Shown here in pieces: positions 1 through 64,000 of a DNA stretch of 64,000 nucleotides. The stretch comes from Planctomycetota bacterium (GTDB taxonomy: Bacteria > Planctomycetota > Phycisphaerae > Sedimentisphaerales > Anaerohalosphaeraceae): positions 1 through 64,000 of the forward strand of contig VGXU01000002.1 of the NCBI GenBank assembly GCA_016873215.1. The letters are read 5' to 3'. The stretch's first letter is position 1. Each line of letters starts with the position of its first letter. The notes below the pieces were generated by a model. That model did no database searches. It was given only the letters and a program-made list of their open reading frames with translations, and was not told the DNA's origin. The position numbers and the translations under genes were made by a program.

Positions 1-2790
1 TATACCACCGAAATGCTGTCGATGAATATTTCCGGCGGCGACCTGACATCGATGGGTATTATGATCCGTGAAAGCCCAACCAAGGCCAGTGTCGGCGGTA
101 TTGCTATCGAGACTTTGCCGAGCGATTACCAGATTCACAGTTTTTTTGATATCTTCACGGAACTGAGTGTCGATGGCGGCCAGACCTGGTATCCGTCAAC
201 CAGCAGCGCAGGCCATGTCGAGGCGCAGACTGTCGCGCCGCCCCATCCATTCCCAACGCCTAATCTGCCGCCATCATGCGGCCGGTATGTTGATCATGGT
301 TCGCTGTTTTCATTGTATGCCTCAGGTGTCGTTCTCAAAAATGCGGTATTGCGCAACTTCACATCATCCTTCCCGCTTCCGCCGCCGGGCGGCAACGATA
401 CCCATACCTTCAATGCGACAGTGGATATGATGATGTCAATGGATGGCGGACTGACATTTACGCCAATCACGGCTCCGGCCAACGTCACTGTTTATACAGC
501 ATGGAACCGGACGGACGGAACCGCAACATATTACAATACGGAAATGCTGGCGCTTAATATCAGCGGAGGCAATTTACCGCTGGGTTTCCGGATTCGTGAA
601 AGCCCGACGAGAGCCTCGCTGGGACGAACCAGCCAGCACGGGACAACCGGCGGCAAATATGATACCGAAAGCTTTTTTGATATTTACACGGAAATCAGCC
701 TCGATGGCGGATTTAGTTGGCAGCCTACAGTGCTCGGTCCGGCAACCGTTAACCTCATGGGAGAACCTCTCAATATCATCTGTCCGCCTGACATCACGGT
801 GAATACAACAGACCCCGGCGGAGCAGTGGTCAACTATGTGGTAACCGTCACCGGAGGCTGTCCGCCGATAATGATTAACTGTAATCCGCCCAGCGGCAGC
901 GTATTTCCGGTCGGCACGACGACGGTCAAATGTGTTGCCACGGATATTTGCGACCAGGTTGCCGTATGCAGCTTCAGGGTTACCGTTAACCGGGCGCAGA
1001 CGCCGCATTTCTTCACAACCAACCTGCTGCCGCCGCTTAACGGCATGTATAATACGGATCTCGGCCAGGGGTTTGCACTTTACCCGATGGGCGTTATCAT
1101 CCGAAACTGGAGCAACCATTTCTTCTCTTCGTCGATTGTGCCTCCGCCGCCGGGCGGCCTGCCGGTCGTGCACAATTTTAATTCTCAGGCGGAATTCGAA
1201 ATTACATTCGACGGCGGAATGACTTTCCAGCCGGTAACAGCCAATGTAACCAATACGATTCAGATGTCCTATTCCAGCAGCAGCGGAGGGGAAGATATCT
1301 ACCGGATTGAGGTGATGCAGATGAACGTCTCAGGTGGCGGATTGCCGGCGGGTGTGATGGTTCGCGAAAGCCCCACCTTAATGTCCACTGGTCAGGCTCG
1401 CATTAGGCCGGTTGTCGGCGGTTATCAAATCAGCAGCTTCTTCGATATTTTCACGGAAGTCAGTCTTGATGGCGGAATGAGTTGGTTCTCTTCGGCCTCG
1501 TCGGGATATGTGGAACTTCATCTTGACCCGGCGGCGGTTTCGCCGATGTTTGCCCCATCCACAAAGCTGCCGAGTCCGGTCAGTCAGGATGTTTCGACTA
1601 ATCCTATATGGCAGTCCTACGCCTCCGGGATTATTCTCAAAGATGTGCAATGCAAACGGTTCAGTGATTGGATAAATCCGCCTGCCCTGGGTGCGACGGT
1701 AATCCATTCATACGATGCACAGGTGGATTATCTTTTCTCGACCGATGGCGGCCTGAAATTCTCTCCGGGCCGAACCCCGGCGATTCTGACGGTCAAGACG
1801 TATCATTCCCGGGATTTCAATGGGCGTGCTACGTACGAGACCGAATTGCTGGCGATGAATATTTCCGGCGGTGACCTGCCGGCGGGTGTGATGGTGCGCG
1901 AAAGTCCGACGCGCATCAGTGAAGGCAGCATCAAGATTCATGCTTTCGGAGACGGCTACAGGATTCGAAGCTTCTTTGACATCTTTACGGAAATCACTTT
2001 TGATGGCGGTCAGACCTGGCAGCCGGCCGGCCAAGCGGGCCATGTTGAAGCACGGGCGGTTGCGCCGTCCAATCCATTCCCGACACCAAATCTGCAGCCG
2101 GCAACCGGACAGTATGTGCATGATGAAGAGTGGTTTGCGTATTATGCAATAGGTGTCGTCCTCAAAGACGTGGTGATCAGCAGGTTTACACAGAGCATCC
2201 CGCCCCCGCCGCCTGGCTTCACGGCCACGCACACCTGTGATACAATGGTGGACATGATGATTTCAACGGACGGCGGAGCGACGTTTAATCCGGTCGTCAC
2301 CAGCGCCACGATCACCTTCCAGATGACCGGCCGGCTTGGCGGAGACGGCGTGACGGAATATTACGACACCGAGATGCTCCAGCTTAATATCAACGGCGGC
2401 GGCTTGCCGCCGTTTATCAGGCTTCGCGAAAGCCCGACGAGAGCCTCGCTGGGACGAACGAGTGAACGCAGTTTACTCAGCGGCAATTACAATATTGAGA
2501 GCTTCTTTGACGTTTTCACAGAACTGAGTGTCGATGGCGGAATGAGTTGGCAGCCTTCGATAGCAGGTTCGACGACTATTTACCTCGTCCCGAAACCGTG
2601 CAACCGATGCAGCGATTTTGACCAGAGCGGGATAACGGATCTGTCCGACCTTGCGGAATTTGCATTAAACTGGCTGTGGGCCGGCTCAGTTGGCGACAGA
2701 TTTAATGTGGCGGACTTGGATTGTGACGGGTATGTAAAATTGTCGGATTTCGCGCTGTTTGCCCAAAATTGGCTGGACTCTTGTTCTTAG
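1..2790 (+). CDS. Secreted modular repeat protein with HYR domain and dockerin-like C-terminus (5' end outside window)
   Basis: The frame is already open at base 1 and its first residues (YTTEML) match the YYNTEML and YYDTEML positions of later modules, so the real start lies upstream; 929 residues are visible. There are five related modules of about 170 residues, the first partial. Each ends with a block such as FFDIFTELSVDGGQTW and contains an LRESPTRAS-like block. Between modules 2 and 3 (about residues 252-330) sits an HYR-type Ig-like domain with CPPDITV and paired cysteines. The last 60 residues hold two dockerin-like repeats (DFDQSGITDLSDLAEFA and DLDCDGYVKLSDFALFA, each followed by NWL-type residues), a tail common in exported Phycisphaerae proteins. 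Role is probably extracellular or cell-surface; no catalytic domain is visible. An intrinsic terminator follows. Confidence 0.85.
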   Translation, partial: YTTEMLSMNISGGDLTSMGIMIRESPTKASVGGIAIETLPSDYQIHSFFDIFTELSVDGGQTWYPSTSSAGHVEAQTVAPPHPFPTPNLPPSCGRYVDHGSLFSLYASGVVLKNAVLRNFTSSFPLPPPGGNDTHTFNATVDMMMSMDGGLTFTPITAPANVTVYTAWNRTDGTATYYNTEMLALNISGGNLPLGFRIRESPTRASLGRTSQHGTTGGKYDTESFFDIYTEISLDGGFSWQPTVLGPATVNLMGEPLNIICPPDITVNTTDPGGAVVNYVVTVTGGCPPIMINCNPPSGSVFPVGTTTVKCVATDICDQVAVCSFRVTVNRAQTPHFFTTNLLPPLNGMYNTDLGQGFALYPMGVIIRNWSNHFFSSSIVPPPPGGLPVVHNFNSQAEFEITFDGGMTFQPVTANVTNTIQMSYSSSSGGEDIYRIEVMQMNVSGGGLPAGVMVRESPTLMSTGQARIRPVVGGYQISSFFDIFTEVSLDGGMSWFSSASSGYVELHLDPAAVSPMFAPSTKLPSPVSQDVSTNPIWQSYASGIILKDVQCKRFSDWINPPALGATVIHSYDAQVDYLFSTDGGLKFSPGRTPAILTVKTYHSRDFNGRATYETELLAMNISGGDLPAGVMVRESPTRISEGSIKIHAFGDGYRIRSFFDIFTEITFDGGQTWQPAGQAGHVEARAVAPSNPFPTPNLQPATGQYVHDEEWFAYYAIGVVLKDVVISRFTQSIPPPPPGFTATHTCDTMVDMMISTDGGATFNPVVTSATITFQMTGRLGGDGVTEYYDTEMLQLNINGGGLPPFIRLRESPTRASLGRTSERSLLSGNYNIESFFDVFTELSVDGGMSWQPSIAGSTTIYLVPKPCNRCSDFDQSGITDLSDLAEFALNWLWAGSVGDRFNVADLDCDGYVKLSDFALFAQNWLDSCS

Positions 2791-2844
2791 AGCATGATGT
2801 ATAAGGAGTTACACAACCTCTGATAAAGAGGTTCTTATTATAAG

Positions 2845-2884
2845 AAACCGCCGCCGGGCATCACGCCTGGCGGCGGTTTTGTTT
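2845..2884 (+). terminator. Intrinsic terminator of the modular protein gene
   Basis: A 15-bp GC-rich stem (AAACCGCCGCCGGGC pairing with GCCTGGCGGCGGTTT, one G-T pair) with a 5-base loop is followed by TTTTGTTTTC, 55 bases after the stop codon. Confidence 0.85.
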
Positions 2885-2962
2885 TCGTCGCGGCTTTAGC
2901 GAAGACGAATTTACCTGGTTTTAAACCCTGCTCCGTGGACGGCAAATTTGCCATCCAGACCC

Positions 2963-2992
2963 TTGCGGACAGGGCACCGCCTGTGGTACAAT
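2963..2992 (+). promoter_or_regulatory. Sigma70-like promoter of the coiled-coil lipoprotein gene
   Basis: TTGCGG and TACAAT are separated by 18 bases, about 60 bases before the ATG at 3053. Assignment rests on consensus match alone. Confidence 0.45.
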
Positions 2993-3052
2993 AGGCCGCG
3001 ATACGGAATAAGACAAAACTCGGAATCAATACTTTTACGAAAGGATGAAACA

Positions 3053-3394
3053 ATGAAGAAACTGGCAATAGGGATGCTGATGATAAGTTTGTTGATTTTA
3101 TGCGGCTGCGAAAATGCGCAACTGGTCAGTTGCCAAAAGGAAAACACCGCCCTGAAAGCACAAGTGGACAAGGCCCAGGCGGATATCGCCGCGGCCAATG
3201 AAAAACTCGCCCAGGCGGAAACCAAAATGGCCGAATCCAAAGCCAAAGAACAGGAAACACAGACCAAGGCGCTGGAAGCCATCCGCACAATGCTCGAAAA
3301 ACAGGAAGTCAAAAACAAGGAAAAAGACGACCGCATCAAACAGCTTGATGCCCAGGTCAAGGAACTCAAGGCTGCCGCTGAAAAACAAAAATAA
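3053..3394 (+). CDS. Small coiled-coil lipoprotein
   Basis: 113 residues. The ATG at 3053 is preceded by AAGGA at a 7-base spacing; an upstream in-frame extension lacks a ribosome site and would bury the signal peptide. Residues 1-20 form a lipoprotein signal (MKKLAIGML, then LLILCGC), with the lipidated cysteine probably C20. The rest is almost entirely a charged, Ala/Lys/Glu/Gln-rich heptad coiled coil without cysteines or loops, resembling Lpp-like or murein-associated spacer lipoproteins in style only. It is a stand-alone gene with its own promoter and terminator. Function unknown; a structural envelope role is an inference. Confidence 0.8.
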
Positions 3395-3443
3395 GCCCGA
3401 TGCAGCAGGACTTAATCGTCCGATAGAGCCATAAGATGCATTG

Positions 3444-3475
3444 AAACGGCGCCGCACCCGCGACGCCGTTTTTTC
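3444..3475 (+). terminator. Intrinsic terminator of the lipoprotein gene
   Basis: AAACGGCG pairs with CGCCGTTT around a 12-base loop and is followed by a run of T. It lies between convergent genes. Confidence 0.75.
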
Positions 3476-3486
3476 TTTGCCATCCA

Positions 3487-4359
3487 TCATTTCCGTTTAG
3501 CGATGGCTACGCGGTCATTTCGAGATGAATCTTTTTCAATGCGAATATCCGCGAACAATCCTGTCGCTTCAAGAAGACTCTGGATCGCCTCGCCCTGCGC
3601 ATAGCCGATTTCCAGCATCATCGCACCGTCGGCCTTGAGAAAATCGCCAACCCCATCGGCTATCCGCCGATAAATATCCAGCCCGTTTGTGCCGCCATAC
3701 AAAGCGCGTCGCGGTTCGTAATCCCGGACATTTTTATCCAACTTCGCAAACTCCGCGTCGCTGACATAAGGCGGATTTGACATAATTAAATCGAATTTCG
3801 CCGCGTCCAGCCCCGCGATAATCGGGTCGAATAAATCCCCGCACAGCAGCCGAACCCGCTCGGTCAGTTTCAGCAACGACAGGTTTTGAGCCGCCGTCGC
3901 CAATGCCTTATCACAAATATCCGTGGCAATAATGGAGCAGTCTTTGCAGTTTTTCGCCACAGCCGCCGCGATACATCCGCTGCCCGTGCACAAATCCAAT
4001 ACCTCCTGTGCGCCGGGACGTTTACGCAAAAACTCAACCGCCCGCTCCACCAGCAATTCCGTTTCCGGCCGGGGTATCAGGCAATCCCGCGTGATTTTCA
4101 GCGGCAGCGAATAAAACTCGCACTGCCCCACCAGATACGCCACCGGTTCATGCTCACCGCAGCGTTTGACTAAGGCGCGAAGCGTCTCTAATTTAGCCGG
4201 CTCCACCTGCCGGTCGAATAGCGTATAAAGCTCTATCCGCGATAACCCCAGTACATGCGTCAGCAGCAGTTCCGCCGACAGTCGAGGGGCCTCAATGCCC
4301 TTCTGCGTCAGAAATTCCGTAATCCAGTTCAGCAGTTTTTGTATTGTCCATCGTTCCAT
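3487..4359 (-). CDS. prmC: Peptide chain release factor N5-glutamine methyltransferase
   Basis: 290 residues, the usual PrmC/HemK size. It methylates the GGQ glutamine of release factors RF1/RF2 with S-adenosylmethionine. The N-terminal helical domain (to about residue 75) is followed by the SAM-binding motif LDLCTGSGCIAAA and the catalytic NPPY motif (MSNPPYVSD), with IPRPETELL just before motif I as in the family. The start is taken at the ATG whose upstream strand reads AAAGGA at a 6-base spacing; an in-frame ATG 14 codons upstream has no ribosome site. In most genomes prmC follows prfA; here no release factor gene is adjacent. Confidence 0.93.
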   Translation of the reverse strand: MERWTIQKLLNWITEFLTQKGIEAPRLSAELLLTHVLGLSRIELYTLFDRQVEPAKLETLRALVKRCGEHEPVAYLVGQCEFYSLPLKITRDCLIPRPETELLVERAVEFLRKRPGAQEVLDLCTGSGCIAAAVAKNCKDCSIIATDICDKALATAAQNLSLLKLTERVRLLCGDLFDPIIAGLDAAKFDLIMSNPPYVSDAEFAKLDKNVRDYEPRRALYGGTNGLDIYRRIADGVGDFLKADGAMMLEIGYAQGEAIQSLLEATGLFADIRIEKDSSRNDRVAIAKRK

Positions 4360-4474
4360 TAAAATCCTTTGGATAATTTCAGCCATTATAAAAGCCGCCA
4401 CGCCGGCGGCAATAAATTTCCCGCAGGACTATTGAAAACCACGCCGATTATGATATTTTGTTGAGAAAATAACA

Positions 4475-4500
4475 AGCCCGGAGCGTCGGCGACGGCATAA
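4475..4500 (+). repeat. Dispersed intergenic repeat, CCCGGAGCG family, copy 1
   Basis: AGCCCGGAGCG followed by TCGGCGACGG. Related copies are at 36739-36763, 54226-54251 and 54267-54288. All are intergenic. Confidence 0.55.
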
Positions 4501-4522
4501 ATCAAAATCATAAGGAACGCCT

Positions 4523-4987
4523 ATGCGAGTCAAACCGCGAAGCAGCGAATACCAGATGAAACCAATGGAATTTCCGCCCTGTACGAAAATTCAGCAGCAC
4601 ACCATCGAAATCATCCCCCGCTATGTCGAAACAGACCAGGCCGGCGTTGTGCATCATACCGTCTATCCCGCCTGGTTCGAAATGGGCCGGACTGAACTCC
4701 TCCGCGTCAATGGCCTGGCATACAGCGATCTCGAAAAAGCAGGCGTTTTCTTTGTCGTCGCCGAATTGACGTGCAAATACCGCCGACCCGCCTTTTATGA
4801 CGAAAAGCTTGAACTGACCACCACCTGCACCAATATCACCAGCGCCCGCGTCGAACATACCTACGTCCTCAAACGCAAATCCACCGGCGTCATTCTCGCC
4901 GAAGGTACCTCCATTCTGGCCTGCGTCGATACCGACGGCAAAGTCCGCAGAATGCCCCACTTTATGTACCCCGAAGATATGCCATAA
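4523..4987 (+). CDS. Acyl-CoA thioesterase, YbgC/FcbC (4HBT hotdog) family
   Basis: 154 residues, normal for a single hotdog domain plus a short N-terminal extension. The 4-hydroxybenzoyl-CoA-thioesterase signature is clear: RYVETDQAGVVHHTVYPAWF, with the Asp of the T-D-x-x-G-V-V-H segment being the catalytic residue in this family, then R-T-E-L-L-R. Such enzymes hydrolyse acyl-CoA (or acyl-ACP) thioesters in the cytoplasm; the substrate cannot be told from sequence. Start ATG has AAGGA eight bases upstream. Monocistronic between prmC (divergent) and the small-ORF region. Confidence 0.85.
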   Translation: MRVKPRSSEYQMKPMEFPPCTKIQQHTIEIIPRYVETDQAGVVHHTVYPAWFEMGRTELLRVNGLAYSDLEKAGVFFVVAELTCKYRRPAFYDEKLELTTTCTNITSARVEHTYVLKRKSTGVILAEGTSILACVDTDGKVRRMPHFMYPEDMP

Positions 4988-5110
4988 CGAAAAAACAAGG
5001 AAAAATTTAAGACAAAAACAAAATCCGTCTTATAATATATTCAATTTTGATAAAAAGCGGCATATTTTAAGAAAACAAACGAAAATACTTAACATTTCCT
5101 TGATATACGC

Positions 5111-5139
5111 TTGAAGCAAAACCCCAATTTTGATATACT
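5111..5139 (+). promoter_or_regulatory. Strong sigma70-like promoter upstream of the small-ORF cluster
   Basis: TTGAAG and TATACT separated by exactly 17 bases, in an AT-rich stretch. Predicted start of transcription is near 5146. The next long gene on this strand is more than 2 kb away, so the promoter must serve a short transcript. Confidence 0.6.
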
Positions 5140-5191
5140 CACCTTTAATAAAGAACAGATGATTTGGCACTTATTTCGTCTGGGGGGAAAA

Positions 5192-5257
5192 ATGGAATCT
5201 CGCAGAACACATTATTACGAAGCAGTGGAAGCGGGCCGTGGTCCGCCGGCAATCTAA
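5192..5257 (+). CDS. Putative 21-residue small protein or leader peptide
   Basis: A very short ORF about 45 bases after the predicted transcription start, with a G-rich ribosome site (GGGGGGA) four bases before ATG. It encodes MESRRTHYYEAVEAG then RGPPAI and stops. The GRGPPA ending resembles GHDPPKA and GPGPPLA in the two following small ORFs. No family recognised; it could equally be a chance ORF inside a small RNA. Confidence 0.35.
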   Translation: MESRRTHYYEAVEAGRGPPAI

Positions 5258-5324
5258 AAAAAACATTTCTTAACGTCCGCTATTATCAGACCGTTATAAT
5301 AAAAACTGTATCGTGGAGGTTTTT

Positions 5325-5510
5325 ATGCCAGCCAAAAATGTGCATTGCAGCCGAAGCCTCAAAAGTCCGCCGGGGAATTTCAAAAACGGACACGATCCGC
5401 CGAAAGCCCAAAAAGAACTTTTTTCCTCAGTAGGTTCTTGCAGGGCCTTTTTTATTTTTTATAGTTTGAGTAGAGACCGTTTTCCGTGTTTGACAACGAA
5501 ATCTTTTTAA
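5325..5510 (+). CDS. Putative small protein of unknown function
   Basis: 61 codons from ATG with a near-perfect ribosome site (GGAGGT, 5 bases before the start). The first 35 residues (MPAKNVHCSRSLKSPPG, then NFKNGHDPPKAQKELF) are polar and Pro-rich; the rest is read through a sequence that forms an intrinsic terminator (5406-5460), so either the terminator is regulatory or only the first part of the frame matters. Stop at 5510 overlaps the AAGGA site of the next small ORF. No known family. Confidence 0.35.
   Translation: MPAKNVHCSRSLKSPPGNFKNGHDPPKAQKELFSSVGSCRAFFIFYSLSRDRFPCLTTKSF
5406..5460 (+). terminator. Intrinsic terminator or attenuator within the small-ORF cluster
   Basis: GCCC and AAGAAC pair with GTTCTT and GGGC around a 3x3 internal loop and a 15-base apical loop, followed by CTTTTTTATTTTTTA. 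It would end a transcript of about 310 bases begun at the 5111 promoter. Confidence 0.55.
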
Positions 5511-5520
5511 GGAAAACAAT

Positions 5521-5772
5521 ATGGGGCCGCGACAGTTCAAAACCTGCGTGTACTCTGCAAAACCGTCCGATGACCTGACGGGTCCTGGTCCGCCGCTGGC
5601 GGGAAAAAAACCTTCTCCACTAAAAGTTAAAACGATATCATCATTTCATCCGCTCTTCCGCGTCGCATTTTCACCGTATGAAAAATGCGGCGATTTATTT
5701 TCACGGCGCATAAAAAAGCCGACCTCCTTCTCAGGCAAGTCGGCTTTCACAATGGAAAGCATCTCTTTTTAG
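5521..5772 (+). CDS. Putative small protein of unknown function
   Basis: 83 codons; ATG preceded by AAGGA at a 7-base spacing, 10 bases after the previous small ORF ends. Begins MGPRQFKTCVYSAKPSDDL and contains TGPGPPLAGKK. The distal third runs through two hairpins, one (CGCATTTT/AAAAATGCG near 5668-5691) followed by T-rich DNA and one that is the terminator of the opposing gene, so the coding part may really be shorter or absent. Confidence 0.28.
   Translation: MGPRQFKTCVYSAKPSDDLTGPGPPLAGKKPSPLKVKTISSFHPLFRVAFSPYEKCGDLFSRRIKKPTSFSGKSAFTMESISF
5711..5747 (-). terminator. Intrinsic terminator of the Arg/Gly-rich protein gene
   Basis: On the minus strand AAAGCCGAC pairs with GTCGGCTTT around a 15-base loop, followed by a T run, about 30 bases past the stop. 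Confidence 0.8.
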
Positions 5773-5778
5773 AAACGG

Positions 5779-6687
5779 TTAATACCAAAAATCTCTCGGT
5801 ACAGTTCTGTCATATTCCTGCGATGGCCGGTCCTGCGGATAATTCCGCGGTCCATCATAACGCGGACCATACTCCGGCCGCATCCGCGGAGCAAAACGAC
5901 CGTTCATCGGCCTCCTATCATGCCGTCCGGGTCCATCGTTAAACATCGGAGCCAAACCCCGAGGTCTTTCATTGCCATCCTGCCGACGCGGCATCATCCT
6001 GCCGTATCCCATCGGTTCGCGGGGCGCAAAACGTTGCGGCCCATATTCATCAAACCTCATCGGACGCTGCGGCTCAAATCGACGCATCGCACGCGGGCCT
6101 TCGAATTCGCCGGCCCCAGGCATCCCGCCGCGAAAGCGAAATTGTTCCGGCCGGCCCTCAGTATCACCCGACCTGAAATTATCCCGCTGCCGATTATAAC
6201 CGCGCTGGCGGCCAAAGTCAGGCCGGTCTCCCGGCGCGCCAAAATCCTGACCTCGCGGACCGTCCAAACGTCTGCCGCGTTCGCCGAAATTCTCATCGCC
6301 GCGACCTCGCCGCGCCATCATGTTCTGCCCAATGCGTCCGCGAATTTGTTCACGCATCCGGTCTGCATTGTCGAGCAACTGTCCCATCTTCTTAGCGTCC
6401 TGCGCCTGATAAGCTCCCTTAATCTTGCCCAGCCATTTCTCAATCTGCGGCATAGCGGGCATTTCTTTTTGCCTGGCTTCAATGCCCTTTATCAATTGAT
6501 CCATCTTTTCCCCGTCACGCTGTTCATAGGCCGCGCGAAAATCATTCAGCCAGCGGCCAAATTGTACGGTCGGAGCCTTGGCTTCCTTTTCGGCTGCCGG
6601 AGTTTCTTTGCCCCATGTCCCCGGTGCTGCAAACACCCACACCGCCGCGGCGGTTGCGATTGCAATAATAATCATCTTCTTGAACAT
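5779..6687 (-). CDS. Exported Arg/Gly-rich low-complexity protein
   Basis: 302 residues. A clear signal peptide (MFKKMIIIAIATAAAVWVFA, then AP) is followed by two related helical segments (about residues 42-75 and 80-115, each with a W-L-x-x-F/I-x-x-A-Y pattern and a run ending in R), then about 180 residues extremely rich in Arg, Gly, Pro, Asp, Met and Phe (RRGRGDENFGERGRR style). The tail is predicted disordered and highly basic. Start has AAAGGAAA upstream. It resembles the exported RGG-like proteins often found as orphans in Planctomycetes; function unknown. A nucleic-acid or polysaccharide-binding role would be an inference from charge only. Confidence 0.75.
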   Translation of the reverse strand: MFKKMIIIAIATAAAVWVFAAPGTWGKETPAAEKEAKAPTVQFGRWLNDFRAAYEQRDGEKMDQLIKGIEARQKEMPAMPQIEKWLGKIKGAYQAQDAKKMGQLLDNADRMREQIRGRIGQNMMARRGRGDENFGERGRRLDGPRGQDFGAPGDRPDFGRQRGYNRQRDNFRSGDTEGRPEQFRFRGGMPGAGEFEGPRAMRRFEPQRPMRFDEYGPQRFAPREPMGYGRMMPRRQDGNERPRGLAPMFNDGPGRHDRRPMNGRFAPRMRPEYGPRYDGPRNYPQDRPSQEYDRTVPRDFWY

Positions 6688-6873
6688 ATTGATTTCCTTT
6701 CTGAAAATACACCATGTTAAGGTTTATAGTCCGTGTCGTTACGCGCTGCTGTCCATTACAAATCCGGCCGGATTTACAGAATTACAGACGGACAGCCGGG
6801 CAGGTTTATTGCGAAAAAAAATACCGGCGTGAAACAAATAGCGATTTTTCCGGGGGTTTTTAACGAAAATGGG

Positions 6874-7749
6874 CTAAAAAACAATCGCCGCGTAACCCAC
6901 CGATTCACTGCTGGATTGGTGATAATGCGATTGCATTACCTCGGCGCTGTTGGTATGCGCCAGCAAAATCCCTTTTTTGCTCCCGGCTACCTCAGCCGCC
7001 GCGACCGCCGCCGCCGCCGCCGCAGGCCCGCACGCGTTTTCATTACGCAACGACGATTCAGCCAGATGCTCCGCGTCCATCTTCAACGCGCTTTCGATAA
7101 ATTTCATATCATTGACCTCGTGCGCCCATGCAATGCCCTCCGCCCCGGACCCCTGCGGATAAAATCCATAACGCGGGCCATAATGCGTTAAATCCGTCGA
7201 GGCGATGCACACGGCATTCACGCACGAATCCTTCAGCAGCGCGCCGACCTTCCGCCCGAACACGCATTCATAACGCTCCGGCCCCGGCGGCATGATTACC
7301 GCGACTAATTTTGCACTCGGAAACAAATACTGGATAAACGGAATCTGCACCTCAATGCTGTGTTCATAACGATGCGCCTCTGCGTTGGGTTTGGCCCCCA
7401 GTTGAATCAATTCCTGCGTCAGCGGCTCATCAATTAAAATCCGTCCCAGCGGCGTTTCCCACGCGCCGCCCGGATAAATCACCGGACAGGTTTCATAACA
7501 GCGATGCGATGCGCCGAAAACAATAAAGGTATCGACGGCCTTATTGACTTGTTTGACCGCTGCGAAAACCAGCGCCGCAGCCTTGCCGGAAAACAGCCAC
7601 CCCGCGTGCGGCACAATGCCCGCGACAATTCTCGCCGGCAGCTCCGTCTTAATCAGGTCTGCGGGCAGGCACTCGACAATCTCGTCCAGACATTCCTGCT
7701 GCGAACCGCCGTAAAATTGTCCCGCCACTGTTGGTTTGCGAATCATCAT
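6874..7749 (-). CDS. amrB: MEMO1-family protein (AmmeMemoRadiSam system protein B-like)
   Basis: 291 residues. MEMO-like proteins are structurally related to class III extradiol dioxygenases and bind metal. Family blocks visible: RKPTVAGQFY at the N-terminus, GIVPHAGWLFSG, EHSIEVQIPFIQYLFP, and STDLTHYGPRYGF; the histidines of PHAGW, EHS and THYG are the expected metal ligands. Start is one of two adjacent ATGs (7749 or 7746), AAGGGA lying 6 bases upstream. In many genomes the gene neighbours AmmeMemoRadiSam A or a radical SAM gene; neither is here, so the system may be split. Divergent from purE with only 77 bases between starts. Confidence 0.88.
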   Translation of the reverse strand: MMIRKPTVAGQFYGGSQQECLDEIVECLPADLIKTELPARIVAGIVPHAGWLFSGKAAALVFAAVKQVNKAVDTFIVFGASHRCYETCPVIYPGGAWETPLGRILIDEPLTQELIQLGAKPNAEAHRYEHSIEVQIPFIQYLFPSAKLVAVIMPPGPERYECVFGRKVGALLKDSCVNAVCIASTDLTHYGPRYGFYPQGSGAEGIAWAHEVNDMKFIESALKMDAEHLAESSLRNENACGPAAAAAAVAAAEVAGSKKGILLAHTNSAEVMQSHYHQSSSESVGYAAIVF

Positions 7750-7826
7750 CGAATTTCCCTTGAAAGCCGCCTTGATTACCGATATATTCGGTACGTACAT
7801 TCTATCTATTTATGCGAGGAAAAACA

Positions 7827-8330
7827 ATGGCCGGCAAAAATTCCCCCGTGGCGGTTCTGATGGGTTCCGACAGCGACCTGCCCGTAATGCAGAGTTGCGT
7901 GGATCAGCTCAAATACTTCGGCATCGACCCGATTGTGAGGGTATTGTCCGCTCACCGAACACCCACGCAGGCGGTGGAGTTCGCCCAGAAAGCAAAAGCT
8001 GACGGCATCCAGGTTATCATCGCCGCCGCCGGCATGGCCGCCCATCTGGCAGGCGCCATGGCCGCACATACAACGCTGCCCATCATCGGCGTCCCGCTTC
8101 AGGCCGCCGAAGGCCCCAGCGGACTTGACGCCCTGCTCAGCACCGTCCAGATGCCGCCCGGAATGCCCGTTGGTACAATGGCCATCGGTAAGGCCGGCGC
8201 AAAAAACGCTGCCGTTTTCGCCGTGCAGATTCTCGCCCTCGCGGATAAATCCCTGGCCGACAAACTCGTCAAATTTCGCGCCGAACAAACCCAAAAAGTC
8301 CTCCAGAAAGACGCGGAGTTAAATAAATAA
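7827..8330 (+). CDS. purE: N5-carboxyaminoimidazole ribonucleotide mutase (PurE class I)
   Basis: 167 residues, the usual length. Interconverts N5-CAIR and CAIR in purine synthesis. Visible signatures: [33 protein letters not shown], and [16 protein letters not shown]. The start at 7827 (MAGKNSP) has GAGG nine bases upstream; a further in-frame ATG 15 bases earlier is possible but lacks a ribosome site. purK is not next to it. The last 31 bases, including the stop, recur almost unchanged at 9133-9163 at the end of the nucleotidyltransferase gene. Confidence 0.95.
8300..8330 (+). repeat. Direct repeat, left copy (purE 3' end)
   Basis: 31 bases beginning CCTCCAGAAAG and ending in the purE stop codon. 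The right copy differs at one base (A to G). In both, the frame encodes KDAELNK and stop. Confidence 0.9.
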
Positions 8331-8331
8331 A

Positions 8332-8589
8332 ATGTCGCCTAATGATACCAATCCCGATGCCGAAGCCGTGCTGACGGAATTATATCGCCGTCTCTCGCCC
8401 GGCGAAAAGCTGCTGCGGGTTTTTGAGGCGTATCAGACCGGCAAATCACTTGCTTTGGCGGGGCTGGCTATGCGTCACCCACAGGCCTCCACGGAACAAT
8501 TGGAAATATTGTGGAAACGGCAGCATCTTGGCGCCGCTCTGTTTACAGAAGTCTATGGAAAACAAGCCGCAGACAAACTCCCCCGGTGA
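8332..8589 (+). CDS. Small helical protein paired with a nucleotidyltransferase
   Basis: 85 residues, starting one base after the purE stop; the GGAG inside the purE tail is its only ribosome-site candidate. Sequence is helical and charged (ELYRRLSPGEKLLRVFEAY, then AMRHPQASTEQLEILW). I recognise the pattern R-L-x-P-x-E-K-x-x-R-V-F-E ... A-x-x-x-RHP-x-A-S from small uncharacterised proteins commonly encoded directly before a nucleotidyltransferase-fold gene. It overlaps that gene by 35 bases, implying coupling. A toxin-antitoxin or regulatory role is only an inference. Confidence 0.7.
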   Translation: MSPNDTNPDAEAVLTELYRRLSPGEKLLRVFEAYQTGKSLALAGLAMRHPQASTEQLEILWKRQHLGAALFTEVYGKQAADKLPR

Positions 8590-9163
8590 ATTAAAAGCTC
8601 TGGCGGATTTTTTGGCCATTCTTGATGAGCTTGGGATTGTTTATGCGCTGGGCGGCTCTATGGCCTGTTCGGTCTATGGAAAAGTCCGATTCACCGAAGA
8701 TGCCGATGTCACCGTGGAACCTTTTTCGTCTGTTGCGGATGCACTGGTAAAAAAGCTTTCTTCCAATTTTTATGTCAGTCCACAGGCTGTCCGGCAGGCG
8801 TTAATTCAGCGCGGCAGTTTCAATGTTATTCATATTGCCGCGGCGTTTAAAATAGACGCATTTATCCGCAATGAAACGCCGTTTCAGAAACAGCTTCTGC
8901 AGCGGCGCAGACAAGTCGTCATCCCGGCATTACCCGACGCCAAAGTCTGGGCTGTCAGCCCGGAAGATATTTTACTGTTGAAGCTGGACTGGTATAAACA
9001 GGGCGGCTGTACCTCTGAAAAACAGTGGAATGATATTCTCGGATTGATTGGGATACAAAGAAATCTGCTGGATCAAAAAAAATTACTATGTTGGGCCGAC
9101 GAATTGGGAGTCCGGGAACTGCTGGAACAAGCCCTCCGGAAAGACGCGGAGTTAAATAAATAA
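8555..9163 (+). CDS. Nucleotidyltransferase-fold protein (AbiEii / DUF6036-like)
   Basis: 202 residues from the ATG at 8555. The N-terminus has the polymerase-beta-like signature: GIVYALGGSMACSVYG, then VRFTEDADV, i.e. G-G-S ... R-x-T-x-D-x-D, with the two Asp residues as expected metal ligands. The region SPEDILLLKLDWYKQGG is also typical of this group, where it follows the catalytic core. Such proteins include toxins of type IV-like toxin-antitoxin pairs, but many members are uncharacterised. The C-terminal KDAELNK is identical to that of PurE and is encoded by the duplicated 31-bp segment, so the native C-terminus may have been replaced. Confidence 0.75.
   Translation: MENKPQTNSPGELKALADFLAILDELGIVYALGGSMACSVYGKVRFTEDADVTVEPFSSVADALVKKLSSNFYVSPQAVRQALIQRGSFNVIHIAAAFKIDAFIRNETPFQKQLLQRRRQVVIPALPDAKVWAVSPEDILLLKLDWYKQGGCTSEKQWNDILGLIGIQRNLLDQKKLLCWADELGVRELLEQALRKDAELNK
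9133..9163 (+). repeat. Direct repeat, right copy (end of nucleotidyltransferase gene)
   Basis: 31 bases, 30 of them identical to 8300-8330, in the same reading frame and ending in the same stop codon. The distance between copies is 833 bases, exactly enclosing the two-gene module. Confidence 0.9.
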
Positions 9164-9190
9164 TTTTGCAGTTAAAACCTTCGCGCAAAC

Positions 9191-9223
9191 AAAAAGGCCG
9201 ACTTATGCACATCGGCCTTTTTT
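9191..9223 (+). terminator. Intrinsic terminator downstream of the purE/nucleotidyltransferase unit
   Basis: AAAAAGGCCGA pairs with TCGGCCTTTTTT around a 10-base loop. Probably the original purE terminator, now separated from purE by the module. Confidence 0.85.
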
Positions 9224-9241
9224 CAAATCTAAAAACATTTT

Positions 9242-9961
9242 TTAATTGGATGGCACGGCGGTGTCCGGCTCCGCCTGTTTGACCTCAGGCATATTCTGTG
9301 CCGTCGCCGTCAAAATCAGAAAAATCACGCTGTCCTTATTTTGCGTTGCCCCCGCAATCGTCGGCTCTCCCGATGCCAGAGAAAGCACGCCTTCCCAGTT
9401 ATATCCATATCGACTTGGTGGTGTTTCGTCATTGGGATCATAATGTTCGACATCCGGCGTCACTCCGGATTCATTGTATTCGTATTCAACCCGAATAGAA
9501 CAATCAGGCTGAAAGGAGGTTAACGCACGCAGGCTTTTCCCGAAATCGTAGGCCGAATGTTGAATACTGGTACTTGTCACAGGAACATTGTTCGACATTG
9601 CCACAATCTTCTTGATGTGTTTGTAATAGCTGGTTTTTTGTTCCTTAGCCGTCGCCCCGCTCCGCTGTCGTACGGCTACTTTCATGCCGGAAATGACCTG
9701 GGCGCCTTCGTCGCTCACAAGGCATGCTCCCAGTTTGGCGACGGTAATGCCGTCTGACCCCTGCCCAATCGGACTTATCCCTATCTCGGCCATCGCCGAC
9801 GTGGGTACCTCCACCACAAACGCCTCCACCAGAATTTGGACATTGGCATACGGGTCCGGCGGCGGCGCCGACTTTTCCTCCGCCCAAGCAACCCCGGCAC
9901 AACAGACACAAATCAAAATTCCCGCCCAAACAACTCCGCTTTTGTTAGTACGTACAGACAT
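9242..9961 (-). CDS. Exported secretin-domain-like protein
   Basis: 239 residues from the ATG at 9961, which has AAAGGAGAGG just upstream. Signal peptide: MSVRTNKSGVVWAGILICV, cleaved near AWA-EE. The segment VQILVEAFVVEVPTSAMAEIG matches the start of the secretin (GspD/PilQ) core, which usually reads V-x-I-x-A-x-I-V-E-V followed by a L-G motif, and the end DSVIFLILTATAQN resembles the closing strand of that domain. It is too short for a complete secretin and lacks N-domains and the beta-barrel bulk, so it is a degenerate or stand-alone relative. Secretin-like fold is an inference; export is well supported. Confidence 0.65.
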   Translation of the reverse strand: MSVRTNKSGVVWAGILICVCCAGVAWAEEKSAPPPDPYANVQILVEAFVVEVPTSAMAEIGISPIGQGSDGITVAKLGACLVSDEGAQVISGMKVAVRQRSGATAKEQKTSYYKHIKKIVAMSNNVPVTSTSIQHSAYDFGKSLRALTSFQPDCSIRVEYEYNESGVTPDVEHYDPNDETPPSRYGYNWEGVLSLASGEPTIAGATQNKDSVIFLILTATAQNMPEVKQAEPDTAVPSN

Positions 9962-10070
9962 AACCTCTCCTTTCAAAAAAACCTTCATTTCCCTTTTAGA
10001 CGCAGAATACTGAACTTCGTTTCGGAAAAAAAGAAGAAAATGGCGAAGATATATGGGTGCTGACCACAAA

Positions 10071-10104
10071 AAAAAACGGCGGTTGAGTCACTCACCGCCG
10101 TTTT
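10071..10104 (-). terminator. Intrinsic terminator of the parA-like gene
   Basis: On the minus strand AAAACGGCGGT pairs with ACCGCCGTTTT and is followed by a run of T, 27 bases past the stop. Confidence 0.85.
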
Positions 10105-10130
10105 CAGAGTAAAACTTTTTGTCGCTTCTT

Positions 10131-11333
10131 TTATTCTACATTCAGGACGGAATTAAATTCCCCAAACGGATTCATTTCAGTTATTTCATTATACGGATCC
10201 TGCTGCCATTGGCCGTCAACAACCAGCCGATAGCGATATATGCCTGTGTTCAGCGGCAGTTTGATTTGCCAGTTGCCGCCGTCGCCGATTTTTTCCAGCG
10301 GCGCCGCTTCGGGTTTCCAGCCGTTGAAATCCCCGGCGATCTGAACCGTCTGCGCCCGCGGGTACAGCGCGGAAAAGATAACGATGCCTTTGTCCTGACG
10401 AACGCCGTAAAAATCAGCCAGCTTTTGCTCGAGCGTCGTTTTTGTTTTGTCCGGCTCGATAGACGTCTGCGGCTGCTGAATTGAAGACAACAGTTCATCG
10501 GCGCTGGCGCTGATGGCCTGCAGTCGGGTCTGCAGCGTATTGACCATCTCCGCCCTGTGCACCTGCGTATCCGTGCCGACAAGCTCGTCGGTCAGGGCCA
10601 GAAAATCCTTAAACCCCTTGCTGGCCGGATCGTATTCGCTGATGGGCTGCCCCAGACTGGCCGCCTCCTTCAATTTCGTGTTGAAGTTGACAACCGTCTT
10701 AAACATCCGCTCGGCGAAATGCTTGCGAAGTTCCCCCAGAATCTCCCGCGCCATCTTTGTGCGAATATCATACATACTCGCCAGAATCATCACGTTGGCG
10801 CGCTCCGGACACTGCTGCGACAGCGCGTTGAGCGTTTCAAGCTGCTTGCTCAGGCCGTGCAGCGAAAAATATCCCATCTCTACCGGCACAATCACATCGT
10901 TAGCCGCTCGAAGAGCGTTAAATGTCAGCAGTCCCACCGACGGCGGACAGTCGATCACCACGTAATCAAACTCGTTGCGAAGTTGAAGCAGAACATCGCG
11001 CAGGCAATTTTCCCGCTCCGCCAGTCCCGTCGTCTGCGTCTCAAACGTCGCAAGGTCAATCGTTGACGGCGCCAGCTCAAACCGCTCCGAAATCTTCCAC
11101 AAAATTTCACTCACCCGCAGCGGTTCGCCGCGGGCCTGACCGATGAGCACATCGAACATACTTTGTTCAATCTGCTCTTCCGGCACCGCAAGACCCACTG
11201 CGCAGTGAGATTGCGGGTCCACGTCCACCAGTAATGTTCGTTGGCCGCGATGCGCCATCGCGCTGGCCAGATTAATAGCGATGGTCGTCTTCCCTACGCC
11301 GCCTTTTTGATTGATGACAGCTATGGTTCTCAT
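10131..11333 (-). CDS. ParA-family ATPase with C-terminal CBM48/AMPK-glycogen-binding-like domain
   Basis: 400 residues from the ATG at 11333 (GAGGGA upstream); an earlier ATG at 11363 has no ribosome site. Residues 1-255 are a complete ParA/Soj Walker ATPase: the deviant Walker A INQKGGVGKTTIAINLA, VDVDPQSH, and Walker B VIDCPPSVGLLTFNAL. Residues about 256-315 are a helical linker. Residues about 316-400 match the early-set carbohydrate module found in AMPK beta and branching enzymes: VQIAGDFNGWKPEAAPLEK, then GNWQIKLPLNTGIYRYRLVV and DGQWQQDP. ParA proteins drive DNA or cargo segregation with a ParB-type partner; parB lies 7.6 kb away on the other strand. The added module suggests a different cargo or a polysaccharide/nucleotide input. 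Own terminator, so monocistronic. Confidence 0.88.
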   Translation of the reverse strand: MRTIAVINQKGGVGKTTIAINLASAMAHRGQRTLLVDVDPQSHCAVGLAVPEEQIEQSMFDVLIGQARGEPLRVSEILWKISERFELAPSTIDLATFETQTTGLAERENCLRDVLLQLRNEFDYVVIDCPPSVGLLTFNALRAANDVIVPVEMGYFSLHGLSKQLETLNALSQQCPERANVMILASMYDIRTKMAREILGELRKHFAERMFKTVVNFNTKLKEAASLGQPISEYDPASKGFKDFLALTDELVGTDTQVHRAEMVNTLQTRLQAISASADELLSSIQQPQTSIEPDKTKTTLEQKLADFYGVRQDKGIVIFSALYPRAQTVQIAGDFNGWKPEAAPLEKIGDGGNWQIKLPLNTGIYRYRLVVDGQWQQDPYNEITEMNPFGEFNSVLNVE

Positions 11334-11709
11334 AGGCTTTTCCCTCGGCCCCCCCGAGTTCATCCATGAATTCTGATAATATACCTGTTATTTTATATGC
11401 GATTAAACCTTTTTCAAGCAACTTTCTCTATTTGTTTGCGTCCTATTCACTCTTTTTTCCTGATTTTCAGTACTATTACACTACTTCCTGTCGAATTCAT
11501 CGGCAAAAAATTCGCAATTTCTTCAATTTTTATCGGACAAATCGTCAAAAAAAGATATTTTCAGTCCCATTAACGAATTCCACCGAAAAATTCGCCCTTT
11601 TCAGCCTATTCTGCCGATATAAAGGAATAGATTTATTAACAGAATATTGTGGTATAAATAAACAAATAACGACGATTTGCCATCAAAAATCATTGGCGGG
11701 AATAGCGAT
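11334..11709 (+). other. AT-rich intergenic region with a direct repeat
   Basis: 376 bases between the divergent parA-like gene and a small ORF, much more AT-rich than its surroundings. It contains two similar stretches, 11493-11515 and 11575-11595, both starting GAATTC and ending AAAAATTCGC. They could be operator or partition-type sites for the ParA-like protein, but nothing beyond their repetition supports this. No convincing gene. Confidence 0.4.
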
Positions 11710-11913
11710 ATGACAGAAGAACAGATTGCACAATGGATGCGGCAAAAAGTAAAACGTGACGGCTTCGTGAATGCGACTACTTTGGCCGAAAGCTTCCTCT
11801 CGGCTCACCATATAACAGACGCTCTTGATCCGGTATTCTCAAGAACACTCGACGCAGGCTTCAAGGTCGCCGAGGAAATCCGCGACAGAAAACTCCACGC
11901 ACTGGCCTGTTAA
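11710..11913 (+). CDS. Small hypothetical protein
   Basis: 67 residues (MTEEQIAQWMRQKVKRDGF to RKLHALAC), helical and charged, no signal peptide or known motif. The ribosome site is weak (GGCGGG about 12 bases upstream). It ends by overlapping the last four bases of the convergent ccdA-like gene, and its composition is protein-like, but it could be spurious. Confidence 0.45.
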   Translation: MTEEQIAQWMRQKVKRDGFVNATTLAESFLSAHHITDALDPVFSRTLDAGFKVAEEIRDRKLHALAC

Positions 11914-12608
11914 GGGGCGACATAAATCAGATAAATGCCGCCGAGCAGTACAAGCACGCCGCAGATTTTTTTCAAAATCACGGCGCCTTTGGATTTCTCG
12001 TTCCAATTCATATAGCGCTGCACTAATTCCGTACACGTTCCCGCCAATATGATTATCGAGCAATGCCCGACGCCATACGCCATCAGCAGAAAAATCCCAT
12101 ATAGCAGATTGGTCGAAGCAAGTTTGAAAGTCACTGCCAGCATCGGCGCCATATAGGCGAAGGTGCAGGGACCTAATGCAATGCCGAATACCAGCCCCAG
12201 AATCAGCGCGGCCAGAAGACCTTTGCGTTTCATTCCCACCTGTCCCGGCCCGGACCACGGCGCCCCAATAACGCCCAACAGATGTAGTCCGACTACAAAG
12301 AAAATCAAGGCGACAAAATAGTTGCCGTATTTGCCGACGTTGCCCATCATTCTGCCCGCCGCCGCGGTGATCGCCCCAATCGCCGCGATGGTTATCAAAA
12401 TCCCGACGGCAAACAATGTCGAAATCCAGAATGCCCGCCTCGTCGATATCCGTCCCTGTTCGTCAATAAAGCCGACAATCAGGGGAATACTTGCCAGATG
12501 ACACGGACTGAGAATAATGCTCAATATCCCCCAGACAAACGACGCCAATAAAGCAATAAACCACGCTCCCTCCACCGCGCGGGTAAGCTGTGTAAACAAT
12601 TCCTGCAT
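11910..12608 (-). CDS. ccdA: Cytochrome c biogenesis protein CcdA/DsbD-type thiol transporter
   Basis: 232 residues with six or more membrane segments. CcdA moves reducing equivalents from cytoplasmic thioredoxin to extracytoplasmic thiol proteins. The two functional cysteines are in the expected places in the pseudo-symmetric halves: SPCHLASIPLIVGF and GPCTFAYMAP. The ATG follows immediately after the stop of the upstream thioredoxin-like gene (12609), so the two are certainly cotranscribed; that protein is the probable redox partner. Use in cytochrome maturation versus general envelope reduction cannot be decided from this window, as no other ccm/ccs gene is present. Confidence 0.9.
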   Translation of the reverse strand: MQELFTQLTRAVEGAWFIALLASFVWGILSIILSPCHLASIPLIVGFIDEQGRISTRRAFWISTLFAVGILITIAAIGAITAAAGRMMGNVGKYGNYFVALIFFVVGLHLLGVIGAPWSGPGQVGMKRKGLLAALILGLVFGIALGPCTFAYMAPMLAVTFKLASTNLLYGIFLLMAYGVGHCSIIILAGTCTELVQRYMNWNEKSKGAVILKKICGVLVLLGGIYLIYVAP

Positions 12609-13016
12609 TTATTGAATCCCCAGCTCTTTCCACTTAGCGAGAATATCCTCTTTCGGGAAAAATCCCTCGTGCCGAAACAGTTCTTTGCCATCCTTGTCAA
12701 AGAATATCTGCGTGGGAATAACTGAAATGCCGTACTTTTCCCCGACGCTCGGGTCCTGCCGCACATCGCTGAATGCCACCGTAAATTGTGCGGAATAGTT
12801 TTCCGCAAGCTCTTTCAGTACCGGCACCATCATTTTGCACGGCACACACTCACGCGACCCCAGCTCCAGCAGCGCGGGATTGCCCTTGCCGACAGCCGAC
12901 GCGGGGGCGAATTTTTCGATCATCCGCTCTTGGCGAATGTTCTGCAGCACCATCGCCGCCGCAATTCCTGCCAGCACCGCTGCAAGAATCAAACCGTTTC
13001 TGAATTTTTGTGTCAT
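12609..13016 (-). CDS. Membrane-anchored thioredoxin-fold protein
   Basis: 135 residues. An N-terminal membrane anchor (about residues 8-24) is followed by a thioredoxin fold with active site SRECVPCKMM (C-V-P-C) and cis-proline VIPTQIFFD. It ends with the family-like KDGKELFRHEGFF segment. Extracytoplasmic disulfide reductase fed by the CcdA encoded directly downstream with no spacer. The combination of CcdA plus thioredoxin here mirrors two-component DsbD substitutes. Confidence 0.87.
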   Translation of the reverse strand: MTQKFRNGLILAAVLAGIAAAMVLQNIRQERMIEKFAPASAVGKGNPALLELGSRECVPCKMMVPVLKELAENYSAQFTVAFSDVRQDPSVGEKYGISVIPTQIFFDKDGKELFRHEGFFPKEDILAKWKELGIQ

Positions 13017-13116
13017 TGTTTTTTATTCCCTATTTATAGCATTTTCACCGCGGAATTATATACCTTATTGGCAATCTACCTGTCGAGTTTGTTTTTGAAA
13101 TCTCAAATCTGAAATT

Positions 13117-13347
13117 TCAAATCATGTTCTTGATTTCCTCGACGCTTGGTACTTTGCCCGACACCTTCACCTGTCCATCCACCACCAGCGCCGGCGTCAC
13201 CATCACGCCAAACTTCATAATATCGTTAATCTGCGTCACTTTTTCAATTTCATACGCGATGCCCAGTCCTTTGGCCGCCTGCTCGGCGCACGCCGCCAAC
13301 TGCTTGCACTTCGGACATCCCGTTCCCAATATCTGAATCTTTTTCAT
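13117..13347 (-). CDS. Small thioredoxin-like redox-active disulfide protein (CPKC type)
   Basis: 76 residues, the normal size of the TIGR00412 family (redox-active disulfide protein 2). Active site ILGTGCPKCKQL and the cis-proline loop MVTPALVVDGQV are clear. These minimal thioredoxins often sit with permeases of the DUF318/ArsP type or with CcdA, and here the next two genes downstream are a thioredoxin-like protein and CcdA, separated by 100 bases that contain an AAATTTCAAAT-type low-complexity repeat. Cytoplasmic. Partner unknown. Confidence 0.88.
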   Translation of the reverse strand: MKKIQILGTGCPKCKQLAACAEQAAKGLGIAYEIEKVTQINDIMKFGVMVTPALVVDGQVKVSGKVPSVEEIKNMI

Positions 13348-13358
13348 CGTTTCAGCCT

Positions 13359-14153
13359 TTATTCTGCAAGCCGGTTCTGTACGTATTTCATCACCGCCCC
13401 TGTCGCCCGGCGGATTTCATCCGTCTCCGGCAGCCGGCTGATCATTTGCTCAAGAAATCGCCGCTCGACAATCCGCCGCAGCGACGCATCGAAATAAATA
13501 TCGTACACCCACCCGACCTGCAGCAGTATAAAATCATTCATCGTCCGCAGCGCCTCGTAGCCGATCAGTCTGCCCTGCTCCACCGCCTCCAGAACTTCCC
13601 GCGAGCAATACGGCTCATTGGGAAACTCTATCTCTAATTGAAACGTGCACGGATTCTCATAGTACCGCCGCAGATTTTCGATGGCTAAATAATAAATGTC
13701 AATTTTGTCCGCGTCGCGAATGACTTTAGCAAACAGCGCCGTCTTCTCGTCCAGCCCCTCCGGCAGCAGTTTCTTATTATGATATTCCACCGCCCGCTCA
13801 ATCCAGTTCCGCTCCTGTGCCGGCAATTCCTCCAGAACCCCTTCTTCCCGCAAAACACGCAGCGCAATAGTCGCATGATTTTCGCTGGTGGGATCCTTAT
13901 AGGTGCGATACTTCTTAAACTGCTCAAATCGTCCGACATCATGCAGCAGCGCAACCGTCTCCGCGATACGCGCATCATTGGCGTCTAATTTCAGCGCCGC
14001 CGCCAGCAACCGCATCTCCTCGCAGACACGGTGCGTATGACATTCTTTGAGCCGGAGGTTTTCATTCAAAAATTCGTCCCCGTCCCGGCTGAAAAACGGC
14101 TGAATATAATCCCCAAACCACCGCACAAGCTGTTCAAATTGTTCCGATTTCAT
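13359..14153 (-). CDS. HD-domain phosphohydrolase
   Basis: 264 residues from ATG 14153; the ribosome site is weak (GGAG about 14 bases upstream). The HD superfamily metal-binding pattern is visible: H-x-x-R-V near KECHTHRVCEEM, then ALLHDVGRFEQF, SENHATIALRVL and IRDADKIDIYYL (H...HD...H...D). Such proteins hydrolyse nucleotides or phosphate esters. No second domain. It starts about 75 bases after the potassium channel gene ends and is followed 12 bases later by the small CPKC thioredoxin gene, so the minus-strand genes from 14972 down to 11910 may form one operon. Confidence 0.8.
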   Translation of the reverse strand: MKSEQFEQLVRWFGDYIQPFFSRDGDEFLNENLRLKECHTHRVCEEMRLLAAALKLDANDARIAETVALLHDVGRFEQFKKYRTYKDPTSENHATIALRVLREEGVLEELPAQERNWIERAVEYHNKKLLPEGLDEKTALFAKVIRDADKIDIYYLAIENLRRYYENPCTFQLEIEFPNEPYCSREVLEAVEQGRLIGYEALRTMNDFILLQVGWVYDIYFDASLRRIVERRFLEQMISRLPETDEIRRATGAVMKYVQNRLAE

Positions 14154-14228
14154 AGGCAAACTCAATCTCCGAGTACTATTCCCAAAATTGTAACCGGCGG
14201 AGAATAGCTGGATTCGAAAAAATTGCAA

Positions 14229-14972
14229 TTACTTCTTTTCAGCCGCCGCCGGGTCGCTTTTTTGCGTATCTTCTTCCTGCCTCGCCTTGGCTAATGCAGA
14301 CGCGAATAATCCTGCCGGAACCGCGATAATGCCCAGCCCCGCCATCAGCACAAAAAACGTAAATATCCTGCCGCCTGCTGTGATTGGATAGATATCTCCG
14401 TAGCCGACCGTCGTCAATGTGGACAATGACCACCACAAACTGTGAAACACGGATTTGAACTTGTCCGGCTGGGCGGCATGCTCAAAAAAATAAATCCCCA
14501 CCGCCGACAAATACATCACTAACATTGCCGAACAGAAAAACAGCACAAGCTCTTCCCGGATCATCACCATCGCTCGCCCAAACCGGTTAATTGCTCGGCG
14601 AAAATGCGGCAGCTTGAAAATACGAAACAATCGTAACAGCCGGAAAATACGGATCGCCCGCAAATCAATCCCCGTCCCAAGGTAAAACGGCAGAAAAGAA
14701 AGTAAATCCAAAACGCCGAAAAAACTGAATATAAACGCTGCTCTTCGAGGGGAGACATAAACCCGCAGTGCGTACTCCGCCGTAAAAATCAAAACCGTCA
14801 CAACATCGGCAGCATATAAAATGTGTCTCGTCCGTGTCGATAAGCCCGGCAGCGTCTCAATCGAAAACAATATCGCCGACAGCAAAATAAGCCCGTGAAT
14901 GACAAGCGTGAACACCCGGCTCGCCTTCTTTTCCGTCCCATTGACAATAGCATTCAGCAATGTCTTGTCCAT
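14229..14972 (-). CDS. Voltage-gated potassium channel-type ion channel
   Basis: 247 residues with six transmembrane segments in Kv order. S4 carries regularly spaced arginines (LRAIRIFRLLRLFRIFKL), and the pore loop has the potassium selectivity filter LTTVGYGDIYP. A short charged C-terminal tail follows S6; there is no RCK or cyclic-nucleotide domain. Inner-membrane tetramer conducting K+; voltage gating is inferred from S4. First gene of a minus-strand run. Confidence 0.92.
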   Translation of the reverse strand: MDKTLLNAIVNGTEKKASRVFTLVIHGLILLSAILFSIETLPGLSTRTRHILYAADVVTVLIFTAEYALRVYVSPRRAAFIFSFFGVLDLLSFLPFYLGTGIDLRAIRIFRLLRLFRIFKLPHFRRAINRFGRAMVMIREELVLFFCSAMLVMYLSAVGIYFFEHAAQPDKFKSVFHSLWWSLSTLTTVGYGDIYPITAGGRIFTFFVLMAGLGIIAVPAGLFASALAKARQEEDTQKSDPAAAEKK

Positions 14973-15121
14973 TGGTCACTCCGATTCTATACTGCCGCAA
15001 TTATCTTCAATAAAAAATTTTCCGTATTCTAACACATTTACCCCGCTTTTCTCAATTTACATTTTATAATTTACAATTTACAATCCCCGGGAAAGAATTG
15101 TTTCGGAAAGGAGACTTCGTT

Positions 15122-15403
15122 ATGCCGACTGTAAAAGACATTGTCGTACGCAAACCCACCGCCGCGGAAACTCAGGCGTGTGAAGACTGGCCCATCTGGA
15201 CGCACGGCACGGACAAATTCGACTGGGAATACAACGAAATCGAAAAATGCCTCATCCTCGAAGGCCGGGTCACCGTCTATGACCGCCCCCCCACCGGAAA
15301 ATCCGTCAGCTTCGGCCCCGGCGATTACGTCATCTTCCCCGTCGGCCTCAAGTGCGTCTGGCACATCACACAGGCCGTCCGGAAGCATTACGATTTCGAA
15401 TAA
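15122..15403 (+). CDS. Small cupin (DUF861-type)
   Basis: 93 residues; GGAG nine bases before the ATG at 15122. Single small beta-barrel of the cupin_3 group: DWPIWTHGTDKFDWEYNE, CLILEGRVTVYD, then FGPGDYVIFPVGLKCVWHI. The usual cupin metal ligands are only partly present, as in most DUF861 members. Possibly related to sugar or ureidoglycolate-type hydrolases by fold; function unknown. Stands 21 bases before the protease pair on the same strand. Confidence 0.85.
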   Translation: MPTVKDIVVRKPTAAETQACEDWPIWTHGTDKFDWEYNEIEKCLILEGRVTVYDRPPTGKSVSFGPGDYVIFPVGLKCVWHITQAVRKHYDFE

Positions 15404-15424
15404 CCCTCATATAAGGACACGAAA

Positions 15425-17023
15425 ATGAAACGCTTCACCATAAAATGGACGCTGCCCGTCCTACTGACAGGCATTCTTGTACTCGCCGTTTATGTCTGTG
15501 CCGCCCAGGACAGCAACTCCGTTCAAACACAATCAACACCGGCCCAATGCAGCGAAATCGCAAAAGAATCCCCTGCCGTACCGCCAACTTCGCCCCCAAC
15601 TAACGCCGAGCCTGAAAACATTACTTACGAAAAATCCGTCGTGATGCTTCAGGTCGTCCAGCAAAGATGGGACTACAAAACACCATGGAAACAGGACCAG
15701 ATGGGCCGCGGCGTCGGAACAGGATTTATCATCGACGGAAAACGCATCCTGACAAATGCACATAACGTCAGTAATATAAAGTACTTAGAAGTCAAAAAAC
15801 AAAACATCGCCCAGCGATACCCCGCTAAAGTCGTTCAGGTCGGCCACGATTGCGACTTGGCGATCGTGGATGTCGAAGACCCCTCTTTCTATGACGATAT
15901 GCTCCCGCTTCAATTCGGCGACATCCCGGCGGTCAATTCCGCCGTCACCACCTGCGGATTCCCTGTAGGTGGAATGCAAGTCTCTATTACAAAAGGAGTT
16001 GTATCGCGTATCGAAGTCGGAAACTATAGCCATACCCAGGCCGATATGCATCTGCTGGTACAGACCGACGCTGCCATCAACCCCGGCAATTCCGGCGGAC
16101 CTGTCATGCAGAACGGCAAAGTCGTCGGCGTCGCCTTTCAGGGACTTAAGGCCGCAGAAAACATCGGATATATGATCCCGACAACTATTATCCGCCATTT
16201 TTTAAGTGACGTAGAAGATGGAACTTATGACGGATTTCCATCTACCGCTGTTGCTGTTTTTGAAGGACTGCATAATCCGGCTTATAAGGCTTACCTGCAA
16301 CTGCCGGAAAACGCCGAAGGTATTGTAATTTTGTTTGTGCAGCAAAACAGCACGGCACAAGACATCTTCAAGCCCGGTGATGTCTTTACCAAAATCGGCG
16401 ATTTCAACATTGATAACGATGGTATGATCAAAATTCACGACCTGTCGCTGGACTGGTCCGAAGCCCTCGAACAAAAACAGGTCGGCGAATCCATCGACAT
16501 CACGTTTTACCGCGACGGCAAATCGCAGAAGGCCCAACTGAAAGCCGCGCTGAATCTGCCCGCCCTGCCCTGGACCCTCCAGTTCGACAAACAGCCGGAA
16601 TACTATGTCTATGCGGGACTGACCTTCACCCCCCTGTCGCGGAATTATCTCCAGACCTTCGGACGCAACTGGGTGACCGATATGCCGTTTATGCTGCGAT
16701 ACCTCTTTTATAACTCCCTCCAGATTACGACCGACCCAAACATCAAAGAATACGTCGTCCTCTCGGAAATCCTCCCCCACGAAATCAACGCCTATTGCAC
16801 CGGCTTTCTCAGCCAGGCCGTCGAACAAATCAACGGCGTGCGAATTTATTCCCTGAAGGATGTCGTCACCGAACTGCAAAAAGACCCGCCCGGCGGATTT
16901 CATCAAATCCAGTTTATGGGCGACGATGTGCCGATGATTCTCGACGCTGCTCAGTGCCGCGCAAAACAGAAAGACATCCTCGCAAAATACGAAGTCCCCA
17001 CCGAAGCGTTTATTAAGGAGTAA
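15425..17023 (+). CDS. Exported HtrA/DegP-like serine protease with PDZ-like domains
   Basis: 532 residues with a signal peptide (KWTLPVLLTGILVLAVYV, cleaved near CAA-QD) and a Pro/Gln/Ser-rich linker. A trypsin-like domain carries a complete triad: H113 (ILTNAHNVSN), D144 (HDCDLAIVDV) and S223 (INPGNSGGPV). After about residue 265 come PDZ-type regions, including FKPGDVFTKIGDFNIDN, and a conserved C-terminal part beginning DKQPEYYVYAGLTF. Longer than classical DegP and closer to the plant-type Deg proteases. Probable envelope protein quality control. Followed three bases later by a diverged paralogue. Confidence 0.9.
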   Translation: MKRFTIKWTLPVLLTGILVLAVYVCAAQDSNSVQTQSTPAQCSEIAKESPAVPPTSPPTNAEPENITYEKSVVMLQVVQQRWDYKTPWKQDQMGRGVGTGFIIDGKRILTNAHNVSNIKYLEVKKQNIAQRYPAKVVQVGHDCDLAIVDVEDPSFYDDMLPLQFGDIPAVNSAVTTCGFPVGGMQVSITKGVVSRIEVGNYSHTQADMHLLVQTDAAINPGNSGGPVMQNGKVVGVAFQGLKAAENIGYMIPTTIIRHFLSDVEDGTYDGFPSTAVAVFEGLHNPAYKAYLQLPENAEGIVILFVQQNSTAQDIFKPGDVFTKIGDFNIDNDGMIKIHDLSLDWSEALEQKQVGESIDITFYRDGKSQKAQLKAALNLPALPWTLQFDKQPEYYVYAGLTFTPLSRNYLQTFGRNWVTDMPFMLRYLFYNSLQITTDPNIKEYVVLSEILPHEINAYCTGFLSQAVEQINGVRIYSLKDVVTELQKDPPGGFHQIQFMGDDVPMILDAAQCRAKQKDILAKYEVPTEAFIKE

Positions 17024-17026
17024 GTT

Positions 17027-18514
17027 ATGAAACTCATTCAAATACTCGTTATCATCGCCGGCCTCACAATGTGTACGTCTTGCTCCCCCGCCGTCAAAAA
17101 ATCCACGCTGTCGGAAATCTCGGAGCAAATGAAAAACAGCCTTGTCAATTTACGCATCTCCGTCGAGGGCTATGAATCCCTTCAGCCCTGGAAGCAGCAG
17201 GACGTCGCACAGAAAACCGGCTACGGCTGCGCCGTCGGACCCTATTTAATCCTGACCACCGCCGACAATGCCGCAAACGCAACTGTAATCCAGGCAAGAC
17301 GTTACGCCAAAAACGAATTTATCCCCGCCACAATCAAAGCGGTGGATTACGAATGTAATTTGTGCCTCCTCGAGCTGGACAAAAACGCCGCCGGACAGCC
17401 ATTTCAGCCCATTACGTTCACCGAGGAATACCAGCCCGAAAATGAACTCTTTATCTATTGGCTTTCCACCGGCGGACACCTGACAACGGCAAGAGGCATT
17501 CTCGACCGCGCACAATGCGAGTCAAACCCCATTTCCTTCAACAGAACCCTCTATTACATTCTCACAAATCCCTCCCGCACCGCATCACAGGCCAACATCG
17601 TTTTCGATGGCCGTAAAGCCGTTGGGATCGTCAGTTGGGCAGGCGCTTCCGAAGTGGGAGTCGTCCCCTCCGAATCCATAAATCGTTTTATGAAAGCGGC
17701 GCAAAAACCTCAATATAAAGGGTTTGGAGCCGTTGGATTCGATGTTTACGCCCTGCTCGACCCCGCCGTTCGAAAGTTTCTCAAAATGCCGGAAGATATT
17801 CAGCACGGCGTCTATGTCAGCCAAGTCTTTACCCTCGGCACAGGCAGTACGGAACTCAAAACGGGCGACGTGATTCTTGCCATCGACGGGAAAACGCTTA
17901 ATCCCTACGGCAGGTATCTGCACGAAAGATACGACCGCCTCACCTTCGATTACTTAATTGCAACACGCACGCCGGGAGAAAAAATCCCATTCGAAATTTT
18001 CCGCGATGGAGAGAAAATTACTCTCGATGTCGAAGTTAAAAACTTCTCCGCCGCAGATATGCTCGTGCCTCACTACGAATATGATAAGCAGCCGGAATAT
18101 ATGGTCTTAGGCGGCTATGTATTCCAGAAACTCACAAGAGATTACTTCTTGCTCTGGGGCGACAACTGGCCGGGCAAAGCTTCACCCCACTTATATCAGT
18201 ATTATTTGAATAAAGCCTTCAATCCGACGGAAGACCGCAAAGATATTGTAATTCTGAGTTATGTGTTACCCGCCCCGCTTAATCTCGGATATCAGGAACA
18301 GGGACGACTTGTCGTAAGTACTTGGAATGGAATGAAGATAAGAAAATTCAGCGACATCAAAAAAGCAAGAACGCTTAATCCGAATTCGCCGTTTGACATC
18401 GTGGAATTTGAACTCGATAGCCCAAAAATTGTCATCCCAAGACAAATGGCCGCTTTGTATGACCCGCAAATCGCTAAAATTTACGGCATACAAAAAATGG
18501 AAAACATAAATTAA
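17027..18514 (+). CDS. Lipoprotein paralogue of the HtrA-like protease with lost catalytic triad
   Basis: 495 residues, same architecture as the upstream protease, including the shared block DKQPEYMVLGGYVFQKLTRD. Signal peptide ends at MCTSC, so a lipoprotein is likely. The catalytic positions are replaced: TTADNAAN where the active paralogue has TNAHN (His to Asp at 80), YECNLCLLELD for HDCDLAIVDV (Asp to Asn at 111), and NPSRTASQANIV instead of NPGNSGGPV. It should be proteolytically inactive and may act as a binding subunit or regulator of the adjacent enzyme; that role is inference. Same operon. Confidence 0.85.
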   Translation: MKLIQILVIIAGLTMCTSCSPAVKKSTLSEISEQMKNSLVNLRISVEGYESLQPWKQQDVAQKTGYGCAVGPYLILTTADNAANATVIQARRYAKNEFIPATIKAVDYECNLCLLELDKNAAGQPFQPITFTEEYQPENELFIYWLSTGGHLTTARGILDRAQCESNPISFNRTLYYILTNPSRTASQANIVFDGRKAVGIVSWAGASEVGVVPSESINRFMKAAQKPQYKGFGAVGFDVYALLDPAVRKFLKMPEDIQHGVYVSQVFTLGTGSTELKTGDVILAIDGKTLNPYGRYLHERYDRLTFDYLIATRTPGEKIPFEIFRDGEKITLDVEVKNFSAADMLVPHYEYDKQPEYMVLGGYVFQKLTRDYFLLWGDNWPGKASPHLYQYYLNKAFNPTEDRKDIVILSYVLPAPLNLGYQEQGRLVVSTWNGMKIRKFSDIKKARTLNPNSPFDIVEFELDSPKIVIPRQMAALYDPQIAKIYGIQKMENIN

Positions 18515-18546
18515 TTGTTATTTATTTAACATAACAAAAATTATTT

Positions 18547-18588
18547 AGAAGCCAGTGTTTCACGTGAAACACTGGCTTCTGTTTTCTT
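18547..18588 (+). promoter_or_regulatory. parS: parS site 1, inside a perfect palindrome that also resembles a terminator
   Basis: TGTTTCACGTGAAACA (18556-18571) is the well-known chromosomal ParB binding consensus. It is extended by nine perfectly paired bases on each side into a 34-bp palindrome (18547-18580), then GTTTTCTT. It therefore could also end the protease operon that stops 33 bases upstream. Confidence 0.92.
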
Positions 18589-18809
18589 ACGAAATTGCTT
18601 TCCCACTTATGGTGCATAATTTTACAATTTTTTTTAACTGCGGCTTGTAAGGCCAGAATAACTTATCCCAGCCCAAGGGGCTGTGTAGAAATCGACCATC
18701 ACAAAATCTTCTCGCCATGAAAGAGTAGAATAATAAAATCGAGCAGAGCGACCTCTTGGCCGGTATTATGTGTCATCTTCACACATCATTCTTTTTCCCG
18801 TTATCTCCG

Positions 18810-18825
18810 TGTTTCACGTGAAACA
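18810..18825 (+). promoter_or_regulatory. parS: parS site 2
   Basis: A second exact TGTTTCACGTGAAACA, 254 bases after the first and 86 bases before the parB start. The 230 bases between the two sites hold no convincing gene; a stretch at 18705-18735 (CTTCTCGCC...ATAATA) resembles one at 28275-28306. Confidence 0.92.
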
Positions 18826-18910
18826 TTTAAATTTGCTATGGCTTTTTTATGTTTTATCTGTTAAAAACCCGAATAGAAATTATAGAGAACTCATTTTGGA
18901 GAAAAACAAG

Positions 18911-19864
18911 ATGGATAAAAAAGCTAAAAAACCACACCTCGGCAGGGGACTTGAGGCATTACTTGGGTCGATGTCTTTCCAGCAGGGAGAGGCAGTACAG
19001 ACGCCTGCACATGAAGAACTCGCCGCGAAAAGTCCGAGTTTTCCGCCGGACAAGGAACTGGAAAGAGGAAAAACTGAGCTTTCAATTGATCAGATTGTCC
19101 CAAATCCATATCAGCCAAGAACCACTTGGAACGAACAAGGCTTAAGTGAATTAGCCGAATCCATTCGCAGTAACGGCATCCTGCAGCCGATTATCGTTCG
19201 TCCGGCAGGGGGGCAGTATGAAATTATTGCCGGAGAAAGAAGACTTCGCGCTGCGAAAATCGCTGGATTATCGGTCGTTCCGGTGATAACGCGAAAAGCG
19301 ACAGACCAGCAGATGCTTGAGCTGGCATTGGTGGAAAATATTCACAGGGCGGACTTGAATCCTATCGAACGTGCCGCCGCATACCAGGCATATATCTCCG
19401 CCTTTAACCTCAACCAGACCGAGGCCGCACAACGCCTTGGAGAAGACAGGTCTGTCGTGGCTAACTTCTTGCGAATACTGGAGTTGCCGCAGGAAATAAA
19501 AGACATGCTTATCGATGGCAGCCTGAGTATGGGCCACGCAAGGGCGATCCTGGCTCTGCCTACAGATCAGTTACGCAAGACGCTGGCAAATAAATCTATG
19601 GCAGGGCGGCTCAGTGTCAGAGAAGTGGAACGATTCGTACAAAAATACCTTTCGGACAGCAAGAAGACAAATAACGAGAAAAAGCAAAAGGCGGCCCACA
19701 TTATCGACTTAGAGAATCGATTACAGCAGCTTCTCGGCACCAAAGTCCGTATCGAAGGCGGCCGGCGGGCGCACAAGGGAAGAATTGTCATCGAATACTA
19801 TTCCCTTGATGATTTCGAACGGCTCACCGAAAAAATCGGCCTCCGCGGAAAAGAAACCATATAA
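18911..19864 (+). CDS. parB: Chromosome partitioning protein ParB (CTPase)
   Basis: 317 residues from the ATG at 18911 (GGAG upstream). The N-terminal basic motif RGLEALLGSM, which in the family stimulates ParA ATPase, is present. The nuclease/CTP-binding domain has IVPNPYQPR, SIRSNGILQPIIVRP, and the GERRLRAAKIAGL CTP motif, followed by LVENIHRADLNPIERA and a helix-turn-helix (LNQTEAAQRLGEDRSVVANF). The C-terminal dimer domain includes HKGRIVIEYYSLDDFERL. Two parS sites lie directly upstream. The usual parA partner does not precede it; the nearest ParA-type gene is the CBM48 fusion at 10131-11333. Confidence 0.97.
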   Translation: MDKKAKKPHLGRGLEALLGSMSFQQGEAVQTPAHEELAAKSPSFPPDKELERGKTELSIDQIVPNPYQPRTTWNEQGLSELAESIRSNGILQPIIVRPAGGQYEIIAGERRLRAAKIAGLSVVPVITRKATDQQMLELALVENIHRADLNPIERAAAYQAYISAFNLNQTEAAQRLGEDRSVVANFLRILELPQEIKDMLIDGSLSMGHARAILALPTDQLRKTLANKSMAGRLSVREVERFVQKYLSDSKKTNNEKKQKAAHIIDLENRLQQLLGTKVRIEGGRRAHKGRIVIEYYSLDDFERLTEKIGLRGKETI

Positions 19865-19966
19865 ATGAATGTGAATACATTCACTAATAAACTGTACAAC
19901 GTGCGGAGAGCCGCACACGAAAAATCTCAAAATCATTAAGAACGAACCGGTATTTAAGGATGAACC

Positions 19967-21025
19967 ATGAACAAAACCTCACAGGATTTTCTCAAAGCGC
20001 TTCTCGAAGCACCCAGCCCCTCCGGCTACGAACAGCCCGCCGCCAAACTCTGGCGCGACTACGTAAAAAAAGATGTCGATGAACTTATCGCCGACGTTCA
20101 CGGCAACACCATCGCTGTATTGAACCCAAAAGCGCAATTTAAATTTATGCTTGCCGGCCACATCGACGAAATCGGCCTGATGATTACACATATCGACGAT
20201 AAAGGTTATATTTATACCGCTCAGATTGGCGGAATGGACCCGGCCCTCCTGGTTGGTCAGCGAGTCTCGATTATCACCGACAAAGGTCTCGTTCTCGGCG
20301 TCATCGGACGCAAAGCCATTCACCAGATGCAGGCCGATGAACGCAAGAAGGGCGTCGAGATGGACAATATCTGGATTGACATCGGCGCCGCAAATAAAAA
20401 AGAAGCCCAAAAACGCGTTCAAATCGGCGACCCCATCATCATTGACGTGCAGTGCAGAATCCTGCACGACGACAAAATGGTCTCCCGCGCCACTGACGAC
20501 AAAGCAGGGGCCTTCGTCGTCGCCGAAACAATGAAAGCGCTGGCCAAAAAGAAATTAAATATCTGCGTCATCGGCGTCGCCACCGTACAGGAAGAGGTAG
20601 GTCTGCGCGGTGCAATCACCTCCGCCTATCACGTCCATCCTGCCGCCGGCATCGCCGTCGATGTCACCTTCGCCAGCGACCACCCCGACACCGACCCCAA
20701 AAAAACCGGCGAAGTCAAGCTCGGCAAAGGCCCTGTGCTGCATCGCGGGCCGAATATCAATCCCATAATGGAACGTGAACTCCTCAAAATCGCCAAAGCA
20801 AAAAAAATACCGCATCAGCTCACCGCCGAGCCGCGCCCCACGGGCACCGATGCAAACGCCATTCAGATTTGTCGCGGCGGGGCGGCCGCGGGCCTCATCA
20901 GCATCCCCAATCGCTATATGCACACGCCCGTGGAAGTCATCTCGCTCAAAGATATGGATAACTGTGTCAAACTGCTGACCGAATTTCTCGCCGCTCACCC
21001 CGATAAACGCGATTACCGCCTATAG
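19967..21025 (+). CDS. M42 family metallopeptidase (glutamyl aminopeptidase / endoglucanase-like)
   Basis: 352 residues, typical for M42 tetrahedral aminopeptidases (TET/FrvX/YsdC). Metal and catalytic segments are clear: LAGHIDEIGLMI (first His ligand), RATDDKAGAF (bridging Asp), TVQEEVGLRGA (catalytic and metal Glu), DVTFASDHP (Asp ligand) and IPNRYMHTPVEV (last His). The N-terminal LLEAPSPSGYEQPA is also characteristic. Cytoplasmic peptide degradation. AAGGA lies seven bases before the start. 102 bases after parB, no visible promoter. Confidence 0.93.
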   Translation: MNKTSQDFLKALLEAPSPSGYEQPAAKLWRDYVKKDVDELIADVHGNTIAVLNPKAQFKFMLAGHIDEIGLMITHIDDKGYIYTAQIGGMDPALLVGQRVSIITDKGLVLGVIGRKAIHQMQADERKKGVEMDNIWIDIGAANKKEAQKRVQIGDPIIIDVQCRILHDDKMVSRATDDKAGAFVVAETMKALAKKKLNICVIGVATVQEEVGLRGAITSAYHVHPAAGIAVDVTFASDHPDTDPKKTGEVKLGKGPVLHRGPNINPIMERELLKIAKAKKIPHQLTAEPRPTGTDANAIQICRGGAAAGLISIPNRYMHTPVEVISLKDMDNCVKLLTEFLAAHPDKRDYRL

Positions 21026-21076
21026 AAGTGAAAAGGAGTAAATAAAGGCGTTAAAAATTTGAAAGGCAGTACTGAA

Positions 21077-21616
21077 ATGGTCAAGGGAAGGGGTCTCATA
21101 TTTTTAGCCGGCATGGCATTCTCCGTGGTTATATTTATTCTTTTAGGAGTATTTGGCATTATACCGCCAGCCGCCGCAACGATTCTGGTAAAGAAGTGGA
21201 ATATTTTGGAATCTGACCCATGTACCTTGCTCATCAGGTGCGGCGATTCGAGCGAAATTTCAGTTGGCATAGAACGTGACCACAACGGGCTTTCCCGTAT
21301 CGGCGTAGTCGTAGAGCGAAAAAGTTCTCCCGGTTCCGCCCCCCTGGCGTTTACATATTTGCCAAAAGGAAATTATAGTAAACCGGCAACGATGTACGGA
21401 TGCGCCGACAATACTATGGTATGGAGGGATTGGAATGCGGATGGCATCTTTGACCAGTTGTTGGATTATCAACATAAGCTGATGGAGATTCGCATTGATA
21501 ATAATAAATGGGTAGAAGGCAAGGGGATTGATGAAGTATCCACCCTTGGCGGCTTTTTTATATTTGATGCTAATATTGGTAAATGGCAGAGTGCGAACAA
21601 GATTGTCAGTGAATGA
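21077..21616 (+). CDS. Membrane-anchored hypothetical protein
   Basis: 179 residues from ATG 21077 (GAAAGG upstream); a TTG start at 21059 is possible. One N-terminal hydrophobic helix (LIFLAGMAFSVVIFILLG) anchors an extracytoplasmic domain. A calcium-loop-like segment, WRDWNADGIFDQLLDY, resembles the D-x-N-x-D-G-x-x-D pattern of VCBS/FG-GAP-type repeats. The body contains a beta-rich region. No family recognised with confidence. Follows the M42 gene by 51 bases. Confidence 0.65.
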   Translation: MVKGRGLIFLAGMAFSVVIFILLGVFGIIPPAAATILVKKWNILESDPCTLLIRCGDSSEISVGIERDHNGLSRIGVVVERKSSPGSAPLAFTYLPKGNYSKPATMYGCADNTMVWRDWNADGIFDQLLDYQHKLMEIRIDNNKWVEGKGIDEVSTLGGFFIFDANIGKWQSANKIVSE

Positions 21617-21649
21617 AATAAAGAAATGAAATAAATTTACCAAGTGGGG

Positions 21650-22546
21650 TTATTTACTGTAATAAAACAAGGCGATGGAAACTGTCATTAGAAATGCGGC
21701 CAGAATTCGGCTGACCAGGACACTTCTCGTGATTTTCGCCTCTAATCCCTCAAAACCTAAATGAGCAATGACATAGCCCAGCACGATGGATATCACTCCT
21801 CTCGTGGATTGGAGGATATTCCCGAAAACAACGCCGATTAATGCAAAACAGGAAAAAAGAAAAATCATGGCTATCAGCCACGAAAAAGCAAAGGGCAGTG
21901 AATACAGCCACGTATCCCTGGTGGTATTGTGCGGTTTTGCAAAAAGGAATATTACTCCGGCGAAACCACATAGAATATAACACAGAGCCGCGCTGAAAAC
22001 CGCCCCATGAAAAATGCCCAGGTGCTTAAAATGATCGACCAATATTTTAATATTAATGTCTGAAATGCAATACGAAAAACAGGCGAGTACAATCAGGATA
22101 AGACTTGATCGGTGCAGTTTCTTTCCGGAAGTTGAAAGCAGGAACACCGAACACGAACACAGCACAACAGCGACCCATTGTGCAAGACTGAGGTGCTGAT
22201 GCAGAAAAATGAAACTGATCAACGCCAGAATAATGACTTTTATGCCCAATAGCGGCGACACCCTCGACGCCTCAGACTTTATTAACGCCGAAAACAGAAA
22301 GATTTGCCCTAAAAGATAGAAACCCGTACACCCCAAAAGGCTTGGCAGATAGCCCGGCAATTCGGGCATATTTTGGGGCAAAAGAAAGAAAACCAAAGGA
22401 ACGGAAATAATTCCCATAATGATATGGGAAAGGGCAAGCAGTGTCCCGATATCATTCCTGTGCCGTTCAACAAAAAGCCGGGTGCACAAATAAGAAATGG
22501 ATTGGAATAAGGCGGCCAAGATACCAAACAAAATGCCTGCAGACAT
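21650..22546 (-). CDS. EamA/DMT superfamily transporter
   Basis: 298 residues with about ten transmembrane helices in two EamA halves; the N-terminal MSAGILFGILAALFQSISYL and the second-half TRGVISIVLGYVIAHLGFEG are typical. Drug/metabolite transporters of this group export or import small metabolites; the substrate cannot be inferred. Convergent with the preceding gene. Confidence 0.85.
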   Translation of the reverse strand: MSAGILFGILAALFQSISYLCTRLFVERHRNDIGTLLALSHIIMGIISVPLVFFLLPQNMPELPGYLPSLLGCTGFYLLGQIFLFSALIKSEASRVSPLLGIKVIILALISFIFLHQHLSLAQWVAVVLCSCSVFLLSTSGKKLHRSSLILIVLACFSYCISDINIKILVDHFKHLGIFHGAVFSAALCYILCGFAGVIFLFAKPHNTTRDTWLYSLPFAFSWLIAMIFLFSCFALIGVVFGNILQSTRGVISIVLGYVIAHLGFEGLEAKITRSVLVSRILAAFLMTVSIALFYYSK

Positions 22547-22641
22547 AAACGTTCCTGTTTGAGTAAATGAATTCTAAAAACAGCGAGGCGAAAAAACCGC
22601 GGTTCAAAAAAAAGCTTGCCGTCTAATCCCGCAGCGTAATA

Positions 22642-23433
22642 TTAAGAAACAGCGGGCTGCGATTCGGCACCGGCGCCGGCGTTCATTTTCGCGTACTCTT
22701 CCACAATGTCCGCCAGACGATGCAAAACCGTTCGGCCGTCAATGCTCACTTCCAATCCGAGAAATTCCAGCCCAAGATAAAGCTTCCCCTCCGCGTCTTC
22801 CCGGCGAAGATGAATAATCTGGGCCTCCACAAGAATCGGCTTTTGATAAAACATCGGCGTGAACTGAAGGCCTACAAGCTGATTGGGGCCGAAACAGTCC
22901 GCCAGAGATAACCCCACCACAACCTGGGCGCCGGTGGCCGAAAGGTTCGTTAATTGCCCCTGCCAGTAGCTCTCCACGGGAACGTGAGTGGTATTGTCCG
23001 CGTACCCCCGATGCCAGAACAGAACATGAATGTTCAAATTCGGCGGAACCGGCTGACGGTCATAACTGCGCCGAGGCATCTTTTCCATTACTTCCGGTAT
23101 TTCGAGCAGAATACGACCCCCGTGAGTTGTAATTGCGGATTCGAACCCCATGATAACGCTGTCAAAAATGTACTTCTCGTGATTGATTTGAAAAGAAATC
23201 CCCACCGGCTGATGAATCTGAAGTTTTTCAAAATGAACGCTGGAGCCGACGGGCGTTTGAATCACTATCCCGCTTTCGGCAAGTTCGCACAAAATCATAT
23301 CGTTCCGAACCCATTTCCCTCCGGCCATATGGCACATCCGGGCGATCGCGTGGTTAAATATCGCGCCGGAGAGGGCGGCCAGAACCTTTTCGTCCTTAAG
23401 AACCTCTGTCTGATTTATGGAAAGATGCTCCAC
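22642..23433 (-). CDS. PilZ-domain c-di-GMP-binding protein (YcgR-like architecture)
   Basis: 263 residues. The N-terminal about 110 residues look like a YcgR-N beta domain, and the C-terminal half is a PilZ domain. Both c-di-GMP motifs are present: RRSYDRQPVP (R-x-x-x-R, residues 121-126) and LTNLSATGAQ (D/N-x-S-x-x-G, residues 163-168). Could control surface attachment, motility or polysaccharide output in response to c-di-GMP. There is no diguanylate cyclase or flagellar gene in the window. Confidence 0.87.
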   Translation of the reverse strand: MEHLSINQTEVLKDEKVLAALSGAIFNHAIARMCHMAGGKWVRNDMILCELAESGIVIQTPVGSSVHFEKLQIHQPVGISFQINHEKYIFDSVIMGFESAITTHGGRILLEIPEVMEKMPRRSYDRQPVPPNLNIHVLFWHRGYADNTTHVPVESYWQGQLTNLSATGAQVVVGLSLADCFGPNQLVGLQFTPMFYQKPILVEAQIIHLRREDAEGKLYLGLEFLGLEVSIDGRTVLHRLADIVEEYAKMNAGAGAESQPAVS

Positions 23434-23694
23434 ACTATCCTTTCAACAGTTAAGATAAGAATGGCCTTTCTGCTTGAGCCGCTTACATTATCTCATCGGC
23501 AAATTCATAGTAAAGCTTGAGTTGTGAAATTTTCTCCGAAAGCATTAAAAAAACAGGATTTTCTATCTCCATAAAAAACCAAAATCCATCTCCTTCGCAG
23601 AGATAATGCCGTAATTAACATGATGAACACAGGACCGGCCGGGCGGCGATGCCCGCTATTTCAGCCTAAAAACTCAACTTTAACTAAAGAGACG

Positions 23695-23722
23695 TTGCAA
23701 AAATATCCTTTAACGGTATGAT
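23695..23722 (+). promoter_or_regulatory. Sigma70-like promoter placed for a leaderless or very short-leader mRNA
   Basis: TTGCAA and TATGAT with a 16-base spacer. The ATG of the next gene is only seven bases after the -10 box and has no ribosome site, so transcription would begin at or next to the start codon. The remaining intergenic stretch 23434-23694 shows no gene. Confidence 0.4.
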
Positions 23723-23728
23723 TCGCCT

Positions 23729-25076
23729 ATGGAAAAAGCATGGCTCAGTAAACAATCATTTTTGGAAATCACTTTGCTGGCGACGGTGGTCGCAGGAATA
23801 TTTTTTGCTAAACTAATTGTAGATTTCAAGAGTCGTATTTTACTGTCGCCCCCAATTACATTGTCCGGCTCAGGACTGACCGTACACCTTCCCCTGCAAA
23901 ACAATTGGCGGACATTGAAAGAATGGCAGTATGAGCAGGGCAACAGTTTCGTATTGCCGGCCCGCCTGGTTGAACGCTCTGGACCCGTAATGGATGTCTA
24001 TTGGAAATATGACCTCAATACAACCGCCGCCGACAGCCGCCAGGCGCTGGAGGAAACCGTCAGCCATGCGGGGGGAAAATTGGTTGATATCGCACAAACA
24101 ACTGCCGCCTGTCCAATGGAATACGGCAGAGTCAGTATGCCGCAAAACAGAATCGAATTATATGTCGGGGCGGCTCGGCTGGATTTCGGCAGAGTATTAA
24201 TTTTACAGGTGCAGTCAAGCCCGGAAGATACGTCCTCGGCTAAAGCAATCTTCCTCACGCTGGCAAACAGCGTGCGTTATGAAAAACCGGCCGAGCTGAC
24301 GCGAGGAGAAGAACTCCTCCAGAAACTTCGACAGTTCGAGACGTCTGTGCTTTTCGCCGATATCCCGCGACAAAATTTATTGGCGCGCGATGCCGCCGGC
24401 GGCGCACGCGGATATGAAACCGCACAGTTCTCCGTGGATACGCGAGGATGCGTGCAGATTGACAAAACAACAGCCTTTCGCGCCGGTGCCATGATACGCC
24501 GAAAACAACATCTCCTTGAAAGCGCCCATCCGTTCGAAACCTTCGATTGGCGGTGTCAGAGCGACGATGCTTCGAACCGTCCCGGCATCTTTTCCCTGCG
24601 CCTCAAAGACGACGGCGCCCTCAACACCGAAGACCCCGCGGGACGAACGCAAACCTGCCGTCCCGGCCCCGTCATTGTCAGCCAGATACTTCTCGACGTC
24701 CTCGTCCGCTTTTTCCTCGAAGCCGAACAGCAAAAAATAGTCCTCGATATCCTCTGCGACGATGGACGCATCATCCCCGCTGTGATTTCCTCTATCCCAC
24801 TGGAGCACCCAGGCCAAAGCCAAGGCGCAGGAAATGGCCTTCGCCGTCCGCGTCGAATCGCTCAACGGCGCGACAACGGAATTTTATTTCGACGCCGACA
24901 AAAAGTCCCTCGGCAAACTGACGCGCGAAGTCAATCGCCAAACGCTCCTCTGGGAACGGGCCGACCAAAAGGATATCGAAAAATACTTCAATACACACCC
25001 GGCCCCTAAAGGCCCTATAGCGGAAACAAAAACAGAAAACCGCGTTTTATCGCACGAAGGAAACATACGATTATGA
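23729..25076 (+). CDS. Membrane-anchored hypothetical protein with a single-base frameshift
   Basis: An N-terminal membrane helix (EITLLATVVAGIFFAKLIV) is followed by about 400 extracytoplasmic residues of mixed beta structure. No family recognised. The first frame runs to 25009, but from about 24800 its product turns Arg/Gln-rich and unnatural, while the +1 frame reads HWSTQAKAKAQEMAFAV onward, is protein-like, and ends at 25076 in an ATGA overlap with trxB. Removing one C from the CCC at 24796-24798 joins the two frames as ISSI-HWSTQ. Either a real frameshift (then a pseudogene) or a base error. Expected product about 449 residues. Confidence 0.7.
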
Positions 25077-26047
25077 CCGAACAGATTTGGGATTGCGTTA
25101 TTGTCGGCGCCGGCCCCGCGGGACTCGGCGCAGCCCTCTACGCCGCAAGAGACCGCTTTAAAACCGTCCTCCTCGAAAAATTTGCGCCCGGCGGGCAAAT
25201 CAACACCACCGATCGCATCGAAAACTACCCCGGCTACGCCAATATCAGCGGCCCCGACCTCACCGAAAAAATGCTCGCTCAGGCAACCGCTTTCGGCGCT
25301 GAACTGCGCAGCGGCGCCGAAGTTACCGCACTGGCCCGCCGACCCGACGGCTTAATCGAAATTGCCTGCGGCAAAGATAAATTTACAGCGCGCGTCGTCG
25401 TCCTTGCACCCGGAAGCTCCTATCGACATCTCGACGTCAGCGGCGAAGAAGAATTTCACAACGCCGGCGCCGGCGTCAGCTACTGCGGAACCTGCGACGC
25501 CCCGTTCTTCAAAGGCAAAACCGTCATCGCCGTCGGCGGCGGCAACACCTCCGTCGAAGATACGCTCCACCTCTGCAAATTCGCCGCCAAAGTCATCATG
25601 GTTCATCGCCGACAGGAATTTCGCGCCACCAAAGTTCTCGTCGAAGAACTCATGGCCAAAGTCAATGAGCCGAATTCCAACCTGACGCTCAAACTCGACA
25701 GCGTCCTGGCCGAGATCAAAGGCGCGGGCAAAGTCGAAAAAGCCGTCATTAAGAATCTCAAAACGCAGGCGCAGGAAGAAATCGGCTGCGACGGCGTATT
25801 CATCTTCATCGGCATGGTCCCCAACACCGCATTCCTCAAAGGCTTCGTCGAATTAACCGACGCCGGGTTCATCCGCTGCGAACCGGCGTACCTGCGAACC
25901 AAAATCCCCGGGGTATTTGCCGCCGGCGACTGCCGCACCGGCGCCGCCATGCAGCTCGTCACCGCCGTCGCTGACGGCGTCAACGCCGCAATGTGGATGA
26001 AGCAATACCTCCGCGACCCCGCCTGGTGGAATTCCAAACCCGAATAA
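25073..26047 (+). CDS. trxB: Thioredoxin reductase
   Basis: 324 residues, canonical size. FAD site IVGAGPAGLGAALYAA, redox-active SYCGTCDAPFF (C138, C141), NADPH site AVGGGNTSVEDTLHL and the C-terminal GVFAAGDCRTGAAMQLVTA. NADPH-dependent reduction of thioredoxin. It overlaps the preceding gene by ATGA. The adjacent convergent arsC is of the thioredoxin-coupled type, so trxB may supply its electrons as well as the thioredoxins near 13 kb. Confidence 0.95.
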   Translation: MTEQIWDCVIVGAGPAGLGAALYAARDRFKTVLLEKFAPGGQINTTDRIENYPGYANISGPDLTEKMLAQATAFGAELRSGAEVTALARRPDGLIEIACGKDKFTARVVVLAPGSSYRHLDVSGEEEFHNAGAGVSYCGTCDAPFFKGKTVIAVGGGNTSVEDTLHLCKFAAKVIMVHRRQEFRATKVLVEELMAKVNEPNSNLTLKLDSVLAEIKGAGKVEKAVIKNLKTQAQEEIGCDGVFIFIGMVPNTAFLKGFVELTDAGFIRCEPAYLRTKIPGVFAAGDCRTGAAMQLVTAVADGVNAAMWMKQYLRDPAWWNSKPE

Positions 26048-26071
26048 CCTCGCCCCTGGTGTAATCCAGCG

Positions 26072-26509
26072 TTATTTACCCAACACCCCCGGCAGGGTTT
26101 CCACGAACGCCCGAATCTCATCCCGCACCCGCCGATAACAATTCAACGCCTCCTGTTCGGTCTTCGCTTCCTTCGCCAGTCTCGGCGGGTCGTCAAAACC
26201 AATGTGAGTCACTTTCGCCTTCCCGCCAAATATCGGGCAGCTTTCATGCGCGTTATCACACACCGTAATCACATAATCAAACGCGACATCCTTCAGTTCA
26301 TCCGCGTGTTTCGACCGCTGACCCGAAATATCCACCCCCGCCTCGGCCATCGCCTTGACTGCCAGCGGATTAATCCCATGTACCTCAATCCCGGCCGAGT
26401 ACGGCTCAATACAATCGCTCTTCAAATGCCGTGTCCACCCCTCGGCCATCTGGCTCCGGCACGAATTGCCCGTACACAAAAATAAAATTTTCAGCTTCTT
26501 TCTATTCAC
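26072..26509 (-). CDS. arsC: Arsenate reductase, thioredoxin-coupled (LMW-PTP fold)
   Basis: 145 residues. P-loop LCTGNSCRSQMAEGW with nucleophile C12, and the relay cysteines C84 and C91 in TVCDNAHESCPIF, the same spacing as C10/C82/C89 of the pI258 enzyme. DDPPRLAKEAK also matches. Reduces arsenate to arsenite in the cytoplasm using thioredoxin. Last gene of a minus-strand cluster after the ArsR regulator and a DUF318-type permease (24-base gap), which fits an arsenic resistance unit. Confidence 0.92.
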   Translation of the reverse strand: MNRKKLKILFLCTGNSCRSQMAEGWTRHLKSDCIEPYSAGIEVHGINPLAVKAMAEAGVDISGQRSKHADELKDVAFDYVITVCDNAHESCPIFGGKAKVTHIGFDDPPRLAKEAKTEQEALNCYRRVRDEIRAFVETLPGVLGK

Positions 26510-26532
26510 AATTCACTCTCAACTATTCACTA

Positions 26533-27858
26533 TTAAAACATCGCCCCGTAAATCATTCCCGAAATCGTTGCCATCACCACCACCAGCGAACAATAGACAA
26601 CTGTTTTCTGCATACCCATAATCGAGCGAATCACCAGCATACTGGGCAGGCTTAATGCCGGGCCTGCCAACAACAAAGCCAGTGCAGGGCCTTTACCCAT
26701 CCCCGACCCGATCAGTCCCTGCAAAATCGGAATTTCCGTCAGCGTTGCGAAATACATAAATGCCCCAACCAGTGCCGACAGAAAATTCGCCCGTACCGAA
26801 TTGCCGCCAACCGCCCATTCCACCCATTCATTCGGTATCATCCCTTCATGGCCGGGCCGACCTAATAATAATCCTGAAACTAAAATCCCCGCCAATAGTA
26901 ACGGTAAAATCTGCACGGCAAAATCCCATGTCGCGTTAAGCCATTCGACCCGCTCGGTTCCATTAAACCACCGCCAGACCATCCACATAAACCCGGCGCC
27001 AAATACCGCAACAATGAACCACTTATTGTGAAAGATGGTTTCGTACGCCGGATTTTTCTTCACTTGCTCAACCGACTGTAAAACCTCGGGGTCGATTTTA
27101 TGTTCGTTGCCCGCACTGTCCAGCACCACAACCCCCTGTGTATTCTGTGAAACAATCTTCCCTTCCAGCTTATACGTCGTCAATCCCCCCGGGCAGCACA
27201 AAAACACCGCCCTCGCATCGCCGCTCCGCGCCCAGTTGGCAAAAACCAGTATCCCAACCATCGACGCAAAAAACATCGCATTTTTCCACAACGGCCGGCC
27301 CGGTTCTTCCTGCGGCAATTGCATTGCGGCCGTGGCTTTCGCGACTTCCTCCTTACGATAAATGAGGTGCATCAGGGCGCCAATAATAATACTGAATAGA
27401 ACCGCCCCAACAGCCCTTGCTATTCCAATTTCCAGCCCCAGTACACGCGCCGTCAGAATAATCGCCAGCACATTAATCGCCGGCCCCGAATATAAAAACG
27501 CGCACGCCGGCCCAAGTCCCGCACCCATCCGCCAGATACCCGCAAACAGCGGCAGCACCGTACACGAACACACCGCCAGTACAGAACCTGAAATTGATGC
27601 CACGCCATAAGCCAGTATCTTATTCGCCGCCGGCCCCAGGTATTTCATCACAGACGCCTTGCTCACAAAACACGCAATCGCCCCGGCGATAAAAAACGCC
27701 GGCACAAGACACAGCAGAACGTGTTCCCGCGCATAAGACCGCAGCAGGGACAGCACCTCAAACACGGCGTTGTCAAAACGCACTTTTCCCACCGGCAGAT
27801 AAAAACACCCCAGAAATACTGCTGCAATCAAAAGAAACTTTTTCAGCTTGTCATGCAT
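26533..27858 (-). CDS. DUF318/ArsP-type permease
   Basis: 441 residues, about ten membrane helices in two halves. The family motif SVLAVCSCTVLPLFAGIWR, then FLYSGPAINVLAI, and the second-half TEIPILQGLIGSGMGKGPAL are plain. A soluble insertion of about 80 residues (about 210-290, LCCPGGLTTYKLEG to NPAYETIF) separates the halves and contains a Cys-Cys pair. ArsP members export organoarsenicals; other DUF318 proteins occur with CPKC thioredoxins. With arsR and arsC around it, arsenite or organoarsenical export is likely but not proven. Confidence 0.88.
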   Translation of the reverse strand: MHDKLKKFLLIAAVFLGCFYLPVGKVRFDNAVFEVLSLLRSYAREHVLLCLVPAFFIAGAIACFVSKASVMKYLGPAANKILAYGVASISGSVLAVCSCTVLPLFAGIWRMGAGLGPACAFLYSGPAINVLAIILTARVLGLEIGIARAVGAVLFSIIIGALMHLIYRKEEVAKATAAMQLPQEEPGRPLWKNAMFFASMVGILVFANWARSGDARAVFLCCPGGLTTYKLEGKIVSQNTQGVVVLDSAGNEHKIDPEVLQSVEQVKKNPAYETIFHNKWFIVAVFGAGFMWMVWRWFNGTERVEWLNATWDFAVQILPLLLAGILVSGLLLGRPGHEGMIPNEWVEWAVGGNSVRANFLSALVGAFMYFATLTEIPILQGLIGSGMGKGPALALLLAGPALSLPSMLVIRSIMGMQKTVVYCSLVVVMATISGMIYGAMF

Positions 27859-27877
27859 TGTTCAGCCTATTCACTTT

Positions 27878-28198
27878 TCACATCATTTTCAATATCCTCT
27901 GTTCCTGTATCGCCTTTTCCTTCAGGCAATCCGTCAGGCAATCCACAAACCGCAGCACACACGGCGTACGCACCTTGTAAATCACCTGCAGGCCTTTTTT
28001 TTGAGACTCCAGCACGCCCGCCGAGACCATAATTGACAAATGTTTGGACACATTGGAACGTTCCGAGCCGACCGCCTTTGCAATGTCGCAGACACACTGC
28101 GGCCCGCCGCGCAGATAATCCAGCACCGCCATCCGCAACGGGTGCGCAATCGCCCTGGCGATCTCCGCCTGCTTTTCATAGACCATTATTTTTTTCAT
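27878..28198 (-). CDS. arsR: ArsR-family transcriptional repressor
   Basis: 106 residues with a winged helix-turn-helix: AHPLRMAVLDYLRGG, QCVCDIAKAVGSERSNVSKHL, LESQKKGLQVIYKV. A cysteine pair in CVCDI sits where classical ArsR proteins have their arsenite-binding ELCVCDL motif, and the C-terminal part adds Cys residues (TPCVLRFVDCLTDCL). Heads the cluster and should repress it in the absence of metalloid. Confidence 0.9.
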   Translation of the reverse strand: MKKIMVYEKQAEIARAIAHPLRMAVLDYLRGGPQCVCDIAKAVGSERSNVSKHLSIMVSAGVLESQKKGLQVIYKVRTPCVLRFVDCLTDCLKEKAIQEQRILKMM

Positions 28199-28224
28199 AT
28201 CACTTTACTCTTTATTATATGATT

Positions 28225-28244
28225 ATATTATCACATAGTAATAT
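28225..28244 (-). promoter_or_regulatory. Probable ArsR operator and promoter
   Basis: A perfect inverted repeat, ATATTA-N8-TAATAT, lies 27-46 bases upstream of arsR. On the minus strand TTGATG is found 18 bases before TAATAT, giving a sigma70-like promoter overlapping the dyad, a layout expected for autoregulation. Confidence 0.5.
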
Positions 28245-28320
28245 ATAGCATCAACACAAATTTTCAAAAATTATTCTCTTCTCGCCCTGAAAGGGGAGGA
28301 TAATAGTCTGGTCAGGCAGC

Positions 28321-29016
28321 TTAAACCACTATTGGTTTGCGTAACGTCAGGCAGCACAACAAGCCCACCCAGCGCGTGTGAATAGTCTCAAATAATTTCG
28401 GGTCCGCCAGACTAACCATCGACTCAGGATTGTAAAACGGCTCCTCAAACGAATGCAGCCACAGCAAAAACATCCGGTAGCCGCCGTATTTTCTGCGGCC
28501 CTCGGCCAGGATCTCCTTCGGCATATTTTTAACCAAATCATACAGCAGCGCAGCACCCCCGGGCTTGAGTACGCGCCGAATTTCAGCCATACATTCCTTT
28601 GGCTCTTTCCAGTGATGCAGCGATGCCGAACTGATTACAATATCGAAATAATTATCTTCAAACGGTAATTGTTTAGCCCCGGCCTGCCGAACCCGAATCC
28701 CATCCGACATCCCCGCCGCGGCGATATTTTTCGCTGCTTCAACAACCATCGCCTCCGAGATATCTACACCCGTCAATTCGAGCTGGGGCGCCTGTCGATA
28801 CATAGGAATTAAAAGCCGTCCCGGCCCAGTGCCGATATCAAGCAGCCGACCCGCCGAACAAAACTTCACCACATCCTCGGCAACCAAATCATAGTGCCGC
28901 AGAAAAATCGACGTGCCGCTAAGCGCGTTATAAACCTTTGCAGCGCCTGCAGGAATCCCTTCCGGATGCAGCCTCTGCATGAGCCTTCCAAACCACGACA
29001 ATCTCTCCTGACCCAC
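28321..29016 (-). CDS. Class I SAM-dependent methyltransferase
   Basis: 231 residues, GTG start with a perfect AGGAGG five bases upstream. SAM motif I LLDIGTGPGRLLIPM, motif II LTGVDISEAMVVEA, IVISSASLHHWKEPKE and RVLKPGGAALLYDL place it in the UbiE/COQ5-like Methyltransf_11 group. Substrate unknown. It lacks the conserved cysteines of arsenite methyltransferase ArsM, so its position beside the arsenic genes is probably incidental. Confidence 0.85.
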   Translation of the reverse strand: MGQERLSWFGRLMQRLHPEGIPAGAAKVYNALSGTSIFLRHYDLVAEDVVKFCSAGRLLDIGTGPGRLLIPMYRQAPQLELTGVDISEAMVVEAAKNIAAAGMSDGIRVRQAGAKQLPFEDNYFDIVISSASLHHWKEPKECMAEIRRVLKPGGAALLYDLVKNMPKEILAEGRRKYGGYRMFLLWLHSFEEPFYNPESMVSLADPKLFETIHTRWVGLLCCLTLRKPIVV

Positions 29017-29038
29017 AAGACCTCCTGACTTATTTCAT

Positions 29039-29160
29039 TTGCAGCACAGCCGCCCCCGGCTGTGGTATCTGTCATTCCGGGCTTGCCTGCCTTGTTGACT
29101 TGTCTCGTCGAAGTCTCGACGAAGACGGAAGCTTTAGCGAAGACAGGACCCGGAATCCAG
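29039..29160 (+). repeat. Composite dispersed repeat (GCACAGCCGC...GGCTGTG plus GTCATTCC...GGAATCC)
   Basis: A short hairpin, CACAGCCGCC/CCGGCTGTG, is followed by GTCATTCC, internal material with CGAAGTCTCGACGAAGAC, and GGAATCCAG. The same order recurs at 60001-60060, and parts at 55911-55965, 59600-59625 and 61893-61920. The rest of 29017-29262 holds a CTGCTTGCTC hairpin (29224-29248) and no gene. Confidence 0.7.
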
Positions 29161-29262
29161 CGCACAGGGTAAATGGTTCACACTATATACTTACCAACGC
29201 TTATTTACTTTCTTGTCGGGTGCCCTGCTTGCTCAAGAGCAAGCAGGTTTTCGCCATGCCGT

Positions 29263-30195
29263 TTATTTCGCCTGCTGCTCTACGCCCCCGCCGGCATGCG
29301 AACCCGCCGTCGCATGGATGAGGACCTTATGCCCCAGCATTCTGCCCAGCGGCGTATGATACCATAGCCACTTGACAAATCCGCTGGCCGCGAACCCGCC
29401 GAAAATAATCACCGTTGCCATCTCCAGGCCGCACAGCCCAACCATGCCTACCAATAACGCCGTCCATATCAAATGCGTAAGCGGTTTCCTGCCTCGCAGA
29501 TATTGATTGACCACGTGCGGATACCGAATCCGGCTGACCATCAGCCCCGCCAGCCACAGCGTCACGAACGGCATCGTATAAATCACCACAAATCGCCCAA
29601 ACGCAAATAGCATTGTCGGTGCCGCCGGGTCTTTCACCAGATGACGATACAGCAATACCATACTCGCCAGCATCCCCGCCGCCGCGGGCGTCGGAAGACC
29701 CGAAAAACTCATGTGCGCCGTCTCATCTTCGACGTTTTCCACGTTAAACCGCGCCAGCCGAACCACTGCGCAGCACATATACACCGCCGCCGACAGCCAT
29801 ATCAGCCGCTCCACAAAATCCCCCAGCAGCGCGGTTGACGGCAACAAAATAAACGGCATCGAATTCATCAGCAGCTTCAGACTCAAAAATGCCGGCGCAA
29901 CGCCGAAACTGATAACATCGCACAGGCTGTCAAGCTGCCCGCCGAAACTCGACGTTGAATGGCTCATTCGCGCAAGCCGCCCGTCCAGCATATCCGCAAC
30001 CATCGCCGCGAAAATCATATATGCCGCCGTCGTAAAACGCTCCGACCCTTTGGCCGCAAGACCGATCGCCGCGAAACCGCACACGCCGTTAATCAGCGTC
30101 ACCAGCGACGGCAATAGCGTGATATACTGAAGTCGTCTGCGCCTTACACGCCGAAAGAAAAACCGCCGCATTTTAAATGTCTCATTTCCATTCAT
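29263..30195 (-). CDS. pssA: CDP-diacylglycerol-serine O-phosphatidyltransferase
   Basis: 310 residues, several membrane helices. The CDP-alcohol phosphatidyltransferase motif is complete: DMLDGRLARMSHSTSSFGGQ followed by LDSLCD (D-x2-D-G-x2-A-R-x8-G-x3-D-x3-D). Makes phosphatidylserine in the inner membrane. It overlaps psd by four bases (ATGA), so both steps of phosphatidylethanolamine synthesis are coupled. C-terminal extension (HATAGSHAGGGVEQQ) is unremarkable. Confidence 0.93.
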   Translation of the reverse strand: MNGNETFKMRRFFFRRVRRRRLQYITLLPSLVTLINGVCGFAAIGLAAKGSERFTTAAYMIFAAMVADMLDGRLARMSHSTSSFGGQLDSLCDVISFGVAPAFLSLKLLMNSMPFILLPSTALLGDFVERLIWLSAAVYMCCAVVRLARFNVENVEDETAHMSFSGLPTPAAAGMLASMVLLYRHLVKDPAAPTMLFAFGRFVVIYTMPFVTLWLAGLMVSRIRYPHVVNQYLRGRKPLTHLIWTALLVGMVGLCGLEMATVIIFGGFAASGFVKWLWYHTPLGRMLGHKVLIHATAGSHAGGGVEQQAK

Positions 30196-30905
30196 TTGTA
30201 TTTTACCAGTGTTGTTAATCCTGCTCTGACTTTATCGCCGATTTTAACCCGGCACAGAATATCATCCCGCACCGGCACATACAACTCCGTCCGCGAACCG
30301 AATTTCAGCATCCCGAACCGCTGCCCCGCCGCCAGCGTATCCCCGGTTTTTGCCGCACATACTATGCGCCGCGCAATCGCCCCGGAAATCTGCCGCACCA
30401 TCAGTTCGTCTTTCGGCTCATCCGTCCGCGTCATCCGCACGGCGTTGGATTCATTGACCCGGCCGCTCTGCGGACTCATCGCATTCTTGAATTGCCCCGG
30501 CTTATACGTAATTGCGCCGACTTTGGCCGCGCACGGCGCCCGGTTGATATGCACATTAAAAATACTCAGGAAAATCCCGATGCGCATCGCCCGGCCCGCG
30601 AACGCCGGGTCATTTTCCACAATCTCAATATCCGTCACCGTTCCATCCGCCGGCGACAACAGCGCCTTCGGGTCGTCGGGAATCCGCCGCTGCGGGTCGC
30701 GGAAAAACGACAGCGCCCACGCCAGCACAATAAATAATATCACTTCCGGAAGCCAAATACAGATAAAAGTTGCTGCGGGCTTCTGCCATACGCCCGGCCC
30801 AAAACCATACCGCGCAATCAGCCAATATCCGGCCATCACCGCCGCAAGTGCCGCCGGTATCACCGCAACCTGCGGCAAACCGTATTTCGTCAATGGAATT
30901 CGCAT
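30192..30905 (-). CDS. psd: Phosphatidylserine decarboxylase proenzyme
   Basis: 237 residues, the short Psd type. Two N-terminal membrane helices, then LLSPADGTVTDIEIV, SIFNVHINRAPCAAKV, and the self-cleavage site LKFGSRTELYVP, where the serine of G-S becomes the pyruvoyl group. Converts phosphatidylserine to phosphatidylethanolamine. First gene of the psd-pssA pair. Confidence 0.94.
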   Translation of the reverse strand: MRIPLTKYGLPQVAVIPAALAAVMAGYWLIARYGFGPGVWQKPAATFICIWLPEVILFIVLAWALSFFRDPQRRIPDDPKALLSPADGTVTDIEIVENDPAFAGRAMRIGIFLSIFNVHINRAPCAAKVGAITYKPGQFKNAMSPQSGRVNESNAVRMTRTDEPKDELMVRQISGAIARRIVCAAKTGDTLAAGQRFGMLKFGSRTELYVPVRDDILCRVKIGDKVRAGLTTLVKYK

Positions 30906-31056
30906 AAGACTGCCATTATACCCGAATTTCCGCGCCCCTCAAGCATTCATTCCATGCCCTGCCTGCACCTTGTTTTTGAACCGCGTGCAGGCAAACATAA
31001 TTTTCTTGCCTTGCGCAGCAGGGAAGATTATATCAGGAACCACGGGAGACAACCGA

Positions 31057-31674
31057 ATGAGCGATATTTATATGAGCGTCAAAAAAATCCAGGAAGCCGG
31101 CTACAAACCGGCCCTCGTTGGACTTGCGCATAATAAAAAACAATCGCCGGAGAAAATGTCCCTCGTCGCCGAAAAACTCGCCGACAAAGACGGCGGGCAT
31201 AATAAATTTCTCGAAAGCCTTGTCGTTTGGCTTGATGTCCGCGCCCCGCGCTACTTCTGGCAGGAAGCGGATACTTTCCGTTTGTCCACAAAACAGTCGG
31301 AAAGCACCATGCATACACTGACAGGAGAATTACTGACGATTGACATCAGCGACGGTAAATCCGCCGCACGGTTTTTGGAGGAAAATTTTGAGCCGGAAAG
31401 CTGCACAGCCCAAACACTGCGATGGATTTACGACGCCGCGAAAGCCGGCGATCTCGTCGCCGTCAAAAAACGCCTGCCCGAAGGATTTCTCCAGGCGCGA
31501 ATGTGGTGCATGAATTATAAAACCCTGCGAAACATCATCTTGCAGCGGCGGACGCATCGTCTTCCCCACTGGAAAGAATTCATCCGCCAGACGCTCGAAC
31601 AGGTTGAACACCCCGAATTGCTGCCGGAATTGTCATTGCGAATGGCCAGGCTGGAAAACTCGGCTCCGATTTGA
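31057..31674 (+). CDS. ThyX-like (FAD-dependent thymidylate synthase fold) protein
   Basis: 205 residues from ATG 31057 (GGGAG upstream). The pattern HNKFLESLVVWLDVRAPRYF, then WQEADTFRLSTKQSESTMHT parallels ThyX, in which H-x-x-x-x-E-H/L, W-x-Q-x-x-R-H-R and S-x-N-x-x-S appear in this order; the later LRNIILQRRTHRLPHWKEF resembles the ThyX C-terminal helix. The strict RHR-x7-S motif is not intact (here TFRLSTKQSES), so activity is doubtful. Similar proteins are mostly annotated in phages as hypothetical or thymidylate-synthase-like. A thyA relative with a frameshift lies at 49566-50425. Confidence 0.5.
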   Translation: MSDIYMSVKKIQEAGYKPALVGLAHNKKQSPEKMSLVAEKLADKDGGHNKFLESLVVWLDVRAPRYFWQEADTFRLSTKQSESTMHTLTGELLTIDISDGKSAARFLEENFEPESCTAQTLRWIYDAAKAGDLVAVKKRLPEGFLQARMWCMNYKTLRNIILQRRTHRLPHWKEFIRQTLEQVEHPELLPELSLRMARLENSAPI

Positions 31675-31717
31675 ACGTATTGCATAAATGGATGAATTTT
31701 GAGAAAGGATTGCGAAC

Positions 31718-32215
31718 ATGTGCGAATCAGACTGTGCGATACAAGTCTTTTTAGGGAAATGGCTTCCGTTGGAATACCTGATTCCGGTTCTGGTGGCTCT
31801 GCTGCTTGGCGGACTGATCGGAATTGAACGCGAAATTCATCAAAAACCGGCCGGACTGCGAACAAATATGCTGATTTGCATGGGGGCGGCGATATTCACC
31901 CTTATCGGCAAACATATCAGTATAAGTCCTGATGCCGAATCACGTGTAATTCAGGGGGTTGTGACCGGAGTTGGCTTCCTCGGAGCCGGGGTTTTAATGC
32001 ACGAGCGGGGCAGCGTCCACGGCCTGACCACGGCGGCGACGGTATGGTTAGTGACAGCAATCGGAATTGCCTGTGGAGCAAGGCTTTACGGCATAGCTAT
32101 CACGGCTGTTATACCCGCAATAATCATCCTGATGGCCCTCCATCCATTTGAGCAAAAGTTGAGAAAAAATAACCATTTATGTATGAATAACTCAAGCCAA
32201 GACAAAGATTTATAA
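31718..32215 (+). CDS. mgtC: MgtC/SapB family membrane protein
   Basis: 165 residues with four to five membrane helices. Family blocks: ALLLGGLIGIEREIHQKPAG, RTNMLICMGAAIFTLIG, GVVTGVGFLGAGVLM and VHGLTTAATVWLVTAIGIA. The short C-terminus lacks the ACT-like domain of virulence-type MgtC, as in most SapB-type members. Role in magnesium or phosphate homeostasis is family knowledge only. Confidence 0.92.
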   Translation: MCESDCAIQVFLGKWLPLEYLIPVLVALLLGGLIGIEREIHQKPAGLRTNMLICMGAAIFTLIGKHISISPDAESRVIQGVVTGVGFLGAGVLMHERGSVHGLTTAATVWLVTAIGIACGARLYGIAITAVIPAIIILMALHPFEQKLRKNNHLCMNNSSQDKDL

Positions 32216-32234
32216 AAAAAATTTAAAATAACAC

Positions 32235-32264
32235 TTGAACTGTAATAGCACATTAGCGTATTAT
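32235..32264 (+). promoter_or_regulatory. Promoter of the putative small RNA
   Basis: TTGAAC and TATTAT separated by 18 bases, 20 bases after the mgtC stop. Predicted start near 32271. Confidence 0.55.
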
Positions 32265-32270
32265 ACAGTG

Positions 32271-32364
32271 AGCAAAGAACATTACCCTCCTTCGTCTAAA
32301 GCCAGGTTCTTAACCTGGACCTGCAAAGCGGTGGTTCCCTCCTTACCACCGCTTTCTCTTTTTT
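32271..32364 (+). ncRNA. Putative small RNA with two CCCTCCTT (anti-Shine-Dalgarno) motifs
   Basis: About 94 bases between a sigma70-like promoter and a strong intrinsic terminator, with no plausible ORF. It contains a single-stranded 5' segment with CCCTCCTT (32285-32292), a perfect hairpin CCAGGTT-CTT-AACCTGG (32302-32318), and a terminator stem AAAGCGGTGGT/ACCACCGCTTT whose 9-base loop is exactly TCCCTCCTT (32336-32344), followed by CTCTTTTTT. Exposed CCUCCUU matches the 16S anti-Shine-Dalgarno sequence and would pair with AAGGAGG ribosome sites. Design resembles C-rich-loop regulatory RNAs such as the cuckoo family, but no sequence family is recognised. Confidence 0.6.
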
Positions 32365-32431
32365 AAAATCATCCCTAAAAGTCTATAGGTAAAAATACTG
32401 ATAAAATTGTCGTAATAACCGCGTTTTTCAT

Positions 32432-32468
32432 GGACTGCATTTGTAAGTTCAAGGACTACTTTTGTAAG
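32432..32468 (+). repeat. Tandem 16-base operator-like direct repeat
   Basis: GGACTGCATTTGTAAG and GGACTACTTTTGTAAG, two mismatches, with starts 21 bases apart (two helical turns). A third related stretch, ATGGACTTCATTCTCTAAG, lies at 32741-32759, close to the XRE regulator start. Confidence 0.55.
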
Positions 32469-32788
32469 AAAAGAGAGGGTTCCGCCTCAAAGCGGCACAG
32501 AGAACGCAGAGAGATTTAGACGGGATATTTGTTACCATGAAAAACACGAAGCACGCAAAGAAGAATTTTTTGCCGCAGAGCCGCACAGAGGACACAGAGA
32601 TAAAAAAGGCACAAGGCAGAAGGGGAAAGAGGCGGCCGGGCTTTCCGGTAGTTTCCCCGTAAAATCAATTATTTTCTTTTCTTCCAGCCATTAAACAATC
32701 TGCAAAAAATTTCCAGATGCTATTTATAGTCTGTCGATTTATGGACTTCATTCTCTAAGATCACATTCCAAGAAATCAGGAGACAATT
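32469..32788 (+). other. Non-coding region upstream of the restriction-modification genes
   Basis: Holds a degenerate CGCAGAG/CACAGAG-type dispersed repeat (about 32490-32515 and 32570-32605, e.g. CGCACAGAGGACACAGAG), a short CGGCCGGGCTTTCCGG stretch, and just before the XRE start the sequence ATAGTC-TGTCGATTTATG-GACT, an inverted AGTC/GACT pair of the type bound by controller proteins. No gene seen. Confidence 0.4.
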
Positions 32789-32992
32789 ATGGATAATATC
32801 TGCGCCAGGATGGGTCAGGCTATCCGCAAAATCAGAGAGAAAAAGGGATTGAGCCAGGAAAAGCTGGCGGACATGGCGGATTTACACCGCACTTACATTG
32901 GCCAAGTCGAACGGGGAGAGAAAAATCTGACACTCCGCAGTCTTGAACGCATCGCCAAAGCCCTCGGCGTCAACATAAAGGATTTGCTGTGA
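32789..32992 (+). CDS. XRE-family HTH regulator, probable controller of the restriction-modification system
   Basis: 67 residues forming a single helix-turn-helix: AIRKIREKKGLSQEKLADM, DLHRTYIGQVERGEKNLTL. The size and position match restriction-modification controller (C) proteins. AGGAG lies eight bases before the ATG. It overlaps the methylase gene start (GTGA). Confidence 0.88.
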   Translation: MDNICARMGQAIRKIREKKGLSQEKLADMADLHRTYIGQVERGEKNLTLRSLERIAKALGVNIKDLL

Positions 32993-33915
32993 CCGACACA
33001 CTGCTCAAAACAAAGTTCGCCAAACCTTTCCTAAAATGGGCCGGCGGAAAAGGGCAATTAGTCGATGAAATCGATTCTCGCCTGCCGCAGGAATTAAAAG
33101 AAGGCAAAATTAAAACCTATATTGAGCCGTTTATCGGGGGCGGGGCCATTTTCTTTCATATTGCGCAGGAATATCCGGACATAGACAACTATGTTTTAAT
33201 CGATGTAAATAAAGACCTCGTAAATTGCTACAAAGCAATTCAGACCAACTTAGAACAGGTTATCAGCGAGTTAAAATTGTTCGAAGACCTGTATTTTTCG
33301 ATCCCAACTGATGAAAAGAGGCAAGCATTATTCCTGAAAATCCGGAAATCGTTTAATCACGAAAAGGATAATTCCTATTCTTCGCAAACAGCGGCAAAAC
33401 TGATCTTTTTGAACAAAACGTGTTTCAATGGTCTCTACCGTGTCAATCAAAGCGGCCTGTTTAATGTGCCTTTCGGAAAATATGGCAAGCCCAACATTTG
33501 CCCGGAAGACAATCTGAGAAAAGCTTCTGACCTTTTACAGAAAGCGACCATTCTTTGCGGCGATTTTTTCTGCTGCAGGGAATACGTCGATAAAAACAGC
33601 TTTATTTACTTTGACCCGCCTTATCGGCCTATCTCAAAAACGGCCAGCTTTACATCATACGCAAAAGGTGATTTTTCGGAAGAAGACCAAATACGTCTTG
33701 CCGGATTTTGTAAATGGCTATCGAAAAGAAATGTGAAATTTCTTTTAAGCAATTCCGACCCGAAAAATGAAAATCCTAAAGATTCTTTTTTTGAAACCCA
33801 TTATCCGAAATCAGAGGGCTTCATTATCGACCGAGTAAAAGCGAGTCGAGCGATAAACTGCAAAGGCGATAAAAGAGGGCAAATTAACGAATTGATAATT
33901 ACAAATTATTCTTAA
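32989..33915 (+). CDS. Dam-family DNA adenine N6-methyltransferase
   Basis: 308 residues, GTG start overlapping the stop of the regulator. D12-class alpha methylase: PFLKWAGGKGQLVDEID, YIEPFIGGGAIFFHIAQ (SAM site F-x-G-G-G), LIDVNKDLVNCYKAI, TCFNGLYRVNQSGLFNVP and catalytic FIYFDPPYRPI (D-P-P-Y). Closest in style to M.DpnII/M.MboI, which make GATC N6-methyladenine; specificity is inference. Coding is more AT-rich than the neighbouring housekeeping genes, in line with transfer. Confidence 0.93.
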   Translation: MTDTLLKTKFAKPFLKWAGGKGQLVDEIDSRLPQELKEGKIKTYIEPFIGGGAIFFHIAQEYPDIDNYVLIDVNKDLVNCYKAIQTNLEQVISELKLFEDLYFSIPTDEKRQALFLKIRKSFNHEKDNSYSSQTAAKLIFLNKTCFNGLYRVNQSGLFNVPFGKYGKPNICPEDNLRKASDLLQKATILCGDFFCCREYVDKNSFIYFDPPYRPISKTASFTSYAKGDFSEEDQIRLAGFCKWLSKRNVKFLLSNSDPKNENPKDSFFETHYPKSEGFIIDRVKASRAINCKGDKRGQINELIITNYS

Positions 33916-33928
33916 AGAAGGAGCAAAT

Positions 33929-34693
33929 ATGGCACACGATGATTCTTGGGCAAAAATTTTCAAAGACAACAAAATCCAATCTCATGACTTTGACAAAAAG
34001 CCATATTATTTAACTGCCGAAAAAATCAAACGATCCTGTCAAGATTTTCAAAACACAGGTGAAAAAGAAGTGCGTATTCTATGTAAGCAGGACACGAGAG
34101 ATAGTCGCCCCAAGTGTTTTGTCGAGAACAATCTATTTCTTCTTCCTGTAAAGAACGGCGAATATGTAATTGTGAAGGGCGAAGGTTATGTGGATATCCC
34201 CGAAATAAAAACAACACAGCAGGTATATCTTTCGAAATTAGATTTTTCTTTGGATACTTCTAAGATTGGCGATTCCGAAATGCAACATTTAGATTTCGCT
34301 TATGCATCAAGCTTAATAAGAACGTTTATGAATGATGATAGTTTAGTGCTTACAATAAGAGGAAGAAAATATACGCCAGAATTCACTTTTAATATAGGTC
34401 AACATTTTATCAAAGTTCTTAGTGTTCAAACAGAAGTAGATGCCGGCTATGAAGGCAGAGACAAAGTTGTTTTGATAGAAGCAAAACGGCATAGTGCCAC
34501 AGATGTTATAATTCGGCAATTGTATTTCCCATACAAACAATGGCAGGCCCACACCAAGAAAGAAGTTTACCCCCTCTTTTTCCAGAAAGAAGGAGATACT
34601 TATTCTATCTGGCAGTTTAAATTCAATAATCCCTCCGATTACAACAGTATAAAATTAGTTCGATCTGGGAAATACAGAATATCCACAAAATGA
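33929..34693 (+). CDS. Putative type II restriction endonuclease
   Basis: 254 residues, AT-rich coding, AAGGAG before ATG. A PD-(D/E)xK-like core is visible: TEVDAGYEGRDKVVLIEAKR followed by RQLYFPYKQWQ, i.e. D ... E-A-K with a downstream Q-x-x-x-P. The position between two methylase genes, as in MboI-type systems (M-R-M order), supports the assignment. It does not resemble the R.MboI or R.DpnII sequences I know, so it may be a different nuclease family with another specificity. Ends in an ATGA overlap with the next gene. Confidence 0.7.
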   Translation: MAHDDSWAKIFKDNKIQSHDFDKKPYYLTAEKIKRSCQDFQNTGEKEVRILCKQDTRDSRPKCFVENNLFLLPVKNGEYVIVKGEGYVDIPEIKTTQQVYLSKLDFSLDTSKIGDSEMQHLDFAYASSLIRTFMNDDSLVLTIRGRKYTPEFTFNIGQHFIKVLSVQTEVDAGYEGRDKVVLIEAKRHSATDVIIRQLYFPYKQWQAHTKKEVYPLFFQKEGDTYSIWQFKFNNPSDYNSIKLVRSGKYRISTK

Positions 34694-35499
34694 ATAACAC
34701 CTCCGATAATTTTATAGCAGAATCAACGACCGTGTGGTCGTTTCCGGTGCGGGGGACGTGGGCGACGCACAATAACAAGTACCGGGGGAATTTTGCGCCG
34801 CAGTTGGCACGCAACGTCATCGAGACGTATTCCGAGCCGGGGGAAGTTGTGCTGGACCCGATGGCCGGGGGCGGGACGACACTGATAGAGGCGAAACTAT
34901 TGGGCCGGAGGTTTATCGGCTGCGATATAAATCCAAACGCAGTCAAACTCTGTGAAGAAGCGGTGAAGTTTGACATAGAAGAACACAAGAACGCAAGAAC
35001 ACAAGAACCCAGGAAGTCGAATAACTATAAACTACTGTGTGCTGATGCGCGGGATTTGTCGTTTTTGAAGAACGCGAGCGTGGATTTGATTTTGACGCAT
35101 CCGCCGTACCTGAATATCATCCGCTACAGCGACGGCATCGCGGGCGATTTATCATCCGTTTCGTCGGTGAAGAAATTCTGCGGCGAGATGCGCATCGTCG
35201 CGGGCGAACTGCTGCGGGTACTCAAGCCCGGCCGGTACTGCGCGATTCTGATGGGCGACACCCGGCGGGGCAGGCATTTTGTACCGCTGGCGTATCGCGT
35301 GATGGATACATTTCTTGACGCGGGGTTTATCCTCAAGGAAGACATCATCAAGGTGCAGCATAATTGCTCGGCCACAAGCCGGTGGGTCGGCAAGGCGAAG
35401 AAGGCGGGGTTTTACCTGATTATGCATGAGCATCTGTTTGTGTTTCGCAAAGCCGACAGAGATGAAGATTTAAGCCGGGTCAAAGAATCGTGCAGGTGA
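34690..35499 (+). CDS. Second DNA methyltransferase (N4/N6, TSPPY-type class)
   Basis: 269 residues. SAM motif VVLDPMAGGGTTLIEAKLLG and GCDINPNAVKLCEEAV precede catalytic DLILTHPPYLNIIRY. Start overlaps the nuclease stop by ATGA. Its codon use is strikingly G-ending and GC-rich (for example 34740-34930) compared with the AT-rich nuclease just upstream, so the two may have different origins. Residues about 97-112 (EEHKNARTQEPRKSNN) are encoded by a AAGAACACAAGAACCCAGG-type dispersed repeat that also occurs near 62900. Confidence 0.85.
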   Translation: MNNTSDNFIAESTTVWSFPVRGTWATHNNKYRGNFAPQLARNVIETYSEPGEVVLDPMAGGGTTLIEAKLLGRRFIGCDINPNAVKLCEEAVKFDIEEHKNARTQEPRKSNNYKLLCADARDLSFLKNASVDLILTHPPYLNIIRYSDGIAGDLSSVSSVKKFCGEMRIVAGELLRVLKPGRYCAILMGDTRRGRHFVPLAYRVMDTFLDAGFILKEDIIKVQHNCSATSRWVGKAKKAGFYLIMHEHLFVFRKADRDEDLSRVKESCR

Positions 35500-35754
35500 T
35501 TGACGATAGGAACCACAGCCCTTCGGCAAGCTCAGGATAAAATTTCACAGATGGGAAGATAAATCCGAAGCAAATTCATATCGTCCGGCCCCCGGCAGTC
35601 AAAAGCCGTTAGGCGTCAGGGCGACATCTTTATTTTCATTCTGCGGACTTGGGGGCACAGTTTCCATAGAACCCGTATAAATCCATCGTCGTACTATATC
35701 TGTAAGCCCGGAAGGGAAACTACCCAAGATAATCCATCTTGAAAGGGCACGACA

Positions 35755-36000
35755 ATGACCTGGTTTGAGACGGAAGAATTAGCGAGATACGTCTTTGGGC
35801 TGGAAAATGCCCTCGACGATTGGGAATACGATAATCCGCGGATGCGGGCGGAACTGGTTGAGCTGGATAAGGTCGAAGAGAAAATCCAGACCGCATTGCG
35901 AGGCCGCGACGAGAATAAAGTGTACCGTGTTCTGGCCGACGATGTTTTAACGCGTATTCGCAATTGCCGGCGGGAAATCGAGGAACGCCTGATGGCCTGA
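35755..36000 (+). CDS. Small helical hypothetical protein
   Basis: 81 residues, acidic and helical (ELARYVFGLENALDDWEYD ... RIRNCRREIEERLMA), GAAAGG before ATG. Compositionally a good gene but no family is recognised. The 255 bases upstream (35500-35754) carry fragments of dispersed repeats (CCCTTCGGCAAGCTCAGG) and no other gene. Confidence 0.6.
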   Translation: MTWFETEELARYVFGLENALDDWEYDNPRMRAELVELDKVEEKIQTALRGRDENKVYRVLADDVLTRIRNCRREIEERLMA

Positions 36001-36085
36001 CCATATTTGACGCGGCGGAATTTTCTTTGGTTCACGTCTCGTTTTCTGGTACAGTTTTCCCAAACAAAAATTATGGAGTTATTCT

Positions 36086-36718
36086 ATGCTTATTGAGACG
36101 TTTGTGTTGGGTGATTTTCAGGCCAATTGCTATTGCGTCCGGGCCGACGCGGCACAGGAAGATTGCATTCTCATCGACCCGGGCCAGTCGCCTTTTTCGA
36201 TGATTCAAAGCCTGCAAAACAACGGCCTTAAGCCCACCGCGATTATTCTGACCCACGGCCACATTGACCACATCGGCGGCGTGGAAATGGTGCGCGAACA
36301 ATGGCCCCAGATACAAGTTTATATCCACAAGGCCGATGCGGCGATGCTGACCGACCCGGATGAAAATCTGTCGATGCTGGCAGGGACGGTTTTTCAGGCT
36401 CGCCCGGCGGAAAAAATTCTGGACGGCCAAACCCAAATCGAGGTCGCGGGATTACAATTTAAGATTCTTTATACACCAGGCCATACGCTCGGCGGGATAT
36501 GTTTATATAATGCGGACGAGGGTGTCGTATTTGCCGGCGATACGCTGTTTGCCGGCTCTATCGGCAGAAGTGATTTTCCCGGCGGCGATTATGAACAGCT
36601 TATCCAGGGCATCAAAACAAAACTGCTGACGCTGCCCGATACCACGAAAGTTTATCCCGGCCACGGCCCGGCCACAACCATCCGAAACGAAAAACGCCAT
36701 AATCCGTTTTTATCCTGA
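36086..36718 (+). CDS. MBL-fold metallo-hydrolase (glyoxalase II-like, YcbL type)
   Basis: 210 residues. Metallo-beta-lactamase motif ILTHGHIDHIGGVEM (H-x-H-x-D-H), then YTPGHTLGGICLY, VFAGDTLFAGSIGRSDFPGG and VYPGHGPATTI. Single domain without the HAGH C-terminal part, like YcbL/GloB2 enzymes that hydrolyse thioesters such as S-lactoylglutathione. GGAG eight bases before the start. Substrate not determinable. Confidence 0.9.
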   Translation: MLIETFVLGDFQANCYCVRADAAQEDCILIDPGQSPFSMIQSLQNNGLKPTAIILTHGHIDHIGGVEMVREQWPQIQVYIHKADAAMLTDPDENLSMLAGTVFQARPAEKILDGQTQIEVAGLQFKILYTPGHTLGGICLYNADEGVVFAGDTLFAGSIGRSDFPGGDYEQLIQGIKTKLLTLPDTTKVYPGHGPATTIRNEKRHNPFLS

Positions 36719-36738
36719 AGTTTTCGCATGAAGCAGAA

Positions 36739-36763
36739 GCCCGGAGCGCAAACGACGGGATTT
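36739..36763 (+). repeat. Dispersed repeat, CCCGGAGCG family, copy 2, with nearby inverted CGCAAGCGAGCC copy
   Basis: AAGCCCGGAGCGCAAACGACGG, followed at 36786-36815 (minus strand) by AGAAGCGGCAATCGCAAGCG and AGCCGATTT. The latter matches two segments inside tilS (58529-58566 and 59637-59663). Confidence 0.6.
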
Positions 36764-36816
36764 TCCCTGGGATTCTAAGCAGATAAATCGGCTCGCTTGC
36801 GATTGCCGCTTCTGTT

Positions 36817-38085
36817 TTATATTTGCTTGCGATAAATTTTGGCGCCGACGGCGTTGAGCTTTTCCTCGATTTTTTCATACCCGCGGTCGATATGATACAC
36901 GCGGTTGATGATAGTTTTGCCGTGCGCGGCCATCCCCGCCAGAACCAGCGCCGCCGAGGCCCGCAAATCCGACGCCATCACCGGCGCTGCGACGAGTTTA
37001 TCCGTGCCGGGAATGAAAACGCTCGGTCCTTCTTTGCGGAGACCGGCGCCCATACGATTTAATTCCGCGACGTGCATAAAGCGGTCGGGATAGATTTTTT
37101 CCGTGATGACGCTGTTGCCGTTGGCTAAGGCCAGCAATGTCATAAACTGGGCCTGCAGGTCGGTCGGAAATCCCGGGTAAGGCTGCGTGGTAATGTCAGC
37201 GGGGCGAATGGGGCCGCTGCGGTTGACGAAGCAGCCGTCAGGCGTTTCTTCCACATCGACGCCGATATGATTCAGGCGATCTGTTATGGCGACCATATCA
37301 TTCAAACTGCAATGACGAACATACAGACTTCCTCCGGTGATGGCGGCGGCGACCATAAACGTACCGGCCTCGATGCGGTCGCCGATGACTTTGTAGCGAA
37401 TGGGTTTCAGTTCTTTTACGCCTTCGATGGTCAGCCGGGGCGAGCCGATGCCTTTGATTTTTGCGCCCATCGCGTTAAGAAAATTGGCTAAGTCGGCGAC
37501 TTCCGGCTCGCAGGCGGCGGATTCGATGACGGTTGTTCCTTTGGCTAAGCAGGCCGCCATCATCACGTTATCCGTGCCAAGTACAGTGGAGCCGAAAGGT
37601 CCGCCGAGGAAGATTTGTTTTCCGCGCAAGCCGCCGGGCGGGACGGTCGCGACGATGTAGCCGTTTTCGAGGTGAATCTGCGCGCCGAGTTCTTTTAAGC
37701 CGCGCAGGTGAATATCCACAGGTCGGTCGCCGATGGCGCAGCCGCCGGGCATCGAGACTTTGACCTGACCGCAGCGCGCCAGCAGGGGGCCTAAGATACA
37801 GATACTGGCCCGCATTTTTCGCACAAGGTCGTATTCGCCGACGGGATTTTCGATTTTCGTCGCGTCGATAGCCAAATTGCCGCCGCTGCGTTGGGTCGGC
37901 ACGCCGAGACTTTGGAGGATTGTTTCAAAACCGGCGATATCGGCCAGGTTCGGGGCGTTTTCAATGATTGTTTGGCCGCCGGCCAGAAGGGCCCCGGCCA
38001 TAATCGGCAATGTCGCGTTTTTAGACCCCGCCACATCGATTGTGCCGGACAGCCGAACGGGGCCGTCAATTTCAAAAGTATCCAT
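36817..38085 (-). CDS. murA: UDP-N-acetylglucosamine 1-carboxyvinyltransferase
   Basis: 422 residues, standard size. First committed step of peptidoglycan synthesis: transfer of enolpyruvate from PEP to UDP-GlcNAc. GSKNATLPIMAGAL, the active-site loop SMPGGCAIGDRPVDIHLRGL (C116, so fosfomycin-sensitive type), GDRIEAGTFM, TDLQAQFM and MASDLRASAALVLAGM are all present. Its presence supports peptidoglycan in this organism. Monocistronic. Confidence 0.97.
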   Translation of the reverse strand: MDTFEIDGPVRLSGTIDVAGSKNATLPIMAGALLAGGQTIIENAPNLADIAGFETILQSLGVPTQRSGGNLAIDATKIENPVGEYDLVRKMRASICILGPLLARCGQVKVSMPGGCAIGDRPVDIHLRGLKELGAQIHLENGYIVATVPPGGLRGKQIFLGGPFGSTVLGTDNVMMAACLAKGTTVIESAACEPEVADLANFLNAMGAKIKGIGSPRLTIEGVKELKPIRYKVIGDRIEAGTFMVAAAITGGSLYVRHCSLNDMVAITDRLNHIGVDVEETPDGCFVNRSGPIRPADITTQPYPGFPTDLQAQFMTLLALANGNSVITEKIYPDRFMHVAELNRMGAGLRKEGPSVFIPGTDKLVAAPVMASDLRASAALVLAGMAAHGKTIINRVYHIDRGYEKIEEKLNAVGAKIYRKQI

Positions 38086-38185
38086 AATTTTGTTTTCCTT
38101 TGCAAAACCAGCGTCAATCTACTATAAAAAATCGGCATATTCAAGGAATTTGAATGACCTATAACAGCGGGAAATAGAGATTTTT

Positions 38186-39034
38186 GTGAACATTTTGGCG
38201 CAGTACATACAAACGATTCAAATAACGGACTTGTTGACGATGCTGGTTTTTGTGGTGGGCGTCGGTTTGCTGATTGTCTGGCAGGTTCGAGAGCCGCTGC
38301 TCAGCGCACTGGATCGCTGTCCTGTCCGGCGAAATCGCCTGCCGCTTTTTTTCCCGTTTCTTCAATTGTTTGTCTGGGTGGCCGCGATGTGGCTGCTCGG
38401 CGAAATTCTCAAGAAAACGCTCGCATCCCGCCCGGAAAGTACAATGCAGTTTGCTCAAAATCTGGTCGTGGCGGCGCTGGAAGTTGTAATGTCGGCATTT
38501 TTTGTGCTGACCGCCCGGTTCGCGTTTGTCCGCGGGCTTAAGGGATTCGGCCTGCGATTCCGAACGATTGGCAAAGATATATTTTGGGCGGCGGTCAATC
38601 TGGTTGCGGCATACCCGGCCATTCTATTGCTCCTATGGCTGACAATCCAGGCAGGACGGCTGTTCGTCGGGCCGGACTTTGAACTGCAAAAACATCAAAC
38701 TCTTGTCGAATTGCAAAATGCCGCGACGGCAATAAAGATTTTTCTCATAATCGCAACATTGTTCATTGTGCCGGTGTTTGAGGAACTGCTTTTTCGGGGA
38801 CTTTTACAATCTACGCTTACGGCGTATCTCGCCCGCCCCTGGGCTTCTATTGCACTGACTTCGATGGCATTTGCCGCGATGCATCCCGGAACACATTTTT
38901 TCGGAATCTTCGCGTTGTCGTGTTGTCTGGGCTACGCGTATGAAAAAAGCGGTTCCATCCTGCGCCCGATATTTATTCACGTTTTATTCAACAGTGCATC
39001 CGTTCTGGCGGCCCTTTTATTTGAGGTCACGTAA
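38186..39034 (+). CDS. CPBP-family intramembrane metalloprotease
   Basis: 282 residues, GTG start, about seven membrane helices. Abi/CPBP motifs: PVFEELLFRGLLQSTL (E-E-x-x-x-R), AFAAMHPGTHFF and the C-terminal IFIHVLFNSASVLAAL. Members include type II CAAX prenyl endopeptidase relatives and bacteriocin-immunity proteins. Substrate unknown. Followed by its own terminator. Confidence 0.88.
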   Translation: MNILAQYIQTIQITDLLTMLVFVVGVGLLIVWQVREPLLSALDRCPVRRNRLPLFFPFLQLFVWVAAMWLLGEILKKTLASRPESTMQFAQNLVVAALEVVMSAFFVLTARFAFVRGLKGFGLRFRTIGKDIFWAAVNLVAAYPAILLLLWLTIQAGRLFVGPDFELQKHQTLVELQNAATAIKIFLIIATLFIVPVFEELLFRGLLQSTLTAYLARPWASIALTSMAFAAMHPGTHFFGIFALSCCLGYAYEKSGSILRPIFIHVLFNSASVLAALLFEVT

Positions 39035-39106
39035 ATGCCTCGCAATTTTCAGGAAGAAAACAGTCGGCCCAGCGGCTTGGATTAGCGGGCTTATCGCCGG
39101 CGCAAA

Positions 39107-39142
39107 AAAAAAGACCCGCCGCTTTTGCAATAGGTCTTTTTC
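39107..39142 (+). terminator. Intrinsic terminator of the CPBP protease gene
   Basis: AAAAAGACC pairs with GGTCTTTTT around a 16-base loop. A further hairpin GTGTGCC/GGGCACAC follows at 39147-39167. Confidence 0.75.
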
Positions 39143-39170
39143 TGTTGTGTGCCCTGCCGGGCACACAATG

Positions 39171-39201
39171 AAAAGGGCCTGAAGATAAAATCCTCAGGCC
39201 C
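39171..39201 (-). terminator. Intrinsic terminator of the BamD-like lipoprotein gene
   Basis: On the minus strand GGGCCTGA pairs with TCAGGCCC around an 11-base loop, followed by TTTTC, 36 bases past the stop. Confidence 0.75.
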
Positions 39202-39236
39202 GATTCGTCTATGTGTTCACCCTGCAAAGCAGCTAA

Positions 39237-40061
39237 TCACTTTTGTAACACATTCTCGGCTTCTTTTTCCAACTGCATATCCGGCCGGGACAGTTCCATA
39301 ATCCGCTTCTGGGCGAATTCCGTATTGTCCTCATAACGCGATTCTTTCTGTACGGCCAGTTTGTAAATTGCCAATGCTTCTTTGCGCATCTTCAATCTCT
39401 GGTCCAGCACACGTGCCGCACGGAACCGGGCAGGGAAATTGGTTTTATCGTTCCACTGAAAACAGCGCTGATACATCACCGCCGCCAGCTCGTAATCTTT
39501 GAAGTATTCGTAAATCTGCCCGGCGCGATACGCAGCCTCGTCAATCCGTGTGCTGTTGGGATATTCCGTCATTAACTGGTTGAACAACTGCAGCGACTGG
39601 CGAAGTTTGGCTTTGTCGGTAATAATGAAATATCCGCCGGCCTCGGCATACAGGCTTCTGGCCTTTTTATACAGGTCTTCGGCGCCCGCAACGTCTTCCG
39701 TCGCGCTCATATTCTGTGTCACCCACTCGCCCGGCATCAAATACCGGTACTGGGCCATCTGCTTGAACGTGGTCAACTCATTCTGGGCCCAGCGGCGTTT
39801 GTTCTCATTGCCGGTGCTTTTGTAATAAGCCATCAATTCTTCCAGCGCCGCCAGATACCCGGTCCGCGCCTGCGCCAACCGCTCTACCACGTCCACTTCG
39901 CCGGTATCCGGAGTCAACATAACGCCTTTTTCCGCGACCTGCTGCTCCTGCGGTGTCAGCAGGAGGTGTGCGTCGTCTATTTTCGGATTAGAACATCCGG
40001 TAAAAACCAGCGCCGCAATCGTCAGCATCGCCGCTATTGTCAAATTCCTGGCCATGGCCAT
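39237..40061 (-). CDS. Outer-membrane-type lipoprotein with TPR-like repeats (BamD/tol-pal YbgF style)
   Basis: 274 residues from ATG 40061 (GAAAGGAG upstream). Lipobox ALVFTGCSNPK. The body is helical with TPR-like units (LFNQLMTEYPNSTRIDEAAY, RAGQIYEYFKDYELAAVMY, AVQKESRYEDNTEFAQKRI), the layout of BamD and of other envelope TPR lipoproteins. There is no beta-barrel gene nearby, so assignment to a BAM complex is uncertain. It has a promoter and terminator of its own. Confidence 0.78.
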   Translation of the reverse strand: MAMARNLTIAAMLTIAALVFTGCSNPKIDDAHLLLTPQEQQVAEKGVMLTPDTGEVDVVERLAQARTGYLAALEELMAYYKSTGNENKRRWAQNELTTFKQMAQYRYLMPGEWVTQNMSATEDVAGAEDLYKKARSLYAEAGGYFIITDKAKLRQSLQLFNQLMTEYPNSTRIDEAAYRAGQIYEYFKDYELAAVMYQRCFQWNDKTNFPARFRAARVLDQRLKMRKEALAIYKLAVQKESRYEDNTEFAQKRIMELSRPDMQLEKEAENVLQK

Positions 40062-40113
40062 AACTCCTTTCCTGTCCATAAAATCCGTTTTTCAGCCGGG
40101 TTTATGTAGTCTT

Positions 40114-40142
40114 ATTATACTGTAAGACACGTTTATCGGCAA
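40114..40142 (-). promoter_or_regulatory. Near-consensus sigma70 promoter of the TPR lipoprotein gene
   Basis: On the minus strand TTGCCG and TATAAT are separated by exactly 17 bases. Predicted start near 40107, giving a leader of about 45 bases. Confidence 0.65.
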
Positions 40143-40270
40143 TTTCGAGCCTTTTACCACAAAAATTCCGCATAAAATGCCGCCCCCGACTGCAAAAAAC
40201 AATACCACCTTCCCCAAATATGTCAAGCGGCAAATTCCCCATAGCAGGGGAGCAGGAGGGGCAAAGGGGC

Positions 40271-40744
40271 TTAATTTAATTTCCAGAACATCGCGTTCAG
40301 CGCAATCGCAAACCCGACCCAGGCTAAGTAAGGCCATAGCAGGATTGCCGCCGCGGGCCGGACTTTCCAGAACAGCTTTTCCGTGACGGCGATGGCGACC
40401 CAAAGCAGAATCACTTCCAGTAATGCCGCGTCAATGCGGTGCATGCCGAAAAACAGCGGTGTCCACAGGCCGTTGAGAACCAACTGCACTGCAAAAGCGA
40501 CAATTGCCAAAACAACCGCCCTGTGCGAAAGCCCCTTGCTCCACACCAGCCCGCAGGCTGTACCCATCAGAATATAAAGAATAGGCCAGACCGCGCCGAA
40601 TACCCACCCCGGCGGTGTGAAAACGGGCTTATTCAAAGATTGATACCAGACATTGGTGCCGCCGCTGCCGGACAGATAACCGCTGATGCCTCCGACCGCC
40701 AGACACACAATAATTGCCGTAATGATTTTCAACGCCGTCAACAT
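40271..40744 (-). CDS. tspO: TspO/MBR-family tryptophan-rich sensory protein
   Basis: 157 residues, five membrane helices. Family residues: WYQSLNKPVFTPPGWVFGAV, WPILYILMGTACGLVW, LNGLWTPLFFGMHRIDAALL and a final W-x-Y-L-A-W-V-x-F-A-x-x-L-N. Binds porphyrins and related ligands in membranes. Start at 40744 chosen because the hydrophobic first helix begins there; ribosome site is weak (AGG). Confidence 0.93.
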   Translation of the reverse strand: MLTALKIITAIIVCLAVGGISGYLSGSGGTNVWYQSLNKPVFTPPGWVFGAVWPILYILMGTACGLVWSKGLSHRAVVLAIVAFAVQLVLNGLWTPLFFGMHRIDAALLEVILLWVAIAVTEKLFWKVRPAAAILLWPYLAWVGFAIALNAMFWKLN

Positions 40745-40830
40745 ACCTATATTGTAACAGCCGATGAGATATTTGTACAAGCACTTGTTTAACGATGACA
40801 ATACGAAGTGTGTCAAAATATGGCGGCGGC

Positions 40831-41451
40831 TTAACCGGCTGAATGCGTTTTCTTCTTTTTGCTTGGCTTAAGCAGCAGGAATCCAAAATAAAGCAATAAA
40901 CACGTTGCCGGTTCCGGAATCTGAAATTTCAGATTATCCAGAAGGACGGCACTGCCAAAAACAGCCAGACCGCCGGCCTTAATGTAGGCGATATCCGCAG
41001 TCGTGTGCTGAATGATAGCGTGATAGACCTCGCCGGCGTTAAGAGGCGTAAAGGAATAGACACTCTCAAGATGTCCTGTCGTATCATATACAGAAATGGA
41101 AGGATAATCAGAACCGCCATCGCTGATGATGTCAATCGAGACATAATTAGTGGGAAGTGCAAAATCGGCGCGAAGAAAATAACCGCCGGAAGTATTCTGG
41201 TTGAACCACAGCGTCGGCGACGTACGATGGTTGGCAAAAACCTTGCTGCCCGTGCTGGCCTGTGAACTGTCGGCAGCATAAACTTTTCCATCCAGGCCGG
41301 TCGCGCCGCCCCCGGAAGACAGGGTCACATAAGGAAAGGCGGTGGAAATATCAATACCCGCGGCAAAATTGTCCGGGTCCACCGTAACCAGACCGGCAGA
41401 CAAAAAAAATGAAAAAGACAGAAACCCCAAAGAAAAAACCAACACCCTCAT
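40831..41451 (-). CDS. PEP-CTERM sorting-domain protein
   Basis: 206 residues, AGGAG nine bases before ATG 41451. Signal peptide LVFSLGFLSFSFFLSAGL. A beta-rich body follows, and the C-terminus is a PEP-CTERM signal: QIPEPATCLLLYFGFLLL then basic PSKKKKTHS. Such proteins are exported and processed by an exosortase during surface polysaccharide-associated sorting. No exosortase gene is in the window. Confidence 0.85.
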   Translation of the reverse strand: MRVLVFSLGFLSFSFFLSAGLVTVDPDNFAAGIDISTAFPYVTLSSGGGATGLDGKVYAADSSQASTGSKVFANHRTSPTLWFNQNTSGGYFLRADFALPTNYVSIDIISDGGSDYPSISVYDTTGHLESVYSFTPLNAGEVYHAIIQHTTADIAYIKAGGLAVFGSAVLLDNLKFQIPEPATCLLLYFGFLLLKPSKKKKTHSAG

Positions 41452-41757
41452 CGGGCAACTCCTAATAGAAAGACAGCGTCCTTCCTCCCAAATCCCCCAG
41501 ATTTTCGAATGTATATGAATTGTACTATAAAAAGCGAAAAAAATCAAGGAAAAAGGGGGGTTTTAACGGCGTGCCGGCGCGCAGCATGTTTTTTAACTAT
41601 ATATTTCACAATGACTTATATTAATTCTTTAGAAATACCCGGATGCCGGTAAAAATGATCTGTGCCGCGATGGCCGACGGCACCTGCCCGCGTTTTTCCT
41701 TTGCGATAAATCCTCATCGTACTACAATTCCATCTTGAACGTTCAGAAAGGGATAAA

Positions 41758-42681
41758 ATGACCGCAGCGCAATCGCAAAACACGATTTTTCAGCAGCCGA
41801 AACTCTGGTTTCAGGCCATCCGGCCGCCGTCATTAACCGCCGCGACGATACCCGTGCTGGCCGGCGCCGCCTGGGCTTTTCATGAAAAGACCCCGGCCGA
41901 CTGGCAATGGCTGCCCCTGATTTGGCTGGCGGCAGTCAGCATTCAGGCGGCCACCAATCTGGTCAGTGAATATTATGATTACCTCAAGGGCAATATCACC
42001 CACGGTTCCACTCGGGTCATCGTTGAAGGCCTTCTTTCACCGCGTCAATTTTTAATTGGAGGACTGGTCTTGTTCGCATTTGCCGCGGCGATCGGCCTTG
42101 CCTTCATCGCGCTTCGCGGCTGGCCGATTATGGTTATCGGGCTGGTCGGAATACTGGGCGGATATTTCTATACCGCGACGCCCGTCGGCTATAAATACAT
42201 CGGCCTGGGCGACATCCTTGTCTTTGTGCTGATGGGGCCGCTGATGGTCATCGGTTCTTATTTCGTTTTAACGGGAACGTACAATCACAATGTTCTGCTT
42301 GTCTCGCTGCCGATTGGCTGTCTGGTGGCGGCGATTTTGAGCGGCAACAATCTGCGCGATATGCTCCCCGACAGCCAGGCGGGCATCACCACAACCGCCG
42401 GACTGCTGGGACATCGATGGGCCAAAATTGAATACTGTGCCCTCGATATTTCCGCGTATCTGATTACCGCGGCTCTTGTCGCGGCCCGCATTTTGCCGGC
42501 GTGGTCGCTAATCACCGTGTTATCCGTTCCATTGGCGTATCAATGCGTTCGACGGGCCTTGGGCAGTGCGCCGAACAAGCCCCAACAGCTTGCCGATATC
42601 GACATCCGGACGGCAAAGCTCCATCTGGCTTTCGGCATACTGCTGATTATTTCCCTGCTGCCGGGAGCATCAGGAAAATGA
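41758..42681 (+). CDS. menA: 1,4-dihydroxy-2-naphthoate polyprenyltransferase
   Basis: 307 residues, UbiA-fold membrane protein. First Asp-rich motif NLVSEYYDYLKGNITHGS, then VIVEGLLSPRQFLIGG; second motif GNNLRDMLPDSQAGITT. Adds the prenyl chain in menaquinone synthesis. It overlaps the next gene by ATGA, and that gene performs the following methylation, so the last two steps are coupled. The other men genes are not here. Confidence 0.92.
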   Translation: MTAAQSQNTIFQQPKLWFQAIRPPSLTAATIPVLAGAAWAFHEKTPADWQWLPLIWLAAVSIQAATNLVSEYYDYLKGNITHGSTRVIVEGLLSPRQFLIGGLVLFAFAAAIGLAFIALRGWPIMVIGLVGILGGYFYTATPVGYKYIGLGDILVFVLMGPLMVIGSYFVLTGTYNHNVLLVSLPIGCLVAAILSGNNLRDMLPDSQAGITTTAGLLGHRWAKIEYCALDISAYLITAALVAARILPAWSLITVLSVPLAYQCVRRALGSAPNKPQQLADIDIRTAKLHLAFGILLIISLLPGASGK

Positions 42682-43379
42682 ACACCGAGCCAATGTTTTC
42701 CTCCATCGCACCACGCTATGATTTCTGCAATCATCTCTTCAGCTTCGGGCTGGATTTCTACTGGCGAAAAAAAACAGCAAGCCTTTGCTGTAATCAACCG
42801 ATAGAAGCCGCTCTCGATATGTGCTGCGGCACGGGAGATATGGCTTTTGCGCTGGCTCGCACCGGCCAGGTCAAAACCATTACCGCCTGCGATATCAGCC
42901 TGCCGATGCTCGACTGCGCCAAATGCAAATACAAAAAAAACCAAAACCGGGGACAGTTACCTGTTTCTGTCCCCATCAACTGGCTCCATTGTCCCGCCCA
43001 AAACACGGGCCTGCCCGATGCATCATTTGACTTGATCACCTGCGCCTTCGGCCTGCGCAATATCAGTGATATCGATGGAACACTCAAAGAAATACATCGC
43101 CTGCTCAAGCCCGGCGGCAAAGTCTGCATCCTCGAATTTTTTCTGCCCCAAAACAAACTCTTGCGAAGTATCCATCAATTTTACCTGTGCCATATCATGC
43201 CGCTTGCGGCCCGCTGGATTGCCGGCACCCCCGGCCCCTGGTATTACCTGGCCCATTCCATCGAGCAATGGGAAAAAATCAACCTCCCCGAACTCCTGGC
43301 TCAGGCATCCTTCCGCGACATCACCGTCCACCCCCTGACCTTTTCCTCCGTCCGCATCACTGCCGCATGGAAAGAATAA
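42678..43379 (+). CDS. ubiE: Demethylmenaquinone methyltransferase
   Basis: 233 residues. MFSSIAPRYDFCNHLFSFGL, SAM motif ALDMCCGTGDMAFALA, CDISLPMLDCAK, FDLITCAFGLRNISDI and RLLKPGGKVCILEFF match UbiE/MenG. Final step of menaquinone synthesis. Between CAKCKYKK and INWLHCPAQN the gene contains a GGGGACAG...CTGTCCCC hairpin (42949-42974) encoding NRGQLPVSVP, an unusual in-frame stretch that looks like a dispersed repeat insertion. Starts by ATGA overlap with menA. Confidence 0.92.
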   Translation: MNTEPMFSSIAPRYDFCNHLFSFGLDFYWRKKTASLCCNQPIEAALDMCCGTGDMAFALARTGQVKTITACDISLPMLDCAKCKYKKNQNRGQLPVSVPINWLHCPAQNTGLPDASFDLITCAFGLRNISDIDGTLKEIHRLLKPGGKVCILEFFLPQNKLLRSIHQFYLCHIMPLAARWIAGTPGPWYYLAHSIEQWEKINLPELLAQASFRDITVHPLTFSSVRITAAWKE

Positions 43380-43429
43380 TTGTGGCATTTACGCATACCC
43401 TTATGTATAAACCATACAAGAGGTGAAAA

Positions 43430-44251
43430 ATGAAACTCAGCAGACAAACCGTATGGATTATGAAGCGAATCCTGTTCTGGATTGTAGTCGTGCCGGTGGT
43501 TTTAGTTGTTTTCGTCTGCTCCTGTGCCGACCGGATGATATTTCACCCGCCGCGCGCAAGTTATACATTATCCGACAACATAATCATCACCCCCGTTTCT
43601 CCGAAAGAAAAAATCGCCGCGATGTATCGCCCGGCCGGGCCGGATAGCTTCGTTCTGCTCTTCAGCCACGGCAACGCCGAAGACATCGGCCAAAATGAAG
43701 ACTTTTTCGAACTGGCCAACCGGCACGGTTTCGGCGTCTTTGCGTACGACTATCGCGGCTACGGCCTCAGCGATGGCCGCCCCGGCGAAAAAAATACCTA
43801 TCAGGATATCGCTGCCGCGTATCGATATCTGAAGGAGACATTGCACGTCCCGCCGCAGCGAATCATTATTCTTGGCCGGTCGGTCGGCTCCGGCCCGTCG
43901 GTCTGGCTGGCGACGCAGAAGTCCGCCGCCGGCCTGATTCTCGAAAGCCCGTTTGTCTCCGCCTTTCGTGTTGTCACCAAATACAGGATTTTGCCCTTTG
44001 ACCCGTATGACAACCTGTCTCGGATTAAGAATATCAAATGTCCCGTCCTGATTATTCAGGGCCGCCAGGATGAAGTTGTCGGTTTCTGGCACGGCCCCGT
44101 GCTTTATGAAGCCGCCAATGAACCCAAAATGAATTACTGGGTCGAAGACGCCGGACACAACGACCTCCTCTGGGTCGCCGGAGAAACATACTGGAAAACG
44201 CTAAAACGATTCAAAGAAATGCTCGCCGTGAACGAACCGACAGGCAAATAA
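43430..44251 (+). CDS. Membrane-anchored alpha/beta hydrolase (ABHD13/17-like)
   Basis: 273 residues. N-terminal membrane anchor (ILFWIVVVPVVLVVFVC), oxyanion region LLFSHGNAEDIGQNE, AYDYRGYGLSDGRPGE, nucleophile elbow ILGRSVGSGPSVWLA (Ser), acid region IIQGRQDEVVGF (Asp) and final DAGHNDL (His): a full triad. Serine esterase or thioesterase facing the envelope; substrate unknown. RBS GAGG. Confidence 0.88.
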   Translation: MKLSRQTVWIMKRILFWIVVVPVVLVVFVCSCADRMIFHPPRASYTLSDNIIITPVSPKEKIAAMYRPAGPDSFVLLFSHGNAEDIGQNEDFFELANRHGFGVFAYDYRGYGLSDGRPGEKNTYQDIAAAYRYLKETLHVPPQRIIILGRSVGSGPSVWLATQKSAAGLILESPFVSAFRVVTKYRILPFDPYDNLSRIKNIKCPVLIIQGRQDEVVGFWHGPVLYEAANEPKMNYWVEDAGHNDLLWVAGETYWKTLKRFKEMLAVNEPTGK

Positions 44252-44264
44252 AAAGGAGGCTTTT

Positions 44265-45380
44265 ATGATAACGGAAAATATCTTAGCTAATGCAGGAACA
44301 CCACTTATGTGGGCGGGCTTCATCCACCTGATTATCGGGAATCTCTTTATCGGCATTCTGGAAGGATTGCTACTGGGTTTCATATTTAGATTATCAAAAT
44401 GGAAATCGATTCTCTGGATGATTGCCGCCAACTATGTCAGTTCATGGGCGGGAATGATTATAATCGGATTCGCCAAACATAATTTTGAAGATATTACAAT
44501 TTATCAGGTTACATCTTACCTTTGGACGGCCTTGTTCATCGCTTATCTGGTAACCTTGCTACTCGAATGGCCTTTTATCTGGATGGCCATGAAAGATAAA
44601 ACCGGTCCGTGGAAAAAAAGCATTTTTGCCACTCTGATTGTGCAAACCGTCTCTTATGCACTACTGGCAGGATGCTGGTATTATCCGGCCAGCGGTATCA
44701 GCCTTTTGCGGGATACAATATTGGTTCCGACGACAAATTTCACACAAAATAAAAACGCGGTCGTCTATTTTGTCAATTCTTCCGATGGCGACGTTTATAA
44801 AATTTGCCTGGACGGATCTTCGCTGACCAAAATTGAAACACTCAATCTTAAAACAGAATGGGCGGCGATGTCTCTGGTGGAGAATCCTCAAAATGATACA
44901 TTGGATTTAGTTTGTTATTCAGAATCACGGGACCGCGATAAAGAAAAAATTATTATTTTCGAATCCCTGATTCCGGAAAATCTGGCACATCTGTATTTCC
45001 AGTCCGAACCTCAGTGGCAGTCCTATCAATACGAAACAGTGGACTTGCGGCATCCCCAGAATCGGCAGTGGCGGGCTTATACCCGATTCTGGCCGATTGA
45101 AGGACTGACTTTGGAAAACGAATCTACAAAAGAAAGCATTCATCTGGCAATGGAAACGCCATTTCTGGCTTGGTATGCGCGACAGGCAACAATTCTACCC
45201 AATGACGAAGTCGTTTTTGAGGTCGGCGGACAAATCTGTCTCTTTGACCGCCAAAGTCGAAAACTGGCTTTGCTGGCAAAAGGATACGGCCCAGTAGTAC
45301 TTCTTGAAGATTCGATGAATAATCAAAAATCAGAATCACAATCGTCCGATTCTACTCAGGCCCCGAAGGGGTCGCCATAA
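44265..45380 (+). CDS. Membrane protein with four N-terminal helices and an extracytoplasmic domain
   Basis: 371 residues, AAAGGAGG before the ATG, 13 bases after the hydrolase gene. Helices span about residues 10-160 (e.g. LILGNLFIGILEGLLLGFI-like and LIVQTVSYALLAGC), then a beta-propeller-like region with a VYFVNSSDGDVYKICLDGSS segment. The last residues (SQSSDSTQAPKGSP) are encoded by the start of a dispersed repeat. No family recognised. Confidence 0.7.
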   Translation: MITENILANAGTPLMWAGFIHLIIGNLFIGILEGLLLGFIFRLSKWKSILWMIAANYVSSWAGMIIIGFAKHNFEDITIYQVTSYLWTALFIAYLVTLLLEWPFIWMAMKDKTGPWKKSIFATLIVQTVSYALLAGCWYYPASGISLLRDTILVPTTNFTQNKNAVVYFVNSSDGDVYKICLDGSSLTKIETLNLKTEWAAMSLVENPQNDTLDLVCYSESRDRDKEKIIIFESLIPENLAHLYFQSEPQWQSYQYETVDLRHPQNRQWRAYTRFWPIEGLTLENESTKESIHLAMETPFLAWYARQATILPNDEVVFEVGGQICLFDRQSRKLALLAKGYGPVVLLEDSMNNQKSESQSSDSTQAPKGSP

Positions 45381-45443
45381 AATATCCGGCGTTGAATCCC
45401 GAAGGGATGACATAAAATAGCCGGGGGTGTAAACCCCCGGAAT
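45358..45443 (+). repeat. Composite palindromic dispersed repeat, copy A
   Basis: CCCCGAAGGGG ... ATAAAAT ... ATCCCGAAGGGAT ... ATAAAATAGCCGGGGG-TGTAAA-CCCCCGG. Two types of palindrome joined by an ATAAAATAG linker; related copies at 56024-56113, 60093-60187, 58276-58373 and 62769-62868. The 3' end of the preceding gene runs into it. Confidence 0.75.
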
Positions 45444-45471
45444 AATGGTGAAATCTGTTGTTTCTTTGTGT

Positions 45472-45510
45472 AAAAAAAACGCCGCGTCCGAATGATCGAA
45501 ACGCAGCGTT
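45472..45510 (-). terminator. Intrinsic terminator of the Gfo/Idh gene
   Basis: On the minus strand AACGCTGCGT pairs with ACGCGGCGTT (one G-T), followed by a T run. Confidence 0.8.
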
Positions 45511-45551
45511 GATACTGTTAGTACAAGTGTAATTCTCAGAGTATTAGATAC

Positions 45552-46892
45552 TCATTTTTTGTCGGCCTTGGCCGCCGATTTGCCGGCGGGCGCCTTGTCT
45601 TTTTCTTCTTTTCCGGGAATGGCAATCACATCGTCGGCGGGAGCCTTGACGGTTCCGTTCTCGAAATCCTCCGCGGTGGGACTCAGGGCCAGATTATACC
45701 ACGGCGAGCCGATACTTTCATCGACCAGCTCACTCCATCGCACGAACTGTCCCGAGTAAGCGCTGATTCGCCCCATGATGCCGGCCAGCGTGGAGTCGGC
45801 AACGTTCTGTGCTTCATTGAGAGGCTTGCCCACAATGATCCCTTTGAGCAGGTCAACGTGTTCCTGGACATACTCGCCGCCGCTGTGTTCTGCAAATTCA
45901 GGAAGACGAATTTTATTTTTATAGCCATCCTTGCCCGGGCCGGTTCCCCAGGTGCTGCCTTCCGTGCCGGTGAAATATTCCGAGTTGCGGTTGTAGCAGC
46001 CGTTGACCTGGCGGCACATACTGTGGATATGCAGGTCATCGCCGTAATCAAAATCCACGCTGAAGAAATCGAACTGAGTGCCGGTCTTGCGGCGTGCGCG
46101 ACCGCCAAAACCAAGAGCCGATTTTGGAAGCCTGCCGATAAACCAGTTGGCGACGTCGATATTGTGAACGTGCTGTTCGACGATATGATCGCCGGACGTC
46201 TCGGTAAAACTGACCCAGTTGCGAATCATATAATCGGCGTCGGATTCGCCTGCGTTTCGGGTCTTATACCAGAGTTTTCCGCCGCACCACCAGATTTGTC
46301 CACCCATCAATTTACCGATGGCATTGTTGGCGATGGCGTGCTGCGTCTGGAGATAAACGGCCTGATGACGCCGCTGGGTGCCGGCGACGACCGCCAGCTT
46401 TTTTTCGGCGGCCAGCTTTCCAACGGCCATAATCTTCCTCGCTCCGGGCGGGTCAACGGCGACGGGCTTTTCCATAAACACATGTTTGCCGGCCTTCACC
46501 GCCGCTTCGAAGTGAACAGGCCGAAAATTCGGGGAAGTGGCTATCAGCACAACATCCGCATCGGAGGCCATTACTTTTTTGTAAGCACTGGCGCCGCCAA
46601 AGCAGCGATCTTCCGGAACATTATGTTTTTTGGCCACGCCGACCGCATGGTCCATAAAGTAATCCGCCAGGGCAACGATTTCCGTATTCAGCTTGAGAGA
46701 TTTGGCCGCCTCGAGACAGTTCTCCAATGCGCCGGTGCCGCGTCCGCCGCAGCCGACCAATCCGAGCCGAATGGTTTCTGAACCGGCGGCAAACACACTG
46801 CTGGATTTGGCCAGCAGAGACGATATCGATAACGCGGCAGCTCCTTTCACAAAGCTTCTTCGTGAGACTGGAACGGTAGTTTTATTGAGCAT
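45552..46892 (-). CDS. Tat-exported Gfo/Idh/MocA-family oxidoreductase
   Basis: 446 residues from ATG 46892 (AAAGGGA upstream). Twin-arginine signal VSRRSFVKGAAALSISSLLA. NAD-binding LGLVGCGGRGTGALENCL, VALADYF, and the EKP motif KHVFMEKPVAVDPPGARK are typical of the family; HIVEQHVHNIDVANWF is a known block of the Planctomycete exported branch. Acts on sugar or inositol-type substrates, probably in the periplasm. Tail is Lys/Ala-rich (GKEEKDKAPAGKSAAKADKK). Lies downstream of an isomerase and rhaM on the same strand, a carbohydrate cluster. Confidence 0.9.
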   Translation of the reverse strand: MLNKTTVPVSRRSFVKGAAALSISSLLAKSSSVFAAGSETIRLGLVGCGGRGTGALENCLEAAKSLKLNTEIVALADYFMDHAVGVAKKHNVPEDRCFGGASAYKKVMASDADVVLIATSPNFRPVHFEAAVKAGKHVFMEKPVAVDPPGARKIMAVGKLAAEKKLAVVAGTQRRHQAVYLQTQHAIANNAIGKLMGGQIWWCGGKLWYKTRNAGESDADYMIRNWVSFTETSGDHIVEQHVHNIDVANWFIGRLPKSALGFGGRARRKTGTQFDFFSVDFDYGDDLHIHSMCRQVNGCYNRNSEYFTGTEGSTWGTGPGKDGYKNKIRLPEFAEHSGGEYVQEHVDLLKGIIVGKPLNEAQNVADSTLAGIMGRISAYSGQFVRWSELVDESIGSPWYNLALSPTAEDFENGTVKAPADDVIAIPGKEEKDKAPAGKSAAKADKK

Positions 46893-46991
46893 CGACAATC
46901 CCTTTCTTGAAAATGGAACTTGTTATGGTTTCAAATATTCATTTTTTACATCTCACGGAGCATTAACATCCGTGAGGCTTTTTTTGCCGCA

Positions 46992-47903
46992 TTAAAAAGC
47001 GTCACATTCACGATAGGCTTTCAGCAAAGCGATCTCGCCTTCTTTGCCGCGAATGCTTGTGCCATGTTCCATACACAGCACACCTTTGTAGCTTTTTTCG
47101 TACAGATGTTTGAAGATATTGCGATAATTAATCTCGCCGGTTCCGGGTTCATTGCGCCCGGGGTTGTCGCCGACGTGAAAACTGGCGATTTCTGACCAGG
47201 CAAGGTCAATATTGGGAATCAGATTGCCCTCGGTAATCTGCTGATGGTAAAGGTCGCTGACAATTTTACAGCAGGGGTGATTCACGGCCCGGCAGATTTG
47301 ATACGATTGCGCGATGGTCGTCAAAAACAGGCCGGGGTGATTGTGTTTATTCAGCGGTTCCAGAACAATAATCAATCCGGAGGACTCGCACAGCTCGGCG
47401 ATGTATTTGAGGTTTTCAATCACGTTAGCGGCCTGGTAATCCCACTCCATCCGCTGATTGTAACGGCCGGGAACTAAAAGCGCCCATTTGGCTTGCGTGC
47501 GTTTGGCGGTTTCGATGCCCTCTTTGACGCGGCCCTTCAGTTCCTCGCGAATAGCCGGGTCAGACAAAACCAGACTTTCCTTGCTGAAATCGGCATACAG
47601 TACGAACGGGCCAAGCTCCATAGAGCGCTCCTGCAGGGCCTTGGCGATCTTTTCCTGTACATTCTTCGGTTTACCCATCAGGCCATTGTCAAAAATCGCG
47701 CCAAATCCCTGGTCGTGTATAAATTTTATCACATCGATGGGATCCTCTCCGGCGTGATGCTTAAACTGGTCTAAGCTCGGGGCATACCTGAGTTTAAAAG
47801 GATTTCTTGCGCCCGGTTCGGCCTCGGCGGCAAAAGAGGGAAGATTCGCTGAAAGCACCGCTCCAAAAGCCAGGCTGCTTGCCATAAAACCGCGTCGATT
47901 CAT
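46992..47903 (-). CDS. Exported sugar phosphate isomerase/epimerase-like TIM-barrel protein
   Basis: 303 residues from ATG 47903 (GGAGG upstream). N-terminus MNRRGFMASSLAFGAVLSAN is a Tat-type or general signal. The rest is a xylose-isomerase-like TIM barrel close to hydroxypyruvate isomerase: RYAPSLDQFKHHAG, LIIVLEPLNKHNHPGLFL (metal Glu), CKIVSDLYHQQITEGNL, FHVGDNPGRNEPGTGEINY and VLCMEHG. Likely isomerises sugar acids outside the cytoplasm, cooperating with the adjacent exported oxidoreductase (inference). Confidence 0.87.
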   Translation of the reverse strand: MNRRGFMASSLAFGAVLSANLPSFAAEAEPGARNPFKLRYAPSLDQFKHHAGEDPIDVIKFIHDQGFGAIFDNGLMGKPKNVQEKIAKALQERSMELGPFVLYADFSKESLVLSDPAIREELKGRVKEGIETAKRTQAKWALLVPGRYNQRMEWDYQAANVIENLKYIAELCESSGLIIVLEPLNKHNHPGLFLTTIAQSYQICRAVNHPCCKIVSDLYHQQITEGNLIPNIDLAWSEIASFHVGDNPGRNEPGTGEINYRNIFKHLYEKSYKGVLCMEHGTSIRGKEGEIALLKAYRECDAF

Positions 47904-47962
47904 AACAGGACCTCCGCTAAATTTTTTCAATTGAAGAACCGACCTTAACACGGCCGGACTGA

Positions 47963-48277
47963 TTATTCAATACAAAATACTTCTTTTAATTCTCTGGACT
48001 TCGGGCTGTTGTCGGGGTTGGAGGGCATAATATCTTTCATATACGCCCACCACTTTTTACATATCGGCGTACTGGCGATTGCATTCCACCGGACTTCGTT
48101 TTCAATCTCCACATACCCGAATAATTGGCTGGTCTCTTGATCCAGAAATATCGAATAATGATGTACCCCGTGATCTTTAAGAACTTTCTGTAATTCAGTC
48201 CAGATAGGCCTGTGCCGCTTCTCATACTCGGCATGCTGATCCGGATTAACCTGCATCAAAAATGCCTTGCGAATCAT
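47963..48277 (-). CDS. rhaM: L-rhamnose mutarotase
   Basis: 104 residues, the exact family length. [39 protein letters not shown] and [12 protein letters not shown] include the catalytic His and the WW signature. Interconverts alpha and beta L-rhamnose (or a similar 6-deoxy sugar). RBS AAGGAAG. Precedes the isomerase gene by 59 bases. No rhaA/rhaB genes are present here. Confidence 0.94.
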
Positions 48278-48287
48278 TAAGTCTTCC

Positions 48288-49541
48288 TTATTTAATCGGT
48301 GCACTCTGTGAAATCTGTGGTTTCATTTTTGGTTGCTCCTGCGGAAACGGTGACACGCCCGTCAGTTTTGCGATTTTTTTGGGGATGTCCGTATTGTCCA
48401 TTACGCCGGCAAATTCCTCCGCCCCCGGCCCGTATGCGAACAGCGCCACATCCGCGCCCGTATGGCTTTTGAAATTCCAGTCCGCGGCGACTTTAGAAGC
48501 GTTGTTTTTATCTTCCGGCAAAAGCAGTCCGCCCGTCTCATGGTCGGCCGTCACAATCACCAGCGTACTCCGATCCATCCGGGCAAACTCTATCGCCTCC
48601 CTGACGGCCATATCAAACAACAGCGTCTGGCGAATACTGTTATCGGTGTCGTTGGCATGCCCCGCCCAGTCAATCTGGCTGCCTTCCACCATCAGAAAAA
48701 ATTTCGGCTCCGGCACAAACCAGTCCTTATTTTTAGCGCTTAGCAAGGCGATGGCCTTTTGCGTCATCTCCGCCAGTGATGGCTCCGGCGCAAATGTCGT
48801 CATCCCGTTGTCAGCAAACAATCCCAGCACCGGCCCGGATGTCAGCTTCATCATCTCTTCCCGACTCTGCACAATATAATACCCCGCCCGCTGCGCCGCT
48901 ATTAACAGGTTGCTCCCATGGCTGCCCGCCGACAGCCAGAATTTTCGTCCGCCGCCGAATAAAACATCCACCCGGTTATTAAACATCTGCTCGGCAATCT
49001 CTTCTTCGCTGCCGCGCGACGAAACATGCGATGCGAATCCCGCCGGCGTGGCGTGCGTAATGGAAGAGGTCGCCGCCAGGCCCGTTCGCCAGCCTTTTTT
49101 CGACAGGACTTCCAGAATCGACGCGTAAGTTTTGTTATCCGTACCGATGCCGATGGTGCCGTTTTTGGTTTTGACGCCGCAGGCCATCGCCGTCACCGCC
49201 GCCGCCGAATCCGTCACCGCGTGGTTGGCTGCGAATGTCCGCACTAATCCCGCAATCGGCAGTCTCTCCATCCAGAGTTTCCCGCCCTGTCCGACGACCT
49301 TTTGCCGGGCCAGCGCGATTTCATTGGTCCCCATACCATCGCCGATACAGAAAATCACGTTCCGAACATCCTGTCCCGAAACTCGCCCCGCGGTCCAGTT
49401 GGCCGGCGCGGCCTTATAAAAAGAAATCTCCTTTGCGTCTCCCTGTGCCGGCGGATACACAAACGTCTGTTCCGACACCGCGACCGCAAATGAAAAAACC
49501 AAAACCGTAAAATAAAACCATAGCCGAGCCGAATTCTTCAT
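48288..49541 (-). CDS. phoA: Alkaline phosphatase
   Basis: 417 residues with signal peptide ([18 protein letters not shown]). [18 protein letters not shown], nucleophile [46 protein letters not shown] and [19 protein letters not shown] are all classic PhoA-family metal and catalytic segments. Periplasmic phosphomonoesterase, relevant to phosphate starvation. The last residues ([11 protein letters not shown]) are encoded by a CTCTGTGAAATCTGTGG-type dispersed repeat that recurs at 62000-62024, so the C-terminus was probably modified. Ends ten bases before rhaM. Confidence 0.93.
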
Positions 49542-49565
49542 TTTTAACTTTTTCCTTTTCCCTTT

Positions 49566-50425
49566 TTACTTTCCTTTTGCATACCAGTCCGGGTCCTGCG
49601 CCAGTTTTTCCCGGGCCTCGGCGGTCATCATCTCAAACGCCGGATGATTGCTTTCCCACGCCCGCTCGGCAAACGGCGTCGTTCGCATCTTCTCAACCTC
49701 CACCGTTGCGTCGCGAAAGTAAGACCCGTAAATATGCAGCGAATCGCTGATATCGACATAACGCCCGACAGCAACGGGCCTGCCGATTTTTGCGGCGATT
49801 TTAGCGGCCATCGTCCGCTGCAAATCCGTCAGCGCATAAACATTCATAAACCACGCCTTATACAAATCCCGGCTGCGCCAATGCGTATTCATATTCAGCA
49901 CAAAACTCCCATTCGGCTGCTCCGTCAGCCGGCACCATATCCGCTGCAGGCACGGCGGGTCATCCGTCTGCGGGTCCGCCGTCGGCATCCACGTAATCGC
50001 CTGCGCCCGCCGTGTATGAGCGCATTCGGCCAGCGCGTCGATGATATATTGAATCTGGTTAACCCGGCCAAACGGCTTGGGCGTTTTGGCGTCGCGCAGA
50101 TTTTCCACCGGCGTATAAGCGAACAGCCGCTCGTGATACGTATAAGTCCATTTACCCGCCGCCGGGTCAATCCAGTGGTCGTGAATCCCGCCGATGACTT
50201 CCTGCCGATAGGCTTCCAGCTCTTCCGGCCCGCCCGGAAAATTCTTGTGAATCCGCGGCTCGGCGAACGGATTTGCAACCGTAATCATCACCGTCGCGTC
50301 ACGGCTCGGAGGGTCATCGGGTTTGTCATACTGCGTTTTCATCGCCAGCCCGTTGTCCCACCCGGGGGACAACCCGCGGTGATAAACAGCGAAGGCAATT
50401 CAGAAATCGGTTGTTTGGCTTTCAT
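49566..50425 (-). CDS. thyA: Thymidylate synthase (ThyA, archaeal-like branch) with an N-terminal frameshift
   Basis: The main frame (TTG at 50372 to 49566, 268 residues) carries ThyA signatures in diverged form: RVNQIQYIIDALAECAHTRR, active-site DDPPCLQRIWCRL (Cys), HWRSRDLYKAWFMNVYAL and DISDSLHIYGSYF. A better start lies at 50425 in the next frame (ATG with AGGAG five bases upstream, MKAKQPISELPSLFITAG); adding one C to the five-C run on the minus strand (bases 50364-50368) fuses it smoothly as TAGCPPGWDNGLAMKTQ. Converts dUMP to dTMP with methylene-THF. Whether the frameshift is real is unknown. Confidence 0.75.
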
Positions 50426-50495
50426 GTCGCTCCTGTCGTAAGGGAGGATTTTGTTCAGCGAGGAGGTTTATTTTTGAGTTTTAGATTTTCAATTT

Positions 50496-52088
50496 CTACA
50501 GCCCAAGTTCCTGGTCCGTGATCCCGTACTTGCTGCGCTCGTTCTCGGGCACCTTCCGCAAAAGCAGTCGGGCCCTGTCCGCGTATTCGCTGTCGGGATA
50601 ATCTTTCCTCACCTGCCGGCACAGTTCAATGCCACGTTTATATGTTGTCACGTGTTTCGCCCCAGTCTTCATAAAAAGGTCTTCGGCATAAGTCACCAGC
50701 CGCTCGGCCTGGATCGCGTCTTCTTCGGATAACGTCTTATATTGGCTTTGCGGCTGACCTGTCTGCCGAACCGGCGCCCGCACTGCCGGCGTCTGCTTCT
50801 GCGTCGCCCGAGGCGGGGAATTGCTGTCGGCAGGCCGTGAGTTGCTGTCCGCAGCAGCCAAAGAATTACTGTCCGCCGGTGTCACGGGTGCGACAACAGG
50901 CGCTGTCCCTGTTTTTCCCTCGGTCACGCCGGTACTCCCGGCAGTACCCGATAAAATCCCCTCCAGAAGCATCGGCCCGATAAAGCCCGTCGCCGGGCCT
51001 GCATAACGAATCGTGCCCGTCGTGTCGGCCATCACTAAAACAGGTTTCTCCGGAGACACGGTGCCAAATTCAGAAAACGACTTGACCTCCTGGTCTGCGA
51101 CAAGAACCTGTGCCCAGACCTGCGGCTGTTTGAACATCTCTTCGATCACATCCTTTTTATGGGCTGCCGAATCTAAGTTGACAGCCAGAAATTTAACACG
51201 CCCGCCGACGCCAAGCCCCGCTCGAAACAATTTGCCGAAAGCCCCTTCAGCCGTCCCTTCTAAAGGTTGATTTATCGCCCCCATCATCTCGCCTGCAAAC
51301 ATCGACTCCATTGGCGCCGCTGCCTGCGGGACTGGTCTGCCGTTCGGGTCCGCCTTTGCCGCCTTCGCCTCGAACTTCCGCCAGAACAGCACACATAAAC
51401 CCGCGTCGCCCGGCTGATAATCCAGCGTCGTTCCATTCAGACAATGCACTTGAAGCGGCCCGAATTTTTTGCCGACAGCCTCCGCCAAAAATAAATTTAA
51501 ATCAAAATCCAGTTTGCCTTTTTGAATCTGTGACGTGCCTTCCATACCCCCGCCGTGCATCATATCCGACGATTCCATCCCGCCATTAGCCCGATTACGC
51601 TGCATACGTACAGGCTTCGGTTTCGGCGGCATCATCGGCTTCTTGCCGCTCAGCAGCGACATCGCTACCTGACTGGCCCATGCGTCTCCATTTGTCGCAT
51701 CCAGTTTGCACGCCTTGGCGGCATTCAAATAGGCGACTTCAATCTCATCGGCGTAATACGCCGCCCAGCTCTGCAGCAGGCAGTACTGGGATTTTTGTTT
51801 GTCATCCATTTGGGAAAAATACCGCTTCGACTCCTCCAGCGTTTTTTGCCCGCCGGCAATCATCCCGGCCGTTGGTTTTGTGTTTTTGTTGACCTCTGGC
51901 AAAATCACATCCAGCGATTGCTGAATACGCGTCGCCGTCTCGGCGACCTTTGTATCCGGCGTCTGTGGCGACTGCGAAGTTCTTGGACTCTTCGGATTTC
52001 TCGGCTCCGCCGCCCCAAAACAAGACGCCGCCAGAATACCAAGAACCAAAATCCCGCTTACTACGCAAATACGACTTTTTATAACCAT
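50496..52088 (-). CDS. Exported protein with a thioredoxin-like domain lacking CXXC
   Basis: 530 residues. Signal peptide VVSGILVLGILAASCFGA, possibly a lipoprotein (AASC). A Pro/Ser/Thr linker (RNPKSPRTSQSPQTPDTK), a helical TPR-like segment (about 60-145), a Met/Pro/Gly-rich spacer, then a region resembling a thioredoxin/AhpC fold (KFGPLQVHCLNGTTLDY, GLCVLFWRKF, VKFLAVNLDS, EKPVLVMADTTGTIRYAG) in which no CxxC is present. A PADSNS repeat linker and a TPR-like C-terminus (RLVTYAEDLFMKTGAKH) follow. No family assigned. Confidence 0.7.
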   Translation of the reverse strand: MVIKSRICVVSGILVLGILAASCFGAAEPRNPKSPRTSQSPQTPDTKVAETATRIQQSLDVILPEVNKNTKPTAGMIAGGQKTLEESKRYFSQMDDKQKSQYCLLQSWAAYYADEIEVAYLNAAKACKLDATNGDAWASQVAMSLLSGKKPMMPPKPKPVRMQRNRANGGMESSDMMHGGGMEGTSQIQKGKLDFDLNLFLAEAVGKKFGPLQVHCLNGTTLDYQPGDAGLCVLFWRKFEAKAAKADPNGRPVPQAAAPMESMFAGEMMGAINQPLEGTAEGAFGKLFRAGLGVGGRVKFLAVNLDSAAHKKDVIEEMFKQPQVWAQVLVADQEVKSFSEFGTVSPEKPVLVMADTTGTIRYAGPATGFIGPMLLEGILSGTAGSTGVTEGKTGTAPVVAPVTPADSNSLAAADSNSRPADSNSPPRATQKQTPAVRAPVRQTGQPQSQYKTLSEEDAIQAERLVTYAEDLFMKTGAKHVTTYKRGIELCRQVRKDYPDSEYADRARLLLRKVPENERSKYGITDQELGL

Positions 52089-52250
52089 AATAAGGCCTCT
52101 CAAATTTATTTTCTGTGCAAAATATCATACCACATTTACCGCCTCCTTGAAAAGCAAAACTTTACTTTTGCCGCCCGCCCCCCTCGATTACCCGCCTGCC
52201 TTCTCTCTTTTCCCTTTACTTTTTATCCTTTTCCTTTTACCTTTTTCCTT

Positions 52251-52331
52251 ATGTTCACAGGGATTATCGAAACCGGTCTGATGTTGCTGGTTTATGAAAT
52301 GTACGGCCAAGCCATTATATGCAAATCCTGA
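52251..52331 (+). pseudogene. Truncated copy of the ribE start
   Basis: ATGTTCACAGGGATTATCG (MFTGIIET) copies the first 23 bases of ribE at 53553 with one mismatch. The T/C-rich pyrimidine stretch (CCTTTTCC-type) upstream is also shared. The frame then departs after ET and stops at 52331, 26 codons. The stretch 52104-52478 otherwise contains only repeats. Confidence 0.75.
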
Positions 52332-52478
52332 ACATTCACTGCTGTGAGTTCATCCAATGGCGGTTGCGGATATTTTAATTTAATCGTCTGCTTTTTCGCC
52401 ACTGACACAAACGATGAATCCCAGTTTTCTTCTGAAAAACAATCGTCTTTATCAGGGTTAAATTATTTTGGTGTCATT

Positions 52479-53003
52479 CTAAAAGGGAGACAATCCCATT
52501 TTGCGAGTTCTTGAATAGGGAGTCATCGCCATTTGGGGATATCGTAAATGCTGTTGAATGCAATCATAGATGTGAGATGATTTAAGTTTGTCTCCAATAA
52601 CTCCTATTCGGATTTGTATCTGGGTCTGGTCATTTTCGGTTTTTGTGAGCGTAATGGTTATTTTGCGGGCCTCGTCGTCAAAGGCTGCGATGGTGCCGCT
52701 TATGGCGGTTAGTTGATGTTCTACAACCTGATAATGGTCCATCTGGCGGGTTGCCTGCAGAGAGGCTGTATATACATCATCCAGTTTATTGGGGACAATA
52801 TCCAAAAAGTCTCCGCGCAGATGATTATAAGCTTTCTCTCCAGTCAGGACGATCATCTCTGTACAGCCTGTCAAAAATACCAGTGAGACCGATAAAAGAG
52901 TCAAAATCAAGAGGCGGGCTAAAAGAATATATACAGGTTCTTTATCAGGATTGGGTATGCAATCCTTGTGTTCGGCGGAATAGACTTTTTGCGAAGGCGC
53001 CAT
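52479..53003 (-). CDS. DUF3568-like lipoprotein
   Basis: 174 residues, GGGAAAG upstream of ATG 53003. A signal peptide with lipobox SLVFLTGCTEM comes after an unusually long 30-residue leader. The rest, KLDDVYTASLQATRQMDHYQ and ARKITITLTKTENDQTQIQIRIG, fits the DUF3568 pattern (v-x-x-A-t-x-x-A-l-x-x-l with an antiparallel tail). Role unknown. It lies inside the 1.3-kb segment bounded by the two ribE starts. Confidence 0.65.
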   Translation of the reverse strand: MAPSQKVYSAEHKDCIPNPDKEPVYILLARLLILTLLSVSLVFLTGCTEMIVLTGEKAYNHLRGDFLDIVPNKLDDVYTASLQATRQMDHYQVVEHQLTAISGTIAAFDDEARKITITLTKTENDQTQIQIRIGVIGDKLKSSHIYDCIQQHLRYPQMAMTPYSRTRKMGLSPF

Positions 53004-53260
53004 AAGACTTTCCCGGGATTAAACATCGTTTCGTTGCTCTTTTTTTCGCGGCAACCTGTCTATTCGGCTTTTTGGATTTTTAATCCCCAAATTTTTTGAT
53101 AGTTTTATTAAAAATAAAATCATTTCTAAATCGCTCTATTATATCTGCATACAATTGTCCTCGCTAAAAATTAAACTGTTGGTAGTAGTCTTTTGGGTGT
53201 CATTTCAATCATGGCTGACGAGCGGCAATCACCGACAAGCGGGAAGTGGATGAGTGATTT

Positions 53261-53441
53261 AGAGCCTCTAACAAAATGAATTGTCGCACCGAAAGCGAGC
53301 GATTTTGTGGCCGGCAAGGCAGACGGGGCAAAATTGCCGCAGGCGTAGCGGAATACTACGTCGAGGACGATTTTGGCCCGGCCAACGCCGCCGGACGCAA
53401 AATAAGCCGATTGAATGCAAAGGCATTTTGTTAGATGCTCT
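53261..53441. mobile_element. MITE-like non-autonomous element
   Basis: About 181 bases bounded by near-perfect 18-base terminal inverted repeats: AGAGCCTCTAACAAAATG (left) and the complement of AGAGCATCTAACAAAATG (right), with one mismatch. No ORF inside; GC-rich interior with GCGTAGCGGAATACTACG. Typical size and structure of a miniature inverted-repeat element. No clear target duplication beyond TTA/TAA. Confidence 0.65.
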
Positions 53442-53552
53442 TAATACTGGGTACAAATACGCATTTCCTCCATCGAAACCCGCTCGTCGTCAATTTTATT
53501 TTTACCTTGCACTTTTCCCGTTTTACTTTTACTCTTTTCCTTGAAAATATGT

Positions 53553-54194
53553 ATGTTTACAGGGATTATCGAAACAGTCGGCAAAATCGTATCCGCATCC
53601 CCAAAACCCGGCGGGATGACGCTGACCGTACAGCTCGGCCCGGCCGCCGAAGGCGTCAAAGCCGGCGACAGTATTGCCGTCAATGGCGTATGCCTGACGG
53701 TCGTCGAATTGGCCGGCTCATCCGCACGGTTTGACGTTAGCGCCGAAAGCCTCTCGAAAACCACCCTCAAAAACTGCCGTCCAGGCCAGGTGGTTAATAT
53801 CGAACGGGCCATGTCTGCCAACGCACGCTTCGGCGGACACGTCGTACAGGGCCATATCGACGGCGTCGGCAAAATCACCGCCATCCGCAAGCAGGGCGAC
53901 TTCGCCGTCTTTGCGATCGAACTGCCGGCACAGGTACTCGATGAAATTGTCGTCAAAGGCTCCGTCGCGCTCGACGGCATCAGCCTGACCGTCGCCTCTA
54001 TCACCGGCAACGCCTTCACCGTTGCCCTGATTCCCGAAACATTGTCCCGCACCACATGGAAACAATCCAGAATCGGCGACGCCGTCAATATTGAAACCGA
54101 CATCCTCCTCAAAGCCGTGCAAAAACAACACTCTAAAATCCAGCCGGATAAAACAAGTCTGACTGAAGAAAAACTGAGAGACATGGGCTTCTAA
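53553..54194 (+). CDS. ribE: Riboflavin synthase alpha chain
   Basis: 213 residues with two lumazine-binding repeats: MFTGIIETVGKIVSA and AVNGVCLTVVEL in the first; FGGHVVQGHIDGVGKI, VALDGISLTVASI and LSRTTWKQSRIGD in the second. Dismutates two 6,7-dimethyl-8-ribityllumazine to riboflavin. The ATG at 53553 has no strong ribosome site, and an alternative TTG lies 12 bases upstream. No FMN riboswitch is recognisable upstream; the region is pyrimidine-rich repeat. Confidence 0.95.
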   Translation: MFTGIIETVGKIVSASPKPGGMTLTVQLGPAAEGVKAGDSIAVNGVCLTVVELAGSSARFDVSAESLSKTTLKNCRPGQVVNIERAMSANARFGGHVVQGHIDGVGKITAIRKQGDFAVFAIELPAQVLDEIVVKGSVALDGISLTVASITGNAFTVALIPETLSRTTWKQSRIGDAVNIETDILLKAVQKQHSKIQPDKTSLTEEKLRDMGF

Positions 54195-54225
54195 ATTTAT
54201 AAGTGCTAAAAATCGTCAAATAACA

Positions 54226-54288
54226 ACCCCGGAGCGTCAGCGACAGGACAGAAAAAGAAACAGTAGCACGGAGCGCAAATGACGGGAT
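54226..54288 (+). repeat. Dispersed repeat, CCCGGAGCG family, copies 3 and 4
   Basis: CCCCGGAGCGTCAGCGACAG, then 22 bases later CACGGAGCGCAAATGACGGG. Tandem arrangement of the family seen at 4475 and 36739. Confidence 0.55.
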
Positions 54289-54361
54289 AAAAAGCAAGTT
54301 TTTAAAAAATGAAATCGAAATTTTAGAGGAGACCTGATATTCTCTTCGGGATTATCATCCA

Positions 54362-55867
54362 ATGCGGCGAATTGCGTTTCTTTTTCTTATCGTGTTAAGT
54401 TTTATTCTGGCTTTCAGCCTCCAGGGCGTCCGCGGCATCTGGCAGCCCGACGAAAGTTACTATGTCGGTGTCGCCGTACAAATGAATCACGAGAATCAAT
54501 GTCTTATCCCAAAACTGAACGAAGAAGTGTTCCTGGATAAACCGGCCATGCTTTATTGGGGAATCGTCGGCGGTATCAAACTCTTCGGCCAAAGTGAATT
54601 TGCCGTCCGCATTTTTTCAGGCCTGTGTTTTGCCCTGACCGTCCTGACGGTTTTTGAACTCGGCCGGTCGCTTTCCAGTCGATTTTCTGAAGGTTTCTGG
54701 GCGGCAATCATTTACGCCACGATGATTATTCCATTCTTCGCCGCTGATTTCGTCACCCCCGATACGCCGCTGACTTTGTTCACCACGCTGGCCATGCTGG
54801 CTTTCTGGCGCAGCCTCCGCCCCGATGCAAAATATCCAAACCTCTGGAAAATGATTTTATGTCTGGCCGTCGGCCTCGGTTTTCTCACCAAAGGTCCGGC
54901 CGCCATTATCCCCTGCGGTGCGATGTTTATTTTTCTTCTGATAAGCGGCAAATTATTTCGATACTTCTGGACGCCCTGGGCCGTCGCTGGCTTTATCCTG
55001 TTTTTGATAACCGGCTTAGGCTGGTACACCTATATCTCATTGAAATTGCCCGGCGCCGCAGCCTATTTCTTTGATAGTATGATTTGGGGCAGGCTCGTCT
55101 CCGACAAATACCAGCGAAACCCCGGCTTGGGCGGAGGAATTATTTATCTGCCCATTCTATTGCTGGGAACATTACCCTGGAGCGTCTTGTGGTATGACTC
55201 CCAAAGAGGACTCCGCGGATATTTCTCCACGACCGCATGGAAAGAATTACCGAAAGACCCTGCTCGCCTCTTGCTGGCCTGCTGGATAATCATTCCGATG
55301 GCGGTATTATGCCTGGCCAGTTCCAAACTCGGCCTGTATGCGATGCCGATTTTTCCCGCCCTTGCCCTGGCCACGGCGAAATTACTGCCCGAAACCATAC
55401 CCTCCGGCAGTACGGAACAATTATTCTCCCGTGTCGCGATGAAACGCATTTCTTTCCTCCTGCTGTGGACGGGATTGCTTTTGGTCTCCCGCCTGATTTT
55501 CGCGGCGGTTCCCTCGGCAAATGACTGTCGTGCCTTATGGAAAGAACTGACGCCGTATCTGCCGAAAGGAGACTACGAAATTGCCGCCGTGGACGAACGG
55601 GTGGATGGACTTTCGTTCTACGGCGCGATGGAAGTGGAAAACGTCACCCGTCGTACAAAACCCTATCCGACCTATACGTCGATGGAATCCGTGGAAGCCG
55701 AATCTGAAGATATGCTGGTGGATAAATTCCCCCATCTCTTCATCATTCAGGGCCAAAAACATCTGCCCGCACTCGAGAAAGCGCTGTCAAAACCGAACTG
55801 GTCCATCCGCCGCGTCGAACTGCAATACGACCGCTGGCTTCTGATTTGCAGTCCCCTTGCCCCTTAA
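54362..55867 (+). CDS. Glycosyltransferase family 39/83 (ArnT-like) membrane protein
   Basis: 501 residues, 10-12 membrane helices. The first loop has the PMT/ArnT pattern GIWQPDESYYVGVA (D-E catalytic) and EEVFLDKPAMLYWGIVGG. The family transfers sugars from polyprenyl-phosphate donors onto lipid A, proteins or glycolipids at the outer face of the inner membrane. The C-terminal about 110 residues are soluble. The start lacks a good ribosome site (GGAG is 35 bases upstream), so it may lie elsewhere. Substrate not inferable. Confidence 0.85.
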   Translation: MRRIAFLFLIVLSFILAFSLQGVRGIWQPDESYYVGVAVQMNHENQCLIPKLNEEVFLDKPAMLYWGIVGGIKLFGQSEFAVRIFSGLCFALTVLTVFELGRSLSSRFSEGFWAAIIYATMIIPFFAADFVTPDTPLTLFTTLAMLAFWRSLRPDAKYPNLWKMILCLAVGLGFLTKGPAAIIPCGAMFIFLLISGKLFRYFWTPWAVAGFILFLITGLGWYTYISLKLPGAAAYFFDSMIWGRLVSDKYQRNPGLGGGIIYLPILLLGTLPWSVLWYDSQRGLRGYFSTTAWKELPKDPARLLLACWIIIPMAVLCLASSKLGLYAMPIFPALALATAKLLPETIPSGSTEQLFSRVAMKRISFLLLWTGLLLVSRLIFAAVPSANDCRALWKELTPYLPKGDYEIAAVDERVDGLSFYGAMEVENVTRRTKPYPTYTSMESVEAESEDMLVDKFPHLFIIQGQKHLPALEKALSKPNWSIRRVELQYDRWLLICSPLAP

Positions 55868-55910
55868 GTCCGCAGGGGGACTCTTAGATTACCGGGAATA
55901 GCCATTCAAT

Positions 55911-56113
55911 GTCATTCCGGCGAAGGGCCTGCCCCGACGAAAGCACGGGGCTGGAATCCGCCCTTAGGGATAGCTGTCTCACTTTCCAGCGATTGGCGGG
56001 GAATCGTGGAAATCGTCTTCTCGGACCCCGAAGGGGTCAAATATAATAGCCGGGGGTGGCAACCTCCGGAAAGGATGAACGCTTTTCTTCTTTTAGACCC
56101 GAAGGGGCGACAC
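55911..56113 (+). repeat. Dispersed repeat cluster upstream of pdxA, copy B
   Basis: A GTCATTCC...GGAATCC unit (55911-55965) is followed by the CCCCGAAGGGG / AGCCGGGGG-TGGCAA-CCTCCGG palindromes and a second CCCGAAGGGGCGACA. A pyrimidine-rich stretch (56130-56195, CCTTTTCC-type) separates it from pdxA. The 357-base gap holds no gene. Confidence 0.75.
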
Positions 56114-56224
56114 AATTTTAAGCCTTTCAATAAAGTATCCCTTTTGCCTTTTTCCTTGTATTTTTACCCTTTTCCTTTTACCCTTTTCCTTGCGAAAATG
56201 ATTTTTCCGCAACTACGAACTATA

Positions 56225-57289
56225 ATGACTGACACCAACAACACATTTGAGCCGGTCATCGGCATCACCATGGGAGACCCCGGCGGCATCGGCCCCGAAG
56301 TCGTCGTCAAGGCCCTCGCCGACCCGCTGCTGCGCCGCCAGGCAAAGTATATTATCTTCGGTCTCGACGAACAGCTTGAATACGCCGCCGACCTGGCCGA
56401 AATGGAACCGTACTGGCTGCGCTGGCCCCACGAAAAAATCGGACGCGACCTGCCGCGACAGGTTGTGGTCGCCGACTATGACGAATACGCCGTTCCCGCC
56501 GGGCTGCATCAGCCGTGCCTGACCGGCGGACAGGCCTCGCTGCAATTCTGCATCGACGCCATCGACGCCGCCAGAGCCGGCATCCTCGATGCCGTCGTCA
56601 CCGCCCCCATCAGCAAAGAAAGCTGGCATCTGGTCGGCGCCGCATGGCCCGGCCACACCGAACTCATCGCCGACCGCTGCCGCTGCCCGCGCAAAGTGAT
56701 GATGTTCGTCGCCGGCCCGCTCAAAATGGCCCTGGCCACCATTCACGAAGCCCTGTTTGAAGTGCGTCACAAATTCACCATCGGACGTGTCTTTGAGCCG
56801 ATTGATTTGCTTAACGATGCGCTGAAAACATACTTCGGCGTCGCGCACCCCAAAATCGCCGTCTGCGGTCTCAACCCCCACGCCGGAGAGTCTGGCCAAT
56901 TCGGAGACGAAGAACTGCGCATCATCAGCCCCGCCATTTTGCTGGCGCAGGAAGCGGGCATCGACTGCTGCGGCCCGTTTCCCGCCGATACATTATTTCT
57001 AAAAGCTGCGCAGGCACAAAGTCCATGGGATGGCGTCGTCGCAATGTATCACGACCAGGGCCTCATTCCCGTTAAACTCCTGGCCTTCGACAAAGCCGTC
57101 AACGTCACTATCGGAATCCCCATCATCCGCACCTCGCCCGCGCACGGCACCGCTTTCGACATCGCCGGCAAAGGCATGGCCAACGAAAACAGTATGAAAG
57201 AAGCCATCCGCGTCGCCATCCAGATGATACGGACAAAAAAACAAAACCTGTTGAAAGGTCAAAACAGTGCAGACCAAACAGGACATTGA
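56225..57289 (+). CDS. pdxA: 4-hydroxythreonine-4-phosphate dehydrogenase
   Basis: 354 residues from the ATG at 56225. PVIGITMGDPGGIGPEVV, VTAPISKESW, AWPGHTELIAD (metal His), KMALATIHEAL, GLNPHAGESGQFG, AMYHDQGLIPVK (metal His) and IRTSPAHGTAFDIAGKG (metal His): complete PdxA. NAD-dependent step of pyridoxal phosphate synthesis (DXP-dependent route). No ribosome site is obvious. Its 3' end overlaps rsmA by 23 bases, a pairing also known from enterobacteria (pdxA-ksgA). Confidence 0.95.
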   Translation: MTDTNNTFEPVIGITMGDPGGIGPEVVVKALADPLLRRQAKYIIFGLDEQLEYAADLAEMEPYWLRWPHEKIGRDLPRQVVVADYDEYAVPAGLHQPCLTGGQASLQFCIDAIDAARAGILDAVVTAPISKESWHLVGAAWPGHTELIADRCRCPRKVMMFVAGPLKMALATIHEALFEVRHKFTIGRVFEPIDLLNDALKTYFGVAHPKIAVCGLNPHAGESGQFGDEELRIISPAILLAQEAGIDCCGPFPADTLFLKAAQAQSPWDGVVAMYHDQGLIPVKLLAFDKAVNVTIGIPIIRTSPAHGTAFDIAGKGMANENSMKEAIRVAIQMIRTKKQNLLKGQNSADQTGH

Positions 57290-58154
57290 AAGGTTTCTCG
57301 CCGGTGTCGGCGCCGCTCCCAACCGCAGGCTGGGACAGAACTTCCTCATCGACCTCAACCTCCTGCAATTGCTGGTCAATGAAGCGCATATCCGCCATCA
57401 GGACGTCGTTTTTGAAGTCGGCACAGGCACCGGCTCAATGACCGAGGAATTGACCCAGCGGGCCGGACGGGTCATCACCGTCGAATACGACAGAGCTTTG
57501 GCAAAAGCCGCCGGCACACAACTCAAAAAATTTCCCAACGTCACGCTGTTTCACATGGATGTCCTTGAAAACAAAAACGCCATCCACGCCGAAATACTGG
57601 ATGCCCTACGCAAGGCACGCGAGGAATTAGGCGGACGGCTGCTGCTGGTGGCCAATCTGCCCTATAACGTCGGCTCGTCGGTTATGGCCAATTTAATCAC
57701 CGGCCCCGTCACTGCCGACGCCATGTGTGTCACCGTCCAGAAAGAAGTCGCCTTGCGTATGGCCGCGGTACCCAATAGCGACGATTACGGCACACTCAGC
57801 ATCCTGATGGCCGCTACCGGCGCGGCGCATGTTTTCCGCAAACTCCCGCCGTCCGTCTTCTGGCCGCGACCGCAGGTGGATTCGGCCATGGTCGGCTTCA
57901 CACGTGACCCGCAGAAAGTCGCGCAGATTCACGATATGGAAATCTTCCGCGAAGTGATTACGTTGTTTATGTGCCATCGCCGCAAAATGCTCAAGGCCTG
58001 CGTCAAATTCGCCGACGGCCAACTGGCCCATGTCCACGGCTGGGCGGAAATTTTTACCGAGGCCTTCGTCGAGCCGCACCACAGGCCCGAAGAACTCTCC
58101 GCCGCAGACTACATCAACATCGCAAACCTCTGCCGTCAGCAAATACAAAAATAA
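57267..58154 (+). CDS. rsmA: 16S rRNA dimethyladenosine transferase
   Basis: 295 residues, GTG start with AAAGG nine bases upstream. PNRRLGQNFLIDLNLLQLLV, SAM motif VFEVGTGTGSMTEEL, ITVEYDRALAKAA, catalytic LLVANLPYNVGSSVM and RRKMLKACVKF are family hallmarks. Dimethylates two adjacent adenosines in helix 45 of 16S rRNA. Coupled to pdxA. Confidence 0.95.
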   Translation: MQTKQDIERFLAGVGAAPNRRLGQNFLIDLNLLQLLVNEAHIRHQDVVFEVGTGTGSMTEELTQRAGRVITVEYDRALAKAAGTQLKKFPNVTLFHMDVLENKNAIHAEILDALRKAREELGGRLLLVANLPYNVGSSVMANLITGPVTADAMCVTVQKEVALRMAAVPNSDDYGTLSILMAATGAAHVFRKLPPSVFWPRPQVDSAMVGFTRDPQKVAQIHDMEIFREVITLFMCHRRKMLKACVKFADGQLAHVHGWAEIFTEAFVEPHHRPEELSAADYINIANLCRQQIQK

Positions 58155-58275
58155 CGCCGCCCAATGGAGGGTGTAATAGAAACAGGAGCCGAGCGTCCGA
58201 AACCGCCGAATGGAGGTTACGATAATCACATAATCTTGTAGCGTGGGCGCTTGGCATGCCAATTTTCTATTTTTC

Positions 58276-58373
58276 AGCCCGTCAGGGCGGTATAATGTAG
58301 CCACGGGCGTTAGCCCGTGGTTAAAGAATCAATAAACATTATTCGAGCCTCCGCAGGAGGCGGTATAAACAAG
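58276..58373 (+). repeat. Composite palindromic dispersed repeat, copy C
   Basis: AGCCCGTCAGGGCG, ATAATGTAG, CCACGGGCGTTAGCCCGTGG, AAAGAATCAATAAA, then CCTCCGCAGGAGG and CGGTATAAA. Nearly identical in order and sequence to 62769-62868. Ends eight bases before the tilS start. Confidence 0.8.
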
Positions 58374-58380
58374 CGAAGGT

Positions 58381-59982
58381 ATGGATTCGACAATTTCAAC
58401 AGTTCAAAATTGTCTAAAGACGGTCTCTTTTCCGCCGGGCGCCAAAATCCTCGTCGCCGTCTCCGGCGGCGCCGATTCCGTCGCCATGCTCCACATCCTC
58501 CACCGGGACTTAAATGGGGACGACACGCCCACAGCAGCGGCAAGCGCAAGCGAGCCGATTTCCCAATCAAAAAGCGAAAAGCGAAAAGCGAAAATTCTCT
58601 GCGCCCACATCAACCACCAGCTCCGCGATAAAGAATCCGATAAAGACGAAACCTTTACCGCCGAACTCTGCAAAAAATTGAACATCCCTTTTTTCGCCGA
58701 ACGCATCGACGTCAAAGCGTATGCGGCACAAAAAAAACTCTCCATCGAAACCGCCGCCCGGCAATTACGCATCGACGCCCTCGTTCACATCGCCCGCCGC
58801 ACCGGATGTCAAGTCATCGCCACTGCCCACCACAAAGACGACCAGGCCGAGACCATCCTTTTCCGCCTGCTGCGCGGCACAGCTTTTGCCGGCCTTGCCG
58901 CTATCCGCCCCGTAATCGAACGCGACGGCCTCCAATGGATTCGTCCAATGCTACATCTCCGCCGCACGGATATCGAATCCTACTGCCGACAAAACAACCT
59001 CTCCTGGCGCCAAGACGCCAGCAATCTCCAAACCCATTTCCGCCGCAACTGGATTCGCCATCGCCTCCTCCCTCTGATGCAGCAGGGCGGCGAAAATGAT
59101 TTGACCGAAAAACTCGCCGCCCTCGCCCAATCCGCCTTATCATTCCAGCGATACGTCGAATCCGCCGCCGTCAAAATTTTTCAACCATCAAGCATCAATC
59201 ATCAATCGTCAATTTTTCTCTCCGCTGCTGCCATTAAACAATCCGGCCCATTCGTCGCCGGCGAAATCCTCCGCGCTGTATTAAATCATCTTCACTGCGG
59301 TCTCCGCGATATCTCCTTGTCACATTATCAGCGATTTTTCCGCCTCCTCGACAAAAACCGAGCCGTCCTCGAACTCCCCGGCGGCTGCGTCATCCGCAAA
59401 AAAAACAACACCCTCGCTTTTGAAGCGGTGTCAAATGGCAGTAGGGTGTGCAGCTTTGCTGCACACGCAGATTCTCAATCGTCAATTCAACTCCCCGCCG
59501 AAGGCACAACGCAATTCGCCAATTGGCGCATCCAAACCCGCCTTATCCAAATCACACAAAACGATCTCAATGCCTTTCAAAAATTGTGGAAAACCGAATG
59601 TAGCACAGCCGCCCTCGGCTGTGACTCTCTATCTCCCGCAGCAGCGGCAAGCGCGCCGATTTCCCAATTTCCAATTTCCAATCTCCAATCTCCAATTTTC
59701 TTCCAGTGGTTTGACCTCGCACAAATTCAGGCTCCCATTATTGTTCGCTGCCGACACAAAGACGATTCCTTCATCCCCTTCGGCCGAAAAACGCCCAAAA
59801 AAATATCCCGTTTTTTGACCGATTCGCAGATCGACCCCAAACAAAGAGAATCCTGTTTCGTAATAGAAGATAAAACCGGCATCCTCTGGCTTGCTCCCGT
59901 AAGACGCGCCGCCCGCGCCGCCGTCAGAACCGACACTATCGACGTTCTGGAAATTTCATTAATGCCTAAAGATCGTGTATAA
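58381..59982 (+). CDS. tilS: tRNA(Ile)-lysidine synthase, lengthened by repeat-derived segments
   Basis: 533 residues; most homologues are about 430-470. Makes lysidine at C34 of the AUA-reading tRNA(Ile). PP-loop ILVAVSGGADSVAMLHIL (SGGxDS at 28-33), TAHHKDDQAETILFRLLRG, and WRQDASNLQTHFRRNWIRH are intact. Extra segments correspond to repeat DNA in frame: residues 46-71 (AAASASEPISQSKSEKRKAK), about 268-280 (SSINHQSSIF), about 356-368 (RVCSFAAHADSQSS), about 407-415 (CSTAALGCDS) and about 418-440 (AAAASAPISQFPISNLQSPI). Core motifs avoid all of them, so the enzyme may stay functional. Confidence 0.93.
   Translation: MDSTISTVQNCLKTVSFPPGAKILVAVSGGADSVAMLHILHRDLNGDDTPTAAASASEPISQSKSEKRKAKILCAHINHQLRDKESDKDETFTAELCKKLNIPFFAERIDVKAYAAQKKLSIETAARQLRIDALVHIARRTGCQVIATAHHKDDQAETILFRLLRGTAFAGLAAIRPVIERDGLQWIRPMLHLRRTDIESYCRQNNLSWRQDASNLQTHFRRNWIRHRLLPLMQQGGENDLTEKLAALAQSALSFQRYVESAAVKIFQPSSINHQSSIFLSAAAIKQSGPFVAGEILRAVLNHLHCGLRDISLSHYQRFFRLLDKNRAVLELPGGCVIRKKNNTLAFEAVSNGSRVCSFAAHADSQSSIQLPAEGTTQFANWRIQTRLIQITQNDLNAFQKLWKTECSTAALGCDSLSPAAAASAPISQFPISNLQSPIFFQWFDLAQIQAPIIVRCRHKDDSFIPFGRKTPKKISRFLTDSQIDPKQRESCFVIEDKTGILWLAPVRRAARAAVRTDTIDVLEISLMPKDRV
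58529..58592 (+). repeat. Repeat-derived insertion inside tilS (first)
   Basis: CAGCGGCAAGCGCAAGCGAG followed by CCGATTTCCCAATC and three tandem AAAGCGA units. The first part recurs at 59637-59663 and, inverted, at 36786-36815. Confidence 0.7.
59446..59701 (+). repeat. Cluster of repeat-derived insertions inside tilS (later part)
   Basis: GTGTGCAGC-TTT-GCTGCACAC hairpin (59446-59466); GTAGCACAGCCGCCCTCGG-CTGTG (59600-59625), the same element as at 29041, 60003 and 61893; and AGCGGCAAGCGCGCCGATTT with TTCCAATTTCCAATCTCCAA tandem units (59640-59701). All are read in frame. Confidence 0.7.
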
Positions 59983-60000
59983 AGTTCGTGGAATTTTAAA

Positions 60001-60187
60001 ATGCAGCACAGCCGCCCTCGGCTGTGTCTCTGTCATTCCCGAGAAGGCGGGAATCCAGTGCTGACAGGATGGGCCTTAGCCCACCGATTCCTCAGTCCCG
60101 GAGGGACGATATAAAATAGCCGGGGGCGTAAGCCCTTGGAAAAAAAGAATTGTCTTGTTTCTCAAGCCCCGAAGGGGCGACACGGCA
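60001..60187 (+). repeat. Dispersed repeat cluster between tilS and the oxidoreductase, copy D
   Basis: GCACAGCCGCCCTCGGCTGTG, GTCATTCC...GGAATCCAG, a TGGGCCTTAGCCCA hairpin, then CCCGGAGGGACGATATAAAA, TAGCCGGGGGCGTAAGCCC and CCCCGAAGGGGCGACA. Three of the window's repeat families in a row. Confidence 0.8.
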
Positions 60188-60219
60188 TATATAGATAACC
60201 ATCAAATAAAGGATAATAA

Positions 60220-61872
60220 ATGAACAATAAACCCAAAATCGTCATCATCGGCGGTGTCGCCGGCGGGGCCTCCGCAGCCGCACGCGCACGCCGACTCAGC
60301 GAATCCGCCGAAATCATTCTTCTCGAACGCGGCCCCCATATCTCCTTCGCAAACTGCGGCCTGCCGTACCATATCGGCGGCGTCATCAAAGAACGACAAA
60401 AGCTCCTCGTTCAGACCCCCGAGGCGATGAAAAAACGATTCAACATCGACGTCCGCGTCAACACCGAAGCCGTCAAAATCGACCTCGCCCAAAAACACGT
60501 CGTCATAAAAAACCGCGCCGATAATCGTGAATATACGGAAACGTATGATTACCTCATCCTCAGTCCCGGCGCCGAACCCATTCGCCCGCCGCTTCCCGGC
60601 GCCGACGGCCCAAACGTCTTCACACTCCGCAATATGGCCGATATGGATGCCATCATCCAATTCATCCAAACCATTAAGCCGCGGCGAGCCGTTGTTGTTG
60701 GCGGCGGCTACATCGGCCTCGAAATGGCCGAAAATCTCATCCATCGCGGCATCCCCGTCACCCTCGTCGAACTCGAAAAACAGGTGATGTCGCCCGCTGA
60801 CCCCGAAATGGCGTTTCCCCTCCATCAGGAATTAAAACTGGCTGGCGTTGACCTGCGCCTCGGTGTCAGCGTCACGGCGATTCACGGCGGCGGCAATGCG
60901 TTGTCCGTCCAGCTCAGCAGCGGCGACCAAATCGCCTGCGGGCTGGCAATTCTGTCCGTCGGTGTTCGCCCAGATTCAAAACTCGCCAAAGATGCCGGCC
61001 TCAATGTCGGCCCGCGCGGTGCCATTGCCGTTAACAACTTTATGCAGACCTCCGACCCGGCCGTCTATGCTGTCGGCGATACCGTCGAAGTCGAAGATTT
61101 CATCGGTGGATTCAAAACACAAATTCCCCTCGCCGGCCCCGCAAACCGACAGGGACGCATCGCCGCCTCACACATCCTCGGCCAAAAACTCCAATATAAA
61201 AAAACACAGGGTACCGCCGTCTGCAAAGTATTCAATCAGACTATCGCCATGACGGGCCTCAACGAAAAAACACTCGTCCGGCAAAATATCCCCTATGAAA
61301 AAATCTATGTCCATCCCGCCGACCACGCATACTATTACCCCGGCGCATCACCCATCAGCCTGAAATTATTATTCGACCCTAAATCCGGCAAAATCCTCGG
61401 TGCCCAGGCCGTCGGCTCCGCGGGCGTGGATAAACGCATCGATGTTTTAGCCGTCGCCATTCGCGCCGGCATGACCGTCTATGATTTGGAAGATTTGGAA
61501 TTGTGCTACGCGCCGCCGTATGGCTCCGCCAAAGACCCTGTCAATTACGCCGGCTTCGTCGCCGCTAACGTCCTTCGCGGCGACGTCAAACTCTGCCACG
61601 CCGCCGAAACAATCAATCTCAAAGAAAATCAACTCCTCCTCGATGTCCGCACGGCAGGGGAGGTCCAGGCTGGAACCATTCCCGGCGCAATCAGCATCCC
61701 CATCGATGAATTGCGAAATCGCGTCGGCGAACTGCCAAAACACAAAGAAATCCTCGCCTTCTGCCAGGTCGGTCTGCGCGGCTATCTCGCCTGCCGAATC
61801 CTGTCCCAAAACGGCTTCAACTGCCGCAATCTCTCCGGCGGATACAAAACCTGGACCGCCGTCGTGTCATGA
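60220..61872 (+). CDS. CoA-disulfide reductase-like flavoprotein fused to a rhodanese domain
   Basis: 550 residues. Residues 1-445 are a class of FAD/NAD(P)H oxidoreductase with a single active cysteine: IVIIGGVAGGASAAARARRL, SFANCGLPYHIGG (C43-like), AVVVGGGYIGLEMAENL, DPAVYAVGDTVEVEDF and the C-terminal dimer domain. Residues about 455-550 are a rhodanese domain with loop AFCQVGLRGYLACRIL. The fusion matches CoADR-rhodanese proteins such as Npsr/CoADR-RHD, which reduce CoA persulfides or polysulfide and suit anaerobic sulfur metabolism. Substrate is inference. Confidence 0.92.
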   Translation: MNNKPKIVIIGGVAGGASAAARARRLSESAEIILLERGPHISFANCGLPYHIGGVIKERQKLLVQTPEAMKKRFNIDVRVNTEAVKIDLAQKHVVIKNRADNREYTETYDYLILSPGAEPIRPPLPGADGPNVFTLRNMADMDAIIQFIQTIKPRRAVVVGGGYIGLEMAENLIHRGIPVTLVELEKQVMSPADPEMAFPLHQELKLAGVDLRLGVSVTAIHGGGNALSVQLSSGDQIACGLAILSVGVRPDSKLAKDAGLNVGPRGAIAVNNFMQTSDPAVYAVGDTVEVEDFIGGFKTQIPLAGPANRQGRIAASHILGQKLQYKKTQGTAVCKVFNQTIAMTGLNEKTLVRQNIPYEKIYVHPADHAYYYPGASPISLKLLFDPKSGKILGAQAVGSAGVDKRIDVLAVAIRAGMTVYDLEDLELCYAPPYGSAKDPVNYAGFVAANVLRGDVKLCHAAETINLKENQLLLDVRTAGEVQAGTIPGAISIPIDELRNRVGELPKHKEILAFCQVGLRGYLACRILSQNGFNCRNLSGGYKTWTAVVS

Positions 61873-61891
61873 AAATAGTTTGCCGCAGGCG

Positions 61892-62036
61892 AACCGATGG
61901 CTTGTAGCGCTGCCGCCCCCGGCTGTGTCTCTTTCTCAAATCTCAAATATTCTCCCCCTTTGTGTTTCTCTGTGAATCTCTGTGGCAAAATATTATCTTG
62001 CGTAATCTGTGAAATCTGTGGTTCCAATCGTCAATT
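61892..62036 (+). repeat. Dispersed repeat stretch between the flavoprotein gene and msrA
   Basis: GCTGCCGCCCCCGGCTGTG, TCTCAAATCTCAAATATTC, GTGTTTCTCTGTGAATCTC and GTGAAATCTGTGGTTCC units. The last is shared with the alkaline phosphatase 3' end (48300-48325), and GTGTTTCTCTGTG is the complement of the CACAGAG family near 32.5 kb. Confidence 0.65.
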
Positions 62037-62038
62037 CC

Positions 62039-62662
62039 CTACGGCTCAAACTTCGGAATCCGATGACACGACACCGCCGCCCGCTCGGGGTTCTTGTCAA
62101 AATACTTCTGATGATACTCCTCTGCCTTCCAGAATGTCTTGGCCGGCACAACCTGCGTCACAATCGGCCGTTTAAAGGCTTTCTTTTTGGTTAAATCTGC
62201 AATCACGTCTTTGGCAATCTGCATCTGGTTGGGGTCGGCATAAAATATTGCCGACCGGTACTGTGTTCCCACGTCCGGCCCCTGACGGTCGCGCGTCGTA
62301 GGGTCGTGAATCTTAAAAAAGTATTCGACCAGCTTGCGATACGAAACCGCATTCGGATCAAACTCGATATGTACCACCTCAGCGTGCATCGTATCGCCCT
62401 CGCACACGCGCTTATACGACGGCTCATTTACCTTGCCCCCCATAAACCCCACTTCCGTCTTTATCACGCCCGGCACATGCTCATAGGCATACTGAGTCCC
62501 CCAGAAGCATCCGCCCGCGAATGTCGCAAACGCCGTTTTCTTGACAGGTTCCATCTGTTTCATCTCCGCTCTGGCCGCCGTTGGAGTATTTGCCGCGGTT
62601 GCGATATCGCCCGCCAACATAAAAACCGCGCTCATAAACCACATTGTCAGTAATGCCGGCAT
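62039..62662 (-). CDS. msrA: Peptide methionine-S-sulfoxide reductase, exported
   Basis: 207 residues from ATG 62662 (AGAGG upstream; a GTG six bases earlier is possible). Signal peptide ALLTMWFMSAVFMLAGDIAT, then FATFAGGCFWGTQYAYEHVPG (active GCFWG), MHAEVVHIEFDP, HDPTTRDRQGPDVGTQYRS and YHQKYFDKNPE. Repairs methionine sulfoxide in envelope proteins. Reductant could come from the thioredoxin/CcdA system at 12-13 kb (inference). Confidence 0.94.
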   Translation of the reverse strand: MPALLTMWFMSAVFMLAGDIATAANTPTAARAEMKQMEPVKKTAFATFAGGCFWGTQYAYEHVPGVIKTEVGFMGGKVNEPSYKRVCEGDTMHAEVVHIEFDPNAVSYRKLVEYFFKIHDPTTRDRQGPDVGTQYRSAIFYADPNQMQIAKDVIADLTKKKAFKRPIVTQVVPAKTFWKAEEYHQKYFDKNPERAAVSCHRIPKFEP

Positions 62663-62768
62663 ATCCACCTCTTTTCATCCTAATTATATAGCTTCTACGC
62701 CTCCCCGTCTCGTTTTGTTTTGGACGAAAAAAAAAGCCTCGTAGGGTAGGTAGTTTCCACCCATCTTT

Positions 62769-62940
62769 TTAGCCCGTCAGGGCGACATAATGTAGCCACG
62801 GGCGTCAGCCCGTGGTCAAAGAATCAATAAATGTATTCCCCGCCCCCGCAGGGGGCGACATAAAACCGCCGCCACCCGCCACTCTTCTCCCTTCATTCTT
62901 GAGTTCTTAAGTTCCTGGGTTCTTGTGTTCTTTTTTCTAT
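62769..62940 (+). repeat. Composite palindromic dispersed repeat, copy E, plus TTCTTG repeats
   Basis: AGCCCGTCAGGGCGACATAA, CCACGGGCGTCAGCCCGTGG, AAAGAATCAATAAA, CCCCCGCAGGGGGCGACATA, almost the same as 58276-58373. It is followed (62895-62935) by TTCTTGAGTTCTTAAGTTCC and TGGGTTCTTGTGTTC, the complement of the sequence inside the 34690-35499 methylase gene. No gene in 62663-62962. Confidence 0.75.
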
Positions 62941-62962
62941 CAACTATTCACTTTCTTGTCAT

Positions 62963-63178
62963 TTAATACCGTCCCACTGTTTCCTCACGCCGCCCATAAT
63001 TCACAAAAAAATACCGCAGCGCGTCAATCGGGTGGTCATACACTCCATCCTTGTCCGGCGTCTCACCCCCGCACGGCGGATAATGATAACACCGCATCGC
63101 CTCAATCCGCCGCTGGCACTTCGGACTGATCACCAGCCGGCTCTTCCCGCCCCCGGCCGTGATTCTTTCAATCGGCTT
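62963..63178 (-). pseudogene. Remnant of a phage terminase large subunit (C-terminal end)
   Basis: 71 codons open on the minus strand from a stop at 63179-63181 to a stop at 62963-62965, without a start. The product (SRLVISPKCQRRIEAMRCY, then DGVYDHPIDALRYFFVNYG) matches the end of TerL nuclease domains, where P-x-C-x-x-x-I-x-x-x-x-Y precedes D-H-x-x-D-A-L-R-Y. The rest of the gene is missing: the sulfatase 3' end replaces it, overlapping by 11 bases. A decayed prophage trace. Confidence 0.65.
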
Positions 63179-64000
63179 TCACAGTCCCCGAAAAGAACAC
63201 CGCGTCAGACGGCATCGGGTCGTTCATTTCTTTCATTGCCTTCTTCATCGCATCATTCATTTCAATTAAAATATCGGAATACTTCGGGTCTTCCGCAAGA
63301 TTGCGGATTTCCCAGGGGTCATTCCGCATATCGAAAAGCTGCACTTTGCGCGCCTGCGGATAACGAATCAGTTTCCATGTTTCAGTCCTGATCATCCGCT
63401 GTTTGTCCTCAAGCGCCGCATAAATGGTTTCATGCAGTTTTTTCTTTTGGCCGGTCATCAGCGGCACAAAGCTGGGAAACTCCACGCTGGAAGGAATATC
63501 GACTCCGGCCAATTCGCACGTCGTCGCAAACAGGCTCGGCAGATAAACCATCGCATCAATCCGTCGGCCTTTGGGAATACCCGGGCCGGACAGAATCAGC
63601 GGCACACGAATGGAATGTTCATACATGCTCTGTTTGCCCAGCAGTCCATGCTGGCCGATCGCAAGGCCGTTGTCGGAAGCGAAGACAATAATCGTATTCT
63701 CCGCTTTGCCGGATTTGTTCAGCGCATCGATAATCCGTCCAATCTGACTGTCCAGGTGGGTAATAATCCCGAAATACTCCTGAAGATGGACGTGTATCGC
63801 TTCCGGCGTACGCGGATAGGGCGCCAGAAGTTCGTCGCGGGTCTTGAAATCAAACAAATCGAAAGGATGTTTCGGTACAAAATTTTTCCAGTTCGGCATT
63901 TTATCGGGCGGATATTTGTCCACATATTCCTTCGGCGATTGACGCGGATCATGCGGAGCATTAAAGGCGACATGCATAAAGAAAGGCTTGTCGTTTTTCG
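63168..64000 (-). CDS. Sulfatase (S1 family, partial; N-terminus outside window)
   Basis: The frame runs off the right edge; 277 residues are visible. KPFFMHVAFNAPHDPRQSP, EYFGIITHLDSQIGRIID, IVFASDNGLAIGQHGLLGKQ, YEHSIRVPLILSGPGIP and LFATTCELAGVDIP are sulfatase core segments; D-N-G-x-x-x-G-x-H-G supplies metal and substrate residues. The C-S/A-P-S formylglycine motif would lie upstream. Probably an exported enzyme acting on sulfated polysaccharides, typical of Planctomycetes. C-terminus ends FFSGTVKAD against the terminase remnant. Confidence 0.9.
   Translation of the reverse strand, partial: KNDKPFFMHVAFNAPHDPRQSPKEYVDKYPPDKMPNWKNFVPKHPFDLFDFKTRDELLAPYPRTPEAIHVHLQEYFGIITHLDSQIGRIIDALNKSGKAENTIIVFASDNGLAIGQHGLLGKQSMYEHSIRVPLILSGPGIPKGRRIDAMVYLPSLFATTCELAGVDIPSSVEFPSFVPLMTGQKKKLHETIYAALEDKQRMIRTETWKLIRYPQARKVQLFDMRNDPWEIRNLAEDPKYSDILIEMNDAMKKAMKEMNDPMPSDAVFFSGTVKAD

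Follow-up and report, generated by a model that had tools for sequence, protein, structure and literature searches.

The 94-nt segment at positions 32271-32364 of the analysed window, a 64,000-nt (64-kb) stretch of DNA from a planctomycete of the family Anaerohalosphaeraceae, raises the question of whether a small RNA that displays the anti-Shine-Dalgarno (anti-SD) sequence CCCUCCUU twice is encoded there and, if so, what such an RNA would do. It also raises the broader question of why anti-SD regulators are retained in genomes that have few strong SD sequences. Post-transcriptional regulation has received little study in planctomycetes, and Hfq was detected in none of the 8 genomes examined, with control genomes giving the expected result. 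In the present study, comparative sequence analysis indicated that the segment is a real, previously uncatalogued and conserved small RNA gene, and the existence of this gene with its ECF-type promoter is close to certain. Moreover, with a probability of roughly two in three, the product would be a stress-induced, Hfq-independent and trans-acting sRNA, driven by an ECF promoter, that blocks strong ribosome-binding sites (RBSs).

The predicted fold of the 94-nt RNA has a minimum free energy (MFE) of -27.4 kcal/mol (z = -4.6), and 0 of 200 shuffled sequences were as stable. At the DNA level, CCCTCCTT was read at 32285-32292 and at 32337-32344, with no third copy in the 64 kb. Because two copies were observed and 1.7 are expected by chance, the placement of this motif is informative and its count is not; the surprising part is that both copies fall within a single 60-nt stretch. 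All of the features described here are on the plus strand. The first copy lies in an unpaired 5' segment, CAUUACCCUCCUU (32280-32292), which is antisense to AAGGAGGGUAAUG. Hairpin 1 (32302-32318) is formed by 7 bp between CCAGGUU (32302-32308) and AACCUGG (32312-32318); it is conserved across the family, including a double change from UA to AU, and the MFE of the isolated sequence favours a shifted 6-bp register. Hairpin 2 is the terminator stem (32325-32355), in which AAAGCGGUGGU (32325-32335) pairs with ACCACCGCUUU (32345-32355) over 11 bp, with compensatory changes at 3 pairs and 97% of cells paired. The stem closes a 9-nt loop, UCCCUCCUU (32336-32344), which harbors the second anti-SD motif, and is followed by a U-rich termination tract (32357-32364) that has its counterpart in the T tract of family members. 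The earlier note had described a hairpin, a terminator and two anti-SD motifs, one filling the 9-base terminator loop and the other in the unpaired 5' part, and all of these are borne out by the sequence and the fold.

The long RNA is present in a single copy in its own genome by DNA search, which gave significant matches in 16 further genomes of the Anaerohalosphaeraceae, and the covariance model R1 detected it in 35 of the 39 genomes of this family of the Sedimentisphaerales (E <= 0.001). The matches of R1 in other families of the order were weak (E between 1e-6 and 0.003), and hardly any were found beyond it; the weak matches L057, L060-L067 and L088-L090 are left out of the family counts. 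Among 16 distinct sequences, 97% of the cells pair, four pairs have changed on both sides and every slid control fails. Furthermore, CUCCU of the 5' segment is kept in all 37 curated members and CUCC of the terminator loop in 33, a count that comprises 29 members scored by script and four whose folds have an extra 3' hairpin drawn last; the loop lacks CUCC in two f6 genomes, a G016 paralog and G032. A member is also present in the complete genome G013. The stems diverge widely among members while the motifs persist, and an exposed C/U-rich motif conserved on varying stems is what is expected of an anti-SD trans-acting sRNA. The earlier note had claimed a planctomycete small RNA and had named the loss of the loop motif from varying stems as the observation that would speak against it; the comparison revealed covarying stems that retain the motif, and the compensatory changes together with the occurrence in the family uphold the claim of a conserved gene. 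No Rfam family matched at gathering, and the sole match at E <= 5 was sub-threshold and on the opposite strand. Pattern matches in Chryseobacterium, Saprospirales, Atlanticothrix and a Syntrophomonadaceae MAG gave no model match and were set aside as chance. Two variants, L051 (G016:C68:24437-24521) and L053 (G032), carry GGGAA instead of CUCC in the terminator loop; L051 lies about 500 nt from the standard copy in G016, and L053 retains the ECF motif.

The promoter had been read in the earlier note as TTGAAC-18-TATTAT. These hexamers are present (32235-32240 and 32259-32264, a 9/12 match), but as a sigma-70 promoter they were dropped, since one such match was found in the region against 2.0 expected by chance and the conserved signal is the ECF motif. 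The promoter is better read, from its conservation, as an ECF-sigma-type element, TTGAAC-N16-CGTA (32235-32260, plus strand), with GAAC at 32237-32240 and CGTA at 32257-32260. GAAC-N16/17-CGTA occurs upstream of 34 of the 37 members (N16 in 20 and N17 in 14), compared with a mean of 0.13 and a maximum of 2 in shuffled upstream regions, and only one occurrence, at 26, was found at any other spacing scanned from 8 to 29. The same 34 members thus carry the combination that marks ECF-regulon promoters, a -35 AAC core and a -10 CGT(A) separated by 16-17 nt. Relatedness does not explain the motif, because these members span about 17 genera in three families and their spacers have diverged. It was missing from L058, which is cut by a contig end, from L073, which has AAAC for GAAC, and from L051, the G016 copy. 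From the promoter geometry, transcription is predicted to start 6-10 nt past CGTA (32266-32271, plus strand), a zone that includes the position 32271 given in the earlier note. The motif has the same form as the SigW promoter of Bacillus subtilis, TGAAACN16,17CGTA (PMC2375139).

An autoregulated ECF sigma gene sharing the motif was sought and rejected, as none of the 18 sigma70_r2 genes of the own genome has GAAC-N16/17-CGTA upstream. A genome-wide ECF regulon was likewise rejected, as the motif was not enriched before genes overall (10 sites versus 2-10 for control word pairs). The hsp20 genes of the window genome, of G007 and of five g12 genomes do have the motif upstream, and those of five other genomes do not; at most, this hints at a protein-damage regulon. 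In most Anaerohalosphaeraceae genomes examined, a sigma-54-like TGGCAC-N-TTTGTA box precedes hsp20 (L116, L299-L309), and where both elements occur the ECF motif comes after the TGGCAC box.

With regard to function, the gene would yield a small RNA of about 95 nt that stands alone and acts in trans, and since transcription would proceed from an ECF-sigma promoter, the RNA is presumably made under some stress. CCCUCCUU would be displayed in the single-stranded 5' end and in the terminator loop, and either copy could, redundantly, pair with purine-rich ribosome-binding sites from the SD through the start codon (GGAGGGUAAUG). Such pairing would block the translation of strong-SD mRNAs without Hfq. 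The ECF-type promoter and the two RBS-complementary copies make the shut-down of translation of selected genes under stress probable, and an anti-RBS mechanism is likely on these sequence grounds. According to crude gene calls in the own genome, AGGAG lies near 10.5% of starts, as against 3.4% in the control, and AAGGAGG lies near about 0.5%, barely above the control. Few targets are expected because SD use is weak in this genome. Thus, regulation of many AAGGAGG-containing mRNAs, as the earlier note had supposed, is unlikely, and a small subset of strong-SD mRNAs is the likelier set of targets; the suggested titration by or of ribosomes found no support in this analysis.

The target search returned GGAGGAGGGTGATG repeatedly in every relative. 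A shorter RNA begins with the complement of this sequence; it consists of UUUUCAUCACCCUCCUCCGAAGCCAG, a terminator hairpin that covaries and a U tract. The model R3 of this short sibling (CAUCACCCUCCUCCGAAGCCAG-hairpin-U tract) found 1-8 copies of it per genome in 134 of 159 Sedimentisphaerales genomes. The own genome has three sibling copies, including G000:C2:89115-89173 (minus strand) on the contig of the window and G000:C3:4633-4686 (minus strand). The long and short RNAs have the core CAUYACCCUCCUCC in common, of which the long form retains only CUCCUCCUCC in some genera, and the complement of this core, GGAGGAGGGURAUG, reads as an SD followed by a spacer and then a start codon. The short siblings have no Rfam match, and the ECF motif was found upstream of 0 of 23. 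In G038 (L020), two sibling copies lie side by side.

Across 1.6 Mb of the own genome, the best match outside the RNA genes themselves was a 15-nt perfect complement of the short sibling, which precisely covers the RBS and start region of a gene for a secreted protein of 503 aa (L256, from position 827; RBS AAGGAGGGUGAUGAAAUG). At the same site, the window RNA is predicted to form 12 bp, with one G-U, over AAGGAGGGUGAU. This was the only strong RBS match in the 1.6 Mb examined, and the RBSs of GroEL and of an M50 protease are weaker candidate targets. A tentative extension, somewhat less probable than an even chance, is that the sibling sRNAs form an order-wide, Hfq-free network antisense to an idealised SD-to-AUG RBS, one member being ECF-driven and several others under different promoters, which would silence the strong-SD minority in weak-SD genomes. 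The conserved ECF-type RNA and its multicopy siblings provide an entry point in the form of loci, a promoter, covariance models and a candidate target.

That each molecule exposes the motif twice, and that a genome holds several sibling genes, would also suit a sponge or decoy. In such a role the CU-rich motifs would capture an RNA-binding protein of the cold-shock or S1-like kind, or would rival 16S rRNA at SD sites and thereby shift ribosome allocation globally, not on chosen mRNAs. This reading is helped by the scarcity of strong mRNA matches and by the identity of the motif to CCUCCUU, the anti-SD core of 16S rRNA. However, competition for ribosomes would matter little where SD use is weak, and many members are conserved through CAUYA, the complement to AUG, which would be superfluous for a protein site, and a sponge or decoy is considered rather unlikely. 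The motif is in addition exactly complementary to AAGGA, and all 8 genomes that were negative for Hfq have CsrA; the RNA might accordingly cover GGA-containing CsrA sites that overlap the SD, its pairing displacing or replacing CsrA. We regard such an anti-CsrA role as very unlikely, given that a GGA loop of the CsrA type is missing from the RNA itself and that no other link was found.

Blocking of ribosome sites in trans is also to be weighed against roles that would tie the element to its own locus. An mgtC-like gene (PF02308) stops about 55 nt before the RNA begins, and eight genomes from five genera and two families (L054, L055, L056, L058, L069, L073, L076 and L084) have the RNA convergent to dnaA, an arrangement that might suggest a mere conserved terminator or a cis element of these neighbours. 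The convergence in two families also means that the copies in different families are orthologous. Elsewhere the neighbours differ between genera, mgtC being that of the window genus, while the RNA and its promoter persist; the RNA is therefore not the leader of one gene. Moreover, the RNA is separated from the upstream gene by a conserved promoter of its own, and neither the loop nor the unpaired 5' segment of a simple terminator would need conservation. The RNA and dnaA form a strong predicted duplex in the own genome (-21.9 kcal/mol), but the duplex energies were not above those of shuffled controls in the five relatives with a readable dnaA start region (L054, L069 and L084 were left out, with dnaA starting at a sequence edge). 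Regulation of dnaA, which the adjacency and this duplex had suggested, was accordingly taken as chance, and a terminator or cis role appears highly improbable. It is scarcely credible that the conserved element is a small-protein gene on the opposite strand, of which GGAGGAGGGTRATG would be the RBS and start codon. The minus strand does offer a perfect SD-spacer-ATG geometry, but the T tract and the ECF motif are on the plus strand, and the antisense ORFs of the short siblings share no sequence and differ in length, the shortest having 3 codons and the longest about 50; the small minus-strand ORF was rejected as not conserved.

Anti-SD blocking has precedents among known sRNAs. Cuckoo RNAs carry a CCUCCUCCC-type anti-SD motif and, like the planctomycete RNA, CcsR1-4 of Rhodobacter join such a motif to an alternative-sigma promoter. 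These alphaproteobacterial RNAs have an RpoHI/RpoHII promoter and are processed from a ccaF1-sRNA operon (PMC10253847). In contrast to this ccaF1 (DUF1127) operon, the planctomycete RNA has mgtC upstream in the window and no common upstream gene in the family, and it shows neither an Rfam match nor a ccaF1/RpoH setting. The EcfG promoter reads GGAAC-N16/17-CGTT, whereas the planctomycete -10 is CGTA in 34 of 34 and G never precedes GAAC, which sets it apart from GsrN of Caulobacter. GsrN likewise combines ECF-sigma-type control with an exposed C-rich pairing segment; it is ECF-sigma-dependent, pairs through this segment with G-rich mRNA leaders and activates katG (PMC5869019). It belongs, however, to the alphaproteobacterial EcfG general stress system, its C-rich segment is a 5' loop and not the terminator loop, and no sequence relation between the two RNAs was found.

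In anatomy and in the presence of multicopy siblings, the planctomycete RNA resembles LhrC1-5 of Listeria monocytogenes, which are induced by stress and bind targets without the need of Hfq (PMC4132741). LhrC has CU-rich motifs in a loop, a single strand and the terminator loop, and the planctomycete RNA has the latter two of the three. LhrC is a multicopy Firmicute RNA under LisRK two-component control, whereas the planctomycete two-hairpin form is single copy, has the conserved GAAC-N16/17-CGTA promoter and gave no Rfam match at gathering that would place it in the LhrC family. RsaE of Staphylococcus aureus and FsrA of B. subtilis block the SD through a UCCC motif (as summarised in PMC4132741); they come from another phylum, and again no Rfam match joins the planctomycete RNA to them. 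By analogy, the planctomycete RNA would work like LhrC and GsrN and belong to neither.

Several other elements were noted in the window. The RNA ends 425 nt before a type II restriction-modification operon (32789-35499, plus strand) that encodes a control protein, a Dam-family MTase, a DUF6996/DUF6997 protein matching the PADLOC REase_II model and a second MTase. Three Acido-Lenti-1 RNAs (RF01687) are present at 45395-45440, 60094-60139 and 62771-62815 (minus strand). In addition, the Rfam model of the Vibrio antisense RNA V_AS7 matched 60251-60419 (minus strand) with 98.6 bits. The matched segment is antisense to the beginning of a CoA-disulfide-reductase-like flavoprotein gene (60220-61872, plus strand), and the score probably reflects conserved protein-coding sequence.
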